The notes under the pieces are model-generated. The model was not told where the DNA came from. It made no database searches and saw only the letters and a list, made by a program, of their open reading frames with translations. From assembly GCF_040515995.1 (NCBI RefSeq), contig NZ_CP159485.1:1426001-1490000 (forward strand): a stretch of DNA of 64,000 bases. Direction: 5' to 3'. Below, one piece after another: positions 1 to 64,000 of the stretch (the first letter of the stretch is position 1; every line of letters begins with the position of its first letter). Both the position numbers and the translations under genes were made by a program. This stretch comes from Proteinivorax hydrogeniformans (lineage in GTDB: Bacteria > Bacillota > Proteinivoracia > Proteinivoracales > Proteinivoracaceae).

Positions 1-189
1 AATAAAGTCAGATCTATTTAACGCTAAAGAGAGTATGGACTTTAACCTGTCTGCATTATCCCCCACCGAAGTCTGATAGTATATGCTAAAACCATACTCA
101 TTTAGTTTAGAGCTTAAATATTTTGCATTTGTATTTAAAATATCACCTAGAAGTATTTCACTGCCAACATTTATTATCTCTGATTTCAC
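1..189 (-). CDS. cinA: CinA-type protein, N-terminal part (cut by window edge)
   Basis: Reading the minus strand from a GTG at 189 gives 63 codons without a stop up to the window edge. The start VKSEIINVGSEILLGDILNT and the later YYQTSVGDN follow the N-terminal MoaB/MogA-like (molybdopterin-binding) domain of the competence/damage-inducible protein CinA, in which NMN amidohydrolase and ADP-ribose pyrophosphatase activities have been described for the family. The remaining domain lies outside the window. The start is chosen because GAGGAG sits 8 bases upstream of the GTG and the family begins here. Its place after pgsA matches the pgsA-cinA-recA order of many Firmicutes. Symbol by family and synteny. 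Confidence 0.88.
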   Translation of the reverse strand, partial: MKSEIINVGSEILLGDILNTNAKYLSSKLNEYGFSIYYQTSVGDNADRLKSILSLALNRSDFI

Positions 190-334
190 TATAATCACTC
201 CTCGTTTTACTAGAAAAGAAAATGGACTTATAATCATATTGTTCCCGCTTATATATTGTTAATCTCTATACATTTACAAAAGGGTATACTTCTTTTTTTA
301 TTTTCTCTAAAAGTTGCAAGTTTTCCTTTAAACA

Positions 335-383
335 AGGCATAAAATTATAGAGGTTATCGACATAGTTTGCCGATAACCTCTAT
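335..383 (-). terminator. Intrinsic terminator after the FtsH-like gene
   Basis: On the minus strand TAGAGGTTATCG and CGATAACCTCTA (arms 371-382 and 348-359) pair around a loop of 11 bases, followed by the T-rich ATAATTTTATG. It lies directly after the stop of the FtsH-like gene at 387. The U-tract is only moderate. Confidence 0.7.
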
Positions 384-386
384 TGT

Positions 387-1883
387 CTAACACAAAGCTG
401 TGCTATCATTGCTTGCTGCAATTTTTTCTCTTAGCTGCTCTCCTGTTATTGTTTCATTTTGGATAACAAAATCAGCTATCTCACTTATAAGTTCTTTATT
501 ATTTTCAATAACATTTAATGTTTCTTGCTTGACTTCTTCTATCAAGTTAGATATTTCTTTTTGCAGCATGTTTGAATCTACCATTTCACAATTAGTGGTT
601 CCTAAATGTGATAGGCCGCTATCGATTAACTGTTTACATTGAGAAATAGCTTGCTTAAAATCATTAGTTGCACCTGTGCTAAACTCTCCAAAGAAAGCCT
701 GCTCAGCCATTGCGCCACCTACAGTCATAGCTACCTTATTAAGAATATTTTTCTTTGTTTGGATATATTGTTCTTTGCTGGTTTGGCGCATATATCCCAT
801 GGCCTGCCCCCTTGGAGCAATAGTAATGGAAGCTACGGATTTTTCTTCATAGTATTCGCTTATAAATCCATGGCCTACTTCATGGATAGCAACCCTAAAA
901 AGTTCATCTTTTGAAGGTACTCTATCGACTTTTTCACCCATAATAACTTTCTCTATAGCTGTAGTAAAATGCTTTTGTAAAATTACTGCGCTGCCATCTC
1001 GCATAGCCATAATTGCAGCTTCATTTGCTATATTTTCTAGGTGCGCCCCTGAAAATCCAAAGGTTTGTTCAGCAATTTCTACAATATTTACCTCTTTGGC
1101 TAAAGGTTTATTTTTACAATGTATTTTTAGTATTTCTTCCCTGCCTGTTTTTGAAGGAAGGGGAATATTTACCACGCGATCAAACCTTCCTGGTCGCAAT
1201 AATGCATCATCTAGCATGTCAACACGATTTGTTGCGGCCATGATTAATACCTGTACTTCATCACTAACCTTTACACCATCCATCTGAACTAGTAGTTCGT
1301 TAAGAGTTTGGTCATATTCCATATGTGATGAGTTTGAACCTCTTTTGACACCGAGAACATCAATCTCATCTATAAAAATCAGTGTAGAATTTTTGTTTTC
1401 TTTTTTAGCCTTAGTCACAGCGTCTTTAAATAGTTTTCTTATTCTTTTTGCCCCAACCCCGGCATACATCTCAACAAACTCTGATCCAGAAGCTGAAAGA
1501 AATGCAGAGCCGGTATATTTTGCAGCTGCTTTAGCTAGCAACGTCTTTCCCGTGCCAGGAGGTCCTGCTAGTATAATTCCCTTTAATGGCCTTATTCCTA
1601 ACTTTTTAACTTTTTCTCGATCGACTATAAAGTCTAAGGCTTCAATTAATTCATTCTTTGCAGAAAGTTGCCCTCCAATTTCATCGAAACTAATTTGACT
1701 AATATTTTTATGGCCTTTTCCTTTGTTGTTTAGCGACTCTACTTTGTCCACTATTTCATTTCTAAAGATTAGAAATAGTAAAACACTGGCAATTAAAACT
1801 ACAGGAAAAACATTTATGCCATAAAAAGATAGAACAATCACAGTTGCTATCGAAGTACCAACAACAAGTTCTTTAATTACCAT
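387..1883 (-). CDS. FtsH-like membrane AAA zinc metalloprotease, short form
   Basis: 498 residues with the FtsH plan: an N-terminal membrane hairpin (about residues 5-41), an AAA ATPase with Walker A GPPGTGKT (107-114), Walker B LIFIDEID (168-175) and the second region of homology ending RPGRFDR (230-236), then an M41 zinc protease domain with HEVGH (334-338) and a likely third ligand Asp in ATNDFK (408). FtsH enzymes degrade membrane and short-lived cytosolic proteins as ATP-driven hexamers. It is shorter than the usual FtsH (600-650 residues). Only about four residues separate the two hydrophobic segments, so the extracytoplasmic domain of roughly 70 residues is missing, and the C-terminal tail is short. 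The gene overlaps the preceding membrane-protein gene by 11 bases, which suggests translational coupling. SD GGAGGGGG precedes the ATG. Probably a paralogue of the housekeeping FtsH rather than FtsH itself. Confidence 0.85.
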   Translation of the reverse strand: MVIKELVVGTSIATVIVLSFYGINVFPVVLIASVLLFLIFRNEIVDKVESLNNKGKGHKNISQISFDEIGGQLSAKNELIEALDFIVDREKVKKLGIRPLKGIILAGPPGTGKTLLAKAAAKYTGSAFLSASGSEFVEMYAGVGAKRIRKLFKDAVTKAKKENKNSTLIFIDEIDVLGVKRGSNSSHMEYDQTLNELLVQMDGVKVSDEVQVLIMAATNRVDMLDDALLRPGRFDRVVNIPLPSKTGREEILKIHCKNKPLAKEVNIVEIAEQTFGFSGAHLENIANEAAIMAMRDGSAVILQKHFTTAIEKVIMGEKVDRVPSKDELFRVAIHEVGHGFISEYYEEKSVASITIAPRGQAMGYMRQTSKEQYIQTKKNILNKVAMTVGGAMAEQAFFGEFSTGATNDFKQAISQCKQLIDSGLSHLGTTNCEMVDSNMLQKEISNLIEEVKQETLNVIENNKELISEIADFVIQNETITGEQLREKIAASNDSTALC

Positions 1884-2391
1884 CTTCCCCCTCCTCTCCT
1901 ACATAAATAACATTACTGTACTCATAGTCTCCTAGGTTCCAACTGTAATAAGTCCAATTGTTTTTTAAGTCAAAAAAATAGCTACCCTCTTCTAAAAGCT
2001 CATCTAAATATTTCATAGTCTGAAGGTAACTACCATTGTTAACTGCATCTTGTAAGGCAAGCTCCGCCTTCCAATATATATTATAGAGATTTTCTTTCTT
2101 TGGAGCTTCAAAGTTATATTTAACTATAAAGTCTTTACCTAAAACATCAGTTAACTCTAGGTCAATTTTAGTATGGAAACTATATAGCTCAACAGATTCT
2201 TCTAACTCTAACTGGATTATATGCAAATCATTTTGTTTGCTGTGGTTATATTTTACTATACTCTCATCGTTTTCTAAAAGCTCTTCTAGAGGAGTATAGA
2301 TAGTGTAGTCTCGGTACAATCTATTTCCTATAAAAAACACAGCAACACTTAACACAGCCACAACTAAAACCACCTGCCATCTAATCTTCAT
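1873..2391 (-). CDS. Membrane-anchored extracytoplasmic protein, partner of FtsH-like protease
   Basis: 172 residues and not recognised as a known family. One hydrophobic segment at about residues 5-22, preceded by the basic MKIRW, acts as an anchor or uncleaved signal. The rest (about 150 residues) is acidic, contains no Cys, and should face outside. Aromatic residues cluster near the end (YYSWNLGDYEY). A GGGAGG SD precedes the ATG. The last 11 bases overlap the start of the FtsH-like protease, so the two are very probably co-translated. Function is unknown. From context it may act as an adaptor, regulator or separate outer domain of that protease (inference). Confidence 0.75.
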   Translation of the reverse strand: MKIRWQVVLVVAVLSVAVFFIGNRLYRDYTIYTPLEELLENDESIVKYNHSKQNDLHIIQLELEESVELYSFHTKIDLELTDVLGKDFIVKYNFEAPKKENLYNIYWKAELALQDAVNNGSYLQTMKYLDELLEEGSYFFDLKNNWTYYSWNLGDYEYSNVIYVGEEGEDGN

Positions 2392-2426
2392 GTTAGTTAC
2401 CTCCCTTCTTTAGTTTACATAACATC

Positions 2427-2435
2427 AGTATAACA
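2427..2435 (-). promoter_or_regulatory. Candidate extended -10 promoter for the membrane protein / FtsH-like pair
   Basis: The minus strand reads TGTTATACT, an extended -10 (TGnTATACT), about 36 bases before the ATG at 2391 and just after the pgsA terminator. No good -35 is visible 17 bases upstream (TCAATT). Confidence 0.5.
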
Positions 2436-2464
2436 CAGTCCATCTTAGAATTGATATGTTAAAA

Positions 2465-2501
2465 AATGCAAAAAAAGGTGGCTTATTTAAAGCCACCTTT
2501 T
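2465..2501 (-). terminator. Terminator of the rimO-pgsA transcript
   Basis: An 11-bp perfect stem AAAGGTGGCTT/AAGCCACCTTT (2474-2484 and 2490-2500) is followed on the minus strand by TTTTTTGCATTTTTT. The pgsA stop codon lies inside the hairpin, so the end of the gene and the terminator share sequence. Confidence 0.9.
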
Positions 2502-3061
2502 AGTAACACTTCTTTGTTTTTATAAAAATAATCGATGCCTGAAAAGACAGTTAGTAGTATAGCTATAATTAACGAAAACTGTGCTATAAACTCAACCGGC
2601 ATGCGCACCAGCCAAGTAGAAGCAAATGACGCATGTGCTTTTACACCAGCATCTATAGTTAAGGCGCTAATTGCTACAATTTGGCTAATTGTTTTAAGTT
2701 TTCCCCACTTGCTTGCAGAAATTACTATCCCTTCACCAGCAGCAATAACTCTAAGGCCTGTTACTGCAAACTCGCGGCTGACAATAATAAAGCCTATCAG
2801 AGGACCTATACTCCCTAAACCTACTAGGGCAAAGAGCGCTGCCGTTATTAGAAGTTTATCTGCTAATGGATCTAAAAACTTACCAAAGGTTGTAACTTGT
2901 TTTCTTTTTCTAGCTATATAGCCATCTAGCCCATCGGTGCTAGCAGCTAAGATAAAGAAAAAGGCAGCTGCAAACTCGCCATATTTAACCCCGGATAAAA
3001 TTAGTATAAAAAGTGGTGCTAGAAAAATTCTCGCTACGGTTATTTTATTTGCTAGATTCAT
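2483..3061 (-). CDS. pgsA: CDP-diacylglycerol--glycerol-3-phosphate 3-phosphatidyltransferase
   Basis: Makes phosphatidylglycerolphosphate from CDP-diacylglycerol and glycerol-3-phosphate, the committed step to phosphatidylglycerol and cardiolipin, in the cytoplasmic membrane. The CDP-alcohol phosphotransferase signature DGxDGxxAR...G...LDPLADK is complete, with its catalytic aspartates, between about residues 43 and 71, and several hydrophobic membrane segments follow. I start at the ATG at 3061 (MNLANKITVAR), as in the family, because GGGGGAG lies 7 bases upstream; an ATG 30 bases earlier has no such site. The start lies inside the end of rimO (17-base overlap), so the two are translationally coupled. 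Confidence 0.95.
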   Translation of the reverse strand: MNLANKITVARIFLAPLFILILSGVKYGEFAAAFFFILAASTDGLDGYIARKRKQVTTFGKFLDPLADKLLITAALFALVGLGSIGPLIGFIIVSREFAVTGLRVIAAGEGIVISASKWGKLKTISQIVAISALTIDAGVKAHASFASTWLVRMPVEFIAQFSLIIAILLTVFSGIDYFYKNKEVLLKGGFK

Positions 3062-4382
3062 AATCAAACTCCCCCAATAAATCATAATCAAAAGCTTCGG
3101 TAATCTTTACTGGAAAAATTTCGCCAATTAGTTCATTGCCCCTACCTTTCTTAGGTATGATAATATTTCCATCTATTTGTGGTGAATCCCTAAAGGAGCG
3201 ACCAATTAGGTTACCGTTGTCTATGGACTCTATCAGAACGTCGATAGTTTGACCAACCCATTTTTCGTTAATTTCTTTTGAAATTTTTCTTTGAGCTTTC
3301 ATTAGTCTGTGTTGTCTTAAAACTTTCTTTCTTTTTGAAACCTTATTTGGATAAGTATGAGCAGGGGTTCCTTCTTCTGATGAGTAAGTAAAAACTCCTA
3401 CCCTATCGAGTTTAATAGTTTTTACAAACTCCATAAGGTTTTCAAAGTTTTCATCGGTTTCACCGGGAAAACCTACTATCAAAGAAGTCCTAATAGCTAC
3501 ATCGGGCATATATGAACGAATTTTTTTGACTAAGCCTTTTAGTTCACTGACTTTCTCTTTTCTTCCCATTTTTTTAAGAATCTGATCGTCTCCATGCTGA
3601 AGTGGAAGGTCAATATATTTCACTACTTTGTCCAATTTTGAGAAGGTTTCTAAAAGTGTATCAGATAGATATGTTGGATAACAGTACATTACCCTAATCC
3701 ACCTAAGTTTATCCACAGAGTTTAGTTTTGTCAGAAGGTCTGCTAATTTATACTCTCCGTAGATATCCATTCCATAAACGGTGGTATCCTGAGCAACTAA
3801 AATAACTTCCTTCACCCCGCCTTTTACAAGGTTTTCTACTTCCTCTACGATAGATTCAATCGGTCTACTTCGATATCCTCCTCGTAGTTTAGGAATGATG
3901 CAATAAGTACAGTGATTGTCACACCCTTCGGCGATCTTTACATATGCAGTGTGTTTAGGGGTAGATAACATCCTGGGCGTTGTATGATCGTATAAATAAT
4001 CCAGTTTTTCAGTTCGATCAAAATTAGTACCTTCAAGGCCTGCATCTATACAATCTGCTATTTTTTCATATTCTCCAGTGCCCATAATCCCGTCAATCTC
4101 AGGTATTTCTTCTTTTAATTCCTCTTTATATCTTTGGACAAGACACCCAGTTACAACTAAAACTTGACACTTGTTTTCCTTATATTTTGCAAACTCTAAT
4201 ATGGTGTCTATAGATTCTTTTTTTGCTGATTCAATAAATCCACAAGTGTTAATGATAATTACTTCTGCGATTTCTGGTTCATTAGTTATATTAAACCCTT
4301 TTTCTCCAAGCTTTCCCAGCATAACTTCTGAATCTACTGTATTTTTTGGGCATCCTAAGCTAACTGTTGCGATATTTATCAT
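3045..4382 (-). CDS. rimO: Ribosomal protein S12 methylthiotransferase
   Basis: 445 residues, the normal length. A radical SAM enzyme that methylthiolates a conserved aspartate of ribosomal protein S12. Seen in order: an N-terminal UPF0004 domain with the cysteines for the auxiliary iron-sulfur cluster (SLGCPKN, INTCGF, VTGCLV), the radical SAM motif CDNHCTYC near residue 154, and a C-terminal TRAM domain (about 375-440). The closely related MiaB usually has a different spacing and sits elsewhere; position upstream of pgsA also favours RimO. SD GGAGG precedes the ATG. A consensus-like sigma-A promoter lies just upstream, so rimO-pgsA forms a short transcription unit. Confidence 0.95.
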   Translation of the reverse strand: MINIATVSLGCPKNTVDSEVMLGKLGEKGFNITNEPEIAEVIIINTCGFIESAKKESIDTILEFAKYKENKCQVLVVTGCLVQRYKEELKEEIPEIDGIMGTGEYEKIADCIDAGLEGTNFDRTEKLDYLYDHTTPRMLSTPKHTAYVKIAEGCDNHCTYCIIPKLRGGYRSRPIESIVEEVENLVKGGVKEVILVAQDTTVYGMDIYGEYKLADLLTKLNSVDKLRWIRVMYCYPTYLSDTLLETFSKLDKVVKYIDLPLQHGDDQILKKMGRKEKVSELKGLVKKIRSYMPDVAIRTSLIVGFPGETDENFENLMEFVKTIKLDRVGVFTYSSEEGTPAHTYPNKVSKRKKVLRQHRLMKAQRKISKEINEKWVGQTIDVLIESIDNGNLIGRSFRDSPQIDGNIIIPKKGRGNELIGEIFPVKITEAFDYDLLGEFDYESSK

Positions 4383-4409
4383 GTCTGTTCCTCCTTCTTA
4401 ACCATCTTA

Positions 4410-4439
4410 AGTATAATACAGTTTGTCATTTGTTGTCAA
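4410..4439 (-). promoter_or_regulatory. Sigma-A promoter for rimO-pgsA
   Basis: Minus strand TTGACA (4439-4434), 18-base spacer, TATACT (4415-4410), 28 bases before the rimO ATG. The -35 is fully consensus. The upstream edge touches the rodZ terminator. Confidence 0.8.
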
Positions 4440-4469
4440 AAATAAAAGACGAGAAAGTTATTCCTCGTC
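4436..4469 (-). terminator. Terminator of rodZ
   Basis: GACGAG (4448-4453) pairs with CTCGTC (4464-4469); on the minus strand the hairpin is followed by TTTTATTTTTG. The rodZ stop codon lies in the loop-side part of the hairpin. Confidence 0.8.
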
Positions 4470-5318
4470 AGTAACTAACTTAAAATGAGCTTCTTTAGGA
4501 CTATTATCTTCAAAAAAATCAACTTCTACATCAGATATTACAAATTGCACCCCTTGTGGATTGCCAATTCTAACCTTTGCATCTTTTTCAAGTTCAACCT
4601 CAAAAGAATCACCTAAGTTATGGGTGTTTTCATGAACAATTTCGTCACCTACTGTAACTCTTACCCAACATGGCTCGGAAAATATTAGTTTTAACTCTAC
4701 AGGCTCTTGTGAAGATAGATAATAGTAGTAATCAGTTTCAGTGTTATCTTCTTCAATAGTGAGCTGCGGCTTTTCATCTTCTTCTATGGGTTTTTCAACC
4801 TCATCATCATCTTTATTATCTTCGTCGTCCTTTTTATCCTCCGAAGTTCCTACATCATCAGCCCCATTTTCTGTTGCGGTTGGGGATTCAATTTGGTTAT
4901 TCTCGCCAATGGGCTGCGTGGACGAAAATAAGTAACCTAACGTTAAATAACCACTAAACCCAATAATAAAGATAAAAGTAAGTATAAATATAATCCCCTT
5001 TAAATCAAAGCTAGATTTAGTACTGCTACGATTTATAGGCTGAGTTCTTTGTTGTTTTCTTTTTGGTTTTGAGCGCTTAACAGTTGGGGTGATATCTAGT
5101 AAATCTTGTATATCCAGTTCCAAAACTTTGGCATATAGCTTTATAAATCCAAGTAAATACGTTCTTGGAGGTAGAGCTTTTTCATCTCCTTCTTCTATTG
5201 CCACAATATGCTGTTTTTTAATTTTAGTTTTCAAACTTATATCTTCAATTGTTAATCCTTTTTCTTTACGGGTGCTTTGTAATGTTTGCCCTATCTCATT
5301 TAATTTAATAACAATCAC
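4458..5318 (-). CDS. rodZ: RodZ-like cell-shape protein (HTH_25, transmembrane, DUF4115)
   Basis: 286 residues. An N-terminal Cro/CI-type helix-turn-helix (about 8-75, GQTLQSTRKEKGLTIEDIS), a basic linker, a single membrane segment (about 107-130), a long acidic linker rich in Asp/Glu/Lys, then an extracytoplasmic beta domain (DUF4115, about 190-280). RodZ links MreB filaments to the cell-wall elongation machinery. Start uncertain: the frame opens with GTG at 5318, but that codon lies inside the SD sequence GGGAGGTG. The only codon at proper SD distance is an ATT at 5309, which would also match the usual N terminus of the family. Immediately downstream of the DUF3388 gene (6 bases), as in the B. 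subtilis ymfK-ymfM region. Confidence 0.9.
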   Translation of the reverse strand: MIVIKLNEIGQTLQSTRKEKGLTIEDISLKTKIKKQHIVAIEEGDEKALPPRTYLLGFIKLYAKVLELDIQDLLDITPTVKRSKPKRKQQRTQPINRSSTKSSFDLKGIIFILTFIFIIGFSGYLTLGYLFSSTQPIGENNQIESPTATENGADDVGTSEDKKDDEDNKDDDEVEKPIEEDEKPQLTIEEDNTETDYYYYLSSQEPVELKLIFSEPCWVRVTVGDEIVHENTHNLGDSFEVELEKDAKVRIGNPQGVQFVISDVEVDFFEDNSPKEAHFKLVTDEE

Positions 5319-5324
5319 CTCCCA

Positions 5325-6089
5325 CTAACTAATATCAAAGGATGAAAAGCTTTGGTTTACAAACTCGTAGTTTATTTCTTCATCTTCTGAGCGCCTTAAC
5401 TCTACTGTATAATCTATTAATTTAGAAGTATAATCATTTTCCCTTAAGAAAATATCAGGGTGTTCTATAACTTTTGGGATAGGAAGTCTAATTATTTCAT
5501 CGACTAACTTCTTGTGATTTTCATTGGATCTAAGCGAAGATACAATGCCGTCGATAACTAAGACACATTCAGAATTTAATTCATCATCCATTAAATGTCC
5601 CCGAATAACTTGTCGCATCATAGTTGATGAAACTAATACCCATTTTTTATTTGCATGAACACAAGCAGCAATAATTGCTTCGGTTTTACCTACCTGCGGC
5701 ATACCTCTAACTCCTATAATGGCATTTGATGACTTCTGCATTAAACCTCCCATAAAATCTACTAGCATCCCTAAATCATCACGGGTGAAAGAATATGTAT
5801 TTGGAGATGTTTTCGATTTATGAATCATTTTACCATGCTGAAGGTTAATTTTATCAATCAATGTAGGTCTTCTAATAGCAGTAACTTCAATATTATTAGA
5901 GGATGCAAGAGCTCTTTTTAAGGTGACAATTTTTGAGTGATCATCAGCGCGTATAAGAAGCCCCCTAGTTTTTGGTGCTAAGCCGTTAATCATCTTGATG
6001 TTAATTTCTAAAAGGCCTAGAAAGGTTGCTACATCCCCTAATAACCCTGGTTTATTGTCGTTTATTTGGTACTCAAAATACCACTCCAT
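5325..6089 (-). CDS. DUF3388 family protein (YmfK-like), ACT-like domain plus P-loop
   Basis: About 254 residues. The N terminus (roughly 1-60, with NDNKPGLLGDVATFLG) has the look of an ACT ligand-binding domain. A P-loop-like GVRGMPQVGKTE lies near residue 133, and LVIDGI further on may be a Walker B strand. The family occurs beside rodZ in Bacillus (ymfK) and has no firmly known function that I can name. A nucleotide-binding, ligand-sensing role is inference. The start is taken at the ATG at 6089 because AAAGGTG lies 6 bases upstream; a TTG six codons earlier overlaps that site. A sigma-A-like promoter precedes it, so this gene and rodZ form one unit. Confidence 0.75.
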   Translation of the reverse strand: MEWYFEYQINDNKPGLLGDVATFLGLLEINIKMINGLAPKTRGLLIRADDHSKIVTLKRALASSNNIEVTAIRRPTLIDKINLQHGKMIHKSKTSPNTYSFTRDDLGMLVDFMGGLMQKSSNAIIGVRGMPQVGKTEAIIAACVHANKKWVLVSSTMMRQVIRGHLMDDELNSECVLVIDGIVSSLRSNENHKKLVDEIIRLPIPKVIEHPDIFLRENDYTSKLIDYTVELRRSEDEEINYEFVNQSFSSFDIS

Positions 6090-6122
6090 AGCTATCACCT
6101 TTTTCAAAGTAAATTTAATTTA

Positions 6123-6151
6123 ATTATAGCAAATACCAGTGCTTAAACCAA
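6123..6151 (-). promoter_or_regulatory. Sigma-A promoter for the DUF3388-rodZ unit
   Basis: Minus strand TTGGTT (6151-6146), 17-base spacer, perfect TATAAT (6128-6123), 34 bases before the ATG at 6089. Confidence 0.7.
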
Positions 6152-6201
6152 ATAAAAAATTAGTTCCATAGATAATATATCACAAAAAAACTAGAATGAA
6201 C

Positions 6202-6240
6202 ACAAAAAAAGATATACCACCTAAAAATGGCAGTATATCC
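6202..6240 (-). terminator. Terminator of the nucleoside ABC transporter operon
   Basis: GGATATAC...GTATATC (6211-6239) forms an imperfect stem with two mismatches, followed on the minus strand by CTTTTTTTGTG. It lies 10 bases past the last permease gene. Confidence 0.75.
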
Positions 6241-6250
6241 TTTTATCGAA

Positions 6251-7153
6251 TTAACGTTCACCTTTATTATAAGGTTTGCCCACCGCTTTAGGAGGCCTAG
6301 CCTTTCCAATAAAACCAGCTAACACTATGATTGTAATAATGTAAGGTAATGTTCTAACAAGTTGCGAAGGGATGTATTGAAAGTCAGCCCTTAATGCAAT
6401 TGCCTCAGTAAAGCCAAAAAGTAAACTTGCTCCTAAAGCTCCAAAAGGATTCCATTTGCCAAAGATCATTGCAGCCAATGCAATAAATCCTCTACCACTA
6501 CTCATTCCATTTACGAAATATGAGCCCTCTCCTATTGCTATAGAAACTCCAGCTAAGCCAGCAAAGGCACCACTTAATGTAACACAGATAAATCTCCAGC
6601 GGTTTACGTTTATTCCAACAGTATCTGCAGCTTGTGGATGTTCGCCTACAGCTCTTATTCTAAGTCCCCACGGGGTTTTATATAAAACAAACCAAATTAT
6701 CGGCACCAGTATCAGTGCTAAATACACCATTGGATTAAAGGATACTGTACCTAAACTCCATGCAGGTAGTCGAACTGCCCGTGGTGATGTACCTGAAACA
6801 CCAAATAGTATTTGTAAAAGGTATACAGTTAGGCCGGTAGCAAGTATGTTGATAGCTGTACCACTTACCACTTGATCAGCTTTAAAGTAAACACTTACTA
6901 AAGCATGTATCGAAGCTAACACCATGCCAGCTACAATAGCTAAAAGAACACCAAACCATGGGTTCCCTGTCGTGTAGCTTCCCCACACGGCGAAAAAAGC
7001 CCCTGTTAAAATCATGCCTTCTAGCGCAATGTTTATTACGCCAGAGCGTTCAGATAAAATTCCTCCTAAAGAAGCTAAAATTAACGGTGTGGCCATCCTT
7101 AAACCAGCAAACATCATGGAAAGCGAAAAGATTTGAGTTAAAATATCTAGCAT
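6251..7153 (-). CDS. Nucleoside ABC transporter permease (NupQ-like)
   Basis: 300 residues, nearly all hydrophobic with about eight membrane segments; belongs to the branched-chain-amino-acid/ribose-type permease family used with BMP-type receptors. The sequence GVINIALEGMIL is the signature of this smaller permease of the pair. It begins at TAATG, sharing one base with the stop of the other permease. Together with the ATPase and lipoprotein upstream it should import nucleosides (the B. subtilis NupNOPQ system takes up guanosine). Substrate here is inferred from the family only. Confidence 0.88.
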   Translation of the reverse strand: MLDILTQIFSLSMMFAGLRMATPLILASLGGILSERSGVINIALEGMILTGAFFAVWGSYTTGNPWFGVLLAIVAGMVLASIHALVSVYFKADQVVSGTAINILATGLTVYLLQILFGVSGTSPRAVRLPAWSLGTVSFNPMVYLALILVPIIWFVLYKTPWGLRIRAVGEHPQAADTVGINVNRWRFICVTLSGAFAGLAGVSIAIGEGSYFVNGMSSGRGFIALAAMIFGKWNPFGALGASLLFGFTEAIALRADFQYIPSQLVRTLPYIITIIVLAGFIGKARPPKAVGKPYNKGER

Positions 7154-8238
7154 TATTTGGCCACCTCCTTAGCTCTTCTTTTATCAATAAATATTTTAAA
7201 CATCTGCAGTGATGCCATAAAGAAAATAACCAGAGCTTGAATTATGGTAACAATTTCTCTAGGTACCCCTGCAAACTGCATACCCATACCACCTTGAGTT
7301 AAAGCGCCAAAAAGTATGCCAGCCAAAATTACTCCACCTGGATTGTTGTTTCCTAAAAGAGCTACTGCTATACCTGTAAAGCCTAGCCCTGCGTCTAGAC
7401 CGGATGTAAAGTACCTATGAGTACCTAGCACCTCTACTGCACCACCCAGTCCAGCTAGCGCTCCACTTATAAACATTACTAAAAATATGTTTTTTGCTAC
7501 GTTAATACCACCATATTCAGCACCACTTGGGTTGATTCCAACTGCTCTTATCTCATAACCAGTTCTAGTTTTAAACAATAGATACCACACAAATACTGCG
7601 GCTAACAAAGCTAAAACTAAGCCTGTGTGCACTCTCACACCACCAGGTAAATCAAATATGTCGTTTATAAAAGTATCAGTAAACCTAGTAAGTTCAGCAG
7701 TTTCTTCTATTCTCGGGGTATTATCTGCAGCTCCCTCTAACCTTAGCTGCTGTATGCCATAGCGCACAGTGATTTGCAAAGCTATAAGATTTAGCATGAT
7801 TGTGTTTATAACCTCGTTTACCCCTAGTTTTGCCTTAAGTATTCCCGGGATACCTCCCCATATTCCTCCTGCTAGCATAGCCAAAGCTATACATAAAGTC
7901 ACATGGATAACAGCAGGTAGCCCAGTAATTGCATATCCTGCTACACCGGCTACAAAACCACCAATTAACAGCTGGCCCTCAGCTCCAATGTTAAATAATC
8001 CACACTTAAATGCAAAAGCGACAGCTAATCCGGTTAAAATGAGGGGGGTAGAGCGCCATAAGGTGTTTAGAATGCTTCTTAAATCACCAAATGCGTCGTT
8101 GTACAGTGCTGTATATGCTTCTATTACAGTAGCTTCAGTGGTAAATTGAATTAATATTCCCCCAATAACTAGTGCCACAAAAATGGCAATAAAGGCGAAC
8201 CCTAAAGTTATTAGTGTACTTTTTAAGTTGTTACTCAT
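7153..8238 (-). CDS. Nucleoside ABC transporter permease (NupP-like)
   Basis: 361 residues with about ten hydrophobic segments. FNIGAEGQLLIGG near residue 83 is the conserved loop of this larger BMP-system permease, matching FNIGAEGQ in family members. The first 8 bases overlap the end of the ATPase gene and the stop overlaps the next permease, so all three are tightly coupled. It pairs with the second permease to form the membrane channel. Confidence 0.88.
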   Translation of the reverse strand: MSNNLKSTLITLGFAFIAIFVALVIGGILIQFTTEATVIEAYTALYNDAFGDLRSILNTLWRSTPLILTGLAVAFAFKCGLFNIGAEGQLLIGGFVAGVAGYAITGLPAVIHVTLCIALAMLAGGIWGGIPGILKAKLGVNEVINTIMLNLIALQITVRYGIQQLRLEGAADNTPRIEETAELTRFTDTFINDIFDLPGGVRVHTGLVLALLAAVFVWYLLFKTRTGYEIRAVGINPSGAEYGGINVAKNIFLVMFISGALAGLGGAVEVLGTHRYFTSGLDAGLGFTGIAVALLGNNNPGGVILAGILFGALTQGGMGMQFAGVPREIVTIIQALVIFFMASLQMFKIFIDKRRAKEVAK

Positions 8239-9796
8239 TGTCAGATTCCTCCTTTTTAGGAGTAGAACCAGTCATCATGGCTCCCAGCTGGAACTCATCT
8301 ACTGTTTTAGCATCTACTATATCAATAATATTTCCATCATAGATTACCGCAATTCGATCACTTAGAGACATTACTTCGTGCAACTCAGCAGATACTACCA
8401 TAACTGCTTTGCCTTCATCTCGTTGTTCTATAATTCGTCTATGAATGAACTCAATCGCTCCTATATCAACCCCTCGTGTAGGCTGAGAAGCTATAAGAAA
8501 GTCTGGTTGTTGAGAAAACTCTCTTGCAATTATAACCTTTTGCTGATTTCCACCTGATAGCGCTCTAGCTTTAACATGACTTCCAGGTGTCCGAACGTCG
8601 TATTCAGGAATCAGCTTATCTGCATGGGCGTTTATTGCATTAAAATTCATATAAAATGGTTGGCTAAAAGGGCGAGTATCATGATAGCCCATGACCATAT
8701 TTTCAGCCAGATTGTAATCCAAAATCAGACCACGTTTATGACGATCTTCTGGAATATGCCCCACCTTCCACTTCTTAAATTGCATAGGAGTGGCTTTAGT
8801 TGCATCTTTGCCTTTAAGCGTAACCTTCCCTGAAGTTGCCTTTTTTAAGCCAGTTAAAATTTCCACTAGCTCACTTTGACCGTTACCTTCAACGCCAGCA
8901 AAGCCTAGAATTTCCCCTTCCTTTATGTCAAATGATACACCTTTTAATATGTTAACACCTCGACTATCCTTATAGGTGAGATTTTCTACTTTTAATACAA
9001 CATTTTTTGGCTGAGCTTCCTTTTTATCAACTTTTAAAAGAACATTCCTTCCTACCATAAGCTTTGCTATATCTTCTTCAGAAACCGATTCCGTTTCAAC
9101 AGTTCCCGTTGTTTTCCCTTGCCTAAGTACAGTAATTCTGTCAGAAATCGCTTTTACTTCTTTTAACTTATGGGTTATAAAAATGATTGTCTTTCCTTGG
9201 TCTTTAAGAGTTTTAAAAATTTCAAACAGCTCTTCAATCTCTTGAGGAGTTAAAACAGCTGTTGGCTCATCAAAAATAAGTAGGTCGGCACCTCTGTACA
9301 AAGTTTTTATAATTTCCACTCGCTGTTGCATTCCCACAGGGATTTCCTCGATGGTCTCATTTGGGTTTACTTTTAATCCATATTTATCTGAGATGCTTTT
9401 AACTTTTTTGGTAGCACTATTTTTATCAGTAAAAAGTCCAGCGACAGTCGGCTCGCTACCTAGCATTATATTTTCAGTTACAGTTAAAGGCTCAACTAGC
9501 ATAAAATGTTGGTGAACCATACCAATACCTAAATTGATTGAGGCCATAGGACCGTCTAAGGTAACTTTTTTTCCGTTGTAAAAAATTTCACCTTCTTCAG
9601 GTTGATACAGTCCATAGAGGATATTCATCAGTGTTGATTTTCCGGCTCCATTTTCCCCAACTAAGGCATGGATTTCACCTTTTTTAACCTCTAAATTAAC
9701 ATCATCATTGGCTTTTACACCTGGGAAAACTTTAGTAATGCCTTTCATTTGCAAAATTAATTCTTCTTTTAGCGCTTCTTTATTCTCTGAGGACAT
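8231..9796 (-). CDS. Nucleoside ABC transporter ATPase with two nucleotide-binding domains (NupO-like)
   Basis: 521 residues: two ABC cassettes fused head to tail. The first has GENGAGKST (Walker A), IPVGMQQRVEI (signature) and LLIFDEPT (Walker B). The second has the usual degenerate Walker A GVEGNGQSE, a signature ALSGGNQQK and LIASQPTRGVD. This is the normal architecture of sugar/nucleoside importers of the RbsA/MglA type, not a defect. SD AGGGGG precedes the ATG. A strong hairpin separates it from the receptor gene upstream. Confidence 0.93.
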   Translation of the reverse strand: MSSENKEALKEELILQMKGITKVFPGVKANDDVNLEVKKGEIHALVGENGAGKSTLMNILYGLYQPEEGEIFYNGKKVTLDGPMASINLGIGMVHQHFMLVEPLTVTENIMLGSEPTVAGLFTDKNSATKKVKSISDKYGLKVNPNETIEEIPVGMQQRVEIIKTLYRGADLLIFDEPTAVLTPQEIEELFEIFKTLKDQGKTIIFITHKLKEVKAISDRITVLRQGKTTGTVETESVSEEDIAKLMVGRNVLLKVDKKEAQPKNVVLKVENLTYKDSRGVNILKGVSFDIKEGEILGFAGVEGNGQSELVEILTGLKKATSGKVTLKGKDATKATPMQFKKWKVGHIPEDRHKRGLILDYNLAENMVMGYHDTRPFSQPFYMNFNAINAHADKLIPEYDVRTPGSHVKARALSGGNQQKVIIAREFSQQPDFLIASQPTRGVDIGAIEFIHRRIIEQRDEGKAVMVVSAELHEVMSLSDRIAVIYDGNIIDIVDAKTVDEFQLGAMMTGSTPKKEESDNE

Positions 9797-9857
9797 GCAA
9801 TTTCCCCCTAACGTTTGTTTTGATTACTAAGCATATGTAAAACTATATTTGTATAGA

Positions 9858-9891
9858 ATTACTGTCACACCTGTTTAGGTGTGACAGTAAT
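9858..9891 (-). repeat. Perfect 15-bp inverted repeat between receptor and ATPase genes
   Basis: ATTACTGTCACACCT (9858-9872) pairs perfectly with AGGTGTGACAGTAAT (9877-9891) around a GTTT/AAAC loop. No run of T follows on the minus strand, so it is not a classical terminator. In binding-protein operons such hairpins often protect the upstream receptor mRNA or lower expression of the downstream genes. Confidence 0.8.
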
Positions 9892-9902
9892 ATTGTAACC
9901 AT

Positions 9903-11012
9903 TTACTCTGTGTCTACTACAATTTCACCACTTATAATTTGCTGTCTTAGCTCCTCAATTGTCTCGGCATGCTCAGCTGTTACTGATTGCTTCATTTCTT
10001 GAATCGCCTCTAGCTGCTCTTGAGTGATTCTTTCAGTTTCAGCAGCATCTTCCTCTTCGATATCTAAATCTGTCAACGAGGTAAGACCAACGCCATCATC
10101 CGAAAGGTCAAAGATATAATCTTTACCTCCTTCAAAAGCATCGTTTACTACTGATTCTGTTATACTATACACTGCTGTGTCTACTCTTTTTAGCATACTA
10201 GCGATAACATATCCAGGCGCTACCATGTTTTGGTTAGAATCTACACCAATTGCATAAATTTCTTCATCTTCTGCTACCTCAAACAATCCAGTACCTGATC
10301 CTCCAGCTGCATGATAGATAACGTCTGCGCCTCTCTCTACTTGACCACGAGCTGTCTCACGGCCTCTTGCAATATCACCAAAATCACCTACATATCTTAC
10401 ATCGATGTCTACGTCAGGGTTTACATGTGTCGCTCCTTGCTCAAAACCAGCTTGGAACTGAGTAATTAGAGCAGACTCTACTCCACCCATAAAACCAATT
10501 GTGTTAACTTCGGTAACAAGAGCTGCTAAAGCACCTGCAAGAAAAGACCCTTCATGCTGTGCAAAGTTTAGTGTAGCTACATTATCAGGAATTTCAGCAT
10601 AACCGCCATCTACGATAGCAAAGTTTATGTGGTCCATATCTTCAGCTACTTCTTTTAAAGTATCCTGCATCTGGAAGCCTACGCCTATTACAAGATCATA
10701 GTCTTGCTCAGCAAAACGTCTAAGAGCATTTTCATCTTCCGCTGAATCTTCTGGCTCAATGTAATCAAACTCGATGCCTAGGTCTTGTTCTGCCTGCTCT
10801 AATCCTCTGTAAGCTGCATCGTTAAATGATTGATCACCAAGACCTCCTGTAGAAAGCACCAATCCAACTCTTGTTGGATCTTCTGCAACACCATTTTCGG
10901 CGCCGTTTTCATCTGCACCATTATCATCGGTGTCTGAACCTGTTCCGCAACCAGCTAGTGCAAATGTAAGCACCATCATGGAAGCTAAAATCAAAATTAA
11001 TGACTTTTTCAA
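9903..11012 (-). CDS. BMP/PnrA-family nucleoside-binding lipoprotein (NupN-like)
   Basis: About 369 residues. A lipoprotein signal (MKKSLILILASMMV...) ends in the lipobox LAGC, followed by an acidic Asp/Gly/Asn/Glu linker that serves as a tether. The rest is the periplasmic-binding-protein fold of the Bmp/Med/PnrA family: GLVLSTGGLGDQSFND, GVGFQM, GGVES, HAAGGSG, IGVDSNQ. It captures nucleosides outside the membrane and hands them to the permeases. Start set at the TTG at 11012 because AAGGGGG lies shortly upstream and the encoded signal peptide then begins normally; an in-frame ATG 51 bases earlier would put an unlikely extension before it. The C terminus is rich in Gln/Glu and probably helical. 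Confidence 0.92.
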   Translation of the reverse strand: MKKSLILILASMMVLTFALAGCGTGSDTDDNGADENGAENGVAEDPTRVGLVLSTGGLGDQSFNDAAYRGLEQAEQDLGIEFDYIEPEDSAEDENALRRFAEQDYDLVIGVGFQMQDTLKEVAEDMDHINFAIVDGGYAEIPDNVATLNFAQHEGSFLAGALAALVTEVNTIGFMGGVESALITQFQAGFEQGATHVNPDVDIDVRYVGDFGDIARGRETARGQVERGADVIYHAAGGSGTGLFEVAEDEEIYAIGVDSNQNMVAPGYVIASMLKRVDTAVYSITESVVNDAFEGGKDYIFDLSDDGVGLTSLTDLDIEEEDAAETERITQEQLEAIQEMKQSVTAEHAETIEELRQQIISGEIVVDTE

Positions 11013-11048
11013 CAAAATTACCCCCTTGAATTTTTTAGGTTTATTAAC

Positions 11049-11067
11049 TAAGGTGAAATTCACCTTA
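11049..11067. promoter_or_regulatory. Perfect palindrome between gntR stop and the receptor gene
   Basis: TAAGGTGAA-A-TTCACCTTA, 9-bp arms around one base. It lies just past the gntR stop (11072) and 37 bases before the receptor start. No T-run follows, so it may be an operator or an mRNA hairpin; which one cannot be told here. Confidence 0.45.
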
Positions 11068-11071
11068 AAAT

Positions 11072-11809
11072 TTAGACTCTTTTACGAATGACCTGAAACT
11101 TAAAGCGATCACTTTTGAAATAGTTTTCAGAATACAATACTGGAGAATTTTCTTTTGTGTAATGAACTTGTTCTAAAAGTAGTATCGGATCTTTATTTAT
11201 TTTTCCCAAATACTCTCCTAATAACTCATCAGCTATAACAGGTACTATTTCAGTTATGGCATAGCTAATATTTATAGAATATTTTTGTTTAAGCAAATCC
11301 AGCAAAGAATTTTCTAGGCTTTTAAAATCTTCTAAATCAAAGCTTGCCGAGGCCTTGATACTATCTACACAATAAACTACAGGTTCACCATCGGCAGTTC
11401 TTATGCGCTTAATTTGCACAACCTTTTCGCCATTAGAGAGGCCAAGCTTTTCTTTAACTATCTCTGAAGGCGTTGCATAATTAAACTTAATCAACTTAGT
11501 GCCTGCTCTATAGTTTAGGGACTCTATGTCATAAGTAACAGAGTTTAATTTCTCTATACCGCTTTTGATTGTCGATTTAGGAGAGTTTACAAATGTGCCA
11601 ATCCCATGCTTACGAATTAACACACCTTCTTCCTCAAGGACCCTTAACGCTTCTCTTAAAGTAGGTCTGCTAACACCAAAAAGCTTTGATAACTCAAACT
11701 CTGATGGTAACTTACTATCTAATGGATAGGTCCCTTTTTTTATCATTTCCAAAAGACGATCTTTTACTAATAAATATAGTGGTCTAGAATCCGGCTTTAC
11801 TGCAACCAT
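11072..11809 (-). CDS. GntR-family (HutC/UTRA) transcription regulator
   Basis: 245 residues. An N-terminal winged helix (about 10-75, KLPSEFELSKLFGVSRPTL, then ALRVLEEEGVLIRKHGIGTFV) and a C-terminal UTRA ligand-binding domain (about 95-240), the HutC subfamily. Position directly downstream of ftsK/spoIIIE mirrors B. subtilis ymfC. The same order places it upstream of the nucleoside transporter genes, so it probably controls them and itself; the ligand is unknown. SD GAGAGGG precedes the ATG. Three copies of a 7-base motif occur in its upstream region. Confidence 0.88.
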   Translation of the reverse strand: MVAVKPDSRPLYLLVKDRLLEMIKKGTYPLDSKLPSEFELSKLFGVSRPTLREALRVLEEEGVLIRKHGIGTFVNSPKSTIKSGIEKLNSVTYDIESLNYRAGTKLIKFNYATPSEIVKEKLGLSNGEKVVQIKRIRTADGEPVVYCVDSIKASASFDLEDFKSLENSLLDLLKQKYSINISYAITEIVPVIADELLGEYLGKINKDPILLLEQVHYTKENSPVLYSENYFKSDRFKFQVIRKRV

Positions 11810-11828
11810 AACTTCCCTCTCCCTTAAC

Positions 11829-11888
11829 CAAATGATAGCTTAAAACCTCAAATGATAGTTTATATGTTAGATGTCAAACGTCTATCAT
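11829..11888 (-). promoter_or_regulatory. Promoter region of gntR with repeated CTATCAT sites
   Basis: On the minus strand CTATCATTTG occurs twice exactly 20 bp apart (plus-strand 11849-11858 and 11829-11838), and a third copy in inverse orientation (ATGATAG) at 11888-11882. A consensus -35 TTGACA lies between them at 11877-11872, but the bases 17 downstream (CATTTG) are a poor -10. The phased repeats suggest an operator, perhaps for the GntR protein itself. Confidence 0.5.
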
Positions 11889-11929
11889 CTTCCTCGTTTA
11901 TATTCGACATTATTTTTATATTTCCTTCT

Positions 11930-14245
11930 TTAGTTTAATATTTTTTCAAGATTATTTTTAGAAATTAAAACTTCTCTTGCTTTACTTCCTTCAAACCCAC
12001 CAACTATCCCCATTTTCTCTAAGTCATCAATTATTCTAGCTGCTCTATTATATCCAATTCTAAAGCGTCGCTGTAGCAATGAAATCGATGCCTGCTGATT
12101 TTCAACTACAAGCTCAGCTGCGTCATTAAAAAGATCATCAAGCTCTTCTGATTTTTGCACTTCCTCACTACTTACTTCGAATTTTTCATCATAAGTAGGC
12201 TGTTGATTCTCTTTGACAAATTCAACTAGCTTCTCAACTTCTTCATCGTCTATATAAGAGCTTTGGGCTCTTAACGGTTTAGAAGCTCCTACAGGGTAAA
12301 AAAGCATGTCCCCTTTTCCTAAAAGCTTTTCTGCACCACCAGCATCTAAAATAGTTCTAGAATCAGCACCAGAAGACACTGCAAAAGCAATACGAGAAGT
12401 AATGTTAGCTTTGATTATACCAGTTATTACGTCTACAGATGGGCGTTGTGTTGCCACTACTAAGTGGATTCCAGCAGCCCTGGCCTTTTGAGCAAGCCTA
12501 CATATGCAATCTTCTACTTCGTTAGATGCTACCATCATAAGGTCAGCTAGCTCATCGATAATTACAAAAATATAAGGCATTTTTTCATCTTCATCTGTTT
12601 TACTATGAGCATTGTATTTTGCTATATCTTTAACATTTAATGAAGCAAATTTTGCATACCTGTCTTCCATTTCTTTAACCATCTTTTTTAAGGCATATGA
12701 TGCATTTTTGGGATCGGTAACTACAGGAGATAATAAATGAGGAATTCCATTATAAACATTAAGCTCCACCACCTTAGGGTCTATCATTAAAAATTTAACT
12801 TCATCAGGTTTAGCTTTAAACAAAATGCTCGCTATAAGAGAATTTATACAAACACTTTTACCTGCACCAGTTGCCCCAGCTACAAGTAGATGTGGCATTT
12901 GTTTAAAATCGGCAATAATCGGCTGGCCGGAGATATCTTTTCCTAGTCCGATAGAAAGTTTTGATGAACTATTTTCAAACTCTTCGCACTCTAGGACTTC
13001 TCTAAGGTATACTGTAGTTTTAGAAGTGTTTGGGACTTCTATTCCTATAGCAGACTTTCCTGGTATGGGTGCCTCAATGCGAATATCTGCGGAGGCTAGG
13101 TTTAGGGCAAGGTCATCGCTTAAATTTAAAATCTTACTGACCTTGACACCAACAGACGGTTGTAATTCAAACCTTGTTATTGTCGGGCCCCTGTGAATGT
13201 GAGTAATTTTTGCTTTAACACCAAAACTATTTAGTGTTTCAATTAACCTTTTGCCTTGTTGTTGAATATCAACTTTTTTGCTATTTTCTTTTAACCTAAT
13301 TGCTTTTTGCAAAATGTCTAAGGTCGGCAATTTATATGGTTTTATAGGAGCTTGAACACTTTTATCTTCTGTCATAGACTTTTTCACCGTAGGAGTTGAT
13401 TTAGTTTTTCTCTCCGATTGAGGGAAGGATATAACTACTGAACCATCTTTAGTTGTAGCGGTTGGAGCATCATCTATATCAATAGCAGAGTCATCACTAT
13501 CTGCACTTTGAGGTTGCTCATAGTCTTCAATTGTATAGCTTTCATCATATATACCATCATCCATGTAATTTTCTGTCTCTTCTTCTATGTCATCTACAGC
13601 GCTTAATTCATCATCTTTTTTAGAGCTAGACAAATAGCTTTTAAAGCTTTCTACAGTATTTTTTGAGATGTTAGCTATTACTTTGACAAAATATACTAAT
13701 GATCTTTTAAAGAACTCAAAAGCCTTTTTTAATATGGAAGAAATGGATATGTCTATTAGTAACACAACACCGATAACCATAAACGAGATTACTGTTATAA
13801 GCGTTCCGATGTACCCAAATCCTTGAAGAAATATAGAGGCTAAAATTGCGCCAAGAATTCCTCCTCCTTCACCCTGTATTCCAATGTCCCATAAGTTTTT
13901 AAAAGAGTACTCTTCCATTCCCTCCGCAGCCATAATATGGGCAGATAGTAAAAAACAAAAAAACAAAATCAAAGATCCTAATAGCCTGCCAGTAAGTTTA
14001 AGTGAACTGTCATCTTTAAACATCAACTTTATACTATAGATAAACAAAAATAGCGGTATTACCACAGATGTTTTTCCTGCTAAGGTAACCAAAGTATTAT
14101 GAACAAATAGCCCTATCTGTCCAACTTGGTTAGGAACTAAAAGGCTTGCTACTGCCAAACCCGAAAACGTAGCTAAGATTACAGCATAAATTTCTTTTTC
14201 AAATATTTTTTTGTTTTTACGTTTTCTCTTTCTTTTTGGCGACAT
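11930..14245 (-). CDS. ftsK: DNA translocase FtsK/SpoIIIE
   Basis: 771 residues, the usual Firmicute length. About four membrane segments near the N terminus (about 18-170) after a very basic start, an acidic low-complexity linker (about 215-270), the RecA-like motor with Walker A GATGAGKS and Walker [12 protein letters not shown] plus [13 protein letters not shown], and a C-terminal gamma winged helix (about 705-771) that reads the KOPS/SRS sequences. It pumps DNA through the division or spore septum during chromosome segregation. In B. subtilis the gene at this locus is spoIIIE, so the name spoIIIE is equally suitable. It follows uppP by 16 bases. Confidence 0.95.
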
Positions 14246-14261
14246 ATAATCCTCTCCTTAA

Positions 14262-15092
14262 TTAAAATGCTGCCAATACAAGAACAGTTATACCCACTAC
14301 CCAACAATAAAATGAAAAATAGTATAATTTACCCCTGTTCAATATTGAAACCAACCATTTAATTGCAACAATCCCAGAAATTGCAGCAACTAAAAAGCCA
14401 ACTATATATGGCAAAATCAAGTCTTTTTCAAAGCCTAATTTAAGTGCGTCGATTAGCTCTAGTAGGGTAGCACCTAATATGGCGGGAATTGATAAAATAA
14501 AAGAAAACCTTATAGCGGTTTCTCTATTTAAACCTGAAAAAATCGCACCTGCTATAGTGGACCCTGATCTGGAAATACCCGGAAATATCGCAAAACTTTG
14601 GAAAAGTCCAACTAAGATACTATCTTTAACTTTCATTTTTTCAATTCCTTTATCTTTTGGTTTTACAATACTAGTTAAAAATAAAATCCCACCAGTTACA
14701 AGAAGCATAAAGCCAACCATAGTAACATTGGAGTATGCTCCTTTGAAAAAGTCTTCAAATGCAAGTCCAATACCCGCTGTTACGATAGTCGCTATAATCA
14801 GTAGTATGATAAAGTATCTTTCTTGTTTATATTTAAGAGTATCAAAGTCGGGTGTTTTTAGCAAAACTTTTGGGAAAGTAAATGCAGCTTTTATTAACGA
14901 TATAATATCTTTCCAAAAAACCCAAAAAACAGATGCCAAAGTCCCAAAATGCAGCACTACTTCGAAAGTTATCCCCGGTTGATCTATGCCTAACAAAGAC
15001 TGAGCAAGCACTAGGTGTCCAGAGCTACTAACTGGTATGAACTCAGTTAGTCCCTGTATTAACCCAACTATTAAAGCATGTAGTAATGACAT
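14262..15092 (-). CDS. uppP: Undecaprenyl-diphosphate phosphatase
   Basis: 276 residues with about eight membrane segments; BacA/UppP type. It recycles undecaprenyl diphosphate to the monophosphate carrier for cell-wall synthesis and gives bacitracin tolerance. The two family signatures are intact: GLTEFIPVSSSGH near residue 13 and PGISRSGST near residue 170. SD GGAGGGGAAG precedes the ATG. First gene of a unit with ftsK. Confidence 0.96.
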   Translation of the reverse strand: MSLLHALIVGLIQGLTEFIPVSSSGHLVLAQSLLGIDQPGITFEVVLHFGTLASVFWVFWKDIISLIKAAFTFPKVLLKTPDFDTLKYKQERYFIILLIIATIVTAGIGLAFEDFFKGAYSNVTMVGFMLLVTGGILFLTSIVKPKDKGIEKMKVKDSILVGLFQSFAIFPGISRSGSTIAGAIFSGLNRETAIRFSFILSIPAILGATLLELIDALKLGFEKDLILPYIVGFLVAAISGIVAIKWLVSILNRGKLYYFSFYCWVVGITVLVLAAF

Positions 15093-15134
15093 ATCTTCCC
15101 CTCCACTTTAGTATTTACATCTAATTCCAAAAAA

Positions 15135-15143
15135 ATTATATCA
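15135..15143 (-). promoter_or_regulatory. Candidate extended -10 promoter for uppP-ftsK
   Basis: Minus strand TGATATAAT, an extended -10 with a perfect TATAAT hexamer, 42 bases before the uppP ATG. The -35 region is T-rich without a clear match. Confidence 0.55.
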
Positions 15144-15184
15144 CACTAATGGGAATAAAAAAAGATACAGTAAGCCAACTCTCA

Positions 15185-15245
15185 CTATAAGAATAAAAAG
15201 AAGCTGTCTCAGAAACAGGTTTCGTTCCTTAAGAGGCAGCTTCTT
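15185..15245 (-). terminator. Terminator of the tepA-ylzJ-like unit
   Basis: AAGAAGCTGTCTC (15198-15210) pairs with GAGGCAGCTTCTT (15233-15245), 13 bp with one G-T pair, followed on the minus strand by TTTTTATTC. It lies 3 bases past the YlzJ-like stop. Confidence 0.88.
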
Positions 15246-15248
15246 TAA

Positions 15249-15467
15249 TTAACCTTTAAAGTTTATTATAGATCCCGGTTGAAAAAGAGGGTTTAGATAG
15301 TTTTGACAGTCGGAGCTTATAACCCGAACTACTTTATACCCTTCTTCTAATTTTTCTGTTTGTAAAATAGTGTTTCCTTCTAGATGGATCTCATGTAACT
15401 GCTTAGGTTCTACACTATGGTCATAAAGGGCATGTTCTGGCATGGGAGTGTACAACAATGAACTCAA
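15249..15467 (-). CDS. YlzJ-like protein
   Basis: 72 residues, the size of the YlzJ family: LLYTPMPEHALYD at the start, EEGYKVVRVISSD in the middle and NYLNPLFQPGSII near the end are the conserved blocks. Function unknown. In Bacillus ylzJ is also found directly after tepA, as here (13-base gap). The start is a TTG at 15467 behind GAGGGGTG; another TTG three codons later (15458) is possible. Confidence 0.82.
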   Translation of the reverse strand: MSSLLYTPMPEHALYDHSVEPKQLHEIHLEGNTILQTEKLEEGYKVVRVISSDCQNYLNPLFQPGSIINFKG

Positions 15468-15480
15468 AAAATCACCCCTC

Positions 15481-16227
15481 TTATTGAATGTTATTTGTTT
15501 GCGACATTAATTCTCTCAGTTTGCTAACACTAGAGTCTAGCCCACCTACAGTGTCTATAAGACCATTTTTAACTGCGTCTGGTCCAACAAGAACTGTACC
15601 AATATCCCTAGCTAACTCTCCTGTTTGGAACATTAATTCTTTAAACCTGCCTTCAGTCATTCGAGAGTTTTCTGCAACAAAACGAATAATCCTTTCTTGC
15701 ATCTTATCAAGATATTCGTATGTTTGAGGAACGCTAACCACAAGACCTGTTAATCTTACAGGATGAATTGTCATGGTTGCTGTTTCAGCAATTACAGAAT
15801 AATCTGTGGAGACTGCTATAGGTACTCCTATACTGTGGCCTCCTCCTAGTACCAAAGAGACAGTTGGTTTGGAGATGGTCTTTACCATTTCAGAGATTGC
15901 CAATCCTGCTTCTACATCGCCCCCAACTGTGTTTAGTATAAGCAATAACCCCTTAATATTTGGGTTTTGTTCCACAGCTACAAGTTGAGGTATTATGTGC
16001 TCGTACTTTGTAGTTTTGTTTTGTGGTGGTAAAACTTGATGGCCCTCTACCTGACCTATTATCGGCATCACGTGTATGCTTTTGTCCATATCAGGTATGT
16101 TAATTTGCCCCACTTGTTGAATGTTGTTTATCTTTTGGTTCATTTGAGGTGGCTGCTGTGGCGGGGTGGGTTGCTGAGGTTGCGCCGGTTGTGCTGGATT
16201 GGGGTTATTGTTATCTAAATTTTTCAA
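15481..16227 (-). CDS. tepA: ClpP-like serine protease TepA (translocation-enhancing protein)
   Basis: About 248 residues. A ClpP/crotonase fold with the nucleophile Ser in GGGHSIG (about 130) and a likely catalytic His in TMTIHPVRL (about 155); [14 protein letters not shown] is the conserved strand/helix that precedes them. B. subtilis TepA (YmfB) has been linked to protein export and spore development; the exact substrate is unclear. The N terminus holds a Pro/Gln-rich stretch (about 8-35). Start: the frame opens at GTG 16236, but that codon overlaps the SD GGAGTG; a TTG at 16227 has proper spacing and is used. Confidence 0.85.
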
Positions 16228-16298
16228 ACTAATCACTCCTTAAGCATTGTAATTAAGCCTATGGTTATTTTTTGTTACAACACTGTTTTATATTCAAT

Positions 16299-16344
16299 TA
16301 AATAAATAAAAACCCCTTGAAGCTTTAAATAGCCTCAAAGGGTT
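16299..16344 (-). terminator. Terminator of the RNase J gene
   Basis: AACCCTTTGAGGC and GCTTCAAGGGGTT (minus strand, 16344-16311) pair around an A/T-rich loop, followed by TTTTATTTATTT. It begins 6 bases past the stop at 16350. Confidence 0.88.
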
Positions 16345-16349
16345 AATGG

Positions 16350-18122
16350 TTATTTAGGTACTTCCATAATTATTGGAAGTATCATAGGTCTTCTTCTTGT
16401 TTTTTCATACAATCTTCTGCTTAAGTCGTCTTTAATGTCGTTTTTAATTTGAGACCACTCTTTTTTGTTGTTTGCTCTACATTTCTCAAGTGTGCCTTCA
16501 ACTGTGACCTTTGCTTCGGAAATCAGCTTTTCAGATTCTCTGACATAGACAAACCCTCTTGTTATAATATCAGGGCCCGCCATAACTTTATTAGTACCAC
16601 GCTGAAGCGTAACAACAACTATTAATATACCGTCAAGTGAAAGTTGTTTTCTGTCGCGTAACACTATGTTGCCTACGTCTCCAACACCAAGACCATCAAC
16701 TAGGATACTGCCAGCATTTACTTTGCCTGAGATTTTAGCAGTTTTTCGGTTAAACTCCATAATGTCTCCGATTTCCGGCATTAAGACATTATTTCGGTCA
16801 ACCCCTGTTGACTCTGCTATTTTAGCAAGATGTACATTGTGTCTATACTCACCGTGTATAGGAACTACATATTTCGGTTTTACGAGGTTTAAGATTAGTT
16901 TTAGCTCTTCTTGACTTGCATGACCTGATACATGTATTCCTGAAACAGACTCATATATTACATCTGCCCCTCTTTTAAATAAATTGTCTATCGTTTTAGA
17001 TACAAACTTTTCATTACCTGGGATAGGTGAAGCAGCTATGATGACAGTGTCCCCAGGGATAATGCTTACTTTTCTATGTTCGGAGTTAGCCATTCTTGTC
17101 AACGCAGACATCGGTTCTCCTTGACTTCCTGTAGTGATTAGCACTATTTCTTCGGAGTTGTAATTACCAATATCATCAATTTCTATTAATAAATCACTAG
17201 GGATATTTAAGTATCCTAGCTCCATCGACTTATTTACAACATTGACCATACTTCTTCCATTGACGCATACCTTTTTATTATATTTATAAGCAGCGTCACA
17301 TACTTGTTGTAATCTGTGGACGTTTGATGCAAAGGTTGCTACGATAATACGATCTTTCGCTAGTCTAAAAATCTCATCTATAGTGGAACCCACTACCTTT
17401 TCAGACATAGTGAAACCCGGACGTTCTGCGTTGGTACTATCAGCCATTAAGGCTAACACACCTTTTTTACCTAATTCCGAGATCTTTTGAAAGTCGGTTA
17501 TTTCTCCATCAACTGGTGTTTGGTCTATTTTAAAATCTCCTGTATGAATTATTGTTCCAACAGGTGTGTGAATTCCCATACCAACAGCATCGGGTATACT
17601 GTGGTTTACTTTAAAGAAATCCACCTTAAAGTTATCTCCTAAAGTTAAGCTGCTACCTGGTTTTATAGTGTTTGTCTTAACTTTATTTAGCAGACCATGT
17701 TCTTTAAGTTTTCCTTCTAACAAACCTAGCGTCAATTTCGTACCGTATACTTGCTTGTTTACTCGCTTAAGTATATATGGTAATGCTCCAATATGGTCTT
17801 CATGACCATGGGTTATTAAAATTCCCTTTACTTTATCTTGATTCTCTTCTAAGTAAGAAAAATCTGGAATGACTAGGTCTACACCTAGCATGTCATCTTC
17901 AGGAAACTTAAGTCCACCATCAATTACTATAATTTCATTTTTATACTCCACTAAAAACATGTTTTTACCTATTTCGCCAACACCGCCTAAAGGTATCACC
18001 TTGACTGAACCTAAGTTTCTACCGTTCTTCCTTGGCCTACTAGTGTTGTTTGCTCTTGGCTTAGAGTTTTTAGTAGTAGTTCTTTTTGTATTTGTATTTT
18101 TGTTGTTATTTTCTTGGGCCAA
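16350..18122 (-). CDS. rnj: Ribonuclease J
   Basis: 590 residues. An MPN-type metallo-beta-lactamase/beta-CASP nuclease with 5'-3' exo- and endonuclease activity in mRNA decay and rRNA maturation. Metal motif THGHEDHIGALPY (about 105), HTGDFKID (about 195) and the beta-CASP motif HVSGHAS (about 400), then a C-terminal domain. An Asn/Lys/Thr-rich tail of about 35 residues precedes the fold. Only one RNase J is in the window; position next to dapA and tepA matches B. subtilis rnjB (ymfA), but whether it is J1 or J2 functionally cannot be told. The start is TTG 18122 behind AAGGAGG. Confidence 0.93.
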   Translation of the reverse strand: MAQENNNKNTNTKRTTTKNSKPRANNTSRPRKNGRNLGSVKVIPLGGVGEIGKNMFLVEYKNEIIVIDGGLKFPEDDMLGVDLVIPDFSYLEENQDKVKGILITHGHEDHIGALPYILKRVNKQVYGTKLTLGLLEGKLKEHGLLNKVKTNTIKPGSSLTLGDNFKVDFFKVNHSIPDAVGMGIHTPVGTIIHTGDFKIDQTPVDGEITDFQKISELGKKGVLALMADSTNAERPGFTMSEKVVGSTIDEIFRLAKDRIIVATFASNVHRLQQVCDAAYKYNKKVCVNGRSMVNVVNKSMELGYLNIPSDLLIEIDDIGNYNSEEIVLITTGSQGEPMSALTRMANSEHRKVSIIPGDTVIIAASPIPGNEKFVSKTIDNLFKRGADVIYESVSGIHVSGHASQEELKLILNLVKPKYVVPIHGEYRHNVHLAKIAESTGVDRNNVLMPEIGDIMEFNRKTAKISGKVNAGSILVDGLGVGDVGNIVLRDRKQLSLDGILIVVVTLQRGTNKVMAGPDIITRGFVYVRESEKLISEAKVTVEGTLEKCRANNKKEWSQIKNDIKDDLSRRLYEKTRRRPMILPIIMEVPK

Positions 18123-18176
18123 AAAAAAGCCACCTCCTTGTTATTTTTACTTCCCCGAACAAAACCAGTTACTGGT

Positions 18177-18205
18177 ATTATACATCATTTAAGCTGATAT
18201 TACAA
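18177..18205 (-). promoter_or_regulatory. Sigma-A promoter for rnj
   Basis: Minus strand TTGTAA (18205-18200), 17-base spacer, perfect TATAAT (18182-18177), about 55 bases before the TTG start. It lies right after the dapA terminator. Confidence 0.82.
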
Positions 18206-18216
18206 ATGACTCCTAC

Positions 18217-18261
18217 AAAGAAAAGTAAAACGCTATCATACATAGCGTTTTACTTTTCTTT
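18217..18261 (-). terminator. Terminator of the dpaAB-lysC-dapA operon
   Basis: A 20-bp perfect inverted repeat around CATAC: AAAGAAAAGTAAAACGCTAT and its complement. The outer A/T pairs provide the U-tract. It starts 3 bases past the dapA stop. By symmetry it could end transcripts from either side. Confidence 0.9.
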
Positions 18262-18263
18262 AA

Positions 18264-19133
18264 TTATAATTCTTTTAAAATGTTTTTTAGGCTTTCAATT
18301 GTACTTTTAGTTGGAGTAGTTAATGGTGGTCGACAATTGCCAACTTCGAAACCAAGGAGTTCTACAGCTTTTTTGACAGGGATAGGATTACTCTCCATAA
18401 ATAATGCCTCATATACAGGCAAAAGCTTAGAGTTAATTTTTTGAGCGTTTTGGGTATTGCCTACACTAAACTCAGTTATCATTTCTTTAATATATTGTGA
18501 CACTACATGACCTGCAACTGAAACTACCCCTTTGCTTCCAACTGCCAACATCGGCAAAGTTAAATGGTCCTCTCCACTATAAATATTGATTGAATTTTTA
18601 CAAATTCTGTGTATATTACTTATTTGGTTTAGGTCTCCGCTAGCTTCCTTTATGGCAACTATATTCTCCATGGTTGCAAGTTGTTTTACAGTTTGAGCCT
18701 CAATGTTAGTACCTGTTCTTTTGGGAACGTTATAAATCATTATTGGCAAAGAGGTAACTGCGCTTATTTTGAAATAGTGGTCTACGATTCCTTGTTGCGT
18801 TGGTTTATTATAGTATGGAGTTACTACCATTACCCCATCTATATTGGTGTTTTGCTCGAAAATTTTGGTAGTTTCGATAGTTTCTTTGGTGCTATTACTC
18901 CCCGTACCGACTAGTATTTTACCACTTCCCTTTATCTCATCACATACTGCATCAACAAGATCTATTTTTTCTTCTAAAGTTAGGGTAGGTGATTCACCTG
19001 TAGTGCCAGCCAGCACCAATCCATCATTACCTTTTTTTATTAAATGTCTAGCTAATCTTTGCGCTGTTTTTAGGTTTAATTTACCGTTTTCATCAAAGGG
19101 TGTTACCATGGCCGTTAAAACTTCACCAAACAT
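18264..19133 (-). CDS. dapA: 4-hydroxy-tetrahydrodipicolinate synthase
   Basis: About 289 residues, a TIM-barrel aldolase that condenses pyruvate with aspartate semialdehyde, the entry to lysine, diaminopimelate and dipicolinate. AGTTGESPTL holds the conserved Thr pair, YNVPKRTG the catalytic Tyr, and AIKEASG the Schiff-base Lys (about 160). Start at ATG 19133 behind AAAGGTGG, which gives the normal N terminus MFGEVLTAMVTPF. It supplies the direct precursor for the DpaAB enzyme encoded upstream in the same operon. Confidence 0.96.
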   Translation of the reverse strand: MFGEVLTAMVTPFDENGKLNLKTAQRLARHLIKKGNDGLVLAGTTGESPTLTLEEKIDLVDAVCDEIKGSGKILVGTGSNSTKETIETTKIFEQNTNIDGVMVVTPYYNKPTQQGIVDHYFKISAVTSLPIMIYNVPKRTGTNIEAQTVKQLATMENIVAIKEASGDLNQISNIHRICKNSINIYSGEDHLTLPMLAVGSKGVVSVAGHVVSQYIKEMITEFSVGNTQNAQKINSKLLPVYEALFMESNPIPVKKAVELLGFEVGNCRPPLTTPTKSTIESLKNILKEL

Positions 19134-19137
19134 TCTT

Positions 19138-20355
19138 TCACCACCTTTTTTCAATTAAAGACTTGTGAAGTGCGTTAATGGCACTTTTTGCATAAACACT
19201 TTTTACTAGTATAGAAATATTAACATGAGAATCTGCTGTTTGTAGGATAGGAATTTTAGATTCAAATAATGGTTCCAAAATTTTAGACATGACTCCTGGC
19301 TTTCCTTCCATTGCTGCTCCAATTATCGTGATTTTTGTACAGTCCTTTACAACTTCATATGATAAATTATGATAATTTAGTACTTTATCAACCTCTTGAC
19401 GATCTTTCTGAGGTACAGTGAATACTTTCAGCTTAGGAGTTAGATTAATTAAGTCTAAGCTTACATCGTTATCTGCAATTCTTTTGAAAAGCTCTAATTC
19501 TAATCTTTTATCTTCTTTATCAAAGTAAACTGAATACTGAAGCAGTCCTTTAATGTCTGCTATACCAGTAATTATTTTGTTAGTAGTTTTATTATCATGC
19601 AATAAAGAGTGAACTTTTTTAATAGATGTTCCTTGGTCTTTAAAATCCGTAGATTTTATCCATAAATTCAGGTTCGCTTTCATGGCCATTTCTACTGCTC
19701 TAGGGTGTATCACTTTAGCACCACCGTTGGCCATTTGGAAGATTTCTTCATAAGTTATTTCCTTTAGTTTGTGAGCGCTAGGAACAATTTTAGGATCTGC
19801 AGTCATAACTCCTTTTACATCTGTAAAAATTTCAACCGACTCTGCTTTTAAGGCATCTCCAACTGCCACTGCGGTTATATCGCTTCCGCCTCTTCCTAAA
19901 GTGGAGATTTCATTAGTGTTTGTCAGGCCTTGAAATCCTGGAATAACAATAATTGAATGCTCTTTAAAGGCTTTTTTAAAGTTTGTATCATTTACTTCTA
20001 AAATATTTGCATTTGTGAATTTAGTGTCGGTTTTGATTCCCATGTTCCAGCCTGTTAAAATAGAGCATTGAACATTATGCGACTCAACTTCTGATGCTAA
20101 AAGAACTGCTGATATAATCTCTCCACAGGATAAAAGTAAGTCAATTTTTGATTTAGAAGTTTCGGAATGCTTTTTTAGTAGGTTTAGCAAGGTATCTGTA
20201 GCATAAGGTGAACCTTCTCTCCCCATAGCAGAAACTACTAGAACTAGTTTTAGGTTATTATTTTTTTGTATTTGAACTACTGCATTTTGTGCTATATTTC
20301 TTCTTTGCTGTTCTGTGGCGACCGATGTCCCCCCAAACTTTTGTACTTTAATCAT
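19138..20355 (-). CDS. Aspartate kinase
   Basis: About 405 residues. Phosphorylates aspartate in the first step of the aspartate family pathway. KFGGTSVA at the N terminus, GFQGLT and TLGRGGSD in the kinase domain, FTDVKGVMTADP, then two ACT domains (about 265-400) for feedback control. In B. subtilis the aspartokinase at this locus (dapG) is sensitive to diaminopimelate; that this one is too is inference. The start is ATG 20355, which overlaps the dpaB stop by 8 bases; a TTG six codons upstream is possible. Confidence 0.94.
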   Translation of the reverse strand: MIKVQKFGGTSVATEQQRRNIAQNAVVQIQKNNNLKLVLVVSAMGREGSPYATDTLLNLLKKHSETSKSKIDLLLSCGEIISAVLLASEVESHNVQCSILTGWNMGIKTDTKFTNANILEVNDTNFKKAFKEHSIIVIPGFQGLTNTNEISTLGRGGSDITAVAVGDALKAESVEIFTDVKGVMTADPKIVPSAHKLKEITYEEIFQMANGGAKVIHPRAVEMAMKANLNLWIKSTDFKDQGTSIKKVHSLLHDNKTTNKIITGIADIKGLLQYSVYFDKEDKRLELELFKRIADNDVSLDLINLTPKLKVFTVPQKDRQEVDKVLNYHNLSYEVVKDCTKITIIGAAMEGKPGVMSKILEPLFESKIPILQTADSHVNISILVKSVYAKSAINALHKSLIEKRW

Positions 20356-20941
20356 TTTTTGCTTTATACTCAATCAAAATTGGTTGTACTTGGTTTTTAG
20401 ATAACGCTTTTTCGATTGTTGGAAGGACCTTATCTAAGTTTGCCACTAGTGAAAAGGGTTTTCCTTGTGGATTGTCTTGGCCAAAAGGTACGAAGAATAT
20501 ATTTCTATGTGTTATCAACCTAGCAATGTTCGAAGCATTTTGACTAAGTCCATCATTGGTGGAAACCGCCAATACTACTGGTCTATTATTTCTTAAATGG
20601 GCTTTTATTGCCATCAATGCTCCGTTGTCCGTGATAGCGTTAGCTAATTTTGCTAAAGTATTACCTGTGCATGGGATAACGATTAAAATATCTAAAAATT
20701 TATTTGGCCCGATGGGTTCTGCTTCAACTACACCTGATATTACGGGTTTTTGAGTTATTTCTTTAATTTCTTCTATCCAATGGCTACCTTTGCCAAATCT
20801 AGTATCTAGAAACATTGAGGAAGATATTATCGGGAAAAGCTCTGCCCCTTGCTTTTTAAGTTCTTTCAATTGAATCATTGCTTTTTCTAACGTGCAATGA
20901 GATCCTGTAATAACAACACCTATTTTTTTGCCTTTTAACAC
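20348..20941 (-). CDS. dpaB: Dipicolinate synthase subunit B
   Basis: 197 residues of the flavoprotein (HFCD) fold: GKKIGVVITGSHCTLEKA at the start, ISSSMF, and VIPCTGNTLAKLANAITD as in the phosphopantothenoylcysteine decarboxylase-like SpoVFB. With DpaA it oxidises dihydrodipicolinate to dipicolinic acid in the mother cell. The GTG start lies directly after the dpaA stop with GGAGGAGAG upstream, so the two are coupled. Confidence 0.95.
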   Translation of the reverse strand: MLKGKKIGVVITGSHCTLEKAMIQLKELKKQGAELFPIISSSMFLDTRFGKGSHWIEEIKEITQKPVISGVVEAEPIGPNKFLDILIVIPCTGNTLAKLANAITDNGALMAIKAHLRNNRPVVLAVSTNDGLSQNASNIARLITHRNIFFVPFGQDNPQGKPFSLVANLDKVLPTIEKALSKNQVQPILIEYKAKND

Positions 20942-21802
20942 TTATCTCTCCTCCTTTAAAAATTTAGGAAGTACCTCGCTTAAAATTTTGCCTGCAGTTT
21001 TTGGTGCTATGATCCCAGGAAGTCCTGGCGCTAAAAGAGCTTTAATTCCAATCTTTTTAGCATACGCAAAATCTACCCCCCCAGGTGCAGAAGCGATATC
21101 AATAATAACCTCAACATTTTTTAATGATTCAAGAGCTTTTTTGTCTAAGACCATTGAGGGTGCAGTGTTAAAAATTAACTCTGCTTTGGAGTAATGCTGT
21201 TTAGCTTTTTGTGGATGAATTCCGTAAAACCCCATTTCAAAGGCCCTTGCAAGGTTAACTGGGTTTCTAGTTACTATAGTTACTTTAGCTCCTAATCCTT
21301 GTAGCATACGAGCTAAGGTAGTTCCACAACGACCAAACCCAATTACTATTGCTTTTGAACCATGGATAGTTATTTCTGAGTTATCCATTGCCATCTGAAT
21401 TGCGCCTTCACCAGAAGGTATTGAATTTAAGATAGCTAGTTCATCATCTTCTGCAATCTCTATAACTTTGCAATTATATTTTTCAGCTAAGCTCAAAAAC
21501 CACTTTCTAGCCCATCCTATGCATATTAAGGTTTTTTGGGGTAGTTGAATAAAGAAAGATTCTTCAACCACTATGGGTTCTTTTGAGTATTGCGACTTAA
21601 CAACTCCATGCTCGCTAGTGCCTGACATAGGGAAAACGATTTTATCATTTGGTTGAATAGATTCACCAATTGCCCCCACATCAAACTTGTTAAATCCCTT
21701 TAAGTCAAAACCCCAAAGGCTGACGTTATAGCCTTTTTCTTTAAGATTTTCTGCTAGATAAAGTTCCCTATCGTCACCACCGATAAGATGAATATTACAC
21801 AT
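20942..21802 (-). CDS. dpaA: Dipicolinate synthase subunit A
   Basis: 286 residues of SpoVFA type. An N-terminal domain (GGDDRELYLAENL) and a Rossmann domain with VIGFGRCGTTLARML (about 150-165), so NAD(P)-binding. Together with DpaB it makes dipicolinic acid, the spore-core calcium chelator. The SD AGAGGTG precedes the ATG by 6 bases. A sigma-K-type promoter lies just upstream, as known for spoVF in B. subtilis. asd (aspartate semialdehyde dehydrogenase), which sits in the B. subtilis operon, is absent here. Confidence 0.95.
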   Translation of the reverse strand: MCNIHLIGGDDRELYLAENLKEKGYNVSLWGFDLKGFNKFDVGAIGESIQPNDKIVFPMSGTSEHGVVKSQYSKEPIVVEESFFIQLPQKTLICIGWARKWFLSLAEKYNCKVIEIAEDDELAILNSIPSGEGAIQMAMDNSEITIHGSKAIVIGFGRCGTTLARMLQGLGAKVTIVTRNPVNLARAFEMGFYGIHPQKAKQHYSKAELIFNTAPSMVLDKKALESLKNVEVIIDIASAPGGVDFAYAKKIGIKALLAPGLPGIIAPKTAGKILSEVLPKFLKEER

Positions 21803-21819
21803 TTAAATCACCTCTGATA

Positions 21820-21847
21820 TAACATATGATAATTGTTTAGCAAAAGT
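21820..21847 (-). promoter_or_regulatory. Sigma-K-type promoter for dpaAB
   Basis: The minus strand reads AC (21847-21846), 17 bases, then CATATGTTA (21828-21820), which fits the sigma-K pattern AC-(16/17)-CATAnnnTA exactly. Transcription would start near 21813, leaving a leader of only about 11 bases. Confidence 0.65.
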
Positions 21848-21865
21848 CACTAAAAAAAGTGCAAA

Positions 21866-21905
21866 AAACATAAAAAAAAGCTACTGGCTAGAACCAGTAG
21901 CTTTT
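21866..21905 (-). terminator. Terminator of the YflT-type gene
   Basis: A 12-bp perfect stem AAAAGCTACTGG/CCAGTAGCTTTT (21876-21887, 21894-21905) with a long T-run on the minus strand (TTTTTTTTATG). It starts 4 bases past the stop at 21909. Confidence 0.92.
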
Positions 21906-21908
21906 GAT

Positions 21909-22481
21909 TTAATGACTTTCAACATCTTGAGCGCCTTTTTCACGCATTATCGATGCTGCATCCTCAGTATCATTTGACTCTAATATAACTAGAATATGTC
22001 CTTCTTGGACTTTCGACTCATAGTGCTTACTTCTTTCTTCAGGAATCCCATAGTCAACAAGACCTCCGGCAACGCCACCTGTTAGGGCGCCTGTTAATAT
22101 ACCCGCCATTGGACCAGCTGCAATTATAGGGCCTAACCCTGGAATTACTAGAGCTCCTGCTCCCACAGCAAGTCCTGCCAATCCGCCTAGAGCTCCACCT
22201 GTCAATGTGCCGTCGGTAAGGTTTTGATCTTCAAAGGATAACTCACTATCTTTATTAGCGGACGTTTCTGTGTTAAATCCAGAATCACTGTACTTCTGCC
22301 TGTACTCGTTACTTTCCACCCTATAGTTAGTATCTTCAACTTCGGGGTTATTTTGTTGTCCCTGTTGCTTGTCTTTTGCAACAATAGAGATTTCTCCTGC
22401 AAATTGATCTTGTCTTAACGTTTTTACAGCTTCCTCTGCTTGTTGTCTAGAAGTGAACAAACCTATTATTTTTTGTGCCAT
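21909..22481 (-). CDS. YflT-domain (general stress 17M-like) protein with glycine zipper
   Basis: About 190 residues. The N terminus AQKIIGLFTSRQQAEEAVKTLR is typical of the YflT/GsiB-neighbour stress domain. A hydrophilic middle is followed by a long Gly/Ala-rich hydrophobic stretch (about 95-145, GGALGGLAGLAVGAGALVIP) of glycine-zipper type that should enter or bind membranes, and a short C-terminal beta-alpha part (HILVILESND). Function unknown; related proteins are stress-induced. The ATG at 22481 follows AGGAGG. That SD lies in one arm of a hairpin described separately. Confidence 0.75.
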   Translation of the reverse strand: MAQKIIGLFTSRQQAEEAVKTLRQDQFAGEISIVAKDKQQGQQNNPEVEDTNYRVESNEYRQKYSDSGFNTETSANKDSELSFEDQNLTDGTLTGGALGGLAGLAVGAGALVIPGLGPIIAAGPMAGILTGALTGGVAGGLVDYGIPEERSKHYESKVQEGHILVILESNDTEDAASIMREKGAQDVESH

Positions 22482-22482
22482 T

Positions 22483-22531
22483 AAAAAACCTCCTAATTTT
22501 AATATCATTATTATGATATCCGAGGAGGTTT
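22483..22531 (-). terminator. Hairpin: terminator of ylmC-like gene that also masks the next SD
   Basis: On the minus strand AAACCTCCT (22531-22523) pairs with AGGAGGTTT (22494-22486), and an inner stem ATATCAT/ATGATAT (22519-22513, 22508-22502) stacks between them. TTTTTT follows the outer stem, so it looks like an intrinsic terminator. The 3' arm is also the SD of the YflT-type gene, whose ATG starts 5 bases later. Confidence 0.6.
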
Positions 22532-22540
22532 AAAATTATT

Positions 22541-22786
22541 TTATTCTTCATCTACATTAACGATTATAGTGTCTTGGCCAATTTTTTTTATTGAAGACCA
22601 AGGTATGGTGACACTTTTAGTGTTTCCTGAAAGTGTGCTCCAAACGTTTGCTTTATCTGGAATTATAAGTTCCTTGATTCCACCTGTTTCAATATCGATT
22701 ACTAAGTCACAGTTTCCTACAACTCCTAGCTTTTTACCATCACTATAGTTAATAATCTCTTTGCTATCAAGCTCAGAAAAACGCAT
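22541..22786 (-). CDS. YlmC/YmxH-family PRC-barrel protein
   Basis: 81 residues. Family blocks are clear: FSELDSKEIINYSDGKKLG at the start, then DLVIDIETGGIKELIIP and IPWSSIKKIGQDTIIV. The fold is a PRC barrel. Members are sporulation-associated; in B. subtilis ymxH lies just upstream of spoVFA, the same relation as here with one extra gene between. Molecular role unknown. SD GGAGG sits right after the stop of the Spo0E-like gene. Confidence 0.88.
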   Translation of the reverse strand: MRFSELDSKEIINYSDGKKLGVVGNCDLVIDIETGGIKELIIPDKANVWSTLSGNTKSVTIPWSSIKKIGQDTIIVNVDEE

Positions 22787-22799
22787 GCCGTAGCCTCCT

Positions 22800-22973
22800 T
22801 TATTTCCTTTGAAGCTGCATAAGTTTGTTTATTTTATTATCTAATTCCATGCTTATTCTTAATAATTTTTTATTATCTAAAGTGTCCTTAGAGTTATATC
22901 CTTCATTTAACTCTTTTCTTAATTGTTCAATTTCAGATTTAATTTGCTTTTTCTTATAACTTATTTCAGTCAT
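22800..22973 (-). CDS. Spo0E-like aspartyl-phosphate phosphatase (tiny)
   Basis: 57 residues from ATG 22973 to TAA 22800. Two helices with the pattern of Spo0E-like proteins: IEQLRKELNE in helix 1 and SMELDNKINKLM in helix 2, where SMELD matches the family core S-x-E-L-D. Such proteins dephosphorylate Spo0A~P and delay sporulation. AGGTGAG lies shortly upstream of the ATG and the stop abuts the SD of the ylmC-like gene. Its place among spore genes agrees. Too short for certainty on target. Confidence 0.75.
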   Translation of the reverse strand: MTEISYKKKQIKSEIEQLRKELNEGYNSKDTLDNKKLLRISMELDNKINKLMQLQRK

Positions 22974-23042
22974 GGTCTCACCTGCTTTTAAGAGTTAGTG
23001 TTACTATATTCGTGAACACAGTGGAGATTCCCTTTAAATTGG

Positions 23043-24062
23043 TTAAAAATTTTGATCGATTTTTGTAATATCTTCTTTTTGAAAGTCTGGGCATAACATT
23101 CTATCCATATGTACAATCTCATACCCTTTTTCCTTAATACCTTCTATCATCATTTCTAAAGCTAATGGTGTTTGTTCCGTAGGATGCATCAAAATAATTG
23201 CCCCATTGTGTATATTTTCAATAATTCTATTTGACATATTTTCTGAACCAGGTCGCTGCCAATCAATTGTATCTAAGCTCCATAATACGTTTGTCATTCC
23301 TTCTTTATGAGCCACTTGGAAAATTCTTTTTTCTTTCTCACCATAAGGTGGGCTAAAAAAATTAGCCTTTTTACCAGTTGCTTTATAAATAGCCTCATTT
23401 GTTTTGTTAATTTCTTCTATGATTTTATCATCACTTATCTTACTCATATAGGGATCGGAATAGCCGTGATTACCAATTACATGGCCTTGCTTTTGTATTT
23501 TGTCTACAATCTGAGTGTTTTTTTCAGCCCATTTTCCAACTAAAAAAAAATTTGCTTTACACTCATGTTCTTTTAATATATCTAGCATTTCAAGTAAGTA
23601 TTCTGTACCCCATGAGACATTAATTACAAAAGATACCATCTTTTTACTTGGATGCCCTTGGTAAATTGGAACATCTGCGTAATCTTCTATGGTTTTTTCT
23701 GGTTCTATTGTGTTAAGGTATGGAATAACTTTTTCTCCTTTTGAAGAATTTATGATTTTTTCCGCTGTTTTCTCTATATTTAGCTCAAAGCCATTTAAGT
23801 GAGGAATCAAACTCTGTGTTTCAGGATCGATGTAAGCACTTTTAGGTTCTCTCTCATAGTTACTAGCAACAGATCGTAAGTAATTTTCTACCTCATCTTT
23901 TTTCACTCCACCGAGGTTGAAATCCCCGAAAACTACGTTGGCATTAACCGTTGAAACAGAACTATAAAACGATGCTCCAACTATTAATAATATTAAAAAT
24001 ACCTTTATTAAAACTACCGTAATTAAAGTTTTAAATCTTAATGTTTTTATGTATATCGCCAT
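23043..24062 (-). CDS. YlxY-like polysaccharide deacetylase homologue lacking catalytic residues
   Basis: 339 residues: a membrane anchor (about 10-32), a domain like the VanW-associated peptidoglycan-binding type (about 38-130, NVVFGDFNLGGVKKDE), then a NodB deacetylase fold (about 140-335). LDILKEHECKANFFLVGKWA, GHVIGNHGYS and FFSPPYGE are clear NodB landmarks. However the TFDDG motif is replaced by INVSWG (147-152), and the second metal His after NHGYS is Asp (203). Only H194 and H199 remain. B. subtilis ylxY, likewise next to pnpA, belongs to this divergent group. It probably acts, if at all, on cell-wall material, or is a non-catalytic protein. Confidence 0.82.
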   Translation of the reverse strand: MAIYIKTLRFKTLITVVLIKVFLILLIVGASFYSSVSTVNANVVFGDFNLGGVKKDEVENYLRSVASNYEREPKSAYIDPETQSLIPHLNGFELNIEKTAEKIINSSKGEKVIPYLNTIEPEKTIEDYADVPIYQGHPSKKMVSFVINVSWGTEYLLEMLDILKEHECKANFFLVGKWAEKNTQIVDKIQKQGHVIGNHGYSDPYMSKISDDKIIEEINKTNEAIYKATGKKANFFSPPYGEKEKRIFQVAHKEGMTNVLWSLDTIDWQRPGSENMSNRIIENIHNGAIILMHPTEQTPLALEMMIEGIKEKGYEIVHMDRMLCPDFQKEDITKIDQNF

Positions 24063-24117
24063 ATCTCCACCTCCTATATAAATAATAGTATTTCGAGGAT
24101 TGGGTAGGTATTACAAA

Positions 24118-24158
24118 ACTAATAAAAAAAGCATCTTTTAGCAGATGCTTTTTTTATT
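24118..24158 (-). terminator. Terminator of pnp
   Basis: AGCATCT/AGATGCT extended by A/T pairs (24121-24136 and 24143-24158), loop of six bases, followed on the minus strand by a T-rich tract. The pnp stop codon lies in its upstream arm. Confidence 0.92.
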
Positions 24159-26271
24159 AGTTTTCTTTATTTTGTTGTTGGTCTTCTTTGAGAAGAGCCT
24201 TTCTAGACAGGTTGATACGTCCCTTTTCATCGATATCAGTAACTTTTACCTCGATTGTATCACCTAGGTTTACAATATCTTCTGTTTTATTTACTCTTTC
24301 TAGATCCAGCTGAGAAATATGGATTAGCCCCTCTTTTCCTGGTAAAACCTCAGCGAAAGCTCCATATTTTTCCACTCTTGTAACTTTTGCTTGATACTTT
24401 TTGCCAACCTCCACTTCAGCAGTTAAATCTTTAATAATTTTTAAAGCTTTATCTCCTGATTCTTGGTCGACAGCAGCGATAAACACCTTGCCATCAGGTT
24501 CTATATCAATCTTGACCCCAGTTTGATCTATGATTTGGTTTATCATTTTACCACCCGGGCCAATTACGTCCCTTATCTTATCAGGGTTAATCTTAAACTG
24601 CATAATCTTAGGTGCATATTTGGATAGTAAGGTATTTGGTTTATCAATTGTTTGCAACATTTTGTCCATAATCTTTAGGTAATTTCTTTTACCTGATTTT
24701 ATAGCACTAGATAGTATGTCTTCATTGATACCTGCTACTTTTATATCCATTTGTAGAGCGGTGATACCATCTTCTGTTCCAGCCACCTTAAAGTCCATAT
24801 CTCCTAAAAAGTCTTCCATTCCCTGTATATCTGTAAGAACTTGATGCTTGTCCTCACCTATTACCAAGCCCATGGCAATGCCTGAGACAGGTTTTTTGAT
24901 AGGCACACCGGCGTGCATTAAAGATAGGGTGCTGGCACATACACTACCCATTGATGATGAACCATTAGATTCTAGAACTTCTGAAACTAAGCGGATTGTG
25001 TAAGGGAAATCCTCCTCAGATGGAATCATTGGTTCTAAAGCCCGTTCTGCTAAGGCACCATGGCCAATTTCTCTTCTACCTGGACCTCTCATAAACCCTG
25101 GTTCTCCAACAGAAAAAGGCGGGAAATTATAGTGATGTATATAACGCTTAGACTCCTCTAAGTCTATTCCATCTAAGATTTGAACATCTCCTAATGGTCC
25201 TAATGTACAAACACTTAGTACTTGAGTTTGTCCTCTTTTAAACAGACCAGAGCCATGAGTTCGAGGTAGTATATCAATCTCACAACTAATCGGTCTTATT
25301 TCATCAGGGTTACGTCCGTCTGGGCGAATACCTTCATTTAATATACTATTTCTTACCTCTTCTTTCACAATTATAGAAATAACTTCGCTAATATCTGCTT
25401 GTTTTTCTTCAAATTGATCGCCATAAAAGCCCTCAAGCGTGGTAAAAACATCATCTTTTACATTGTTAATATTGGTTTCACGCTCAAGCTTATCAAAGGT
25501 CTGAATAGCCTGTTTTAATGGATTGCTAGCAATCTCACGAACTTTTTGGTCAACTTCTTCATCTACTTTATGTAGGTGTACTTCCATCTTTTCTTTGCCA
25601 ATTTCTGCAATTATCTTTTTTTGAAAGCTGACAATATTTTTAATTTCTTCATGAGCTTTCATCAAAGCTTCTAAAATGATATCCTCTGAAACTTCGTTAG
25701 CACCTGCTTCCACCATCATTATTGCTTCTTCAGTTCCTGCTACGGTAAGGTTTAAATCAGTATGCTCTCTTTGCTCAAAAGTAGGGTTTATAACAATTTC
25801 ATTGTTAATTAATCCTACTGAAACAGCACCAACAGGTCCGTCAAAAGGAATATCTGAAATGCATAATGCTATAGAAGCACCGTTAATTGCTGTAATCTCT
25901 GGCAAATTATCTTGATCTACAGACATAACAGTACAAACTACATGGACCGCATTTCTAAAACCTTCTGGAAATAATGGTCTAAGTGGCCTATCAGTTAACC
26001 TCGCAGCTAAAACAGCTTTTTCTGATGGCCTACCTTCTCTTTTGATAAACCCTCCAGGGATTTTTCCAACAGCATAAAGTCTTTCCTCATAATCAACTGT
26101 TAACGGAAAGAAGTTTACACCCTCCTTAGCTTCCTTAGAAGCTGTGGCATTTACCAACACCGAAGTGTCACCGTACTTTAACATTGCAGAACCATTTGCT
26201 TGCTGAGAATACTTTTGGGTTTCTACGACCAACTCTCTCCCAGCAAAATTGTAACTATAAACTTTACTCAT
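24157..26271 (-). CDS. pnp: Polyribonucleotide nucleotidyltransferase (PNPase)
   Basis: About 704 residues, normal length. Phosphorolytic 3'-5' exoribonuclease in mRNA decay. Two RNase PH domains (about 10-230 and 310-545; [26 protein letters not shown]-like block, [26 protein letters not shown] with its catalytic aspartates), an alpha-helical linker, a KH domain ([15 protein letters not shown]) and an S1 domain near the end ([20 protein letters not shown]). Start at ATG 26271, 6 bases past AGGAGG; an ATG two codons earlier directly abuts the SD. A hairpin lies in the leader. Confidence 0.97.
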
Positions 26272-26291
26272 CGTCATCCTCCTTTCAGATA

Positions 26292-26319
26292 ATATTATCC
26301 CTTTTTATAGGAATAATAT
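26292..26319 (-). promoter_or_regulatory. Leader hairpin before pnp
   Basis: ATATTATTCC and GGGATAATAT (minus strand) pair over 10 positions with one G-T, loop TATAAAAA, ending 21 bases before the start codon. It might be a processing site; in Enterobacteria PNPase controls its own mRNA through such a stem, but this is only an analogy. Confidence 0.45.
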
Positions 26320-26347
26320 GCCTTCAACACTATTTTGAATTTACTGA

Positions 26348-26378
26348 ATTAAAAATAAAGCGGGATTAATCCCGCTTT
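26348..26378 (-). terminator. Terminator of rpsO
   Basis: AAAGCGGGAT-TA-ATCCCGCTTT (26357-26378) followed on the minus strand by ATTTTTAATT, 2 bases past the rpsO stop. Confidence 0.92.
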
Positions 26379-26380
26379 AT

Positions 26381-26641
26381 TTACTTTCTAATGTTTAGCT
26401 TTTCGATTAGGGTTCTGTATCTCTCGATATCTTTATCTTTTAAGTAGTTCAAAAGATTACGTCTTTTACCAACCATTTTTAGAAGTCCTCTTCTAGAATG
26501 GAAATCTTTTTTATGAGTTTTAAAATGATCGTTTAGTTGGTTAATTCTGTGAGTTAATACAGCGATTTGTACCTCTGGAGAACCAGTGTCTCCCTCATGA
26601 GTTTTAAACTCTTCGATTACTTTTTGTTTATCAAAAGTCAT
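26381..26641 (-). CDS. rpsO: 30S ribosomal protein S15
   Basis: 86 residues after processing of the family's standard length. [19 protein letters not shown] and [20 protein letters not shown] are the 16S-rRNA-binding blocks. SD AGGAGGTG precedes the ATG. It has its own promoter inside the gap after ribF and a leader of about 75 bases in which S15 might act on its own mRNA. Confidence 0.98.
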
Positions 26642-26719
26642 TGTTTCACCTCCTAAAATTTCTCCATTAGCCCAGTGTACCGTCGGTGAGTCGATAAACA
26701 GAGCGTAAGGAACTTAACA
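26642..26719 (-). promoter_or_regulatory. Possible autoregulatory leader of rpsO
   Basis: About 75 bases between the predicted start point and the rpsO ATG, with a small ACCGACGGT hairpin and GGCTAATGGAG before the SD. Leaders bound by S15 are known in several bacteria, but I cannot match a consensus by eye. Confidence 0.3.
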
Positions 26720-26725
26720 ATAAAA

Positions 26726-26754
26726 AGTTTATCATATTTCTACCCAAATGTAAA
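26726..26754 (-). promoter_or_regulatory. Sigma-A promoter for rpsO
   Basis: Minus strand TTTACA (26754-26749), 17-base spacer, TGA-TAAACT (extended -10; hexamer 26731-26726). It begins 7 bases past the ribF stop. Confidence 0.75.
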
Positions 26755-26760
26755 GAATTA

Positions 26761-27669
26761 CTATGTTAGAATCCTTCTGGCATCCTTTATATCGTTATTT
26801 ACTTGATTTATTAACTCTATTTTATTTTCAAAGTTTTGTTCACTTCTTAAAAATTTAACTAAACTTATACATACCATTTTCCCATATAAAGTCTTTTCTA
26901 AATCGAAGATATGAACTTCCACACCATACTTATTGTTTCCTATAGTTGGCTTTGTGCCGAAGTTGGCCACCCCAGAAAAAGTTTTGCCATCCACCTTAAC
27001 TTTAACAGCATATACACCATTTTTAGGGTATAAAGTGTTGCTATTAAGATAGAAGTTAGCAGTGGGAAAACCCATTTTCTTTCCCAAACCTAAACCACTA
27101 ACCACAATCCCGGAATATATCGGATATTCTCCAGCTACATTATAGAATAATTGAATATCCCCATCTAATAAAGCTTTCCTAAGTAAAGTGCTTGATGCTA
27201 CAACATTGTCAAAAGTTACTGCATCCAAAACTTCTGTATTAAACTCTGAATACTTCTTTAAAAATTTGGCGTTTCCTTCGCCATTTCTTCCAAAGCAAAA
27301 ATCATATCCTATAACTAGTCCTTTACATTTAAGTTTGTTAATCAAAATTTCTTGCACAAATTTTTTAGGCGAATAACCAGCAAAATCCTTAGTAAATGGA
27401 ATAATTATCAAGTAGTCTACTTCCGTTTTCTTTAGTTTCTCCACTTTTATCTCTATGGGGTTAATCACTTTAAAATCAGGAACAAAAAGCGACTGAGGAT
27501 GGGGAAAAAAAGAGATTATAACTGAACTGCCTCCAGAGCTTTTTGCTTTTTCCTTAACCTTTTCCACTAATTGTTTATGACCCTTATGGTAACCATCAAA
27601 GTTACCTATTGTAACAAAAGAACTCCCTTGAATTAGTTTGATTTTTTCTAAGCCAAATATAACTTCCAT
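26761..27669 (-). CDS. ribF: Bifunctional riboflavin kinase / FAD synthetase
   Basis: 302 residues. The N-terminal FAD synthetase is a nucleotidyltransferase: FVTIGNFDGYHKGHKQLV with the HxGH-type motif, FFPHPQ, VIGYDFCFGRNGEG and the ISSTLLR-like SSTLLRKAL. The C-terminal flavokinase starts near 185 (GKKMGFPTANF, GVYAVKV, NFGTKPT). It makes FMN and FAD from riboflavin. Last gene of the nusA operon, 14 bases after truB. Confidence 0.95.
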   Translation of the reverse strand: MEVIFGLEKIKLIQGSSFVTIGNFDGYHKGHKQLVEKVKEKAKSSGGSSVIISFFPHPQSLFVPDFKVINPIEIKVEKLKKTEVDYLIIIPFTKDFAGYSPKKFVQEILINKLKCKGLVIGYDFCFGRNGEGNAKFLKKYSEFNTEVLDAVTFDNVVASSTLLRKALLDGDIQLFYNVAGEYPIYSGIVVSGLGLGKKMGFPTANFYLNSNTLYPKNGVYAVKVKVDGKTFSGVANFGTKPTIGNNKYGVEVHIFDLEKTLYGKMVCISLVKFLRSEQNFENKIELINQVNNDIKDARRILT

Positions 27670-27683
27670 TTCACCCGCTCCTC

Positions 27684-28553
27684 TTAAGCATAAACTTTAG
27701 TAGGTTTAAGGCTACCTCTTGCTGAATTAGCTAGTGCCAAAAAATCACCTTGCCTATTGTAAAGTCTTACTGTTCCTTCTACTTCAGTATCTATATTAAC
27801 CTTCCTACCGTGGATAATTGCTTGACTGCTATCATCATCTAAAGTTAGTTTAGGAAACTTTACTAACACCGTGTCTAATGGAAAAAGCATTTCCGGCACT
27901 TTGTCCTTTTCGATTTGTGATAGAGGAGTTGCTGTCTCAATATTAAAAGGTCCAACTTTTGTTCTTAGTAAAAAAGACATTAAACCACCATACCCAACTA
28001 CGTCACCGATATCTGTACAAAGCGATCTTATATAAGTGCCCTTTGAACAAGTCACATCAATATAAAACTTATCCTGTTTAAAGGGGGTGTCAATCAACTC
28101 TATTTTATATACCTGCACCTTCCTAGTTGGCACCTCTACCTCTTTTCCTTGACGATAATACTCATAAAGCTTCTTGCCTTTAACCTTAATAGCTGATGCC
28201 ATTGGTGGCGTTTGTGTTATTTCACCAACAAAACCATTTAAAATTTCTGTTAGAGCATTTCTTTCTAAACTAAAATCTTTTGGCAGTTCTTGTTTTGTTA
28301 CGTTTCCGTATAAATCGCCAGTGTCAGATTTTTCACCTAAGGTTACCTCAGCTCTGTAAACTTTATCAAAATCCATGACATACTGACTGACCCGTGTCGC
28401 TTTGCCAATACAGATAGGCAGCACACCAGCAGCATTAGGGTCTAATGTACCGGTGTGCCCTATTTTTTTAATTCCTAATTTTTTTCTTAGTTCAGCCACT
28501 ACCTGATGAGATGTTTTACCAGGGGGCTTTAAAACATTTATAATACCATCCAT
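27684..28553 (-). CDS. truB: tRNA pseudouridine(55) synthase
   Basis: 289 residues. GIINVLKPPGKTSHQVV at the start and GHTGTLDPNAAGVLPICIGKATR, which carries the catalytic Asp (about 38), identify TruB. It makes pseudouridine 55 in the T loop of tRNAs. KGTYIRSLCTDIG and a C-terminal PUA-like part (about 235-289) follow. The ATG comes 1 base after the nrnA stop. Confidence 0.97.
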   Translation of the reverse strand: MDGIINVLKPPGKTSHQVVAELRKKLGIKKIGHTGTLDPNAAGVLPICIGKATRVSQYVMDFDKVYRAEVTLGEKSDTGDLYGNVTKQELPKDFSLERNALTEILNGFVGEITQTPPMASAIKVKGKKLYEYYRQGKEVEVPTRKVQVYKIELIDTPFKQDKFYIDVTCSKGTYIRSLCTDIGDVVGYGGLMSFLLRTKVGPFNIETATPLSQIEKDKVPEMLFPLDTVLVKFPKLTLDDDSSQAIIHGRKVNIDTEVEGTVRLYNRQGDFLALANSARGSLKPTKVYA

Positions 28554-28554
28554 A

Positions 28555-29523
28555 TTAGAGATTAATCTTCCCTTCTACAACTTTTATAACGTCTGCTAAA
28601 ATTTCACCGGGATCGTCATTTTTAAGGCTAAAACCTGCGGCCTTTTTATGACCCCCTCCTCCGTAGTAGCGACAAATCTCTCCGACATCAGCATCTCCAG
28701 TGGATCTAAAGCTAAACTTCATAAAATCACCTTCACATTTTACCAAGATAGCAATCTTCACACCTTCAATATTTCGTAAATAATCAACTAAGTCATCTGT
28801 CTGCTGGAAATCTGCCATCCCATGAGACAAAAGGTCATCTATGGTTACTGTAAGAACTGCAATGGTACTATCGTTATAGACCTTAATTTTATTTAAGAAT
28901 GATGATAAGAATTTATAATAGTTTAGACTTTTTTTCTCTAAGTTTTGTTTAAATATAGAGGGATTTACTCCTGTTTCCAATAATTCTCCTGCTATAACAT
29001 GAGTTTTTGGACTAGTGTTCTCATAGCAGAAGAAACCAGAATCAGTGACAATACCTAGGTATAGACAGTTAGCCATCTCTAAAGTCAAGGGAATATCCAA
29101 AGCCTTTAAGATATCATAGACAAGCTCTGCAGTTGCAACTTTAGATTCATCTAGGTAGTTTATGTTGGCAAAGCTTGTGTTTTTAGGATGATGATCAATA
29201 TTTATAGAGGTAGTAAAGGAGGATAGCTCAATTCCCTGTTCTAAAATTCTTTGTTCATCACTGCAGTCTAAGACAATTAGACAGCTTTTATGGTTAGTCG
29301 GTTTGTCAGATGAGATCAGGCTCATTTCATCTAAAAACAGAAACTGTTTAGGGACAGTTTCATTACAATATAATGAAACTGTTTTCCCTAAAAATTTCAA
29401 ACCTAAACCTAAAGCAACCATCGAACCAAGACAATCGCCATCAGGCCCGGGATGTCCAACTAGAGTAAATTCTTTTTGATCCCTTATTGTATTTAGTAAT
29501 GCTTTGAAATTACTTGCCATCAT
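28555..29523 (-). CDS. nrnA: DHH-family oligoribonuclease / pAp phosphatase (NrnA-like)
   Basis: About 322 residues. DHH phosphoesterase motifs: GHPGPDGDCLGSM near the start, VLDCSD, INIDHHPKN (about 107) and a DHHA1 domain with GGGGHKKAAGF near residue 300. The family degrades nanoRNA and dephosphorylates pAp. The start is one of two adjacent ATGs at 29523/29520; both lie within the end of rbfA, which overlaps by 14 bases. Confidence 0.92.
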   Translation of the reverse strand: MMASNFKALLNTIRDQKEFTLVGHPGPDGDCLGSMVALGLGLKFLGKTVSLYCNETVPKQFLFLDEMSLISSDKPTNHKSCLIVLDCSDEQRILEQGIELSSFTTSINIDHHPKNTSFANINYLDESKVATAELVYDILKALDIPLTLEMANCLYLGIVTDSGFFCYENTSPKTHVIAGELLETGVNPSIFKQNLEKKSLNYYKFLSSFLNKIKVYNDSTIAVLTVTIDDLLSHGMADFQQTDDLVDYLRNIEGVKIAILVKCEGDFMKFSFRSTGDADVGEICRYYGGGGHKKAAGFSLKNDDPGEILADVIKVVEGKINL

Positions 29524-29857
29524 TAATGTCCCTAAGAAGCTTATCAATTTTATTTCCATACTCTAAAGAATGATCAAACTTAAAAGATAGCTCTGGCACA
29601 TGTCTTACTTTCAAACGTTTACCTAGCTCTGATCTGATGAAGCCTTTGGCTTTTTCCACTCCTTTGAGCGTGTCAGTTTTTTCCTGCTCTGTCCCATAAA
29701 CTGTGAAATAAATTGTACATTCTCTCAGATCATTAGTAACATCTACGCTTGTAATGGTTAAAAAACCTACTCGTGGATCTTTTAAACGTTTTTGAAATAT
29801 ATCGTTGGTCTCAATCTTAATAGCCTCTGCAAGCTTTATCGCTCTTTGTTGAGACAT
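29510..29857 (-). CDS. rbfA: 30S ribosome-binding factor
   Basis: About 115 residues, the normal size. KH-like fold with FQKRLKDPRVGFLTITSVDVT and YFTVYG in place. It assists late 16S rRNA maturation and cold adaptation. Start at ATG 29857, 6 bases past GAGGTG; the longer reading upstream runs into infB. It lies between infB and nrnA as in most Firmicutes. Confidence 0.94.
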   Translation of the reverse strand: MSQQRAIKLAEAIKIETNDIFQKRLKDPRVGFLTITSVDVTNDLRECTIYFTVYGTEQEKTDTLKGVEKAKGFIRSELGKRLKVRHVPELSFKFDHSLEYGNKIDKLLRDINDGK

Positions 29858-29870
29858 ATTCATCACCTCG

Positions 29871-31943
29871 TTAAACTGGTTTGACTTCCTCTTCAGTGAA
29901 ACATTCAACAATATCTCCATCTTTGACATCATTGAAGTTCTCTAATAATATACCGCACTCGTAACCTGTGCTTACTTCCTTAACGTCATCTTTAAAACGC
30001 TTAAGAGTGTCTAATTTTCCTTCATATATTACAATGCCGTCTCTTATTAATCTTACACCATAGTTTTTAACCATTTTACCTTCAAGAATATAGCTTCCAG
30101 CTATGGTTCCAATTTTTGATGCTTTAAAAGTTTGCCTAACTTCAGCTTTTCCTACAAACACTTCTTCAAACTCGGGTTCTAAAAGACCCAGCATTGCTTT
30201 TTTCACATCTTCTATTGCATCATAGATTATTCTATATAATCTAAGGTCAACACCATCTTTTTTGGCAGCCTTTTGAGCACTAGAATCCGGTCTAACATTA
30301 AACCCTATAATAATTGCCGACGAAGCAGATGCTAACATTACATCATTTTCTGTTATTGCGCCCACTCCAGTGTGTATTACTCTAACATTTACATTTTCGT
30401 CAGAAAGCTTTTCTAAAGAATGTTTAATAGCTTCAGACGAACCTTGTACGTCCGCTTTGACGATTATATTTAGATCTTTAATTTGACCTTCTTGGATAGA
30501 CTTAAATAAATCATCTAAAGAAACTGCTGAGCTATTTTTCATAAGGTCACTTTTATCTTTATCAAGTTTTTGCTGAGCTAGATTACGAGCATTTTTATCA
30601 TTTTCCATAGCTCTGAAATTTTCACCGGCTTGCGGTGCCTCTGAAAGGCCTAGGATTTCTACAGGGGTCGATGGCTTTGCCTTTTTTATTTGCTTGCCTT
30701 TATCATTAATCATAGCTCTCACTTTACCAAATGCAGTTCCACTAACTATGGAATCACCAACAGATAATGTTCCCCTTCTTACTAGCACTGTAGCTACGGG
30801 GCCTCTACCCTTATCCAGCTTAGATTCAATAACTGTACCACTTGCTAATGCATTAGGATTTGCCTTTAGCTCCTGCATTTCAGAAACTAAAGTAACCATT
30901 TCAAGCAAGTTATCGATACCTTCGCCTTTTAGCGCAGATAGCTCAGCAAATACTGTTTCGCCACCCCAATCTTCAGGAACTAAATTATAGTTGGTTAGCT
31001 CTTGCTTTATTTTTTCAACATTGGCATTTGGTCTATCAATCTTATTAACAGCCACTATGATAGGAACCCCAGCTGCTTTTGCATGGTTTATTGCCTCTAC
31101 AGTTTGAGGCATGACGCCATCATCCGCTGCTACTACCAAAATTGCAATATCTGTAACTTGTGCTCCTCTTGCCCTCATCGCTGTAAAAGCGGCATGGCCT
31201 GGTGTATCGATAAAAGTTATTTTACTATCATTAACTCTTACTTGATATGCACCAATATGCTGTGTAATTCCACCAGCTTCACCTGTAGTAACTTTTGTAT
31301 TTCTAATTGAGTCAAGAAGGGTTGTCTTTCCATGGTCAACATGCCCTAGTACTGTAACTACTGGTGAACGTGGCTTTAAATCTTCAGCCTTATCATCAAA
31401 TTCCAACTTATCTTCTTGCTCATCATCTTCAGACTTAGTTTCAACTGATGCTCCGTACTCTAGAGCAACTAGCTCTACTGTATCTTTGTCTAAAGACTGG
31501 TTTACTGAGGCCATAACACCTAAGCCCATTAACTTTTTTATTATGTCTGTAGAACTTACATCTATTTGTTCTGCTAACTCAGCTACTGTAATGCTATCAT
31601 TTGATAAAATTATTTTATTATTCATTTGATCATCCTTTGTTGACTGTGATTGTTGTTTATTATTTTGTTTTTTGCTTCTTTTTTTGTTCTTTTTCTTCTT
31701 TGTTTTTGTCTTTTTCTCTTCTTTTTCTAAGTCCTGCTCGTTACCTTCTATAGGACTTTCTTCCGAAGACTTGTCTTCTTTGTCATTGGTAAATAGGTTA
31801 AAAACTTCTTCAACCTCTTGCTCCGACAAAGTGCTCATATGATTTGACACTTCTAATTTTGAACCTTTCAATTGCTCAATTAGCTCTTTACTTGTTATAG
31901 ATAAATCCTTAGCTACTTCATACACTCTATACTTTTTTGTCAT
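29871..31943 (-). CDS. infB: Translation initiation factor IF-2
   Basis: 690 residues. An N-terminal IF2 domain ([22 protein letters not shown]), a Lys/Glu-rich charged linker (about 55-105), a second IF2N copy (about 110-165), then the GTPase with [17 protein letters not shown] and NKID, followed by domains II to IV. It brings initiator tRNA to the 30S subunit. The linker is short compared with that of Enterobacteria, as usual for Clostridia. Confidence 0.97.
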
Positions 31944-31961
31944 AATAAAACCCCCATTATT

Positions 31962-32264
31962 CTACTCTATATTTCCACCATCCCATTTTTTTAATATTGC
32001 TTTTGCAAACCCTTCATCAGCTGTAGACACAACACTAACATCACCTTTTCCTAGAGCATTTCCTAGTTCTTTTCGGCTATATTCTTCAATGATGGGAATA
32101 TTTTTCGCACTTGCCTTTGTATAAAACTTATCTTTGGTATTATTGCTAGTATCTTTTGTTATAATAACCAATCTTGCTTTATCAGCCTTTATACTTTTTT
32201 CAACTGCTGTACTTCCTAAGTTCAATTTACCAGCTTTTCTTGCAAATCCTAATAAGCTAATCAC
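31962..32264 (-). CDS. YlxQ-type L7Ae-family RNA-binding protein
   Basis: 100 residues. LLGFARKAGKLNLGSTAVEKSI and RLVIITKDTSNNTK are the L7Ae/L30e core; these proteins bind kink-turn RNA. Function in the nusA operon is unclear. It overlaps the end of the ylxR-like gene by 8 bases. Confidence 0.9.
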   Translation of the reverse strand: MISLLGFARKAGKLNLGSTAVEKSIKADKARLVIITKDTSNNTKDKFYTKASAKNIPIIEEYSRKELGNALGKGDVSVVSTADEGFAKAILKKWDGGNIE

Positions 32265-32520
32265 TTAGTCTATCCTCAAGGGATTGATATACTTGATGAG
32301 GCACAGCAGTTTTTAAAGCTTTGTCAAGCCTTTTAGATTTATACGCTTTTTTAAAACAATCGATTTCCGGGCAAATATATGCACCTCTACCTGGCTTTTT
32401 TCCTGTTGGATCGATAGTTATATCACCTTCTTGGGGTTTAACTACCCGAATGAATTCTTTTTTTGACTTCATCTCCTGACAACCTACACACATCCGTTGG
32501 GGAATTTTTTTCTTCTTCAT
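32257..32520 (-). CDS. YlxR-family RNA-binding protein (RNase P modulator RnpM type)
   Basis: 87 residues. RMCVGCQEMKSKKEFIRVV and GRGAYICPEIDCFKKA are the DUF448/YlxR blocks with paired cysteines CVGC. Members bind RNA; in Bacillus an interaction with RNase P has been reported. Position between nusA and infB is the standard one. Confidence 0.92.
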   Translation of the reverse strand: MKKKKIPQRMCVGCQEMKSKKEFIRVVKPQEGDITIDPTGKKPGRGAYICPEIDCFKKAYKSKRLDKALKTAVPHQVYQSLEDRLSD

Positions 32521-32542
32521 TGGAAAAGCACCACCTTAAAAA

Positions 32543-33583
32543 CTACTCTTCTAGTTGACTTTCACATTTTATATCAATTTTCCAACCTGTCAGCTTAGCT
32601 GCTAGCCTGGCATTTTGCCCTTCCTTACCGATCGCTAAAGAAAGTTGATCATCAGGCACAATCACCCTACTCACCTTTTCATTTTCATTAGGTACTACAT
32701 CCAAAACTTTTGCTGGACTTAAAGCCTGAGATATGTACTCTTTTGGATCGTCACTATACTTAATTATGTCGATTTTTTCACCTCTAAGCTCAGACACTAT
32801 AGCCTGAACTCTCATGCCCTTAGGGCCTACACAAGCCCCTACAGGATCGACATCAGGATTTGACGATGCAACCGCTATCTTAGAACGATATCCTGCTTCT
32901 CTAGAAACAGTTATAACGTCAATAATTCCATCGAAAATTTCAGGTACTTCCTTTTCAAACAACCTTTTTACCAATCCAGGATGACTTCTTGAAACAAAAA
33001 TTTGCGGCCCCTTAGAGGAGTTTTTTACCTCTAAAACATAAGCTTTGATATTTTGGTTCATAACATATTCTTCGCCATCTATTTGTTCCGCTGGTGGGAG
33101 AATCGCCTCTGTCTTTCCTAGATTTATGAAAACATTTTTTTGTTCTATCCGCTGAATAAGACCAGAAACTATATCCTCTTCACGGTCCACAAACTCTTCA
33201 TATACTATTGTTCTTTCAGCTTCCCTTAACCTTTGAACTACAACTTGTTTTGCTGTTTGAGCTGCTATTCTTCCATACTTTTTAGGGGTCACGTCAAGTT
33301 CCATTTTGTGACCAATTTCCGCCAGCTTAGAAATTTTGCGTGCATCCTGCAGTGCAATTTCTAAGTTTTGATTTTCCACAACTTCAACAACCTCTTTTGT
33401 TGCAATCAACTTAACAATGCCATCTTCTTTGTTGATTTTTACTGTAACGTTGTCAACGTTACCATAATCCTTTTTATAAGCAGCTAATAGTGCAGCTTCT
33501 AACGCATCATACATTACTTCTTCTTTAACACCTTTTTCTCTAACAATATCCGTGATTGCTTGTAAAAACTCATTACTGTCCAA
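32543..33583 (-). CDS. nusA: Transcription termination/antitermination factor NusA
   Basis: About 346 residues. N-terminal RNA-polymerase-binding domain (about 1-130), S1 domain (about 132-200, SGLIQRIEQKNVFINLG), two KH domains (GACVGPKGMRVQAIVSEL; LSLAIGKEGQNARLAAKLTGW). No acidic repeats at the end, as usual for Gram-positives. Start: the frame opens with GTG inside the SD; a TTG at 33583, 8 bases past AGGAGG, gives the family N terminus (M)DSNEFLQAI and is used. Confidence 0.96.
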   Translation of the reverse strand: MDSNEFLQAITDIVREKGVKEEVMYDALEAALLAAYKKDYGNVDNVTVKINKEDGIVKLIATKEVVEVVENQNLEIALQDARKISKLAEIGHKMELDVTPKKYGRIAAQTAKQVVVQRLREAERTIVYEEFVDREEDIVSGLIQRIEQKNVFINLGKTEAILPPAEQIDGEEYVMNQNIKAYVLEVKNSSKGPQIFVSRSHPGLVKRLFEKEVPEIFDGIIDVITVSREAGYRSKIAVASSNPDVDPVGACVGPKGMRVQAIVSELRGEKIDIIKYSDDPKEYISQALSPAKVLDVVPNENEKVSRVIVPDDQLSLAIGKEGQNARLAAKLTGWKIDIKCESQLEE

Positions 33584-33596
33584 ACCGGACACCTCC

Positions 33597-34064
33597 TTAA
33601 AACTTTATTGTTAACTTAACGTTTGCTACTTCATTAAAGTCTAGGACAAACTTTTCTTCCTTGTCTTCATCATAGATGTGAATTTCATCGTCGAAAAGTC
33701 CTTCCAGCGTACCAACAAAAACTTTTTTCCCGCCGATTTTTTTATAGGTCTTAACCTGAACTAAATGGCCTTTAAAGCGCGAAAAATCCTCAGGTTTTTT
33801 TAAGGGTCGGTCTAATCCGGGTGAAGAGACTTCCAAAAAGTACTGTTCTTTTATGGGGTCAGCTTCATCTAAGAAGGTGCTTATCTTCTCATTAACTTTT
33901 GCACAATCTTCTGTAGTTAGTTCACCTTCTAAGTTTTCAATAAAGATACGCAAATAGCTAAAACCGCTCTCTTTAACTAATTGAACGTCTACAAGGTCAA
34001 GACCTAGTTCTTTAACTACCATTTGTGTATAAGAAGCTACCTGGCTTAATACATCTTTTTTCAT
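33597..34064 (-). CDS. rimP: Ribosome maturation factor RimP
   Basis: 155 residues. LGLDLVDVQLVKESGFSYLR, then EDCAKVNEKIS and LEVSSPGLDRPL, the hallmark of RimP. Needed for 30S assembly. First gene of the nusA operon behind the promoter and the leader hairpin at 34095-34122; SD AAGAGGTG precedes the ATG. Confidence 0.96.
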   Translation of the reverse strand: MKKDVLSQVASYTQMVVKELGLDLVDVQLVKESGFSYLRIFIENLEGELTTEDCAKVNEKISTFLDEADPIKEQYFLEVSSPGLDRPLKKPEDFSRFKGHLVQVKTYKKIGGKKVFVGTLEGLFDDEIHIYDEDKEEKFVLDFNEVANVKLTIKF

Positions 34065-34094
34065 TTTTTGTTCACCTCTTAATGTTTCTTATAT

Positions 34095-34122
34095 AACAAT
34101 AAAGAGTGGGGATGCCCCACTC
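34095..34122 (-). terminator. Leader hairpin of the rimP-nusA operon, probable attenuator
   Basis: On the minus strand GAGTGGGG-CAT-CCCCACTC, an 8-bp GC-rich stem, then TTTATTGTT, a broken U-tract. It lies between the operon's promoter and the rimP start, so it can act as an attenuator rather than a simple polC terminator. See findings. Confidence 0.7.
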
Positions 34123-34140
34123 ATACAGTACTCCTATAAA

Positions 34141-34169
34141 ATTGTACCATTTTTTAGGGAGCATTGCAA
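34141..34169 (-). promoter_or_regulatory. Sigma-A promoter of the rimP-nusA-infB operon
   Basis: Minus strand TTGCAA (34169-34164), 17-base spacer, TACAAT (34146-34141). It begins a few bases past the polC stop at 34175. Confidence 0.8.
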
Positions 34170-34174
34170 CTGAG

Positions 34175-37100
34175 TTAAAATAAAGAAAGTTGGTTAGTAT
34201 CAGGAAGGCCATCTAAACAACCCATTTCCTTTAGAGTTGCAATAACAGTTTTGGAAAGCTTAGTCCTCTTTTTAATATCTTCGATTGACAAAAACTCTCC
34301 TAACTTTCTAGCAGAAACTACGGTTCTTGCTGCATTTAAGCCTAAACTGGGAACGGAAACTAACGGCGGCAACAACGCATTTCCATCAATAATAAATCTG
34401 CTATCATCTGACTTATAGATGTCAACCGGTAAAAACTTAAATCCCCTTAAATACATTTCTAGACAAATCTCTAACATTGTTAACACTGATTTTTCTTTTG
34501 CAGTAACGTTATTACCTAGCCCTTTCAACTCTTTAAGCTTGGATTTAATTGAAGGCAGACCACCTTGCACTAGTGTAACATCAAAGTCTGTAGCACGCAC
34601 AGAAAAGTAGGCGCAATAAAAGGCTAAGGGGTGATGAACTTTAAAGTAAGCTATTCTAAAAGCCATAGTTACATAAGCAACAGCATGAGCTTTAGGGAAC
34701 ATATATTTTATCTTTTTACATGAATCTATATACCATTGGGGAACCTCGTGCTTTTTCATAGCGGTTAAAAATTCATCGGTTAGACCTTTCCCTTTTCTAA
34801 CTGATTCCATAATTTGAAACGCCATTGAAGGTTCTAAGCCTTTGTGTAAAAGATAGGTCATTATATCATCTCTTGTTGATATAACTTGAGATAAAGGGGC
34901 AATATTATTTTTTACAATATCTTGTGCATTATTCAACCATACATCTGTTCCATGGGACAAGCCACTTATGCGAAATAACTCCGAGAGGGTATTAGGCTTA
35001 GTGTCAACCAACATTTGCCGTACAAAAGAAGTCCCAAACTCTGGAATTCCCATACTTCCAACCTCAGATCCTAAGTCTTTTGAGTCTATCCCTAAGGCCT
35101 CAGTAGATGAAAATAACGACATTGTTTTAGGGTCGTCTAAAGGAATCTTTTGAGCATTTACGCCCGTCAAATCTTCCAATAACTTTATGACTGTTGGGTC
35201 ATCATGACCTAAAATATCTAACTTTAACAATCTGCTACTAATGGCATTATAATCAAAGTGTGTTGTAATTGTATTTGATTTTTTATCATCGGCGGGATGT
35301 TGCACAGGACAAAAATCGAAAATACTCTTATCATTTGGAACTACCATAAGGCCGCCGGGATGCTGACCTGTTGTTCTTTTTACTCCACTACAGCCGCTTA
35401 CTAACCTGTTAGTCTCTGAGGTACGTTTTATAAGTTCTTTATCTGAAAGATAATTTTTTACAAAACCGTATGCTGTTTTTTCTGCTATTGTTGAAATTGT
35501 ACCAGCTTTAAAAACATACCCTGTTCCAAAAAGCTCCTCTGTATATTTATGAGCAATTCCCTGATACTCACCTGAGAAGTTTAAATCAATATCAGGTACT
35601 TTATCGCCATCAAATCCAAGGAAAACTTCAAAAGGAATGTCATGGCCATCTTTTACTAGATTTGTATTACACTTTGGACATTCCTTATCCGGAAGATCCA
35701 CCCCAGTACCTACTGAACCATCTTCTATAAATTCACTATACTTGCACTTTGGACATCGATAATGCGGGGGCAGTGGGTTAACCTCTGTTATATCAGTAAA
35801 GGTAGCGACCAAAGAGGAGCCAACAGAGCCCCTTGAACCAACTAAGTACCCGTCACTTAAGGACTTTGCCACTAACTTATGGGAAATATAATATATAACA
35901 CCGAATCCATGTTTTATAATGGAACCTAACTCTTTTTCTAATCGTTTTGCCACTAAAGGTGGAACCGGGTTTCCATACAGTTCTTCGCTTTTTTCTTTAC
36001 ACATCCTTTTGATTTCAGAGTCTGCATTTTCAATTTTGGGTGTGAAAAGCCCATCTGGTATTGGCTTAATATCCTCTATCATATCATTAATCTTTTGTGG
36101 GTTTTCAATAACAATTTTCTTTTGTAACTCTTTTGGTAAATATGAGAAGTCAGAAAGCATTTCCTCTGTTGTTTTAAAATATAGAGGTGGTTGTCTGTCA
36201 GCATCAGAAAATCCTTGGCCTGTCATTAATATTTCTCTATAAACACTATCATGTTCATCTAAAAAATGGACATCGCCAGTAGCTACTACCGGCTTATCTA
36301 GTTTTTCGGCTAATGAGATGATTTTTTTGTTGATTTGCTGGATTTCTAACTCACTATTTACAATGTCTTTATCTATAAGAAAACGGTTGTTGTTAATTGG
36401 CTGTACCTCAAGATAATCATAAAATTTTGCAACTTCCTCTATATAACTTTCTTCTTCATTGTTAAGATACATCTGAAATATTTCTCCTGCCTCACAAGCC
36501 GAGCCTATTATTAACCCATTTGATAGGTTTTTAATAAGGGCTTTGCTTAGTTTGGGTTTTTTATAAAATAACTTAGTATGTGCAATGGATATCAGCTTAT
36601 AAAGGTTTTTTAACCCTTCATAGTTTTTAACTAGTAAAATACAATGAAATGCTTTCTTATTTTTAAGTTTCTTATCAGAAGGGATAAGTGACAAAGATTT
36701 CAGACTGTTAAAACCTAATTCCTTACTTTCTTTAAATAGTTCAAGAAGAAGTAACGCAGTTGCCTTACAGTCATCTTCGGCTCTATGGTGATTTTGTAAG
36801 CTAATATTGTAATGGTCTGCTAATGTATTTAGTTTATAATCTTTAACACCTGATGTAAGGAGTCTACTCAAATTTAAAGTATCAAGAGCTAGATAATTAA
36901 AGTTAATACCTTGTTTTTTGCAGGCTGAATCCAAAAACCCTAAGTCAAACTTTGCATTATGGGCTACCAATATAGAGTCACCACAAAAATCTTTAAACTG
37001 TGGGAGCACTTTATCCAAAGTGGGGGCTCCATCGACATTTTCGTTAGTTATACCAGTAATTTCTGTGATTTTTCTGGGAATATCCTTACTAGGTTTAATA

Positions 37101-38413
37101 AAGGAGGTGAAAGTTTCAATAATATTACCATTTTCAATCTTAGCTGCTCCAATTTCAATGATTTCATCTGTCTTGTTATTTAGTCCGGTGGTCTCAAAAT
37201 CAAAAACAACATATGATAATTTTTCATAATTATCGTCGTTTAGTTTCGTTTTATCTCCAAAAAACACTTCGTTTTCTTCATCCTCAACCAAATATGTTTC
37301 TACACCATATATAACTTTAATATCATTGTCTTGGCCTGCCTGTGCCGCATCTGGAAAAGACTGCACAACACCATGGTCTGTAATGGCAATCGCTTTGTGA
37401 TCCCACTTAGCGGCTCTTTTGATTAAATCTTTGACAGTAACTGTCGCGTCCATAGTACTCATTTTAGTATGGGCATGAAGCTCAACTCTTTTATCCTCAG
37501 CATCATCCATTTTAACGGTGGGAGTAAAAGCATTAATTGAATTTGGGAAAAACGTCAATTCTTGACTATACCTATCCGGTTGAACATAGCCAAACACTTT
37601 TACATAATCTCCCTTGTTTAAGCTAGGACGCTGTTGACCACTTTCTAAAAAGTATTTGCAGGTAATTGAGTCAGTGTTGTCAGTAATATCAAAACTAAGT
37701 AAAGTTCTACCAGTTCTAAATTCGATATATTCCATATTAAATATCATTCCTGCCACACTAATATTTTTATCCTCTTCTATAATCGTCGAAATGTTAATAG
37801 GTTGTTTAGTAATTTGCTTGCCGACAATTACATGACTTGTTTGACCAGTTATTTCTTTTGACTCTTGTTTTTTATTGTCTTTTATTTTCTTCTCTAGTGT
37901 CTTTATATAGTCTTCTTCTTCTTTTTTATGTGTATTAGATACTTTGCTTTTTTGCTGAAGAAGCTGTTGATTTAAAGTAATGCTAACTTTAGCTTCACAC
38001 TGTATATGTTTTCGTATAAATTTTTCTAGCCATGCTGCTAATCCGTTTTGCTGAGCACAGAAATAATGAATTTTATTGGGTATGGATAGTTTCACTAAAA
38101 TACCATCAACATCTATCTTCCAGTTTTGCGTACTGCTTTTAAAGGCAGGAAAATCCGTTTCAATTCGCTCCAAAATATATTTTTCATTCATTCTAATTAA
38201 ATTAGACAAATTGCTTGCTTTAAAGTTCCCCTGTATACACACACCTATTTTAACATCAGGAACAACTAAGCTAAGCTGCTTCTTTAACTCTTTAAATGAG
38301 TCCTCGCAATAGTTTAATTCACTGATATAAACAACCCATCTGTTATGATGGGTTGAAACTGAAATCTTATTAATTTTTAATGATTGCTTAGATAAAAATT
38401 TTTTAGCTTCCAT
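34175..38413 (-). CDS. polC: DNA polymerase III alpha subunit, PolC type
   Basis: 1412 residues, close to the usual 1430-1470. In order: N-terminal domain, OB fold (about 205-300, FDITDNTDSITCKYF), PHP domain (RVELHAHTKMSTMDA at about 310), the inserted DnaQ-like 3'-5' exonuclease (VVFDFETTGLN at about 400), the rest of PHP, a zinc-binding part (CPKCKY...CPKCNT) and the polymerase domain (KVPDIDLNF with catalytic aspartates at about 945). This is the replicative enzyme of low-GC Gram-positives. The mgtC-like gene ends 9 bases upstream. Confidence 0.97.
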   Translation of the reverse strand: MEAKKFLSKQSLKINKISVSTHHNRWVVYISELNYCEDSFKELKKQLSLVVPDVKIGVCIQGNFKASNLSNLIRMNEKYILERIETDFPAFKSSTQNWKIDVDGILVKLSIPNKIHYFCAQQNGLAAWLEKFIRKHIQCEAKVSITLNQQLLQQKSKVSNTHKKEEEDYIKTLEKKIKDNKKQESKEITGQTSHVIVGKQITKQPINISTIIEEDKNISVAGMIFNMEYIEFRTGRTLLSFDITDNTDSITCKYFLESGQQRPSLNKGDYVKVFGYVQPDRYSQELTFFPNSINAFTPTVKMDDAEDKRVELHAHTKMSTMDATVTVKDLIKRAAKWDHKAIAITDHGVVQSFPDAAQAGQDNDIKVIYGVETYLVEDEENEVFFGDKTKLNDDNYEKLSYVVFDFETTGLNNKTDEIIEIGAAKIENGNIIETFTSFIKPSKDIPRKITEITGITNENVDGAPTLDKVLPQFKDFCGDSILVAHNAKFDLGFLDSACKKQGINFNYLALDTLNLSRLLTSGVKDYKLNTLADHYNISLQNHHRAEDDCKATALLLLELFKESKELGFNSLKSLSLIPSDKKLKNKKAFHCILLVKNYEGLKNLYKLISIAHTKLFYKKPKLSKALIKNLSNGLIIGSACEAGEIFQMYLNNEEESYIEEVAKFYDYLEVQPINNNRFLIDKDIVNSELEIQQINKKIISLAEKLDKPVVATGDVHFLDEHDSVYREILMTGQGFSDADRQPPLYFKTTEEMLSDFSYLPKELQKKIVIENPQKINDMIEDIKPIPDGLFTPKIENADSEIKRMCKEKSEELYGNPVPPLVAKRLEKELGSIIKHGFGVIYYISHKLVAKSLSDGYLVGSRGSVGSSLVATFTDITEVNPLPPHYRCPKCKYSEFIEDGSVGTGVDLPDKECPKCNTNLVKDGHDIPFEVFLGFDGDKVPDIDLNFSGEYQGIAHKYTEELFGTGYVFKAGTISTIAEKTAYGFVKNYLSDKELIKRTSETNRLVSGCSGVKRTTGQHPGGLMVVPNDKSIFDFCPVQHPADDKKSNTITTHFDYNAISSRLLKLDILGHDDPTVIKLLEDLTGVNAQKIPLDDPKTMSLFSSTEALGIDSKDLGSEVGSMGIPEFGTSFVRQMLVDTKPNTLSELFRISGLSHGTDVWLNNAQDIVKNNIAPLSQVISTRDDIMTYLLHKGLEPSMAFQIMESVRKGKGLTDEFLTAMKKHEVPQWYIDSCKKIKYMFPKAHAVAYVTMAFRIAYFKVHHPLAFYCAYFSVRATDFDVTLVQGGLPSIKSKLKELKGLGNNVTAKEKSVLTMLEICLEMYLRGFKFLPVDIYKSDDSRFIIDGNALLPPLVSVPSLGLNAARTVVSARKLGEFLSIEDIKKRTKLSKTVIATLKEMGCLDGLPDTNQLSLF

Positions 38414-38422
38414 AGAAATCCC

Positions 38423-39076
38423 CTAACCATCATAGTTTACTTTGTCCACTCCGCTAACAGCTGCTAACTCCCCTAATAAACGTTGCAAAGATACTTTTGT
38501 TGTTAAGCTTAGGATAAGGTCTATTTCCATACCTTTATCATCAATAGAAGATAAAGATACATTCCTTATATCAATGTTATAACTTCCTATATGTGAAGCA
38601 ATTTCTCCTAAAATACCCGGTCTATCCTGTACTTCTATTTTAACTTTTATAGTCTGTTTAGTAAATAGCAGTTTTTGTTCTAATTTAGAAAACACCATTA
38701 ACACAACTACAATTAAAAAAGTAGTTGTAATCGCTATAGATATATAACCAAAACCTACTGCCATACCAGTTCCTGCTACGGCCCATAAACTAGCTGCTGT
38801 AGTTAACCCTCTTATCGAAGAACCTTCTTTCATGATTGTTCCTGCACCTAAAAATCCTATCCCACTCACAATCTGAGCCGCAATTCGACTAGGGTCCCCC
38901 ACTTGATACATTTCATATACTTTCCAGGAGACGATGGTAATAAGTGCCGAACCTACACAAACTAACGCATGAGTGCGAAACCCCGCAGGGTGATTATTTA
39001 TTTCTCTTTCTAAGCCAACAACACTGCCTAATATAATAGCTAACAAAAGTACGCCAGATAACTGTAGTACAGCCAT
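38423..39076 (-). CDS. MgtC/SapB-family membrane protein
   Basis: 217 residues. LAIILGSVVGLEREINNHPAGFRTHALVCVGSALIT and GIGFLGAGTI are the MgtC signatures (quoted blocks about 12-90); four to five membrane segments are followed by a cytosolic ACT-like domain (about 140-215, VQDRPGILGEIASHIG). Some members influence Mg2+ adaptation or an ATPase; in this organism the role is unknown. SD AAGGAGGG precedes the ATG. Probably co-transcribed with polC. Confidence 0.88.
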   Translation of the reverse strand: MAVLQLSGVLLLAIILGSVVGLEREINNHPAGFRTHALVCVGSALITIVSWKVYEMYQVGDPSRIAAQIVSGIGFLGAGTIMKEGSSIRGLTTAASLWAVAGTGMAVGFGYISIAITTTFLIVVVLMVFSKLEQKLLFTKQTIKVKIEVQDRPGILGEIASHIGSYNIDIRNVSLSSIDDKGMEIDLILSLTTKVSLQRLLGELAAVSGVDKVNYDG

Positions 39077-39097
39077 AATTCCCTCCTTTACTCTATC

Positions 39098-39127
39098 AAA
39101 AAACCCTAGATTTAACTAGGGTTTTTT
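39098..39127 (-). terminator. Terminator of the proS-glycosyltransferase unit
   Basis: A perfect 12-bp stem AAAAAACCCTAG/CTAGGGTTTTTT (39098-39109, 39116-39127). The glycosyltransferase stop codon is inside it. The mgtC-like ATG follows 22 bases after it, so either read-through or an unseen promoter drives that gene. Confidence 0.85.
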
Positions 39128-39747
39128 ATATAATAGTGGACAATTTCCCAATACATTTTCATTCTGGCAACAAAGCCTTTTAAAACTCCTAACTTTTCCT
39201 CTTTCATGACATGGCTCATATCCGGCAACTGGACAACTTGTAGATTTATTTTATTATTTTCCACAAACCGAGTTAATGCTAACTCTACGCCAAACCTAGA
39301 AACGTCAAGATCGGAAACTTTGTGTAACAATTCTCTTTTAATTGCCCTCTGACCTGAAAGGTAAGGAGCAACTTTTTGCGCTAGATCAGTTGTCGCACGC
39401 CCCTGTGAAAATACCCCTAAAGTCATTAATGTATCACCCCTTAACACAGGTGATAATAAGCTTTCTACATGTGTATCTGTCAACCCTATTAAATCGGCAT
39501 CTAAAAATAGTATAATGTCAGCACCACAACTTTTCAACCCCTCATTCATTGCCCCACCCTTACCTTTATTTTCAGTAAGTTCAATAACCCTAGCACCATT
39601 GTTTTTAGCGACTTGGGCAGTCTTGTCTGTAGACCCATCACTTACCACAATAACCTCTGATACATTTTTATTACCCTTTACCACCTTTACAACATTACCA
39701 ATGGTTTTTTCCTCGTTGTAAGCTGGAATTATACATGTAGCTGACAA
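39112..39747 (-). CDS. Small family 2 glycosyltransferase
   Basis: 211 residues, GT-A fold: ATCIIPAYNEEKTIGNVV at the start, VVSDGSTDKTA, then the metal-binding FLDADLIG (DxD). No membrane segment after the catalytic core, so it is a soluble or peripheral enzyme. Acceptor and donor unknown. The TTG start at 39747 follows AAGGAGG by 9 bases and gives the family N terminus. It lies 14 bases downstream of proS. Confidence 0.85.
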   Translation of the reverse strand: MSATCIIPAYNEEKTIGNVVKVVKGNKNVSEVIVVSDGSTDKTAQVAKNNGARVIELTENKGKGGAMNEGLKSCGADIILFLDADLIGLTDTHVESLLSPVLRGDTLMTLGVFSQGRATTDLAQKVAPYLSGQRAIKRELLHKVSDLDVSRFGVELALTRFVENNKINLQVVQLPDMSHVMKEEKLGVLKGFVARMKMYWEIVHYYIKNPS

Positions 39748-39761
39748 ATTAATTTCCTCCT

Positions 39762-41450
39762 TTAGAAGTAACTATCTAAAGCTTCCACAACTTTTTCTGC
39801 ATCAAGCAAAAGTTTGTCTTTACTTTGCCTATACTTAATTTCCACTTGATTATCTGCTGCATTTTTACCAACAATAATTTGCACTGGCACCCCAATAAGC
39901 TCGTGGTCTTTAAACTTAACTCCCACTCTTTCTTTACGGTCATCAATAATTACATCAAATTTATCTTTTAATTTATCATAAATATCCTCTGCTAGGTTTA
40001 ACTGTTCTTCTTTTTTTACATTAACAGGAATAACGGAAACCTGAAATGGCCCTAAAGCTTTCGGCCAAATAATCCCGTCCTCATCATGGTTTTGTTCAAT
40101 TACTGCTGCTAGTAGGCGATTAACACCTATTCCATAACAACCCATAAGAAGTGGCTTTTCTTTCCCGTCCTTGTCTAAAACTGTGGCATTTAGACTTTCT
40201 GAGTACTTTGTTCCAAGCTTAAAAATATGACCAACTTCAATTCCTTTTGAACTACTTAAAACCTCACCACAGCGTGTACATGATTCCCCCTCTTTTGCTG
40301 ACCTTATATCGGCAATAATGTCAGGAGTAAAGTCGCGTCCTATATTGCAGTTTATTAGGTGGACACCCTTTTTATTACCACCTACAACAAAATTTCTCAT
40401 CTTCTCAACTTCTTTGTCACAAATTATAGTAACGTCTTTTAGGTTTAATGGACCAGTAAATCCTGCTTCACTTTTAATCTCTTTGATTTCTTCTTCAGAT
40501 GCAGGCTCTAACAAAGAAGTATCTAGTATAGTGTTAAGTTTTGTTTCATTTATCTTTTGGTCACCTTTTACTAAGGCCACAAACATTCTTTCATTATTTG
40601 TATAAACCCTAGCCTTTACTATATTATGAGGCAAAACGTTTAAAAAATCCGCCACCTCATCTATCGAACTAGCATTTGGGGTGTCAACTTGCTTTAATTC
40701 CTTAGGGGCCTCCTCAGACTTTATTGACGTGATTTTGCTAACAGCTTTTTCTAGGTTAGCTGCATATCCACATTCGGCACAATATATTATGTCGTCTTCC
40801 CCCACTTCGCTGATTACCATAAACTCATGGGAGTGAGATCCACCTATATTACCTGAGTCTGCCTCTACAACCTGATATTTTAAATCTAATCGTGACAATA
40901 TACGTTTATATGCGTCAAACATCTTGTCATAACTTAGATCTAAGCCATCTTGGTCAATATCAAAACTATATCCATCTTTCATAATAAACTCGCGGCTACG
41001 CATTACTCCAAATCTCGGTCTTCTTTCGTCTCTATATTTGGATTGGATTTGATACAACGAAAGCGGAAGATTGCGATATGACCTAAGGTCGTTCCGAACT
41101 ATATCTGTAAATATTTCTTCGTGGGTCGGCCCTAGACAAAACTCTCTATTATGCCTATCCTTAAGTCTAAACATCTCATCTCCATATTCATCCCATCTTT
41201 GAGACTCTTTCCATAACTCTGCAGGTTGTATAGCAGGTCCTAGGATTTCCAAGCTGCCTGCGCTGTCCATTTCTTCACGAATGATGTTTTCCACTTTTTT
41301 TAAAATCTTATAGCCTAACGGTAAGTAAGAATAAACTCCTGATGCTTGCTTTCTGATTAAGCCTGCCCTTAACATTAGCTGATGACTGACGGTTTCTGCC
41401 TCAGCAGACGCTTCTCTTAATGTAGGCAAGAAATATTTTGATGTTCTCAT
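39762..41450 (-). CDS. proS: Prolyl-tRNA synthetase
   Basis: About 562 residues, the bacterial (long) form. Class II motifs are present (SQLMLRAGLIRKQASG-like start, RDERRPRFGVMRSREFIMKD, GCYGIGVNRLLAAV), with the editing INS domain between (about 225-395) and a C-terminal anticodon-binding domain (VSVIPVNV...). Start at ATG 41450 (MRTSKYFLPTLRE) after AGGAGGT; a longer frame upstream translates the T-box leader and is rejected. Expression should depend on uncharged tRNA-Pro through the leader. Confidence 0.97.
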   Translation of the reverse strand: MRTSKYFLPTLREASAEAETVSHQLMLRAGLIRKQASGVYSYLPLGYKILKKVENIIREEMDSAGSLEILGPAIQPAELWKESQRWDEYGDEMFRLKDRHNREFCLGPTHEEIFTDIVRNDLRSYRNLPLSLYQIQSKYRDERRPRFGVMRSREFIMKDGYSFDIDQDGLDLSYDKMFDAYKRILSRLDLKYQVVEADSGNIGGSHSHEFMVISEVGEDDIIYCAECGYAANLEKAVSKITSIKSEEAPKELKQVDTPNASSIDEVADFLNVLPHNIVKARVYTNNERMFVALVKGDQKINETKLNTILDTSLLEPASEEEIKEIKSEAGFTGPLNLKDVTIICDKEVEKMRNFVVGGNKKGVHLINCNIGRDFTPDIIADIRSAKEGESCTRCGEVLSSSKGIEVGHIFKLGTKYSESLNATVLDKDGKEKPLLMGCYGIGVNRLLAAVIEQNHDEDGIIWPKALGPFQVSVIPVNVKKEEQLNLAEDIYDKLKDKFDVIIDDRKERVGVKFKDHELIGVPVQIIVGKNAADNQVEIKYRQSKDKLLLDAEKVVEALDSYF

Positions 41451-41461
41451 TATACTACCTC

Positions 41462-41680
41462 CTATAATAATAAAATCTCCTCCCTTAAACAGGGACGGAG
41501 ATCCGCGGTACCACCCAGATTGACACATAATATGTATCCTCTTTGTTTGGCTATATAGCACCACCTATTTGACTCAGAAACTGGTTCAATAAGTTAGCGG
41601 ATGGAGTTCTCAATCAACCTCCATTCCCTGTACCGCTTACCCTATTTACTATTTTCCATCAACGTCATGCAATATTTTGA
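41462..41680 (-). promoter_or_regulatory. T-box riboswitch (proline) upstream of proS
   Basis: The T-box core GGGTGGTACCGCG lies on the minus strand at 41516-41504. It is followed by a terminator stem GATCTCCGTCCC...GGGAGGAGAT (down to 41474) and TTTTATT. Upstream, the specifier loop shows AGTA (41650-41647) and GAACCAG (41587-41581); the codon after GAA is CCA (41584-41582), a proline codon, in agreement with the downstream proS. Uncharged tRNA-Pro would stabilise the antiterminator and allow transcription. Confidence 0.93.
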
Positions 41681-41683
41681 TGT

Positions 41684-41712
41684 ATTATAACATTATCTTT
41701 CTATTTTGTCAA
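41684..41712 (-). promoter_or_regulatory. Consensus sigma-A promoter for the T-box/proS transcript
   Basis: Minus strand TTGACA (41712-41707), 17 bases, TATAAT (41689-41684): both hexamers match the consensus fully. The -35 lies inside the last codons of ispG. Confidence 0.9.
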
Positions 41713-42757
41713 TTTCTTTAAATAGCTCATCAAGCAGCTGCCCTGTAGGAACAGTCTTTAGGATATGTCCCTTTGAAAAAACAATTCCTTTTGACTTTCC
41801 TCCAGCGATACCAACATCTGCATCTTTAGCTTCACCAGGACCATTTACCACACAACCCATAACTGCAACTTTTATATCGCTTTTGTAATCTTTTAATCTT
41901 TCCAAAACCTTTTGAGATAAACTTTCAATATCCACATCACATCTACCACATGTAGGACAGGATACAACCTCTGTCTTTACTTTATTGGTAGGTAAATTTA
42001 GCGAGTGTAAGATTTCATATGCAACTTCCACTTCATTGATAGGGTCTGAAGTCAGCGAAACTCTTATGGTATCTCCTATCCCCTTGTATAAAAGGGTGCC
42101 AATACCTAGAGCAGATTTAACTGTCCCAGCTTGTAATAACCCGGCCTCTGTAACCCCTAAATGTAGTGGGTAATCAAGCTTTTCAGATATCTTTGTGTAT
42201 GCCTCTATAGTGGTTACTACATCTGATGATTTTAATGAAATACATATATCGTTAAAATCGAGCTTTTCTAAAATTTCAACTTCTCTAAGGGCAGCTCTTA
42301 CCATCTTCTCTGCTGTGCTAATGTCGTCTCTAACCGATAGATCTTGTGGAAGTGAGCCGCTGTTTACTCCTATGCGTATGGGAATTGACCCATCTTTTGC
42401 TTTTTCTACCACAGCGGTCACATACTCTTTTTTGCCAATATTCCCAGGGTTTATGCGCACCTTATCAACACCATTTTCTATAGCTAATAATGCCAGTTTA
42501 TGGTCAAAGTGGATATCTGCCACTAAAGGAATGTTCGTTAATCTTTTAATCTCAGAAATCGCTTTAGCACTTGCTACATCAGGAACTGCAAGCCTGACTA
42601 TCTGACAACCAACTTCTTTAAGTTTCGTTATCTGCCTTACAGTGCTATTAACATCAGCAGTCTTTGTGTTTGTCATAGACTGTATAACAATTGGGTTTTT
42701 GCCACCAATTTTTATTTCTCCAACTTTTATCTCTTTAGTTTTTCTTCTATTAATCAT
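41693..42757 (-). CDS. ispG: 4-hydroxy-3-methylbut-2-en-1-yl diphosphate synthase
   Basis: 354 residues. MEP-pathway enzyme (GcpE) that reduces MEcPP to HMBPP using a 4Fe-4S cluster. TIM barrel with PIVIQSMTNTKTAD near the start, VRINPGNIG and the C-terminal cluster cysteines CPTCGRC and GCVVNGPGE. It follows rseP by 8 bases and shares the operon with dxr, another enzyme of the same pathway. Confidence 0.97.
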   Translation of the reverse strand: MINRRKTKEIKVGEIKIGGKNPIVIQSMTNTKTADVNSTVRQITKLKEVGCQIVRLAVPDVASAKAISEIKRLTNIPLVADIHFDHKLALLAIENGVDKVRINPGNIGKKEYVTAVVEKAKDGSIPIRIGVNSGSLPQDLSVRDDISTAEKMVRAALREVEILEKLDFNDICISLKSSDVVTTIEAYTKISEKLDYPLHLGVTEAGLLQAGTVKSALGIGTLLYKGIGDTIRVSLTSDPINEVEVAYEILHSLNLPTNKVKTEVVSCPTCGRCDVDIESLSQKVLERLKDYKSDIKVAVMGCVVNGPGEAKDADVGIAGGKSKGIVFSKGHILKTVPTGQLLDELFKEIDKIER

Positions 42758-42765
42758 AATTCACC

Positions 42766-43782
42766 TCAGGAAAGTAGTCTCATAATATCATTAAACATCA
42801 CTACGACAAATAGTAACAGCAAAAATAAAACACCAATAACATGGACAAAACCTTCCTTTTCAGGATCCACAGGCTTACCTCTAACGCCTTCTACTATAAG
42901 AAATACCAATCTGCTACCATCTAGCGCCGGTATTGGTAAAAGGTTTAAAATCCCTAAGTTTACACTTAGTACAGCTGTAAACATTATTAAATTTGCAATG
43001 CCAAATCTAACAGTTTCTCCTACTAGTGCCACTATTCCTACAGGGCCTGCAAGATCATCAATAGAGCCTTCGCCCCCAAAAAATAAATTTCTAAGCCCTT
43101 CAAATATAAGCCTACCGACCATAACGGTTTCAGAAAAACCGTAGGAGATTGATTCTATAAAGCCTAGCCTACTACGTGGAGGGGTTATACCAATAACACC
43201 TCTTTCACCTGTTTCATCATACTGAGGAACCACTGAAATAGACTTAGAAGTGCCTTCTCTTAATATATTAATATTTAAACTTTTATTTGGAGAGTCGCTT
43301 ATAACTTCTACCATTTCCTCCCAAGTAGTTATTTCTTGTTGATTAATGCTTACTATTTCATCTCCTGAAAGAAAGCCAGCTTCATCGGCAGGTTCTCCCT
43401 GAACAACAGCTCCAATTTCTGGCTCATTTGTGGCTAAACCAAAAGCGAAGGCAACCAACATAAAAAGCAATATGGCCAGTATAAAATTCATAAACGGTCC
43501 AGCTAATACAAACATAAACCTCTCAAGCACAGACTTTGACTGCATACTTCCTTCTTTAGATCGTTCTTCTTCATCCTCACCTAAAACTCGAACGTATCCA
43601 CCTAATGGAAACAACCTGATCGCATATAACGTTTCAGCTTTTTTAAACTTTGCTATGGCAGGACCAAACCCAATAGCGAAATCTTTGACGTGCATACCTA
43701 CACCTTTCGCTACTAAAAAGTGTCCTAACTCATGTACCGTAATCAGCACACCTAAAACTATAGCAGCTACAACAATTGACAT
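42766..43782 (-). CDS. rseP: Site-2 intramembrane zinc protease RseP/RasP
   Basis: 338 residues. The zinc site HELGH (about 17-21) in the first membrane segment, one PDZ domain (about 110-190) and the second motif NLLPIPALDG (about 275-284) with the third ligand Asp. Cleaves anti-sigma factors, signal-peptide remnants and other membrane proteins. Standard position between dxr and ispG. Confidence 0.96.
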   Translation of the reverse strand: MSIVVAAIVLGVLITVHELGHFLVAKGVGMHVKDFAIGFGPAIAKFKKAETLYAIRLFPLGGYVRVLGEDEEERSKEGSMQSKSVLERFMFVLAGPFMNFILAILLFMLVAFAFGLATNEPEIGAVVQGEPADEAGFLSGDEIVSINQQEITTWEEMVEVISDSPNKSLNINILREGTSKSISVVPQYDETGERGVIGITPPRSRLGFIESISYGFSETVMVGRLIFEGLRNLFFGGEGSIDDLAGPVGIVALVGETVRFGIANLIMFTAVLSVNLGILNLLPIPALDGSRLVFLIVEGVRGKPVDPEKEGFVHVIGVLFLLLLFVVVMFNDIMRLLS

Positions 43783-43786
43783 CTAA

Positions 43787-44929
43787 TCACCCCTTTATTA
43801 TTCCCAAGGTACATTCCCTTGCCCAACTATCTACCTCCAAAACTTCGTTTAAAGAGGGAGCGTAAATAGTTTTATGCTTAGAAAGAACTGTTCCTATAAT
43901 CTTAGATATGTCTGTAAAAGAAATTTTACCACTTAAAAAAGATTCAACACAAACTTCATTTGCTGCATTTAAAACTGCTGGGTTACTTCCCCCTGTTTTA
44001 ATAGCATCTATACATAAGGATAAACCATCGAATGTTTCATAGTCTGGTCTCTCAAAAGTTAAACTTTGAGAAAATAAATCTAATCGTTTAAAGTTATTTT
44101 TAAACCTTGATGGATATGAAAAAGCATAGCTGATAGCCATCCTCATATCAGAAGGACCCATCTGAGCAATTATATTTCCATCAGAAAACTCTACTGCGGA
44201 ATGAATTATACTCTGCGGATGAACTACAACTTCAATTTTATTTAAGTCTATGTCAAATAACCACTTAGCTTCTATTACTTCTAACCCTTTATTTATCAAG
44301 GTAGCAGAGTCAATCGATATCTTATTTCCCATGCTCCAATTAGGGTGCTTTAAAGCGTCTTTTGGCGTTATTGTAGCGAGATCTTCTTTAGTTTTACCCC
44401 GAAATGGTCCTCCGGAGGCTGTTAAATATATTTTTTCTACAGAATCAATTTCATTATTCCCAATTGCCTGAAATATCGCCGAATGTTCACTATCGACAGG
44501 AAGAATTACGTTATCTGTTTGTTTTGCCAACTCCATAATTAAATGACCTGCTGTTACTAAAGTTTCTTTGTTAGCTAATGCCACTTTTTTATTAGCTTTT
44601 ACAGCACTATAAGTAGGAATTAAGCCGGCAGTTCCAACAATTGCTGATAGCACAGTATCAACATCTTCGCATGATGCAGCATAAACAACTCCTGATTCCC
44701 CGCCTAAGACTTTAATATCAGTATCAGCGAGGCGATGTTTTAGCTCTAGTGCACTTTTCTCATCGTAAATGCCCACAACCTTAGGTTTAAACTTTCGAGC
44801 TTGCTCTTCGACCAAGGCAATATTTCTATTAGCAACTAAACTGTAAACAGATAAGTGCTTTGCTTTTTCTATTACTTCTAGTGCCTGTTTCCCCACTGAG
44901 CCAGTGGAGCCAAGTATCGCTATATTCAT
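43787..44929 (-). CDS. dxr: 1-deoxy-D-xylulose 5-phosphate reductoisomerase
   Basis: 380 residues. MEP-pathway step two, NADPH-dependent. GSTGSVGKQALEVI is the nucleotide-binding start; LPVDSEHSAIFQ and LTASGGPFRG the catalytic and flexible-loop blocks; MGNKISIDSATLINKG follows. SD AAGGTGATG precedes the ATG. Confidence 0.97.
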   Translation of the reverse strand: MNIAILGSTGSVGKQALEVIEKAKHLSVYSLVANRNIALVEEQARKFKPKVVGIYDEKSALELKHRLADTDIKVLGGESGVVYAASCEDVDTVLSAIVGTAGLIPTYSAVKANKKVALANKETLVTAGHLIMELAKQTDNVILPVDSEHSAIFQAIGNNEIDSVEKIYLTASGGPFRGKTKEDLATITPKDALKHPNWSMGNKISIDSATLINKGLEVIEAKWLFDIDLNKIEVVVHPQSIIHSAVEFSDGNIIAQMGPSDMRMAISYAFSYPSRFKNNFKRLDLFSQSLTFERPDYETFDGLSLCIDAIKTGGSNPAVLNAANEVCVESFLSGKISFTDISKIIGTVLSKHKTIYAPSLNEVLEVDSWARECTLGIIKG

Positions 44930-44952
44930 ATTACATCACCTTCAATTTTAAA

Positions 44953-45720
44953 TTATATAAAATAAAGAAAAAGTATGTACCCTAGAGGAACAACAAACAG
45001 TAGGCTATCTATTCTGTCTAATACTCCCCCATGCCCTGGCAAAATATTACCAGAGTCTTTTATGTTACATTTTCTCTTAATTGCTGACTCAAACAAGTCA
45101 CCGGTTTGGGCAAGGACACTACCTAAAAAAGCGAGAATAAAAGCTTCGTGAAAATCTAAAATATCCAACTGATAATTCAAAGTTAGCACCACTAGCGTGC
45201 AAAGTGCTAACCCACCTAAAGCACCTTCGATAGTTTTTTTAGGAGAAATCGAAGGAATTAATTTGTTTTTCCCTAATGTTAAACCTACAAAGTATGCCCC
45301 TGTGTCTGTTACCCATGGTATCAATAGTATTATTAGCACATATAAAAAACCTTGGGACTGGTTTCTAACTATCCCTAACATCCATAAAGGCAGGTATATA
45401 TACGGAATTGCCATAATTAAGTAAGAAAGCGTCTTGATTTTTTCCGTTTCAAAGTTGACAACCAGTAAGTATATCCCCACTAGCATGAAAAAAATGGTAA
45501 AAGCTACATATAAAGGGGTAGCGGTGAAAAAGGTTATAGCTCCGAAAATTGTTAGAGGAATAAGAACCGTGGTGGTTGCTAGCTTTAACATTTTAGCATA
45601 CTCGTTAGTTGCTATTACAGCAGCGGTTAAAAGTAATAAATTTAATAAAATACCGCCATACCATACTAATAGTAAAAGCAAAGGGATACCAATTACTGCT
45701 GTACATATTCTTTTGCCCAT
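44953..45720 (-). CDS. cdsA: Phosphatidate cytidylyltransferase
   Basis: About 255 residues with about seven membrane segments. Makes CDP-diacylglycerol, the substrate of PgsA encoded elsewhere in the window. The C-terminal signature GDLFESAIKRKCNIKDSG...LPGHGGVLDRID is complete. The ATG at 45720 overlaps the uppS stop (TGATG); a GTG one codon earlier is less likely. Confidence 0.95.
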   Translation of the reverse strand: MGKRICTAVIGIPLLLLLVWYGGILLNLLLLTAAVIATNEYAKMLKLATTTVLIPLTIFGAITFFTATPLYVAFTIFFMLVGIYLLVVNFETEKIKTLSYLIMAIPYIYLPLWMLGIVRNQSQGFLYVLIILLIPWVTDTGAYFVGLTLGKNKLIPSISPKKTIEGALGGLALCTLVVLTLNYQLDILDFHEAFILAFLGSVLAQTGDLFESAIKRKCNIKDSGNILPGHGGVLDRIDSLLFVVPLGYILFLYFI

Positions 45721-46463
45721 CACTTCTTCCTCCCAAATATGCCGCCATACCTTCGATTTCTCTTTTGGTAAGTTTCGATAGCTTTTAAGTATTCTTTTTC
45801 ACCAAAGTCTGGCCAAAGAGTTTCACAAAAATATAATTCACTATAGGCAATTTGCCAAAGTAAATAATTGCTTACCCTGGTTTCGCCACCAGGTCTGATT
45901 AGCAAATCAGGATCTTTTATTTTTGCCGTTTCTAAATATGTAGAAAAGCTTTGTTCATTTAAAGCTTCTAAATCAATTTTTCCCTCTTTAAACTCTAAGG
46001 CGATATTTTTAGTAGCCTCGATTATCTCATTTCTGCCACCATAATTTATAGCAAATATCACATTCAAACCTGTGTTGTTAGAAGTTTTGTCTTTAGCTCT
46101 ATTTATTGCATCTTGAGTTTGTCTTGGTAATCTCGCCACATCCCCTATAGTGGTTATTTTGATGTTATTTTCATGAATTTCTTTTAGTTCTTCACCTAAA
46201 AACTCCACCGGTAGTTTCATCAAATAGTTAACTTCTTTTTCAGGTCTTTTCCAGTTTTCCGTTGAAAAGGCATATAATATTAAGTTTTTTACACCAATTT
46301 CGCCACTGACTTCGGTGATTTTCTTTAACGAATCTACCCCCCGCCTGTGACCCATTACTCTTGGCAAGCCTCTTTTTTTCGCCCATCTACCGTTACCATC
46401 CATTATTATAGCTACGGTTTCTGGCACATTTTTTGTATCGACTTTGTTGTTCATAAATGACAA
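45720..46463 (-). CDS. uppS: Isoprenyl transferase (undecaprenyl diphosphate synthase)
   Basis: About 247 residues. AIIMDGNGRWAKKRGLPRVMGH carries the catalytic Asp and the substrate-binding Arg/His; LYAFSTENWKRP and DLLIRPGGETRVSNYLLWQ complete the cis-prenyltransferase pattern. Makes the C55 lipid carrier, later recycled by UppP. Start taken at TTG 46463 because GGGGGG lies 7 bases upstream; an ATG three codons later has the SD too far away (16 bases). Confidence 0.95.
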   Translation of the reverse strand: MSFMNNKVDTKNVPETVAIIMDGNGRWAKKRGLPRVMGHRRGVDSLKKITEVSGEIGVKNLILYAFSTENWKRPEKEVNYLMKLPVEFLGEELKEIHENNIKITTIGDVARLPRQTQDAINRAKDKTSNNTGLNVIFAINYGGRNEIIEATKNIALEFKEGKIDLEALNEQSFSTYLETAKIKDPDLLIRPGGETRVSNYLLWQIAYSELYFCETLWPDFGEKEYLKAIETYQKRNRRYGGIFGRKK

Positions 46464-46564
46464 TTTTATTCCCCCCAAACTTAGTTCAGCCGGCAAAGAT
46501 AGTGAATTTTCAATTAGCGCAGGATTGTTTTTCCCTCAGTAATTGTTGCTAAATTAGATAAATT

Positions 46565-46593
46565 AACCCTCCCTTATTAATAAAGGGAGGGTT
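46565..46593 (-). terminator. Hairpin after the small gene downstream of frr
   Basis: AACCCTCCCTT (46565-46575) pairs with AAGGGAGGGTT (46583-46593). The minus-strand tail TAATTTATC is only moderately T-rich, while the plus-strand side ends in TTTTT. Since all genes run on the minus strand it most likely ends the pyrH-frr transcript. Confidence 0.65.
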
Positions 46594-46596
46594 TTT

Positions 46597-46773
46597 CTAT
46601 CTTTGTTTTACTATATAAAGCAATAATTTATTGTTTCGCCTTATTTGCTTTACTACCCGCCACTTAAAAGGGTCAGCTTCTTGTTCATCTTCTAAGTTAA
46701 TTAGCTCATATTCTATTTCTTTATGGACTAAAACCTTTGTTGCTTCCTGAAGGTTTAAAGCAAGTAAATTCAA
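46597..46773 (-). CDS. Tiny protein of unknown function between frr and uppS
   Basis: 58 codons from TTG 46773 to TAG 46597. GAGGTG lies 7 bases before the start and 5 bases separate it from the frr stop. The product begins MNLLALNLQEATKVLVHKE, continues with an acidic part (LINLEDEQEADPFKW) and ends basic (QIRRNNKLLLYIVKQR). Not recognised. The pattern of an N-terminal helix followed by strand-like segments suggests a small soluble fold (inference). Confidence 0.6.
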   Translation of the reverse strand: MNLLALNLQEATKVLVHKEIEYELINLEDEQEADPFKWRVVKQIRRNNKLLLYIVKQR

Positions 46774-46777
46774 TAAA

Positions 46778-47335
46778 TTACACCTCTAATATTTCTTCTT
46801 CTTTATTTTGTATAATTCTGTCAGCTTCTTTTATAAACTGGTCTGTGATCTTTTGGATTTCTTCCTGAGCTTTTCTGCTTTCATCTTCTGATATTTCATT
46901 ATCTTTTTCTAGAGATTTCACCATCTCGTTACCGTCTCTGCGTACATTTCTAATAGCTACTTTTCCGTCTTCACCCTTTTGTTTAACATAGCGTACTAAC
47001 TCTGATCTTCTTTCTTGGGTTAGAGCCGGTATTGCCAGCCTAATTACTGAGCCATCGTTACTAGGTGTTAAACCAAGGTCTGATTTTAAAATTGCTTTTT
47101 CTACTTCAGGAATAACTGTCTTATCCCATGGTTGAACTACTAACAATCTTGGTTCTGGAGTTGAAATGTTTGCTAGCTGGTTTAATGGCGTTTGAGCACC
47201 ATAGTAATCTACTACTATTCGGTCAAGTAAGCTAGGCGTTGCTCGTCCAGCCCTTACTGAGTTTAACTCTGTTTGTAAAGATTCTACAGCCTTTTTCATT
47301 CTAGTCTTTAAGTCGGAATAAATATCGTTAACCAT
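46778..47335 (-). CDS. frr: Ribosome recycling factor
   Basis: 185 residues, standard size. Splits post-termination ribosomes with [28 protein letters not shown]-type block near residue 22 and [28 protein letters not shown] in the second helix bundle region are diagnostic. The start overlaps the pyrH stop by 8 bases. Confidence 0.97.
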
Positions 47336-48053
47336 TATTCTCCCCCTTTACTATTGTACCTATTTTTTCTCCCATTACTGCCTTTTTGATATTGCCTTCT
47401 TTGTTTAACGCAAAGACAATAAGGGGAATATTATTATCCATACAAAGTGATGATGCAGTGGAGTCCATAACTCCAAGGTTTTTATTTAATACATCAATAT
47501 AAGTCAATTCTTCAAACTTCTTAGCATCTGCATTTTTAAGTGGATCGCTGTCATATACGCCATCCACTTTACCCTTAGCTAGAAGTATTGTTTCAGCGCC
47601 AATTTCTGCAGCTCTTAATGCAGCTGTCGTATCGGTAGAGAAGTAAGGATTTCCAGTGCCAGCTGCAAAAATAACAACTCGTCCCTTAGCTAAATGGTTA
47701 ATAGCTCTTCTTCTTATGTATGGTTCCGCTATTTGTCTCATTTCTATAGCAGTTTGTACTCTGGTTACTACACCAATAGATTCTAAGGCATCTTGTAAAG
47801 CCAAACTGTTAATGGTAGTTGCCAACATACCCATATAGTCTGCAGTTGCTCGTTCCATTCCTTTATGGCTTGCAGTGGCACCTCGCCATATGTTGCCACC
47901 GCCAACAACTATAGCTACCTCAGTGCCTATTTCTTTTACTTCCTTGATTTGAGTTGCTATTGATTTTAAAACTGAGCTATCTATGTTAGAGCCTTCTTGT
48001 CCAGCAAGGGCTTCACCACTTAGTTTTAAAATTATACGATTAAACTTAGGCAT
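47328..48053 (-). CDS. pyrH: UMP kinase
   Basis: 241 residues, amino-acid-kinase fold. [13 protein letters not shown] at the start, [24 protein letters not shown], and [20 protein letters not shown] are the PyrH blocks. Converts UMP to UDP. First gene of the pyrH-frr unit behind the tsf terminator; SD GGGGGATA precedes the ATG. No clear promoter seen in the 50 bases after the terminator. Confidence 0.97.
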
Positions 48054-48111
48054 TTAAAAAATATCCCCCTTTTTGTTTCTAGATACTTGTTTGAAATTCC
48101 TTTATTTTTTT

Positions 48112-48141
48112 AAAAAAGAGCACTAAGGGGTGCTCTTTTTT
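48112..48141 (-). terminator. Terminator of rpsB-tsf
   Basis: A 12-bp perfect stem AAAAAAGAGCAC/GTGCTCTTTTTT (48112-48123, 48130-48141) around a 6-base loop, with the T-run on the minus strand. Confidence 0.93.
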
Positions 48142-48158
48142 AAAAAAATGTATTTAAA

Positions 48159-48806
48159 TTAAACTTGAGCTGCTTTTTTTACTTCTTCTACAAAATCTTC
48201 TTCTTTTTTGTCTAAGCCTTCTCCAACTTCATATCTTACAAAACGGCGGATAGAAATATTCTCACCAATTTTAGCGATCTTCTCGGTCAATAACTCCTGA
48301 ACAGTTTTGTCACCATCTTTAACAAACTCCTGTTCAAGTAGACATACTTCTCCATAATATTTATTTATACGTCCCTCTACCATTTTTTCAACTATATGTT
48401 CAGGCTTGCCCTCATTAAGGGCTTGATTTTTAAGAACTTCTTTTTCTCTCTCTATTTCTTCTTGTGGAACTTCTTCTCTTGAAATATATGAAGGGTTTGC
48501 AGCTGCTATTTGCATTGCAATATCATTCACAAATTGTTTAAACTCATCATTTTTTGCAACAAAGTCAGTTTCAGCATTTACTTCTACTAAAACACCGATT
48601 CGTCCATCTCCATGTATGTATGCCTCAACAACACCTTCAGCAGCCACTCTTCCAGATTTTTTAGCAGCAGCAGAAAGTCCCTTTTCTCTTAGGTAATCAA
48701 CAGCCTTTTCCATATCTCCCTCAGTTTTAGTAAGGGCTTTTTTACAGTCCATCATTCCAGCACCAGTTTTTTCTCTTAGCTCTTTAACATGTTTTGCAGA
48801 AATCAT
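48159..48806 (-). CDS. tsf: Elongation factor Ts
   Basis: 215 residues, the short clostridial form. [16 protein letters not shown] with the conserved TDFVAKN later (about 78-84) identify EF-Ts, the guanine nucleotide exchange factor of EF-Tu. The UBA-like N-terminal domain covers about 1-52. SD GGGAGG precedes the ATG. Confidence 0.98.
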
Positions 48807-48844
48807 ATCTTAAATCCTCCCTTATAGTAATTATCTAGGTTTTA

Positions 48845-48893
48845 AAAAAAGGTAAGGGCCACAAATAACTACCCGTGGCATCTCCTTACCTTA
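48845..48893 (-). terminator. Hairpin between rpsB and tsf
   Basis: AAGGTAAGG...GCCAC pairs with GTGGC..CTTACCTT (48893-48850 on the minus strand), interrupted by a small bulge, and is followed by TTTTTTTAAAA. Probably a partial terminator that lowers tsf relative to rpsB. Confidence 0.75.
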
Positions 48894-48899
48894 AGCTTA

Positions 48900-49592
48900 T
48901 TATTCTTGTTCCCCTTGTCTTCCTTCTATAACTGCATCAGCAATTTTAGTTGTAATAAGGGTAACTGCACGGATAGCATCGTCGTTACCTGGAATCACGT
49001 AATCAATTTCATCAGGATCACAGTTTGTATCCACAATAGAGATTACCGGAATGTCCAAGTTGCGGGCTTCAGCGATAGCTATTCTTTCTTTTCTTGGGTC
49101 TACTACAAAGATTGCATCAGGAGCTTTTTTCATTTCTTTGATTCCACCAAGGTTTCTCTCTAGCTTATCTCTCTCTTTTTTAAGGTTAATAACTTCTTTT
49201 TTAGGAAGTACATCGAATGTTCCATCTTCTTCCATTTTTTCTAGTTCTTTTAACCTATCGATTCTTTTGCTTATTGTGTCAAAGTTAGTTAACATTCCAC
49301 CTAACCATCTTTGACTTACAAAATACATGCCTGCTCTTTTAGCTTGCTCTTCAACAGCCTCCTGAGCTTGCTTTTTAGTACCGACAAAAAGTACAGTACC
49401 TCCATTTGCTGCTACATCTTTTACATAGTTATAAGCAGCCTCCATTTTTGTAACTGTCTTTTGTAGATCAATTACATAAATACCATTTCTTTCTGTGAAA
49501 ATGTACTCCGCCATCTTAGGGTTCCAACGACGGGTTTGGTGTCCAAAGTGTACACCTGCCTCTAAAAGTTGTTTCATTGAAATAATTGCCAT
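48900..49592 (-). CDS. rpsB: 30S ribosomal protein S2
   Basis: 230 residues. [22 protein letters not shown] near the start (quoted block 6-27 in part), [23 protein letters not shown] and [19 protein letters not shown] are the S2 family blocks. Its own promoter and a folded leader precede it; SD AAGGAGG is strong. Confidence 0.98.
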
Positions 49593-49599
49593 TATAACT

Positions 49600-49685
49600 T
49601 CCTCCTTCCTGGTTTGCCTCCGCTCTTTAAAAGTGATCTAAACCATAAGGTCACCAGTATCACTAACGAGCGTGCGTTTTACAAC
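49600..49685 (-). promoter_or_regulatory. Structured leader of rpsB, possible S2 autoregulation site
   Basis: Between the promoter and the SD the minus strand forms nested stems: GCTC/GAGC (49671-49668, 49625-49622), AGTGAT/ATCACT (49664-49659, 49637-49632), and an inner ACC-TTAT-GGT. Ribosomal protein leaders of this kind often bind the encoded protein. Confidence 0.5.
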
Positions 49686-49691
49686 ATTAGT

Positions 49692-49720
49692 AGTATAACA
49701 TATTCTTCATTTTTATACAA
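49692..49720 (-). promoter_or_regulatory. Sigma-A promoter for rpsB-tsf
   Basis: Minus strand TTGTAT (49720-49715), 17-base spacer, TATACT (49697-49692), 100 bases before the rpsB ATG. Confidence 0.8.
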
Positions 49721-49732
49721 TATAAATTTGTT

Positions 49733-50296
49733 TTAATTAAAATTAAGATTCATTGCAGGAACTACTTCATCATTTTCATTAAATATCACAGTTACCGGGA
49801 TGGTAAAAAAAGACGTTGGTTTTAGCTGTATAATGTTATCATTGAAATGCTCAGTTAGCATTACCTCGGCGGTTGACTCAATATCAGCAGCGATGCTTTG
49901 GGCCAATTCATTTTCATCGATGTTGGCCAACAACTCTAACATTGAGTACTCAACATTTTGTTTAAAGTTTTTTTCCATAGACCCGACCATTTCTTCTGGA
50001 AGAGCAACTTTTAAGTCACCAATTTTTAAAAAAGCATCATTTATCTGACCACTCATGTGTTCATCTATAATACCTGGTATATCGCTTTGTGCTTGTTCTA
50101 AGTGTGTGGGTATCTGTTCTTTTGTTACTTCTGTAACCATCTCATTTACCTGTGGCAAAAGCTTTTCAAGATCAACTCTAACGGAAACCCCTAGACCATA
50201 TGAAAAATATATGTACATAAATAAAGAACATAAAGTCGCTACGATTCCGCAGGCAAACCCTATGCATAAATTTGAAAAACTAATTTTCTTTAACAT
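49733..50296 (-). CDS. Membrane-anchored protein of unknown function, end of flagellar operon
   Basis: About 187 residues, not recognised. One N-terminal membrane segment (about 8-32) and an extracytoplasmic, mostly helical, acidic part with an amphipathic pattern (EMVTEVTKEQIPTHLEQAQ); the last 25 residues look beta-like (SFFTIPVTVIF). Start at ATG 50296 behind GGGGGGAT. It is the last gene before the rpsB promoter and probably belongs to the motility operon. Confidence 0.65.
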   Translation of the reverse strand: MLKKISFSNLCIGFACGIVATLCSLFMYIYFSYGLGVSVRVDLEKLLPQVNEMVTEVTKEQIPTHLEQAQSDIPGIIDEHMSGQINDAFLKIGDLKVALPEEMVGSMEKNFKQNVEYSMLELLANIDENELAQSIAADIESTAEVMLTEHFNDNIIQLKPTSFFTIPVTVIFNENDEVVPAMNLNFN

Positions 50297-50359
50297 ATTT
50301 ATCCCCCCTATCAATTACTATTATAACTTCGAAGGGTAAAAATATGCTTATAAAGAAAA

Positions 50360-50782
50360 TTAGTTTGACAAAATTTCAATTATATCTTTTATTTCCATAG
50401 TCTCTGTCATAAAAAAAGTTCCACGGTGAAGTTTTCTGCTCTTTTCTAAGCCTTGAGCTTCCGTTATAAATTTTTCTTCATCATTAATGATGTTTCGTTC
50501 TTTTAGGATTTGTGCAATTTGCTTTAATGAGCTTCCTTTTGGTATGTCAATTTTGTAATAGATGTCTTCTTCTTGTCTTCTAAAGTCATCTTCGACTTTC
50601 TTTAAAACTTCATCATATATTTCTTGTCTTATTTTTTCATTTTGTTCTTCCCAAATCATACCAAGTGACTTGGCTTGCAAAACAATCGTCTCCTCACTAA
50701 CAAATAGAGGCATAGAACTTAAAGTGAGTACTGTATAAGATAAAAGTAACCCAATTCCAACTCCAATTAGAAGCTTATTCAT
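50360..50782 (-). CDS. Short MltG/YceG-like LysM-type domain protein
   Basis: 140 residues: a membrane segment (about 5-25), a charged helical linker, then IDIPKGSSLKQIAQILKERNII and RGTFFMTETMEIKDIIEILS, which match the N-terminal LysM-like part of MltG. The transglycosylase catalytic domain of MltG is missing altogether, so it cannot act as that enzyme. It overlaps the swrB-like gene by 8 bases. Perhaps it anchors to or senses the cell wall near the flagellum (inference). Confidence 0.65.
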   Translation of the reverse strand: MNKLLIGVGIGLLLSYTVLTLSSMPLFVSEETIVLQAKSLGMIWEEQNEKIRQEIYDEVLKKVEDDFRRQEEDIYYKIDIPKGSSLKQIAQILKERNIINDEEKFITEAQGLEKSRKLHRGTFFMTETMEIKDIIEILSN

Positions 50783-51233
50783 TTATATCATTGCGCTCCT
50801 TTTCTAGTAAGCTAGCAATGATATTTATTTCTCCTACACCTCTACCTAAAATTTCTGCCACCTCATTTGTCGTTTTGCCATTATCTAAAAGTTCTATGAC
50901 TTCACTATGTTTAGACTCTATTTTTCCTATCTTACTTCCTTTTGGAGCTTTAGAAGTCGACTTTAAAGAACGAAGATGTTGACTAAAGGCTGATTCTAAA
51001 TCATCTAAGGCATCTACCTTTTTTTTATTCACTTCACTAAGCGCCTCTTCTTTTCTTTGCTCAAGCTGTAATGCTAAGCTCTCAAATACTCTTTTAAGCT
51101 CATCGACCTCTTGCTGGTTATCGTTTAGATTAAGATGAAACTCATTGTCTGTTTGCCTTTTTCTCACATAGGCGTAGAGTAAGGGTAAGATTATTAGCAC
51201 AAGGGCAAAAAGCAAAATATAATGCTCTGACAT
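50775..51233 (-). CDS. SwrB-like (YlxL) protein, DUF6115-type
   Basis: 152 residues: a membrane anchor (about 4-22), a coiled coil (about 40-95, DELKRVFESLALQLEQRKEEA), and a C-terminal helix-turn-helix-like end (SEVIELLDNGKTTNEVAEILG). This matches the plan of B. subtilis SwrB, which activates the flagellar export gate (FliP) and lies after sigD as well. Sequence similarity is modest, so the functional link is inferred from architecture and place. Confidence 0.68.
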   Translation of the reverse strand: MSEHYILLFALVLIILPLLYAYVRKRQTDNEFHLNLNDNQQEVDELKRVFESLALQLEQRKEEALSEVNKKKVDALDDLESAFSQHLRSLKSTSKAPKGSKIGKIESKHSEVIELLDNGKTTNEVAEILGRGVGEINIIASLLEKERNDINE

Positions 51234-51255
51234 AGTATGTTAACACCTTCTTTTG

Positions 51256-51579
51256 CTATATATTAATATCCACGTATTTCCCTTTGTTAGGGTCTATTGC
51301 AATAGAATCTTGTGATTGCTTTTTTGTCGAATCTTTACTTGTGACATTTTGATTTTTGCTGCTATTCTTTTTATCCTCTTTATCTTTGTGTTTAGCTTTA
51401 ACGGATGGGCCATGCGCATTTTCATTTTTCTGAACTGTTTTTAGCTTCATGTGTGATAGTTGTGTAGTTTGCTGCTGCAATCCCAATTGATTCAACTGCT
51501 CCCCATAATTATTTATAAGCTTTCCTACTTTGCCACTTTTGGGAATTAACACCTGTAGGTCAATAGGTTTAAAACTCAC
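51256..51579 (-). CDS. Small Lys-rich protein of the flagellar operon
   Basis: 107 residues from GTG 51579 behind GGAGG. The start FKPIDLQVLIPKSGKVGKL resembles small conserved proteins found near sigD and fapA in other Clostridia; the rest is low-complexity, rich in Lys, Asn, Ser and Gln, with no membrane segment. Function unknown. Confidence 0.6.
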   Translation of the reverse strand: MSFKPIDLQVLIPKSGKVGKLINNYGEQLNQLGLQQQTTQLSHMKLKTVQKNENAHGPSVKAKHKDKEDKKNSSKNQNVTSKDSTKKQSQDSIAIDPNKGKYVDINI

Positions 51580-51596
51580 AGCTTACCCTCCTATCA

Positions 51597-52973
51597 CTAT
51601 TTTATTGAGACTTCTCCGTCATAGCCTAAGTAAAACGTCGAGCTACTAGTGATGTCAGAAATATTTCTAGATTTGGATCCTATAATTATTTTCACTCCCG
51701 GGAAAACTCTCTCGTTAGCTTCTATAACTCCCTTTGATGCTTTTAGTTTAACGGTCAAATCATTATATTGATCGGTTAAGTCTTCAATTTCACGACGCAG
51801 AAAATTTAAAGTTGAATGAAACTTTTTATATAATTCTTGCTGTTCAGCACTTAATCCTCCAGGCATTTGCTGCTTCGTATTTAACAATTTTAACGCCTGC
51901 TGTGCTTTTTTAGCGCTACTTTTTTTCTCTTGTAGTGAATTTGCCACTTCTGTACATTTTTCCCGCAGCTCTGGATCAACACCGACTTCTAAGGAGGTTC
52001 TAGTCGCTAAATTAGAACCAATTACCTTTGCTGATATTTGCTTTCCAGCCCGTATTAGTCCTCCTACAATAAGGCCTTTTCCTTCTAAAACAGTAACTTT
52101 ATCCTTGGCATAGATTTCGCTATGCATAATAGCATCTTTAACCACTACATTTGTAGATGACACTTTACAATTTTCGATATATCTAGTAGAAACTGTCCCT
52201 TTAGCGTCTATAATTCCTTTGTTACGCCCCTGAATACCGCCACTAACAGTTAGATTTCCGCTACAAATTATTGTTGAACTGTCAACTAATCCATTAATGG
52301 TTACATCTCCTTGGGCCCTTACTTCAAAACCGTCTCTAACACTTCCATTTACAACTACCGTTCCTATGAAATCGATATTGCCAGATGAAAAATCTACATC
52401 TCCGTCAATTTCAAGAAGCTCAAAAACATTGATACTGTCGTTAGCTAATGACAGCTTACCATCAATTTCTGAATATATTCTGGCATCTTCAGGGTTAAAA
52501 TAAATATTTTTCCCGTTTGGGATTTTAGCCTCTTTTCCAGGTGTAGATGGTATTTCTTCTCCAAAAACATTGTATCCAGGTGTCCCTTTAGTCTCAGGAA
52601 CAACTTCCGCTATAGGTGTATTTTTTTCAATGTTTGTAATTAAGTCTAAATTATAATAGTCAGCTGTTCCATCTTCTAACATCACAGGAGTTTTATCTTT
52701 TTTTTCTTCAGTTAGAAACTTTAAGTATCCGTCTTCTCCGTTTTGCGGTGCTTTTCCTTCTGCTATTAAAATTTTTTCTAAACCTGTTGCTGTTAAAACT
52801 TTTTCCTTTGTTTTAACCTCATCAAAGTTATAGGTGATATTTTGAGACTTAACCTCATTCACTATTTCATCTAAATCCTCTTTTGACATATCTATACCAG
52901 GCTTATTTAATTCTATATAAGCTTCTAGCAAATCAGATGAGACAGTAACTTTAAATTTCTGATTTTCATCCAT
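51597..52973 (-). CDS. Flagellar assembly protein A (DUF342)
   Basis: 458 residues. An N-terminal domain, a long right-handed beta-helix (about 170-315; repeats such as GDVDFSSGNIDFIGTVVVNG and VRAQGDVTINGLVDS), then a coiled coil (about 335-410, LRREIEDLTDQYNDLTVKL). This is the DUF342/FapA family, which in some bacteria is tied to flagellar formation. Its place straight after sigD agrees. Confidence 0.87.
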   Translation of the reverse strand: MDENQKFKVTVSSDLLEAYIELNKPGIDMSKEDLDEIVNEVKSQNITYNFDEVKTKEKVLTATGLEKILIAEGKAPQNGEDGYLKFLTEEKKDKTPVMLEDGTADYYNLDLITNIEKNTPIAEVVPETKGTPGYNVFGEEIPSTPGKEAKIPNGKNIYFNPEDARIYSEIDGKLSLANDSINVFELLEIDGDVDFSSGNIDFIGTVVVNGSVRDGFEVRAQGDVTINGLVDSSTIICSGNLTVSGGIQGRNKGIIDAKGTVSTRYIENCKVSSTNVVVKDAIMHSEIYAKDKVTVLEGKGLIVGGLIRAGKQISAKVIGSNLATRTSLEVGVDPELREKCTEVANSLQEKKSSAKKAQQALKLLNTKQQMPGGLSAEQQELYKKFHSTLNFLRREIEDLTDQYNDLTVKLKASKGVIEANERVFPGVKIIIGSKSRNISDITSSSTFYLGYDGEVSIK

Positions 52974-52996
52974 TAAATTCCCTCCCTGTATTGCGA

Positions 52997-53746
52997 CTAT
53001 GACTTTTGAGCGATAGTAAAGAGCCTTCTTAGTCTTAACACTGCTTTAGCATGGATCTGGGATATGCGAGCTTCACTTAACTTTAAGATTTCCGAAATTT
53101 CTTTAAAAGTAAGCTCCTCGTTGTAATAAAGATTCAAAATCAATTTTTCCCTATCAGAAAGCTTATCTAAAACCTTAGCTAATAATTCTTGCTGCTGCTC
53201 CAATAAAAAAGCACTGTGAGGAGAAAGCTGCTTATCATCTTCTATGGTATCTTTTAAAAAAATTGTCCCTTCTTGTGTAGAAATTGGAGTATCTAATCTG
53301 AGCAAGATTTTTTGCCCAGCATATCTGGTGAGCTTTCTCACCTTCTCTGTTGATATCTCCATAGTTTCCGATATTTTTTCGTTAGTTAAAGGCTCATTAG
53401 TAGCAGATAGTTGCTCGATAGTATCTTCTAGCTCACTGATGCCTTTTAAAATATCTTTGGGTAACCATTGCTCTTTTCGAATAGCATCAATAATTTGCCC
53501 CTTTACTCTTGGAGTGGCGTATGTTTCAAACTTTACCCCTAAGTTTGGATCAAATTTTTCCATAGCGTCAATTAACCCAATAATGCCTAAGCTAGTTAGG
53601 TCTTCTTTGTCAAAACTACCAATCCTATAACCTGTCCAAATCCTATCTACAATAAACTTTACTAAGCTTATATAATTCAATAAAAGCTCGTTTTTTGCTT
53701 CTACAGAGCCATTTTTATAGCTCTTCCATAATTGTTCCCTCTCCAT
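52997..53746 (-). CDS. sigD: Flagellar/motility sigma factor SigD (FliA type)
   Basis: About 249 residues. Region 2 (YISLVKFIVDRI, DLTSLGIIGLIDAMEKFDP, FETYATPRVKGQIIDAIR), region 3 (about 115-155) and region 4 (LSDREKLILNLYYNEELTFKEISEILKLSEARISQIH). Sigma-28 factors direct late flagellar and chemotaxis genes. Start at ATG 53746, 6 bases past AAGGTTGGTG. It begins directly after the cheD stop. Confidence 0.96.
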   Translation of the reverse strand: MEREQLWKSYKNGSVEAKNELLLNYISLVKFIVDRIWTGYRIGSFDKEDLTSLGIIGLIDAMEKFDPNLGVKFETYATPRVKGQIIDAIRKEQWLPKDILKGISELEDTIEQLSATNEPLTNEKISETMEISTEKVRKLTRYAGQKILLRLDTPISTQEGTIFLKDTIEDDKQLSPHSAFLLEQQQELLAKVLDKLSDREKLILNLYYNEELTFKEISEILKLSEARISQIHAKAVLRLRRLFTIAQKS

Positions 53747-53760
53747 CAAGAACACCAACC

Positions 53761-54243
53761 TTAGATAGTCTTTTGATCACTTCCAATAGTGCGAATTATA
53801 AGGTGGAAATTATCTGTATCAAAAACTATTGTTCTTCCTTTATTTCCACCGGTATCCTCAGATATAATATTGATGTTCTGCTCTGCTAATAACTCCTTGA
53901 CTGCTTTTACATTTCTAGCCCCAACTTTCATGATGTCGCTGCCACCACTAAATGTGAACATTTGAGCGCCACCTGCTATTTTTGCCTTCAGTTTTTTACA
54001 ACCCTTTGCTTTTAGAGATTTAATTAGAAATTCCACTGCCGTATCTGCATATTTCCCAGCGCCAAATTCACTTACTTTTGAATTTACGCTGCTCGGTAGC
54101 ATCACATGTGCCATGCCTCCAATTTTCAACTTTTCGTCATACATACATAATCCAATGCATGAGCCGAGACCAGTTGTTTTAAGCATCGTAGGAGCTGATG
54201 TTATTTTGACTTCTGACATCCCTACTTTTAAAACATCTGTCAT
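53761..54243 (-). CDS. cheD: Chemoreceptor glutamine deamidase CheD
   Basis: 160 residues. TTGLGSCIGLCMYDEKLKIGG with the catalytic Cys, then MAHVMLPSS with the catalytic His, and GGAQMFTF. Deamidates receptor glutamines and binds CheC, whose gene overlaps it by 4 bases (ATGA). Confidence 0.96.
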   Translation of the reverse strand: MTDVLKVGMSEVKITSAPTMLKTTGLGSCIGLCMYDEKLKIGGMAHVMLPSSVNSKVSEFGAGKYADTAVEFLIKSLKAKGCKKLKAKIAGGAQMFTFSGGSDIMKVGARNVKAVKELLAEQNINIISEDTGGNKGRTIVFDTDNFHLIIRTIGSDQKTI

Positions 54244-54857
54244 TGTACAACTCCAAAGTGGTTCATCAACTCTGTTAAAGCAGAAGGCTCGGGTATAAAT
54301 AAAAAATTTCCGGAAAAATCTTTTCCATCTCTATTAAAGGTCGTCTTTATCAATAGGGCTTTTTCACTCATATCACCTAGTTGAGCTAAAGGAATATTAA
54401 TTATCGCCCCAGCCATATCTATGGCAAAGGCAGGCACTGTAGGAACCATTTTTTTTTGTGTAAAATCAGATATTGCAGAAATATAAGCTCCACACAAAAT
54501 ATTTCCTATCTCCATTAACATGGATTGGTTGTATGAATCTAAATCATCCCAGCTAGCAGTTTTGTTCTTACCAACACTTTGCAGTATAAAATCAACTGTC
54601 TCTAAAGGGAGCATAAGAAGCATATTACCTGGCAAAGAGCCATTGACCCTAAAATACATCGCGGCAACAGCTTCATCCCCTACAAACTCTAGTGAGTTTT
54701 CAAAACCAACTAGCTCCACTTCTGGAACGTTTAGCTCAACCCTATTGGAAATCAGCGTAGAAAAGGCAGTTGCTGCGTTTCCTGCGCCAATATTTCCAAG
54801 CTCCTTTAATAAGTCTTTTTGAAGGGGTTTTATTGATTTATTAAACACATTTTCCAC
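54240..54857 (-). CDS. cheC: CheY-P phosphatase CheC
   Basis: 205 residues. Two copies of the active-site pattern E-x2-N: ELGNIGAGNAATA (about 20) and EIGNILCGAYISA (about 117), as in CheC of Bacillus and Thermotoga, which hydrolyses CheY phosphate and is stimulated by CheD. No CheY gene is in the window. It follows cheW by 2 bases. Confidence 0.94.
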   Translation of the reverse strand: MENVFNKSIKPLQKDLLKELGNIGAGNAATAFSTLISNRVELNVPEVELVGFENSLEFVGDEAVAAMYFRVNGSLPGNMLLMLPLETVDFILQSVGKNKTASWDDLDSYNQSMLMEIGNILCGAYISAISDFTQKKMVPTVPAFAIDMAGAIINIPLAQLGDMSEKALLIKTTFNRDGKDFSGNFLFIPEPSALTELMNHFGVVQ

Positions 54858-54859
54858 CT

Positions 54860-55321
54860 CTAGTCAGTAATTTCCTGTAGCTTGACTATTTCTTCTTTTT
54901 TCAATATCTCTTGTAAGTCTAGCAAAATAATTAGTTTGTTTTCAAGCTTTCCTACTCCGTTTATAAATCTATTATCTATTGAGCCGATTACCGAAGGGGC
55001 TGGCTCAATGCTGTCGCTGTCTATGGAAATTACATCATTTGCCGCATCTACAATCAACCCTACCTCAACTTCTTCAATACTTACAACTATAATTCTAGTG
55101 TTGTCTGTTTTTTCTTTTTCATCAAGACCAAACCTTTTTCGCAAGTCAATTACAGGAACGATACTACCTCTTAGATTACAAACTCCTTCTACAAAATCTG
55201 AAGTTTTAGGAACTCTAGTTATTTCAAGCATTCTTTCAATTCCTTGGACGTTTAAAATATCAATCCCATAGCTTTCCTCACCTAGCTGAAAAATAACAAA
55301 CTTTTGTTCTTGAGTAGACAT
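54860..55321 (-). CDS. cheW: Chemotaxis coupling protein CheW
   Basis: 153 residues, one CheW SH3-like domain: FVIFQLGEESYGIDILNVQGI, VCNLRGSIVPVIDLRKRFGL and LIVDAANDVISI. Bridges chemoreceptors and CheA. 15 bases downstream of cheA. Confidence 0.96.
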   Translation of the reverse strand: MSTQEQKFVIFQLGEESYGIDILNVQGIERMLEITRVPKTSDFVEGVCNLRGSIVPVIDLRKRFGLDEKEKTDNTRIIVVSIEEVEVGLIVDAANDVISIDSDSIEPAPSVIGSIDNRFINGVGKLENKLIILLDLQEILKKEEIVKLQEITD

Positions 55322-55336
55322 ATTTAAGTTCCTCCC

Positions 55337-57304
55337 TTAATTAAAAAGTGTATTAGTATCTAATATTAGCATAACTTTGCCATCACCAGATATAGTAGCT
55401 CCTGAAAACCCTGTCAAATCATTTAACAATTGACCTAGTGACTTTATAACTATTTCTTGCTGTCCAATTAAATCATCAACAAGAAGGCCTATTTGTTTAT
55501 CTCCTTTTTTTACAATTACCAGCGAAACCTGTTCTAAGTTCTGATTTGAAGAAGTCCCTAGGACTGAGGATAGATTAACAATTGGCAGCACATTACCTCT
55601 GAACATGTATACCTCCTGATGCCCCACCTTCTGTATCTCGCTTCTTTCTATCGAAGCTGTTTCAACTACGGAACTAAGAGGTATAGCATATGACTCATTG
55701 GCAAGCTTTATTAAAAGTCCCTGTATAATTGCTAACGTCAAAGGTAGGTGGATGGTAAAGGTGCTTCCCTGCCCTTTTTGTGTATGTATTTCTATTCCGC
55801 CACCTAAGGATTCAATTGAAGTTTTAACTACATCTAGACCGACACCTCTACCAGATAGATCAGTTACAGCTTCGGATGTACTAAAACCAGGTTCAAATAT
55901 TAATTGTAGGATTTGATGCTCATCAAGTTGCTCAGCGGCTACCTCATCAATGACTCCCTTTTTAATGGCAGTTGCTCTTATTTTATCTACGTCAATTCCC
56001 TTGCCATCATCACTAACTTCTATAAAAACTTCATTACCACTTTGGTAAGCTTTCAAAAGAATATTCCCTTCAAGTGTCTTGTTAGCAGCTTGACGTCCTT
56101 CAGTACTTTCTAATCCATGGTCTATTGCATTTCTAATAAGATGTACAAGTGGATCTCCTATCTCATCAATTATTGTTCTATCTAGTTCAGTCTCTTTACC
56201 GGTTATAGTTAGAGAAACCTTTTTGTTAAGCTCTTTTGCGGTATCCCTTACCATGCGTGGAAATCTATTAAAAACTCGTTCAACTGGAACCATTCGCAGG
56301 CTCATAACTACATTTTGTAGTTCAGTAGTGACACGATGCAAACCCTCTAACCCTTCATTTATGAGTTGTTTGTTCTCATTTTCTGTACTCTCATTTAAAC
56401 TTGTTTTATTAATTACAAGTTCAGAAACCAGGTTCATAAGGGAGTCTAACCTCGTAGTATCAACTCGTATTGTAGAAACAGCTTTTACTTGTTGATTGGA
56501 GGTATCGGTTGCTTGTTTTTTTTGCTGCCCTTTTTGTTCGCTTTTCTTCTCGCTTGAAGGTTCTATGGATGGGGAGTCAACTTTATCATCGTTTAAATCT
56601 GTAATCAAAATACTTTGAATTTCCGGTGTTTTTTCTAATTCTAGAATTTTATTCTTTTCAGCCTTGGTCACAAACCAAAAAGTAAAGTTATTCTCGAAAT
56701 TCTCCTCTTCTAAGTCTTCAATTGATGGTTGCGACTTTATAATTTCACCAAAGTTGTCTAAATCCTTATAGATCATAAAGGCCCTTGCAGACTTTAATAG
56801 ACAACTGTCATCAAGAATTATTTCTAGCTTATACGTGTTGAAACCATCCTTTTGCGCATTATTTAAAACGGTCTGTTGATATTCATTTACACCAGTAGAT
56901 TGCTTATTTAAAGTAGCATCTGCAATACTTTGACTGTCTTTTTCATCAATTTTATCCAAAATTGATGAATCAAGTTCAGGCTCTTCACCGTTTGAAAGTT
57001 TTTCTAGCCCCTCCTGAAGATTATCAAATGCTAAAAATAACACATCAGTGATCTTGTCAGTAAGTTCTCTGCTTCCGTTTCTTATTTCATCTAAAAGGTT
57101 TTCTATTCCATGGGTTAAATCTGCTATACTCTGAAAACCCATTGTAGCAGCCATGCCCTTTAAGGTGTGGGCAGCCCTAAATATTTCGTTAACAGCTTGC
57201 TTATCATTTTTATCATTTTCCAGCTTCAAAAGATTGTCACTAATTATTTGCAAGTTTTCTTCTGATTCTTCTAAAAAGATTGGTAAATAGTTCTCCAAAT
57301 CCAT
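55337..57304 (-). CDS. cheA: Chemotaxis histidine kinase CheA
   Basis: About 655 residues. P1 Hpt with the phospho-acceptor His in AAHTLKGMAATMGF (about 45), a P2-like CheY/CheB-docking region (about 155-245), P3 dimerisation, P4 ATPase (HLIRNAIDHGLES N box, then DDGKGID and GRGVGLDVV), and a P5 CheW-like regulatory domain. Start at ATG 57304 behind AGGGGGTG; the longer frame start has the SD inside it. Confidence 0.97.
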   Translation of the reverse strand: MDLENYLPIFLEESEENLQIISDNLLKLENDKNDKQAVNEIFRAAHTLKGMAATMGFQSIADLTHGIENLLDEIRNGSRELTDKITDVLFLAFDNLQEGLEKLSNGEEPELDSSILDKIDEKDSQSIADATLNKQSTGVNEYQQTVLNNAQKDGFNTYKLEIILDDSCLLKSARAFMIYKDLDNFGEIIKSQPSIEDLEEENFENNFTFWFVTKAEKNKILELEKTPEIQSILITDLNDDKVDSPSIEPSSEKKSEQKGQQKKQATDTSNQQVKAVSTIRVDTTRLDSLMNLVSELVINKTSLNESTENENKQLINEGLEGLHRVTTELQNVVMSLRMVPVERVFNRFPRMVRDTAKELNKKVSLTITGKETELDRTIIDEIGDPLVHLIRNAIDHGLESTEGRQAANKTLEGNILLKAYQSGNEVFIEVSDDGKGIDVDKIRATAIKKGVIDEVAAEQLDEHQILQLIFEPGFSTSEAVTDLSGRGVGLDVVKTSIESLGGGIEIHTQKGQGSTFTIHLPLTLAIIQGLLIKLANESYAIPLSSVVETASIERSEIQKVGHQEVYMFRGNVLPIVNLSSVLGTSSNQNLEQVSLVIVKKGDKQIGLLVDDLIGQQEIVIKSLGQLLNDLTGFSGATISGDGKVMLILDTNTLFN

Positions 57305-57331
57305 TAAAAACACCCCCTGTTTGGTTATTCT

Positions 57332-57673
57332 CTACTGTTCCTTCTGTAAATGATTTATAAACCTTATCAATTTTGTTTCAGTTTTTTGATCTAAGTGCAA
57401 AAATTTAACTGCATAGTAATCAGCCATTTCCCTTTCTTCTTTTCTTACTACCCTAGATAAAAGTAATAATCTATCCTCTCTGGTCTTAAGTGCAATTTCA
57501 ATTAAATGTCCCACTTCAAGATTACTTTTTGTATAAAAGGACAATCCTCCGCCGCTTATATCAGAAAGCTGACCAGCTAACGAGCTTGAAGTTACGCTTA
57601 AAGTTGTAGAATCTAATTTTACGAACTCAATTTCATGGCTTAAATTAACTCTAAAAAAAAATCGTTTTTCCAT
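57332..57673 (-). CDS. Stand-alone PilZ-domain protein (c-di-GMP binding)
   Basis: 113 residues, only a PilZ domain. Both binding motifs are present: RFFFR (4-8, the RxxxR motif) near the start and DISGGG (about 38-43, the D/NxSxxG motif). It should bind cyclic di-GMP. Position between flhG and cheA hints at a brake or switch on motility or on chemotaxis; it lacks the N-terminal YcgR domain. Confidence 0.87.
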   Translation of the reverse strand: MEKRFFFRVNLSHEIEFVKLDSTTLSVTSSSLAGQLSDISGGGLSFYTKSNLEVGHLIEIALKTREDRLLLLSRVVRKEEREMADYYAVKFLHLDQKTETKLIRFINHLQKEQ

Positions 57674-57683
57674 ATAAATCCCC

Positions 57684-58568
57684 TTATCTTTTAAATAATG
57701 CTGATAAGAATCCTAATGGCGTTTTGGAATTAATAACCTTGCTTCCTGTAATACTTGCAGCTAGCTGATAAACCGATTTGCTAGAAGATGAAGCAGGGTA
57801 CTCCTTTATGTATGGAACCTGTTTTCTTACAGCTTTTGTTACACTACTATCTTCAAATATATAACCTAAATATGTAGGTTTTGCTAACAAAAATTTCTGT
57901 GAAACAGTAATCAATTTATTAGCTGTTTCATACCCCTCTTGCACTGATATAACTTTATTAACTATAATCTGTATTTCTAGGTCCTTCGACTTTCTATAAA
58001 GCGACTTCATTAATGCATAAGCATCAGTTATTGCTGTTGGCTCTGGAGTTGTCAGTACAAGTACTCTGTCTGCTGATTGGCAAAAGTAGGAAATATTTGA
58101 AGATATGCCTGCTCCAGTATCAAAAATAATATAATCATACAATTTCAACTCAGTTATGTCAGTTGAGATTACATCCCTTTCCTTGCTGCTTAGTAGGAAA
58201 TCATCTTTTGCCAACTCTCCACCTGCAATTATATCAACTTTTTCAGAAACCCTCATAATAGCTTGCTCTAGCGAACATTTCCCTTTTAGGTATTCCAGTA
58301 GAGAGTATGATGGGTAAACACCTAGGAGCAAGTCAGTATTTCCTAAACCTATGTCAACATCTATAATTAGAACCCTTTTAGAGGTGCTTGCCATTGCAAA
58401 AGCTAAGTTGACACAAGTGTTGCTTTTACCAACTCCTCCTTTTCCGCTAGTGATAGTAATTATTTCTGGTCTGTTTGCAGTATTGTTTTCTTTTTTTAAA
58501 ACAGGAACTTTCTTCCTTTTTTTTACTTTTCCACTAACCATCTCTCTAAGCCTTTGAGCTTGATCCAT
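57684..58568 (-). CDS. flhG: MinD/ParA-like ATPase FlhG (YlxH)
   Basis: About 294 residues. ITSGKGGVGKSNTCVNLA (deviant Walker A with the signature Lys), LIIDVDIGLGN and IIFDTGAGI. It controls flagellar number and position together with FlhF, whose 3' end it overlaps by 23 bases. A basic N-terminal tail (VKKRKKVPVLKK) precedes the ATPase fold. Start at ATG 58568 behind GAAGGTGA. Confidence 0.95.
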   Translation of the reverse strand: MDQAQRLREMVSGKVKKRKKVPVLKKENNTANRPEIITITSGKGGVGKSNTCVNLAFAMASTSKRVLIIDVDIGLGNTDLLLGVYPSYSLLEYLKGKCSLEQAIMRVSEKVDIIAGGELAKDDFLLSSKERDVISTDITELKLYDYIIFDTGAGISSNISYFCQSADRVLVLTTPEPTAITDAYALMKSLYRKSKDLEIQIIVNKVISVQEGYETANKLITVSQKFLLAKPTYLGYIFEDSSVTKAVRKQVPYIKEYPASSSSKSVYQLAASITGSKVINSKTPLGFLSALFKR

Positions 58569-59688
58569 TATAGTCACCTTCTAAAATTTTAGCTATAATT
58601 TCGTCGCTGCTAAAGGTTGAAATGTCATCTGGCACACTTTGGCCTGTGGTAACAAAGTAGATTGGCAGCTTAAATTCCAAAATCAAATTAAACAAATTAC
58701 CATAAAAGTCAGCTTCATCTATTTTAGTAACCATAACCCCTTTTGGTCTGAAGGATTTATAGGATTCGAAAATTTTTCTTTGCTGCTCAAAATTAACAGT
58801 GAGGCTTAACACAAGCAAAGTGATGTTTACATTGTAAAAGTCGAAAAAAGATTTTTGTTCCTTAAGTTGTTCAAGGTTTTTATGACTTCTTCCTGCAGTA
58901 TCGACAAATATATTGTCTTTGTCGGCAAAATGTTGCATTATTTCCTTAAACTGTGAAGAATTGTAGGCTACCTTAACCGGAACGTCTATAATATCACCAT
59001 AAGTTTTTAGCTGTTCTGTCGCTGCTATCCTATAAGTATCAAGAGTTATAAGACCTACGTCCCTCCCCTCCGTTACAACTGCGTTAGCTGCAAGCTTAGC
59101 AATGGAGGTTGTTTTTCCGACACCTGTAGGTCCTACTAAAGCTATGGTTTTTGAATCATAAAATTCCGAAATGTTATCTTGAATAGGCTTTACTTTGCTC
59201 AGCATTAATTTTTTAAGCTCTGACTTTATATCCGTGTGGTTAAGGTGTTGCTCGGTAAGTTCAAAAATAATCTCTTTTGCAAAATCCTCTTTAACCCCGT
59301 TTTCCACAAGAAGATTATAATAGTCTTCAAATCTACCAGAAAACTGTCGATTTGAAAAGTTTTTTGTATCCTTTATTAATTTCGCAATTAGATGTCTATT
59401 TTCCTGCAATTCTTTCTTTATTTCTGTGTATTCAGAGGGAATTGTTTGGTGGGTTTCTTTTTGAAACGCCTGTACATTTGAAGTAGCATGTTTATTAGGA
59501 TAACTTAAGCTGTGGTCTTTTTTCTCTAGGGCGGCTAAAACTTCAAAGTTTTTCTTTCCAAAAAAGCCTTTAAGCCCAGGAGCTTTTACTTTTGAAGTTT
59601 TTACTATAATAGCCTCTTTGCCTAAATCTCGTAGAATCAACGCCTTAGCTTCCGATAAACTACTTACATTATATTTCCTAATTTTCAT
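58546..59688 (-). CDS. flhF: Flagellar SRP-type GTPase FlhF
   Basis: 380 residues. An N-terminal basic region (about 1-110), N domain, and SRP GTPase G domain: GPTGVGKTTSIAKLA, LDTYRIAATEQLKTYG and FVDTAGRS, TKIDEADFYG. Marks the site of flagellar assembly and works with FlhG. The ATG overlaps the flhA stop by 4 bases. Confidence 0.96.
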   Translation of the reverse strand: MKIRKYNVSSLSEAKALILRDLGKEAIIVKTSKVKAPGLKGFFGKKNFEVLAALEKKDHSLSYPNKHATSNVQAFQKETHQTIPSEYTEIKKELQENRHLIAKLIKDTKNFSNRQFSGRFEDYYNLLVENGVKEDFAKEIIFELTEQHLNHTDIKSELKKLMLSKVKPIQDNISEFYDSKTIALVGPTGVGKTTSIAKLAANAVVTEGRDVGLITLDTYRIAATEQLKTYGDIIDVPVKVAYNSSQFKEIMQHFADKDNIFVDTAGRSHKNLEQLKEQKSFFDFYNVNITLLVLSLTVNFEQQRKIFESYKSFRPKGVMVTKIDEADFYGNLFNLILEFKLPIYFVTTGQSVPDDISTFSSDEIIAKILEGDYNGSSSKA

Positions 59689-61727
59689 ATTTTCACCACC
59701 CCTACCGCTTGAATATCAAGCTTACTATCTAACTCATTAAAAGAGAAAACTGAGACTTGTGGAAAATTACTCTCAATAATCTTCCTAAAATATAGCCTTA
59801 CAAGTGGAGCAGTTAAAACAATAGGCTGATAGCCTTTTGACGCTAAATCTTCGTAAGTCTGAGAAAAGTTACTGATAATATTTTGGGTGTTTTCAGGATC
59901 TATAGAAAGATAGTTACCTTGATCAGTTTGTTGAATTGAGTCGTTTATAAGCTGCTCTAGTTGCGGGTCCAAAGTTATAACTGGAACTGGCTGACCCAGC
60001 TCCTTTACCTGGTTAGATATTTGTCGCTGAAGCCCTTGTCTTCCATACTCAGTTAGCATATCTGTATCTTTTGTTAGAGGTGCATAATCAGCTAACTGCT
60101 CTAATATAGAGATTAAATCCTTAATACTTATCCCCTCACTTAACAAGTTACACAGTACCTTTTGTACATCGCCTATAGAAAGCTGGTTAGGAACCAGTTC
60201 CTCAACTACAGCACTATTTGTCTTTTTGACGTTGTCTAAGAGCGTTTTAACTTCCTGCCGGCCTAATAGCTCGTGACCATGCTGTTTTATAACTTCTGTC
60301 AGATGAGTGGCTATAATAGATGGCGGATCAACAACTGTATACCCAGAAGTTTCTGCTTTCTCCCTATCTTCTACGCTGATCCAAAGGGCAGGTAATCCAA
60401 AAGAAGGTTCGATGGTATCAATTCCTTTAATTTCTTCAGTTGCAGTGCCAGGATCCATAGCCATCAACTTTTCTGGTTGTATTTCTGCTCGCGCCACTTC
60501 CGCGCCTTTTATTTTTATTACATACTCATTTGATGGTAGTTGTATGTTGTCTCTAATTCTAACTATAGGCACAACAAGACCTAAGTCCATAGCACATTGC
60601 CTTCTGATCATTACCACTCTATCTAAAAGGTCTCCACCCTGCTCGGCATCAAATATGGAGATTAAGCCATAGCCAAATTCTAGTTCTAGAGGGTCTACCT
60701 GCAAAAGATTTAGCACAGACTCAGGTTTAGCCTCTTCAAGATCATCGCTAGTAGCAGCTGATTGTTGCTGGGCTAGTTCCTCTTCTTCTAGTTTCTTTTG
60801 AGATTGTTGAGAAAAGTACGCAATGACTAAAAATAAAGCAGCGATAATTATAAAAGGTATCGACGGCAACCCTGGAGTAATGGCAAAAAAGAAAAGTAGA
60901 GCAGCAATTATATACATAACCTTTGGGTTGCTAAATATCTGTCCTATAAAATCGTTTCCTAGACTATCTTCAGAAGCTGCTCTGGTTACAGTTATACCTG
61001 TTGCTGCAGAAATTAAAAGAGCAGGGATCTGGCTAACTAATCCATCCCCCACTGAAAGCAGCATAAAGGTGTTCATTGACTCTTGGAAGTCCAACCCATG
61101 GGTGATCATTCCTATAGCAAAGCCAGCACCAATGTTTATTAAAGTTATTATAATGCCAGCTATAGCGTCACCTTTTACAAACTTACTAGCTCCATCCATG
61201 GCTCCATAAAAGTCAGCTTCTCTTTGGATATCTTTTCTTCTTTTTTTTGCTTCCTGCTCTGTAATAAGACCAGCATTTAGATCTGCATCTATCGCCATTT
61301 GTTTTCCCGGCATGGCATCTAAAGTAAATCTTGCTCCAACCTCTGCCACCCTTTCAGCTCCTTTGGTAATAACAATAAACTGAATAATTACCAAAATAAC
61401 AAAGACTATAAAACCGACCGCCGCATTACCACCTACAACAAAGTCTCCAAACGCTTCAATAACTTGACCAGCGTCCGCTTCGTTTAGTATTAGCCTTGTG
61501 GAAGATACATTGAGCGCTAAACGAAATAAGGTACTAAGTAGCAGTACAGATGGAAATATAGCAAACTCAAGTGGTTCTTTAATTTGCATAGTTGTTAGCA
61601 GTATGGTCAGTGCTAAGGAAATATTTACTACCAATAGTATGCTTAGCAAGTTTGGGTGTACTGGAATTATCATCATCATAATAATCAAAATTATAATGAC
61701 AACAAAGCCATATTCAGCAATTTTCAT
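59685..61727 (-). CDS. flhA: Flagellar export gate protein FlhA
   Basis: 680 residues. Eight membrane segments in the first 310 residues (LFRLALNVSSTRLIL, DAMPGKQMAIDADLNAGLI carry the FHIPEP landmarks) and a cytoplasmic domain (about 345-680) that forms the nonameric ring. Proton-driven export of flagellar proteins. Length and block order are normal. Confidence 0.97.
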   Translation of the reverse strand: MKIAEYGFVVIIILIIMMMIIPVHPNLLSILLVVNISLALTILLTTMQIKEPLEFAIFPSVLLLSTLFRLALNVSSTRLILNEADAGQVIEAFGDFVVGGNAAVGFIVFVILVIIQFIVITKGAERVAEVGARFTLDAMPGKQMAIDADLNAGLITEQEAKKRRKDIQREADFYGAMDGASKFVKGDAIAGIIITLINIGAGFAIGMITHGLDFQESMNTFMLLSVGDGLVSQIPALLISAATGITVTRAASEDSLGNDFIGQIFSNPKVMYIIAALLFFFAITPGLPSIPFIIIAALFLVIAYFSQQSQKKLEEEELAQQQSAATSDDLEEAKPESVLNLLQVDPLELEFGYGLISIFDAEQGGDLLDRVVMIRRQCAMDLGLVVPIVRIRDNIQLPSNEYVIKIKGAEVARAEIQPEKLMAMDPGTATEEIKGIDTIEPSFGLPALWISVEDREKAETSGYTVVDPPSIIATHLTEVIKQHGHELLGRQEVKTLLDNVKKTNSAVVEELVPNQLSIGDVQKVLCNLLSEGISIKDLISILEQLADYAPLTKDTDMLTEYGRQGLQRQISNQVKELGQPVPVITLDPQLEQLINDSIQQTDQGNYLSIDPENTQNIISNFSQTYEDLASKGYQPIVLTAPLVRLYFRKIIESNFPQVSVFSFNELDSKLDIQAVGVVKI

Positions 61728-61749
61728 TTATTCTCCACTCCTCAAGCTC

Positions 61750-62841
61750 TTAGAAGTTACCAGCTTTTCCTTTTAACCTATATACAAAAGCTAAGACTTC
61801 AGCAACTGCTTTATAAAATTCATAAGGTATTTGTTCTCCAATTTCAACAGACTTAAAAAGTGCCCTTGCAAGTTTTACATCCTCGTACATAACTACATCT
61901 TCTTGGTCTGCAATTTGCTTAATTTTTTGTGCCACATTATCTTTACCTTTTGCCACAACTTTTGGCGCATGTTTTGTACTCTGGTCATACTTTATAGCAA
62001 TAGCATAATGAGTAGGGTTAGTAATAACTACATCTGCTTTTGGCACGTCTTGCATCATTCTATTCATAGCCATAGATCTTTGTTGTTCCTTAATACGTCC
62101 TTTGACCTGAGGATCACCTTCTACTTGCTTGTGTTCATCTTTTATTTCTTGCTTGCTCATTTTGAGGTTCTTCTCAAACTCAAACCACTGGGCTATATAA
62201 TCCAAAATAGCTATTAGTATCATCGCAGAACCTGAAAACAAGGCAATCTTAGTTACAGTGCTGCCTATTTTAGATACACCTACTAGAAAATCCATCTCCC
62301 ATAATAAGTATATTTCATCAAAAAAACTATTTAAAAGTACATAAACTATCGAACCTATAAACCCAACTTTCAAAAGCGATTTTACTAGTTGAATTATCGC
62401 TTTTTTCGAAAATATTTTCTTGGCACCTTCTATTGGGTTAAGCCTTGATAGCTTCACCTTTAGAGGTTCACCAGTTAACAGAAAGCCAACTTGCAGATAG
62501 TTAACCAATATACCAATAATTACAATAGCAACCCCAATAGGTGCAAAAATAATTAATCCTTCAACTATCATCCTTACAATTATCTGATAAACATAAATAG
62601 GTTCAAAAGTAGTGTTAAAATACTCTGTCATACTAAACTTCATAAAACCTATCATTCGTTCAAACATAACCGGTGTCCAAAAGTGTAATGTGCTAAAAGC
62701 AACTATCAATATAAAAGCTGAACTAACTTCAGGACTCTTTAACACCTGACCTTTTTTTCTAGCATCCTTTCTCTTTTTAGGAGTTGCTTTTTCAGTTTTT
62801 TCCTGGGAGAAAAGTTGCAAGTTAAACCTTAAATTATTCAT
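61750..62841 (-). CDS. flhB: Flagellar export protein FlhB
   Basis: 363 residues. Four membrane segments (about 35-215) and a cytoplasmic domain with the autocleavage site NPTH (about 270, ITNPTHYAIAIKYD). It switches export specificity from rod/hook to filament proteins. An N-terminal basic region (ATPKKRKDARKKGQV) is typical. Four bases after fliR. Confidence 0.97.
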   Translation of the reverse strand: MNNLRFNLQLFSQEKTEKATPKKRKDARKKGQVLKSPEVSSAFILIVAFSTLHFWTPVMFERMIGFMKFSMTEYFNTTFEPIYVYQIIVRMIVEGLIIFAPIGVAIVIIGILVNYLQVGFLLTGEPLKVKLSRLNPIEGAKKIFSKKAIIQLVKSLLKVGFIGSIVYVLLNSFFDEIYLLWEMDFLVGVSKIGSTVTKIALFSGSAMILIAILDYIAQWFEFEKNLKMSKQEIKDEHKQVEGDPQVKGRIKEQQRSMAMNRMMQDVPKADVVITNPTHYAIAIKYDQSTKHAPKVVAKGKDNVAQKIKQIADQEDVVMYEDVKLARALFKSVEIGEQIPYEFYKAVAEVLAFVYRLKGKAGNF

Positions 62842-62844
62842 ACT

Positions 62845-63624
62845 TTAACCGCCTAAAATATATAAAAATTGAGTGATATTTTCTAGCAGGTTAGTAAATA
62901 AATTAGCAACAACATTTATATAAAAAGGGAATACTAAAATTAAAGCTAAAAAACCCACTATAATTTTCAATGGAATACCTACAACGAAAACATTAATCTG
63001 CGGGACCGTTCTTGCAACCATTCCCAACCCTATATTTACACAAAATAATGTACCGATAATTGGAAGTCCAACCTGAAGACCAGTCCAAAACATTCCGGTA
63101 AATAAATTAAATATAAAAGGATATAATCCTTCAACAAACTCTACCTGACCTAATGGCATAACTTCTATGCTCTTAAAAAGACCGGCAATTAACATATGAT
63201 GACCGTCTATATGTAAAAATAGTAGGAGAGCTAATGTATATTTAAAGTTTCCAACTAAAGGTATTTGGTTACCATACTGAGGGTCTATTACATTTGCAAG
63301 TCCAAGCCCCATTTGCACATCTATAAACTGCCCTGCAAACTGTAAAGAAGAAAAAATTAAAATACTTATATAACCAATGATTAAACCGATTAGAAGTTCT
63401 TTTGTGGCCAGTAGAAATAATGCAATTCCTGCTTCTTCTAGGGATATCCCTGCATTTTGGCCTGGTAACATAATAATACTACAAAAAAAAGCAAAACCTA
63501 CCTTTAAAATAGTAGGAGTATTTCTTGCTCCAAAAATTGGGGTTCCCAAAAATAGGCCGCTGAACCTAACGAGAAGCAACAGAAAAGTAATAAACCTTTC
63601 ATCAATAAGTTGTAAAATCTCCAT
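62845..63624 (-). CDS. fliR: Flagellar export protein FliR
   Basis: 259 residues with about six membrane segments: LLLVRFSGLFLGTPIFGARN near the start (block 16-35 in part) and QMGLGLANVIDPQYGNQIPL. Part of the FliPQR export channel. Start at ATG 63624, 3 bases before fliQ ends its stop. Confidence 0.95.
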   Translation of the reverse strand: MEILQLIDERFITFLLLLVRFSGLFLGTPIFGARNTPTILKVGFAFFCSIIMLPGQNAGISLEEAGIALFLLATKELLIGLIIGYISILIFSSLQFAGQFIDVQMGLGLANVIDPQYGNQIPLVGNFKYTLALLLFLHIDGHHMLIAGLFKSIEVMPLGQVEFVEGLYPFIFNLFTGMFWTGLQVGLPIIGTLFCVNIGLGMVARTVPQINVFVVGIPLKIIVGFLALILVFPFYINVVANLFTNLLENITQFLYILGG

Positions 63625-63626
63625 AT

Positions 63627-63899
63627 TTACTGCCCCACAATGGTTGGAATTGTACTAAACATTTCAACTGCATACTCTACTAGAAGGTTTAACATCCATG
63701 GCCCAAATATCAAGATAGCCATAAGGACTGCTACTATTTTAGGTATAAATGCAAGAGTTTGCTCCTGTATTTGGGTGGTAGCTTGAAAAATACTTACAGT
63801 TAAGCCGACAAGCAAAGCTAAACCTAGCATAGGAGCTGCTACAAGTAAAATCATGATAAGTGCTTCGCGACCTAAATCAATAACTAACTCTGGTCCCAA
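63627..63899 (-). CDS. fliQ: Flagellar export protein FliQ
   Basis: 90 residues, the family size, two membrane segments (about 12-40 and 50-75): LALLVGLTVSIFQATTQIQEQTL is the diagnostic stretch (in part). The start is TTG 63899 with AAAGGAG upstream. FliQ packs with FliP and FliR in the gate. Confidence 0.93.
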   Translation of the reverse strand: MGPELVIDLGREALIMILLVAAPMLGLALLVGLTVSIFQATTQIQEQTLAFIPKIVAVLMAILIFGPWMLNLLVEYAVEMFSTIPTIVGQ

Positions 63900-63913
63900 T
63901 TATTTCAACTCCT

Positions 63914-64000
63914 TTAAAAACTATGAAGTAAAGAATTTATAACAAGATTCCACCCATCAGCTAAAACAAATAGTAAAACTTTAAAAGGCAGAGAAATCAT
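63914..64000 (-). CDS. fliP: Flagellar export protein FliP, C-terminal end (cut by window edge)
   Basis: The last 28 codons up to the TAA at 63916-63914 read MISLPFKVLLFVLADGW and on to LLHSF, which matches the strictly conserved C terminus of FliP (MISLPFKLLLFVL-DGW). The N-terminal part lies outside the window. FliQ follows directly. Confidence 0.9.
   Translation of the reverse strand: MISLPFKVLLFVLADGWNLVINSLLHSF

Follow-up and report, generated by a model that had tools for sequence, protein, structure and literature searches.

The window, a 64,000-nucleotide stretch of a Proteinivorax hydrogeniformans contig, carries on its minus strand, in order, pnp, a ylxY-type deacetylase gene, a Spo0E-like gene, ylmC/ymxH, a YflT/DUF1269 gene, a terminator-like hairpin, dpaA, and dpaB. 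The 59 nt between ylmC and the YflT/DUF1269 gene, both on the minus strand, fold into a hairpin that takes in the Shine-Dalgarno sequence (SD) of the latter gene. The features considered here are as follows.

22541..22786, minus: ylmC/ymxH, YlmC/YmxH family sporulation protein (TIGR02888), the putative source of read-through RNA
22535..22540, minus: candidate weak -35 element, AATAAT, with a 17-nt spacer, found at the same place in the sister species
22523..22531, minus: 5' arm AAACCTCCT (anti-SD), pairing with 22486-22494 in the MFE and centroid structures
22501..22520, minus: inner stem GATATCAT/ATGATATT, 22520-22513 pairing with 22508-22501, loop AATA at 22512-22509
22509..22517, minus: candidate forespore-type -10 element ATCATAATA, assigned by position, ending 27 nt before the ATG
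22486..22494, minus: 3' arm AGGAGGTTT, containing the SD AGGAGG at 22489-22494
21909..22481, minus: YflT/DUF1269 glycine-zipper protein, 190 aa, the gene with the masked SD
21876..21905, minus: terminator-like hairpin 3' of the YflT gene, separating it from dpaA

An earlier note on this DNA had proposed that one hairpin both ends ylmC transcripts and hides the ribosome-binding site of the next gene, and had suggested folding the region in silico. The hairpin was borne out: the inner stem and the paired outer arms are present, and the fold (22486-22531, minus) has an energy of -17.2 kcal/mol (z -3.2), with 2 of 200 shuffles equal or better. The 3' arm does contain the AGGAGG of the YflT-type gene (22494-22489, minus), at a distance of 7 nt, not the 5 bases given in the note, from the ATG (22481-22479, minus). 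Six T's follow the AGGAGG as described, but three are paired in the stem, leaving a free U-tract of ~3 nt. The 5' arm begins 9 nt past the ylmC stop codon, and the candidate -10 element lies within the inner stem region.

Two other identities for the hairpin were rejected. The pattern ACCTCCT-N5-34-AGGAGGT occurs at just two sites in the 2.83-Mb genome (control pattern, 0), and the flanks of the single other perfect site are unrelated to those here, which argues against a repeated element. The inner dyad is broken in the sister species, where the stem is not conserved base for base, and this spoke against a protein operator.

We measured masking as the free-energy cost of opening the SD in ylmC read-through RNA, relative to shuffles of the upstream part with the SD kept. 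For the window this energy was ~10.4 kcal/mol (z 3.2-3.6; reached by 0 of 100 shuffles), against 0.4 kcal/mol in RNA begun at the candidate promoter start. The sister species (G001, same genus, protein 90% identical) gave 10.3 kcal/mol, even though 13 spacer and tail positions differ; in this one comparison, simulated drift of equal size gave a mean of 4.4 kcal/mol, and 3.5% of runs kept the G001 value. Its pairs are partly redrawn, with a shifted inner stem, one C-G changed to U-G, and new outer A-U pairs. Thus, the conserved feature is the masking and not the sequence. The rest of the family (G002-G004) had no masking (z about 0).

A YflT-type homologue was present in 43 of 61 genomes. We collected 163 upstream regions (133 nonredundant) and ran a two-block motif search, without a prior pattern, on 98 of the homologue regions. 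The motif common to these 98 regions, NNG[ATC]AT, 16-17 nt, GG[AC]ATA[AC]TA, has the form of forespore sigF/sigG promoters. In four family members, including the window's genome, the same matrix scored 7.2-8.8 upstream of one SASP gene each, at sites of the form TAGCAT-16/17-TGCAAACTA or GTAATAMTA; most other SASP genes in these four genomes scored lower. The motif in the family and the SASP matches suggest that the YflT-type gene family is most likely expressed in the forespore.

In the window itself, the promoter candidate scored 2.5-2.9, and 38 of 100 shuffles did as well, so it is not significant by sequence and its presence is argued from its position relative to that in relatives. The end of the -10 element lies 27 nt from the ATG, compared with 27-29 nt in relatives of the same class; an alternative candidate, GATATCATA, lies 3 nt upstream of ATCATAATA. 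A start downstream of the 5' arm holds for most relatives and has a weak, positionally matching candidate in the window, where the promoter is presumably active.

Masking followed linkage to ylmC. Homologues directly behind ylmC (n = 66) had a mean z of 1.22, with 32% above 1.96, while those without ylmC upstream (n = 67) had a mean z of -0.03, with 4% above this cut, which was chosen after the data had been seen (p 2.9e-6, kinship ignored). As a control, 95 other genes behind co-directional neighbors on the same contigs gave a mean z of -0.06, with 6% above 1.96 (p 2e-8 when compared with the first set's ylmC-linked genes, kinship again ignored). Median promoter scores were nearly as good without ylmC (7.5) as with it (8.7). 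On the protein tree we counted 12 changes in ylmC linkage and 19 in masking, but only five independent pairs lay on well-supported branches; these run in the expected direction (about 2.1 versus 0.2 at a z cut of 1.5), and after tree correction the association across these five pairs was not significant. Strong masking appeared in a number of distinct clades whose sequences are unrelated.

The SD-pairing arm lay within the -35/-10 spacer in 17 of 21 strongly masked cases. Among shuffles with the SD more than 90% paired, 22% had the arm in the spacer, which gives an expectation of 4.7 cases. The window and its sister are included in the 17 by way of their weak promoter candidates. Restricting the set to promoter scores above 5 gave 13 of 17 (3.5 expected). 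In all 21 strong cases the arm was upstream of the predicted start, and across ylmC-linked loci the median energy to open the SD was 1.8 kcal/mol from the predicted start versus 6.4 kcal/mol in read-through RNA. RNA begun at such a promoter would thus lack the arm. This placement is what a device would need in order to silence read-through RNA yet spare promoter RNA; coupling or termination would not ask for it.

Compensatory changes, for which the note had suggested looking, were found in one clade. Among eight Dethiobacter-like sequences, pairing reaches 90% in a 14-bp helix that ends in the SD; four of its pairs are changed on both sides, and one position occurs as G-C, A-U, and C-G. Its covariation score of 0.291 was reached by 0 of 500 shuffles, and slid controls gave at most 0.176. 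Five Halanaerobiales-type sequences showed no covariation; here the anti-SD is 98% paired but hardly varies, and so carries little information on pairing. One such relative has a 20-bp hairpin with the -10 element in its loop (-30.6 kcal/mol, z -6.65). Thus, the note's proposal that read-through RNA carries a masked SD is supported at the locus, in the sister species, and in many relatives, with covariation in the Dethiobacter-like clade.

The same layout was present at other genes. A search of 91 genomes for CCTCCT, a -10 element, and AGGAGG in that order returned 35 sites, versus 9 for the reversed control, and several of the 35 are located upstream of spore genes. A SpoVT gene with this layout had an SD opening energy of 14.8 kcal/mol (z 3.7), and a DUF378 gene (L244, G237; 74 aa), 60 nt behind a co-directional gene, had a strong forespore-type promoter inside its SD hairpin (16.1 kcal/mol, z 4.9). 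In the sister species, ylxY (L263, G001), the third gene upstream in the cluster, carries a perfect 15-bp hairpin over the SD with a forespore-like -10 element inside (17.9 kcal/mol, z 6.5); ylxY of the window (24062-24110, minus) has a -10-like site, GAAATACTA, and only partial masking (7.0 kcal/mol, z 0.9). Elsewhere in the window's genome (G000), a VanW-like gene (L002/L234; G000:C1:1412681-1412705, minus, outside the window), which lies 52 nt behind a GntR-type gene, has TCACCTCCTT-loop-AAGGAGGTGA over its SD (13.2 kcal/mol, z 4.0). A CotF-domain gene (L223/L262; G000:C1:872672-872702, minus) has a strong forespore promoter, TTGCAT-17-TAAATACTA, with CCTCCTT in the spacer facing AAGGAGG; its masking energy of 5.5 kcal/mol was not above shuffles. 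An alpha/beta SASP gene and LonB likewise had the layout with masking not beyond shuffles. Some of the sites precede ordinary genes, and the pattern is therefore enriched rather than specific.

As a separate observation, the forespore matrix also gave a very good match immediately upstream of pnp (window 26290-26325, minus; AGGCAT-16-GGGATAATA, score 11.1) at a position that coincides with a strong hairpin. This match could be due to chance within a processing or terminator-like hairpin.

Several explanations of the hairpin were weighed. The other half of the earlier proposal, that it is an intrinsic terminator for ylmC transcripts with the next gene's SD inside it by coincidence, would account for the TTTTTTA after the window hairpin, and the same arms could serve both roles. 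A terminator scan made no call between the two genes, though its loop limit would miss this hairpin. Half of the U-tract is within the stem, the tract is broken in the sister species (TATTTTAT), and a run of at least five T's after the SD occurred in 2 of 21 strongly masked loci versus 1 of 67 without ylmC. We consider termination quite improbable. Chance complementarity, with no function in the window's genus, would fit the lack of masking in G002-G004, and some pairs do arise by chance, given that CTCCT..AGGAGG occurs 24-25 times in the genome versus 8-9 for the control. The window's z of 3.2-3.6, the retention in the sister species against drift (0.035), and the recurrence of the layout in other clades and at other genes of the window's genome make chance rather improbable.

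Translational coupling is unlikely as well. Ribosomes finishing ylmC would open the hairpin, and the YflT protein would be made only upon ylmC translation. The ylmC stop codon is near enough to the 5' arm for a terminating ribosome to reach it, and in several relatives it lies 0-6 nt before the SD-pairing part. However, among the strong cases the distance from the stop codon to the SD-pairing arm ranges from -18 to +126 nt, a spread too wide for coupling; in the window, judging from the usual ribosome footprint, the ribosome would reach only about three basal A-U pairs; and the arm's place in the promoter spacer would be left unexplained. A leader that stress would open, as an RNA thermometer or through a bound factor, is highly improbable, despite the masked SD and a protein domain named heat induced stress protein YflT. 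Opening the SD would still take 8.9 kcal/mol at 50°C, 8.2 at 55°C, and 6.5 at 65°C; an Rfam scan of 20-27 kb returned no match at the gathering score; and the forespore-type promoter RNA of homologues would lack the arm. The earlier note had left release of the SD to heat, a bound factor, or an internal promoter. Heat appears unlikely from these energies, and the internal promoter is favored by the forespore-type -10 elements that relatives place between the arms. The note had also held that transcription starting past the 5' arm would refute its proposal. Such a start would refute a heat- or factor-gated leader, yet silencing of read-through RNA needs it.

The hairpin is real and probably functional, and we read it as being, more likely than not, a silencer of read-through RNA built around an internal forespore promoter. 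What computation shows is the folded structure with its masking energy, the fact that the sister species retains this masking, a promoter motif shared across the family, and how often and where anti-SD arms turn up in relatives. The arrangement that such silencing presupposes, a co-directional upstream gene without a separate terminator call in between, is present. Polymerase continuing out of ylmC, and out of more distant upstream genes, would make a long RNA; such read-through presumably takes place. In this RNA, AAACCTCCT would fold back onto AGGAGG, and the YflT-type protein would not be made, with masking presumably lowering protein output. Within the forespore, transcription would instead begin past the 5' arm, at a sigF/sigG-type promoter that the hairpin encloses, and the resulting shorter RNA would be unable to form the hairpin and would leave its SD free. 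The homologues, too, point to silencing of read-through RNA rather than to a thermosensor or terminator.

Related arrangements have been described. In Bacillus subtilis sigG, a hairpin of 20+ bp was proposed to block translation of spoIIG read-through RNA and cannot form in PsigG RNA (PMC5942855); the fold-back of spoIIGA-sigE read-through RNA goes back to Masuda 1988, as described in PMC5942855. As proposed for the window, a forespore gene stands behind another sporulation gene, and RNA from a sigF/sigG promoter avoids the hairpin; the gene is a different one, the sequence is unrelated, the stem is 20+ bp rather than 9 + 8 bp, and sigG has a second small hairpin at the ribosome-binding site in its own leader (PMC5942855). 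The sigG upstream region of the Dethiobacter-like G061 (L195) also folds over the SD, as reported for B. subtilis, while sigG of the window's genome, checked as a positive control, showed no masking hairpin, so the B. subtilis feature is not universal. In the phage T4 late genes I-TevI, soc, and e, long early/middle RNA hides the SD, and late-promoter RNA lacks the hairpin sequence (PMC2988022). Here, too, the promoter is sited so that its own RNA escapes the hairpin, but T4 relies on late promoters and lytic timing, whereas the window would rely on cell-type-specific sigma factors. RNA thermometers and riboswitch-type SD sequestration likewise hold the SD in a hairpin; the window differs in having no expected gating in the usual temperature range, no ligand domain found, and release by start-site choice. 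The locus would work like the known sigG/T4 mechanism; none of its tested features speaks against this, and its promoter is a candidate.

More generally, forespore genes across spore-forming Bacillota could repeatedly evolve an anti-SD in their own -35/-10 spacer. One DNA stretch would then both start the right RNA and silence the wrong one, acting as a general "promoter inside a hairpin" insulator that selection would favor at any spore gene following an earlier-expressed gene. We hold this generalization tentatively, as a little short of an even call. The recurrent promoter-embedded form across spore-formers may be new to specialists; we found no description of it among open-licence papers.

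The silence of spore genes behind genes transcribed at other times is discussed mostly as control by promoters and terminators. The translational layer proposed so far for sigG would extend to a conserved uncharacterized glycine-zipper gene and, judging from the pattern, also to SpoVT, VanW-like, and deacetylase genes. Its signature, an anti-SD in the promoter spacer, is searchable and testable by simple reporters in B. subtilis.
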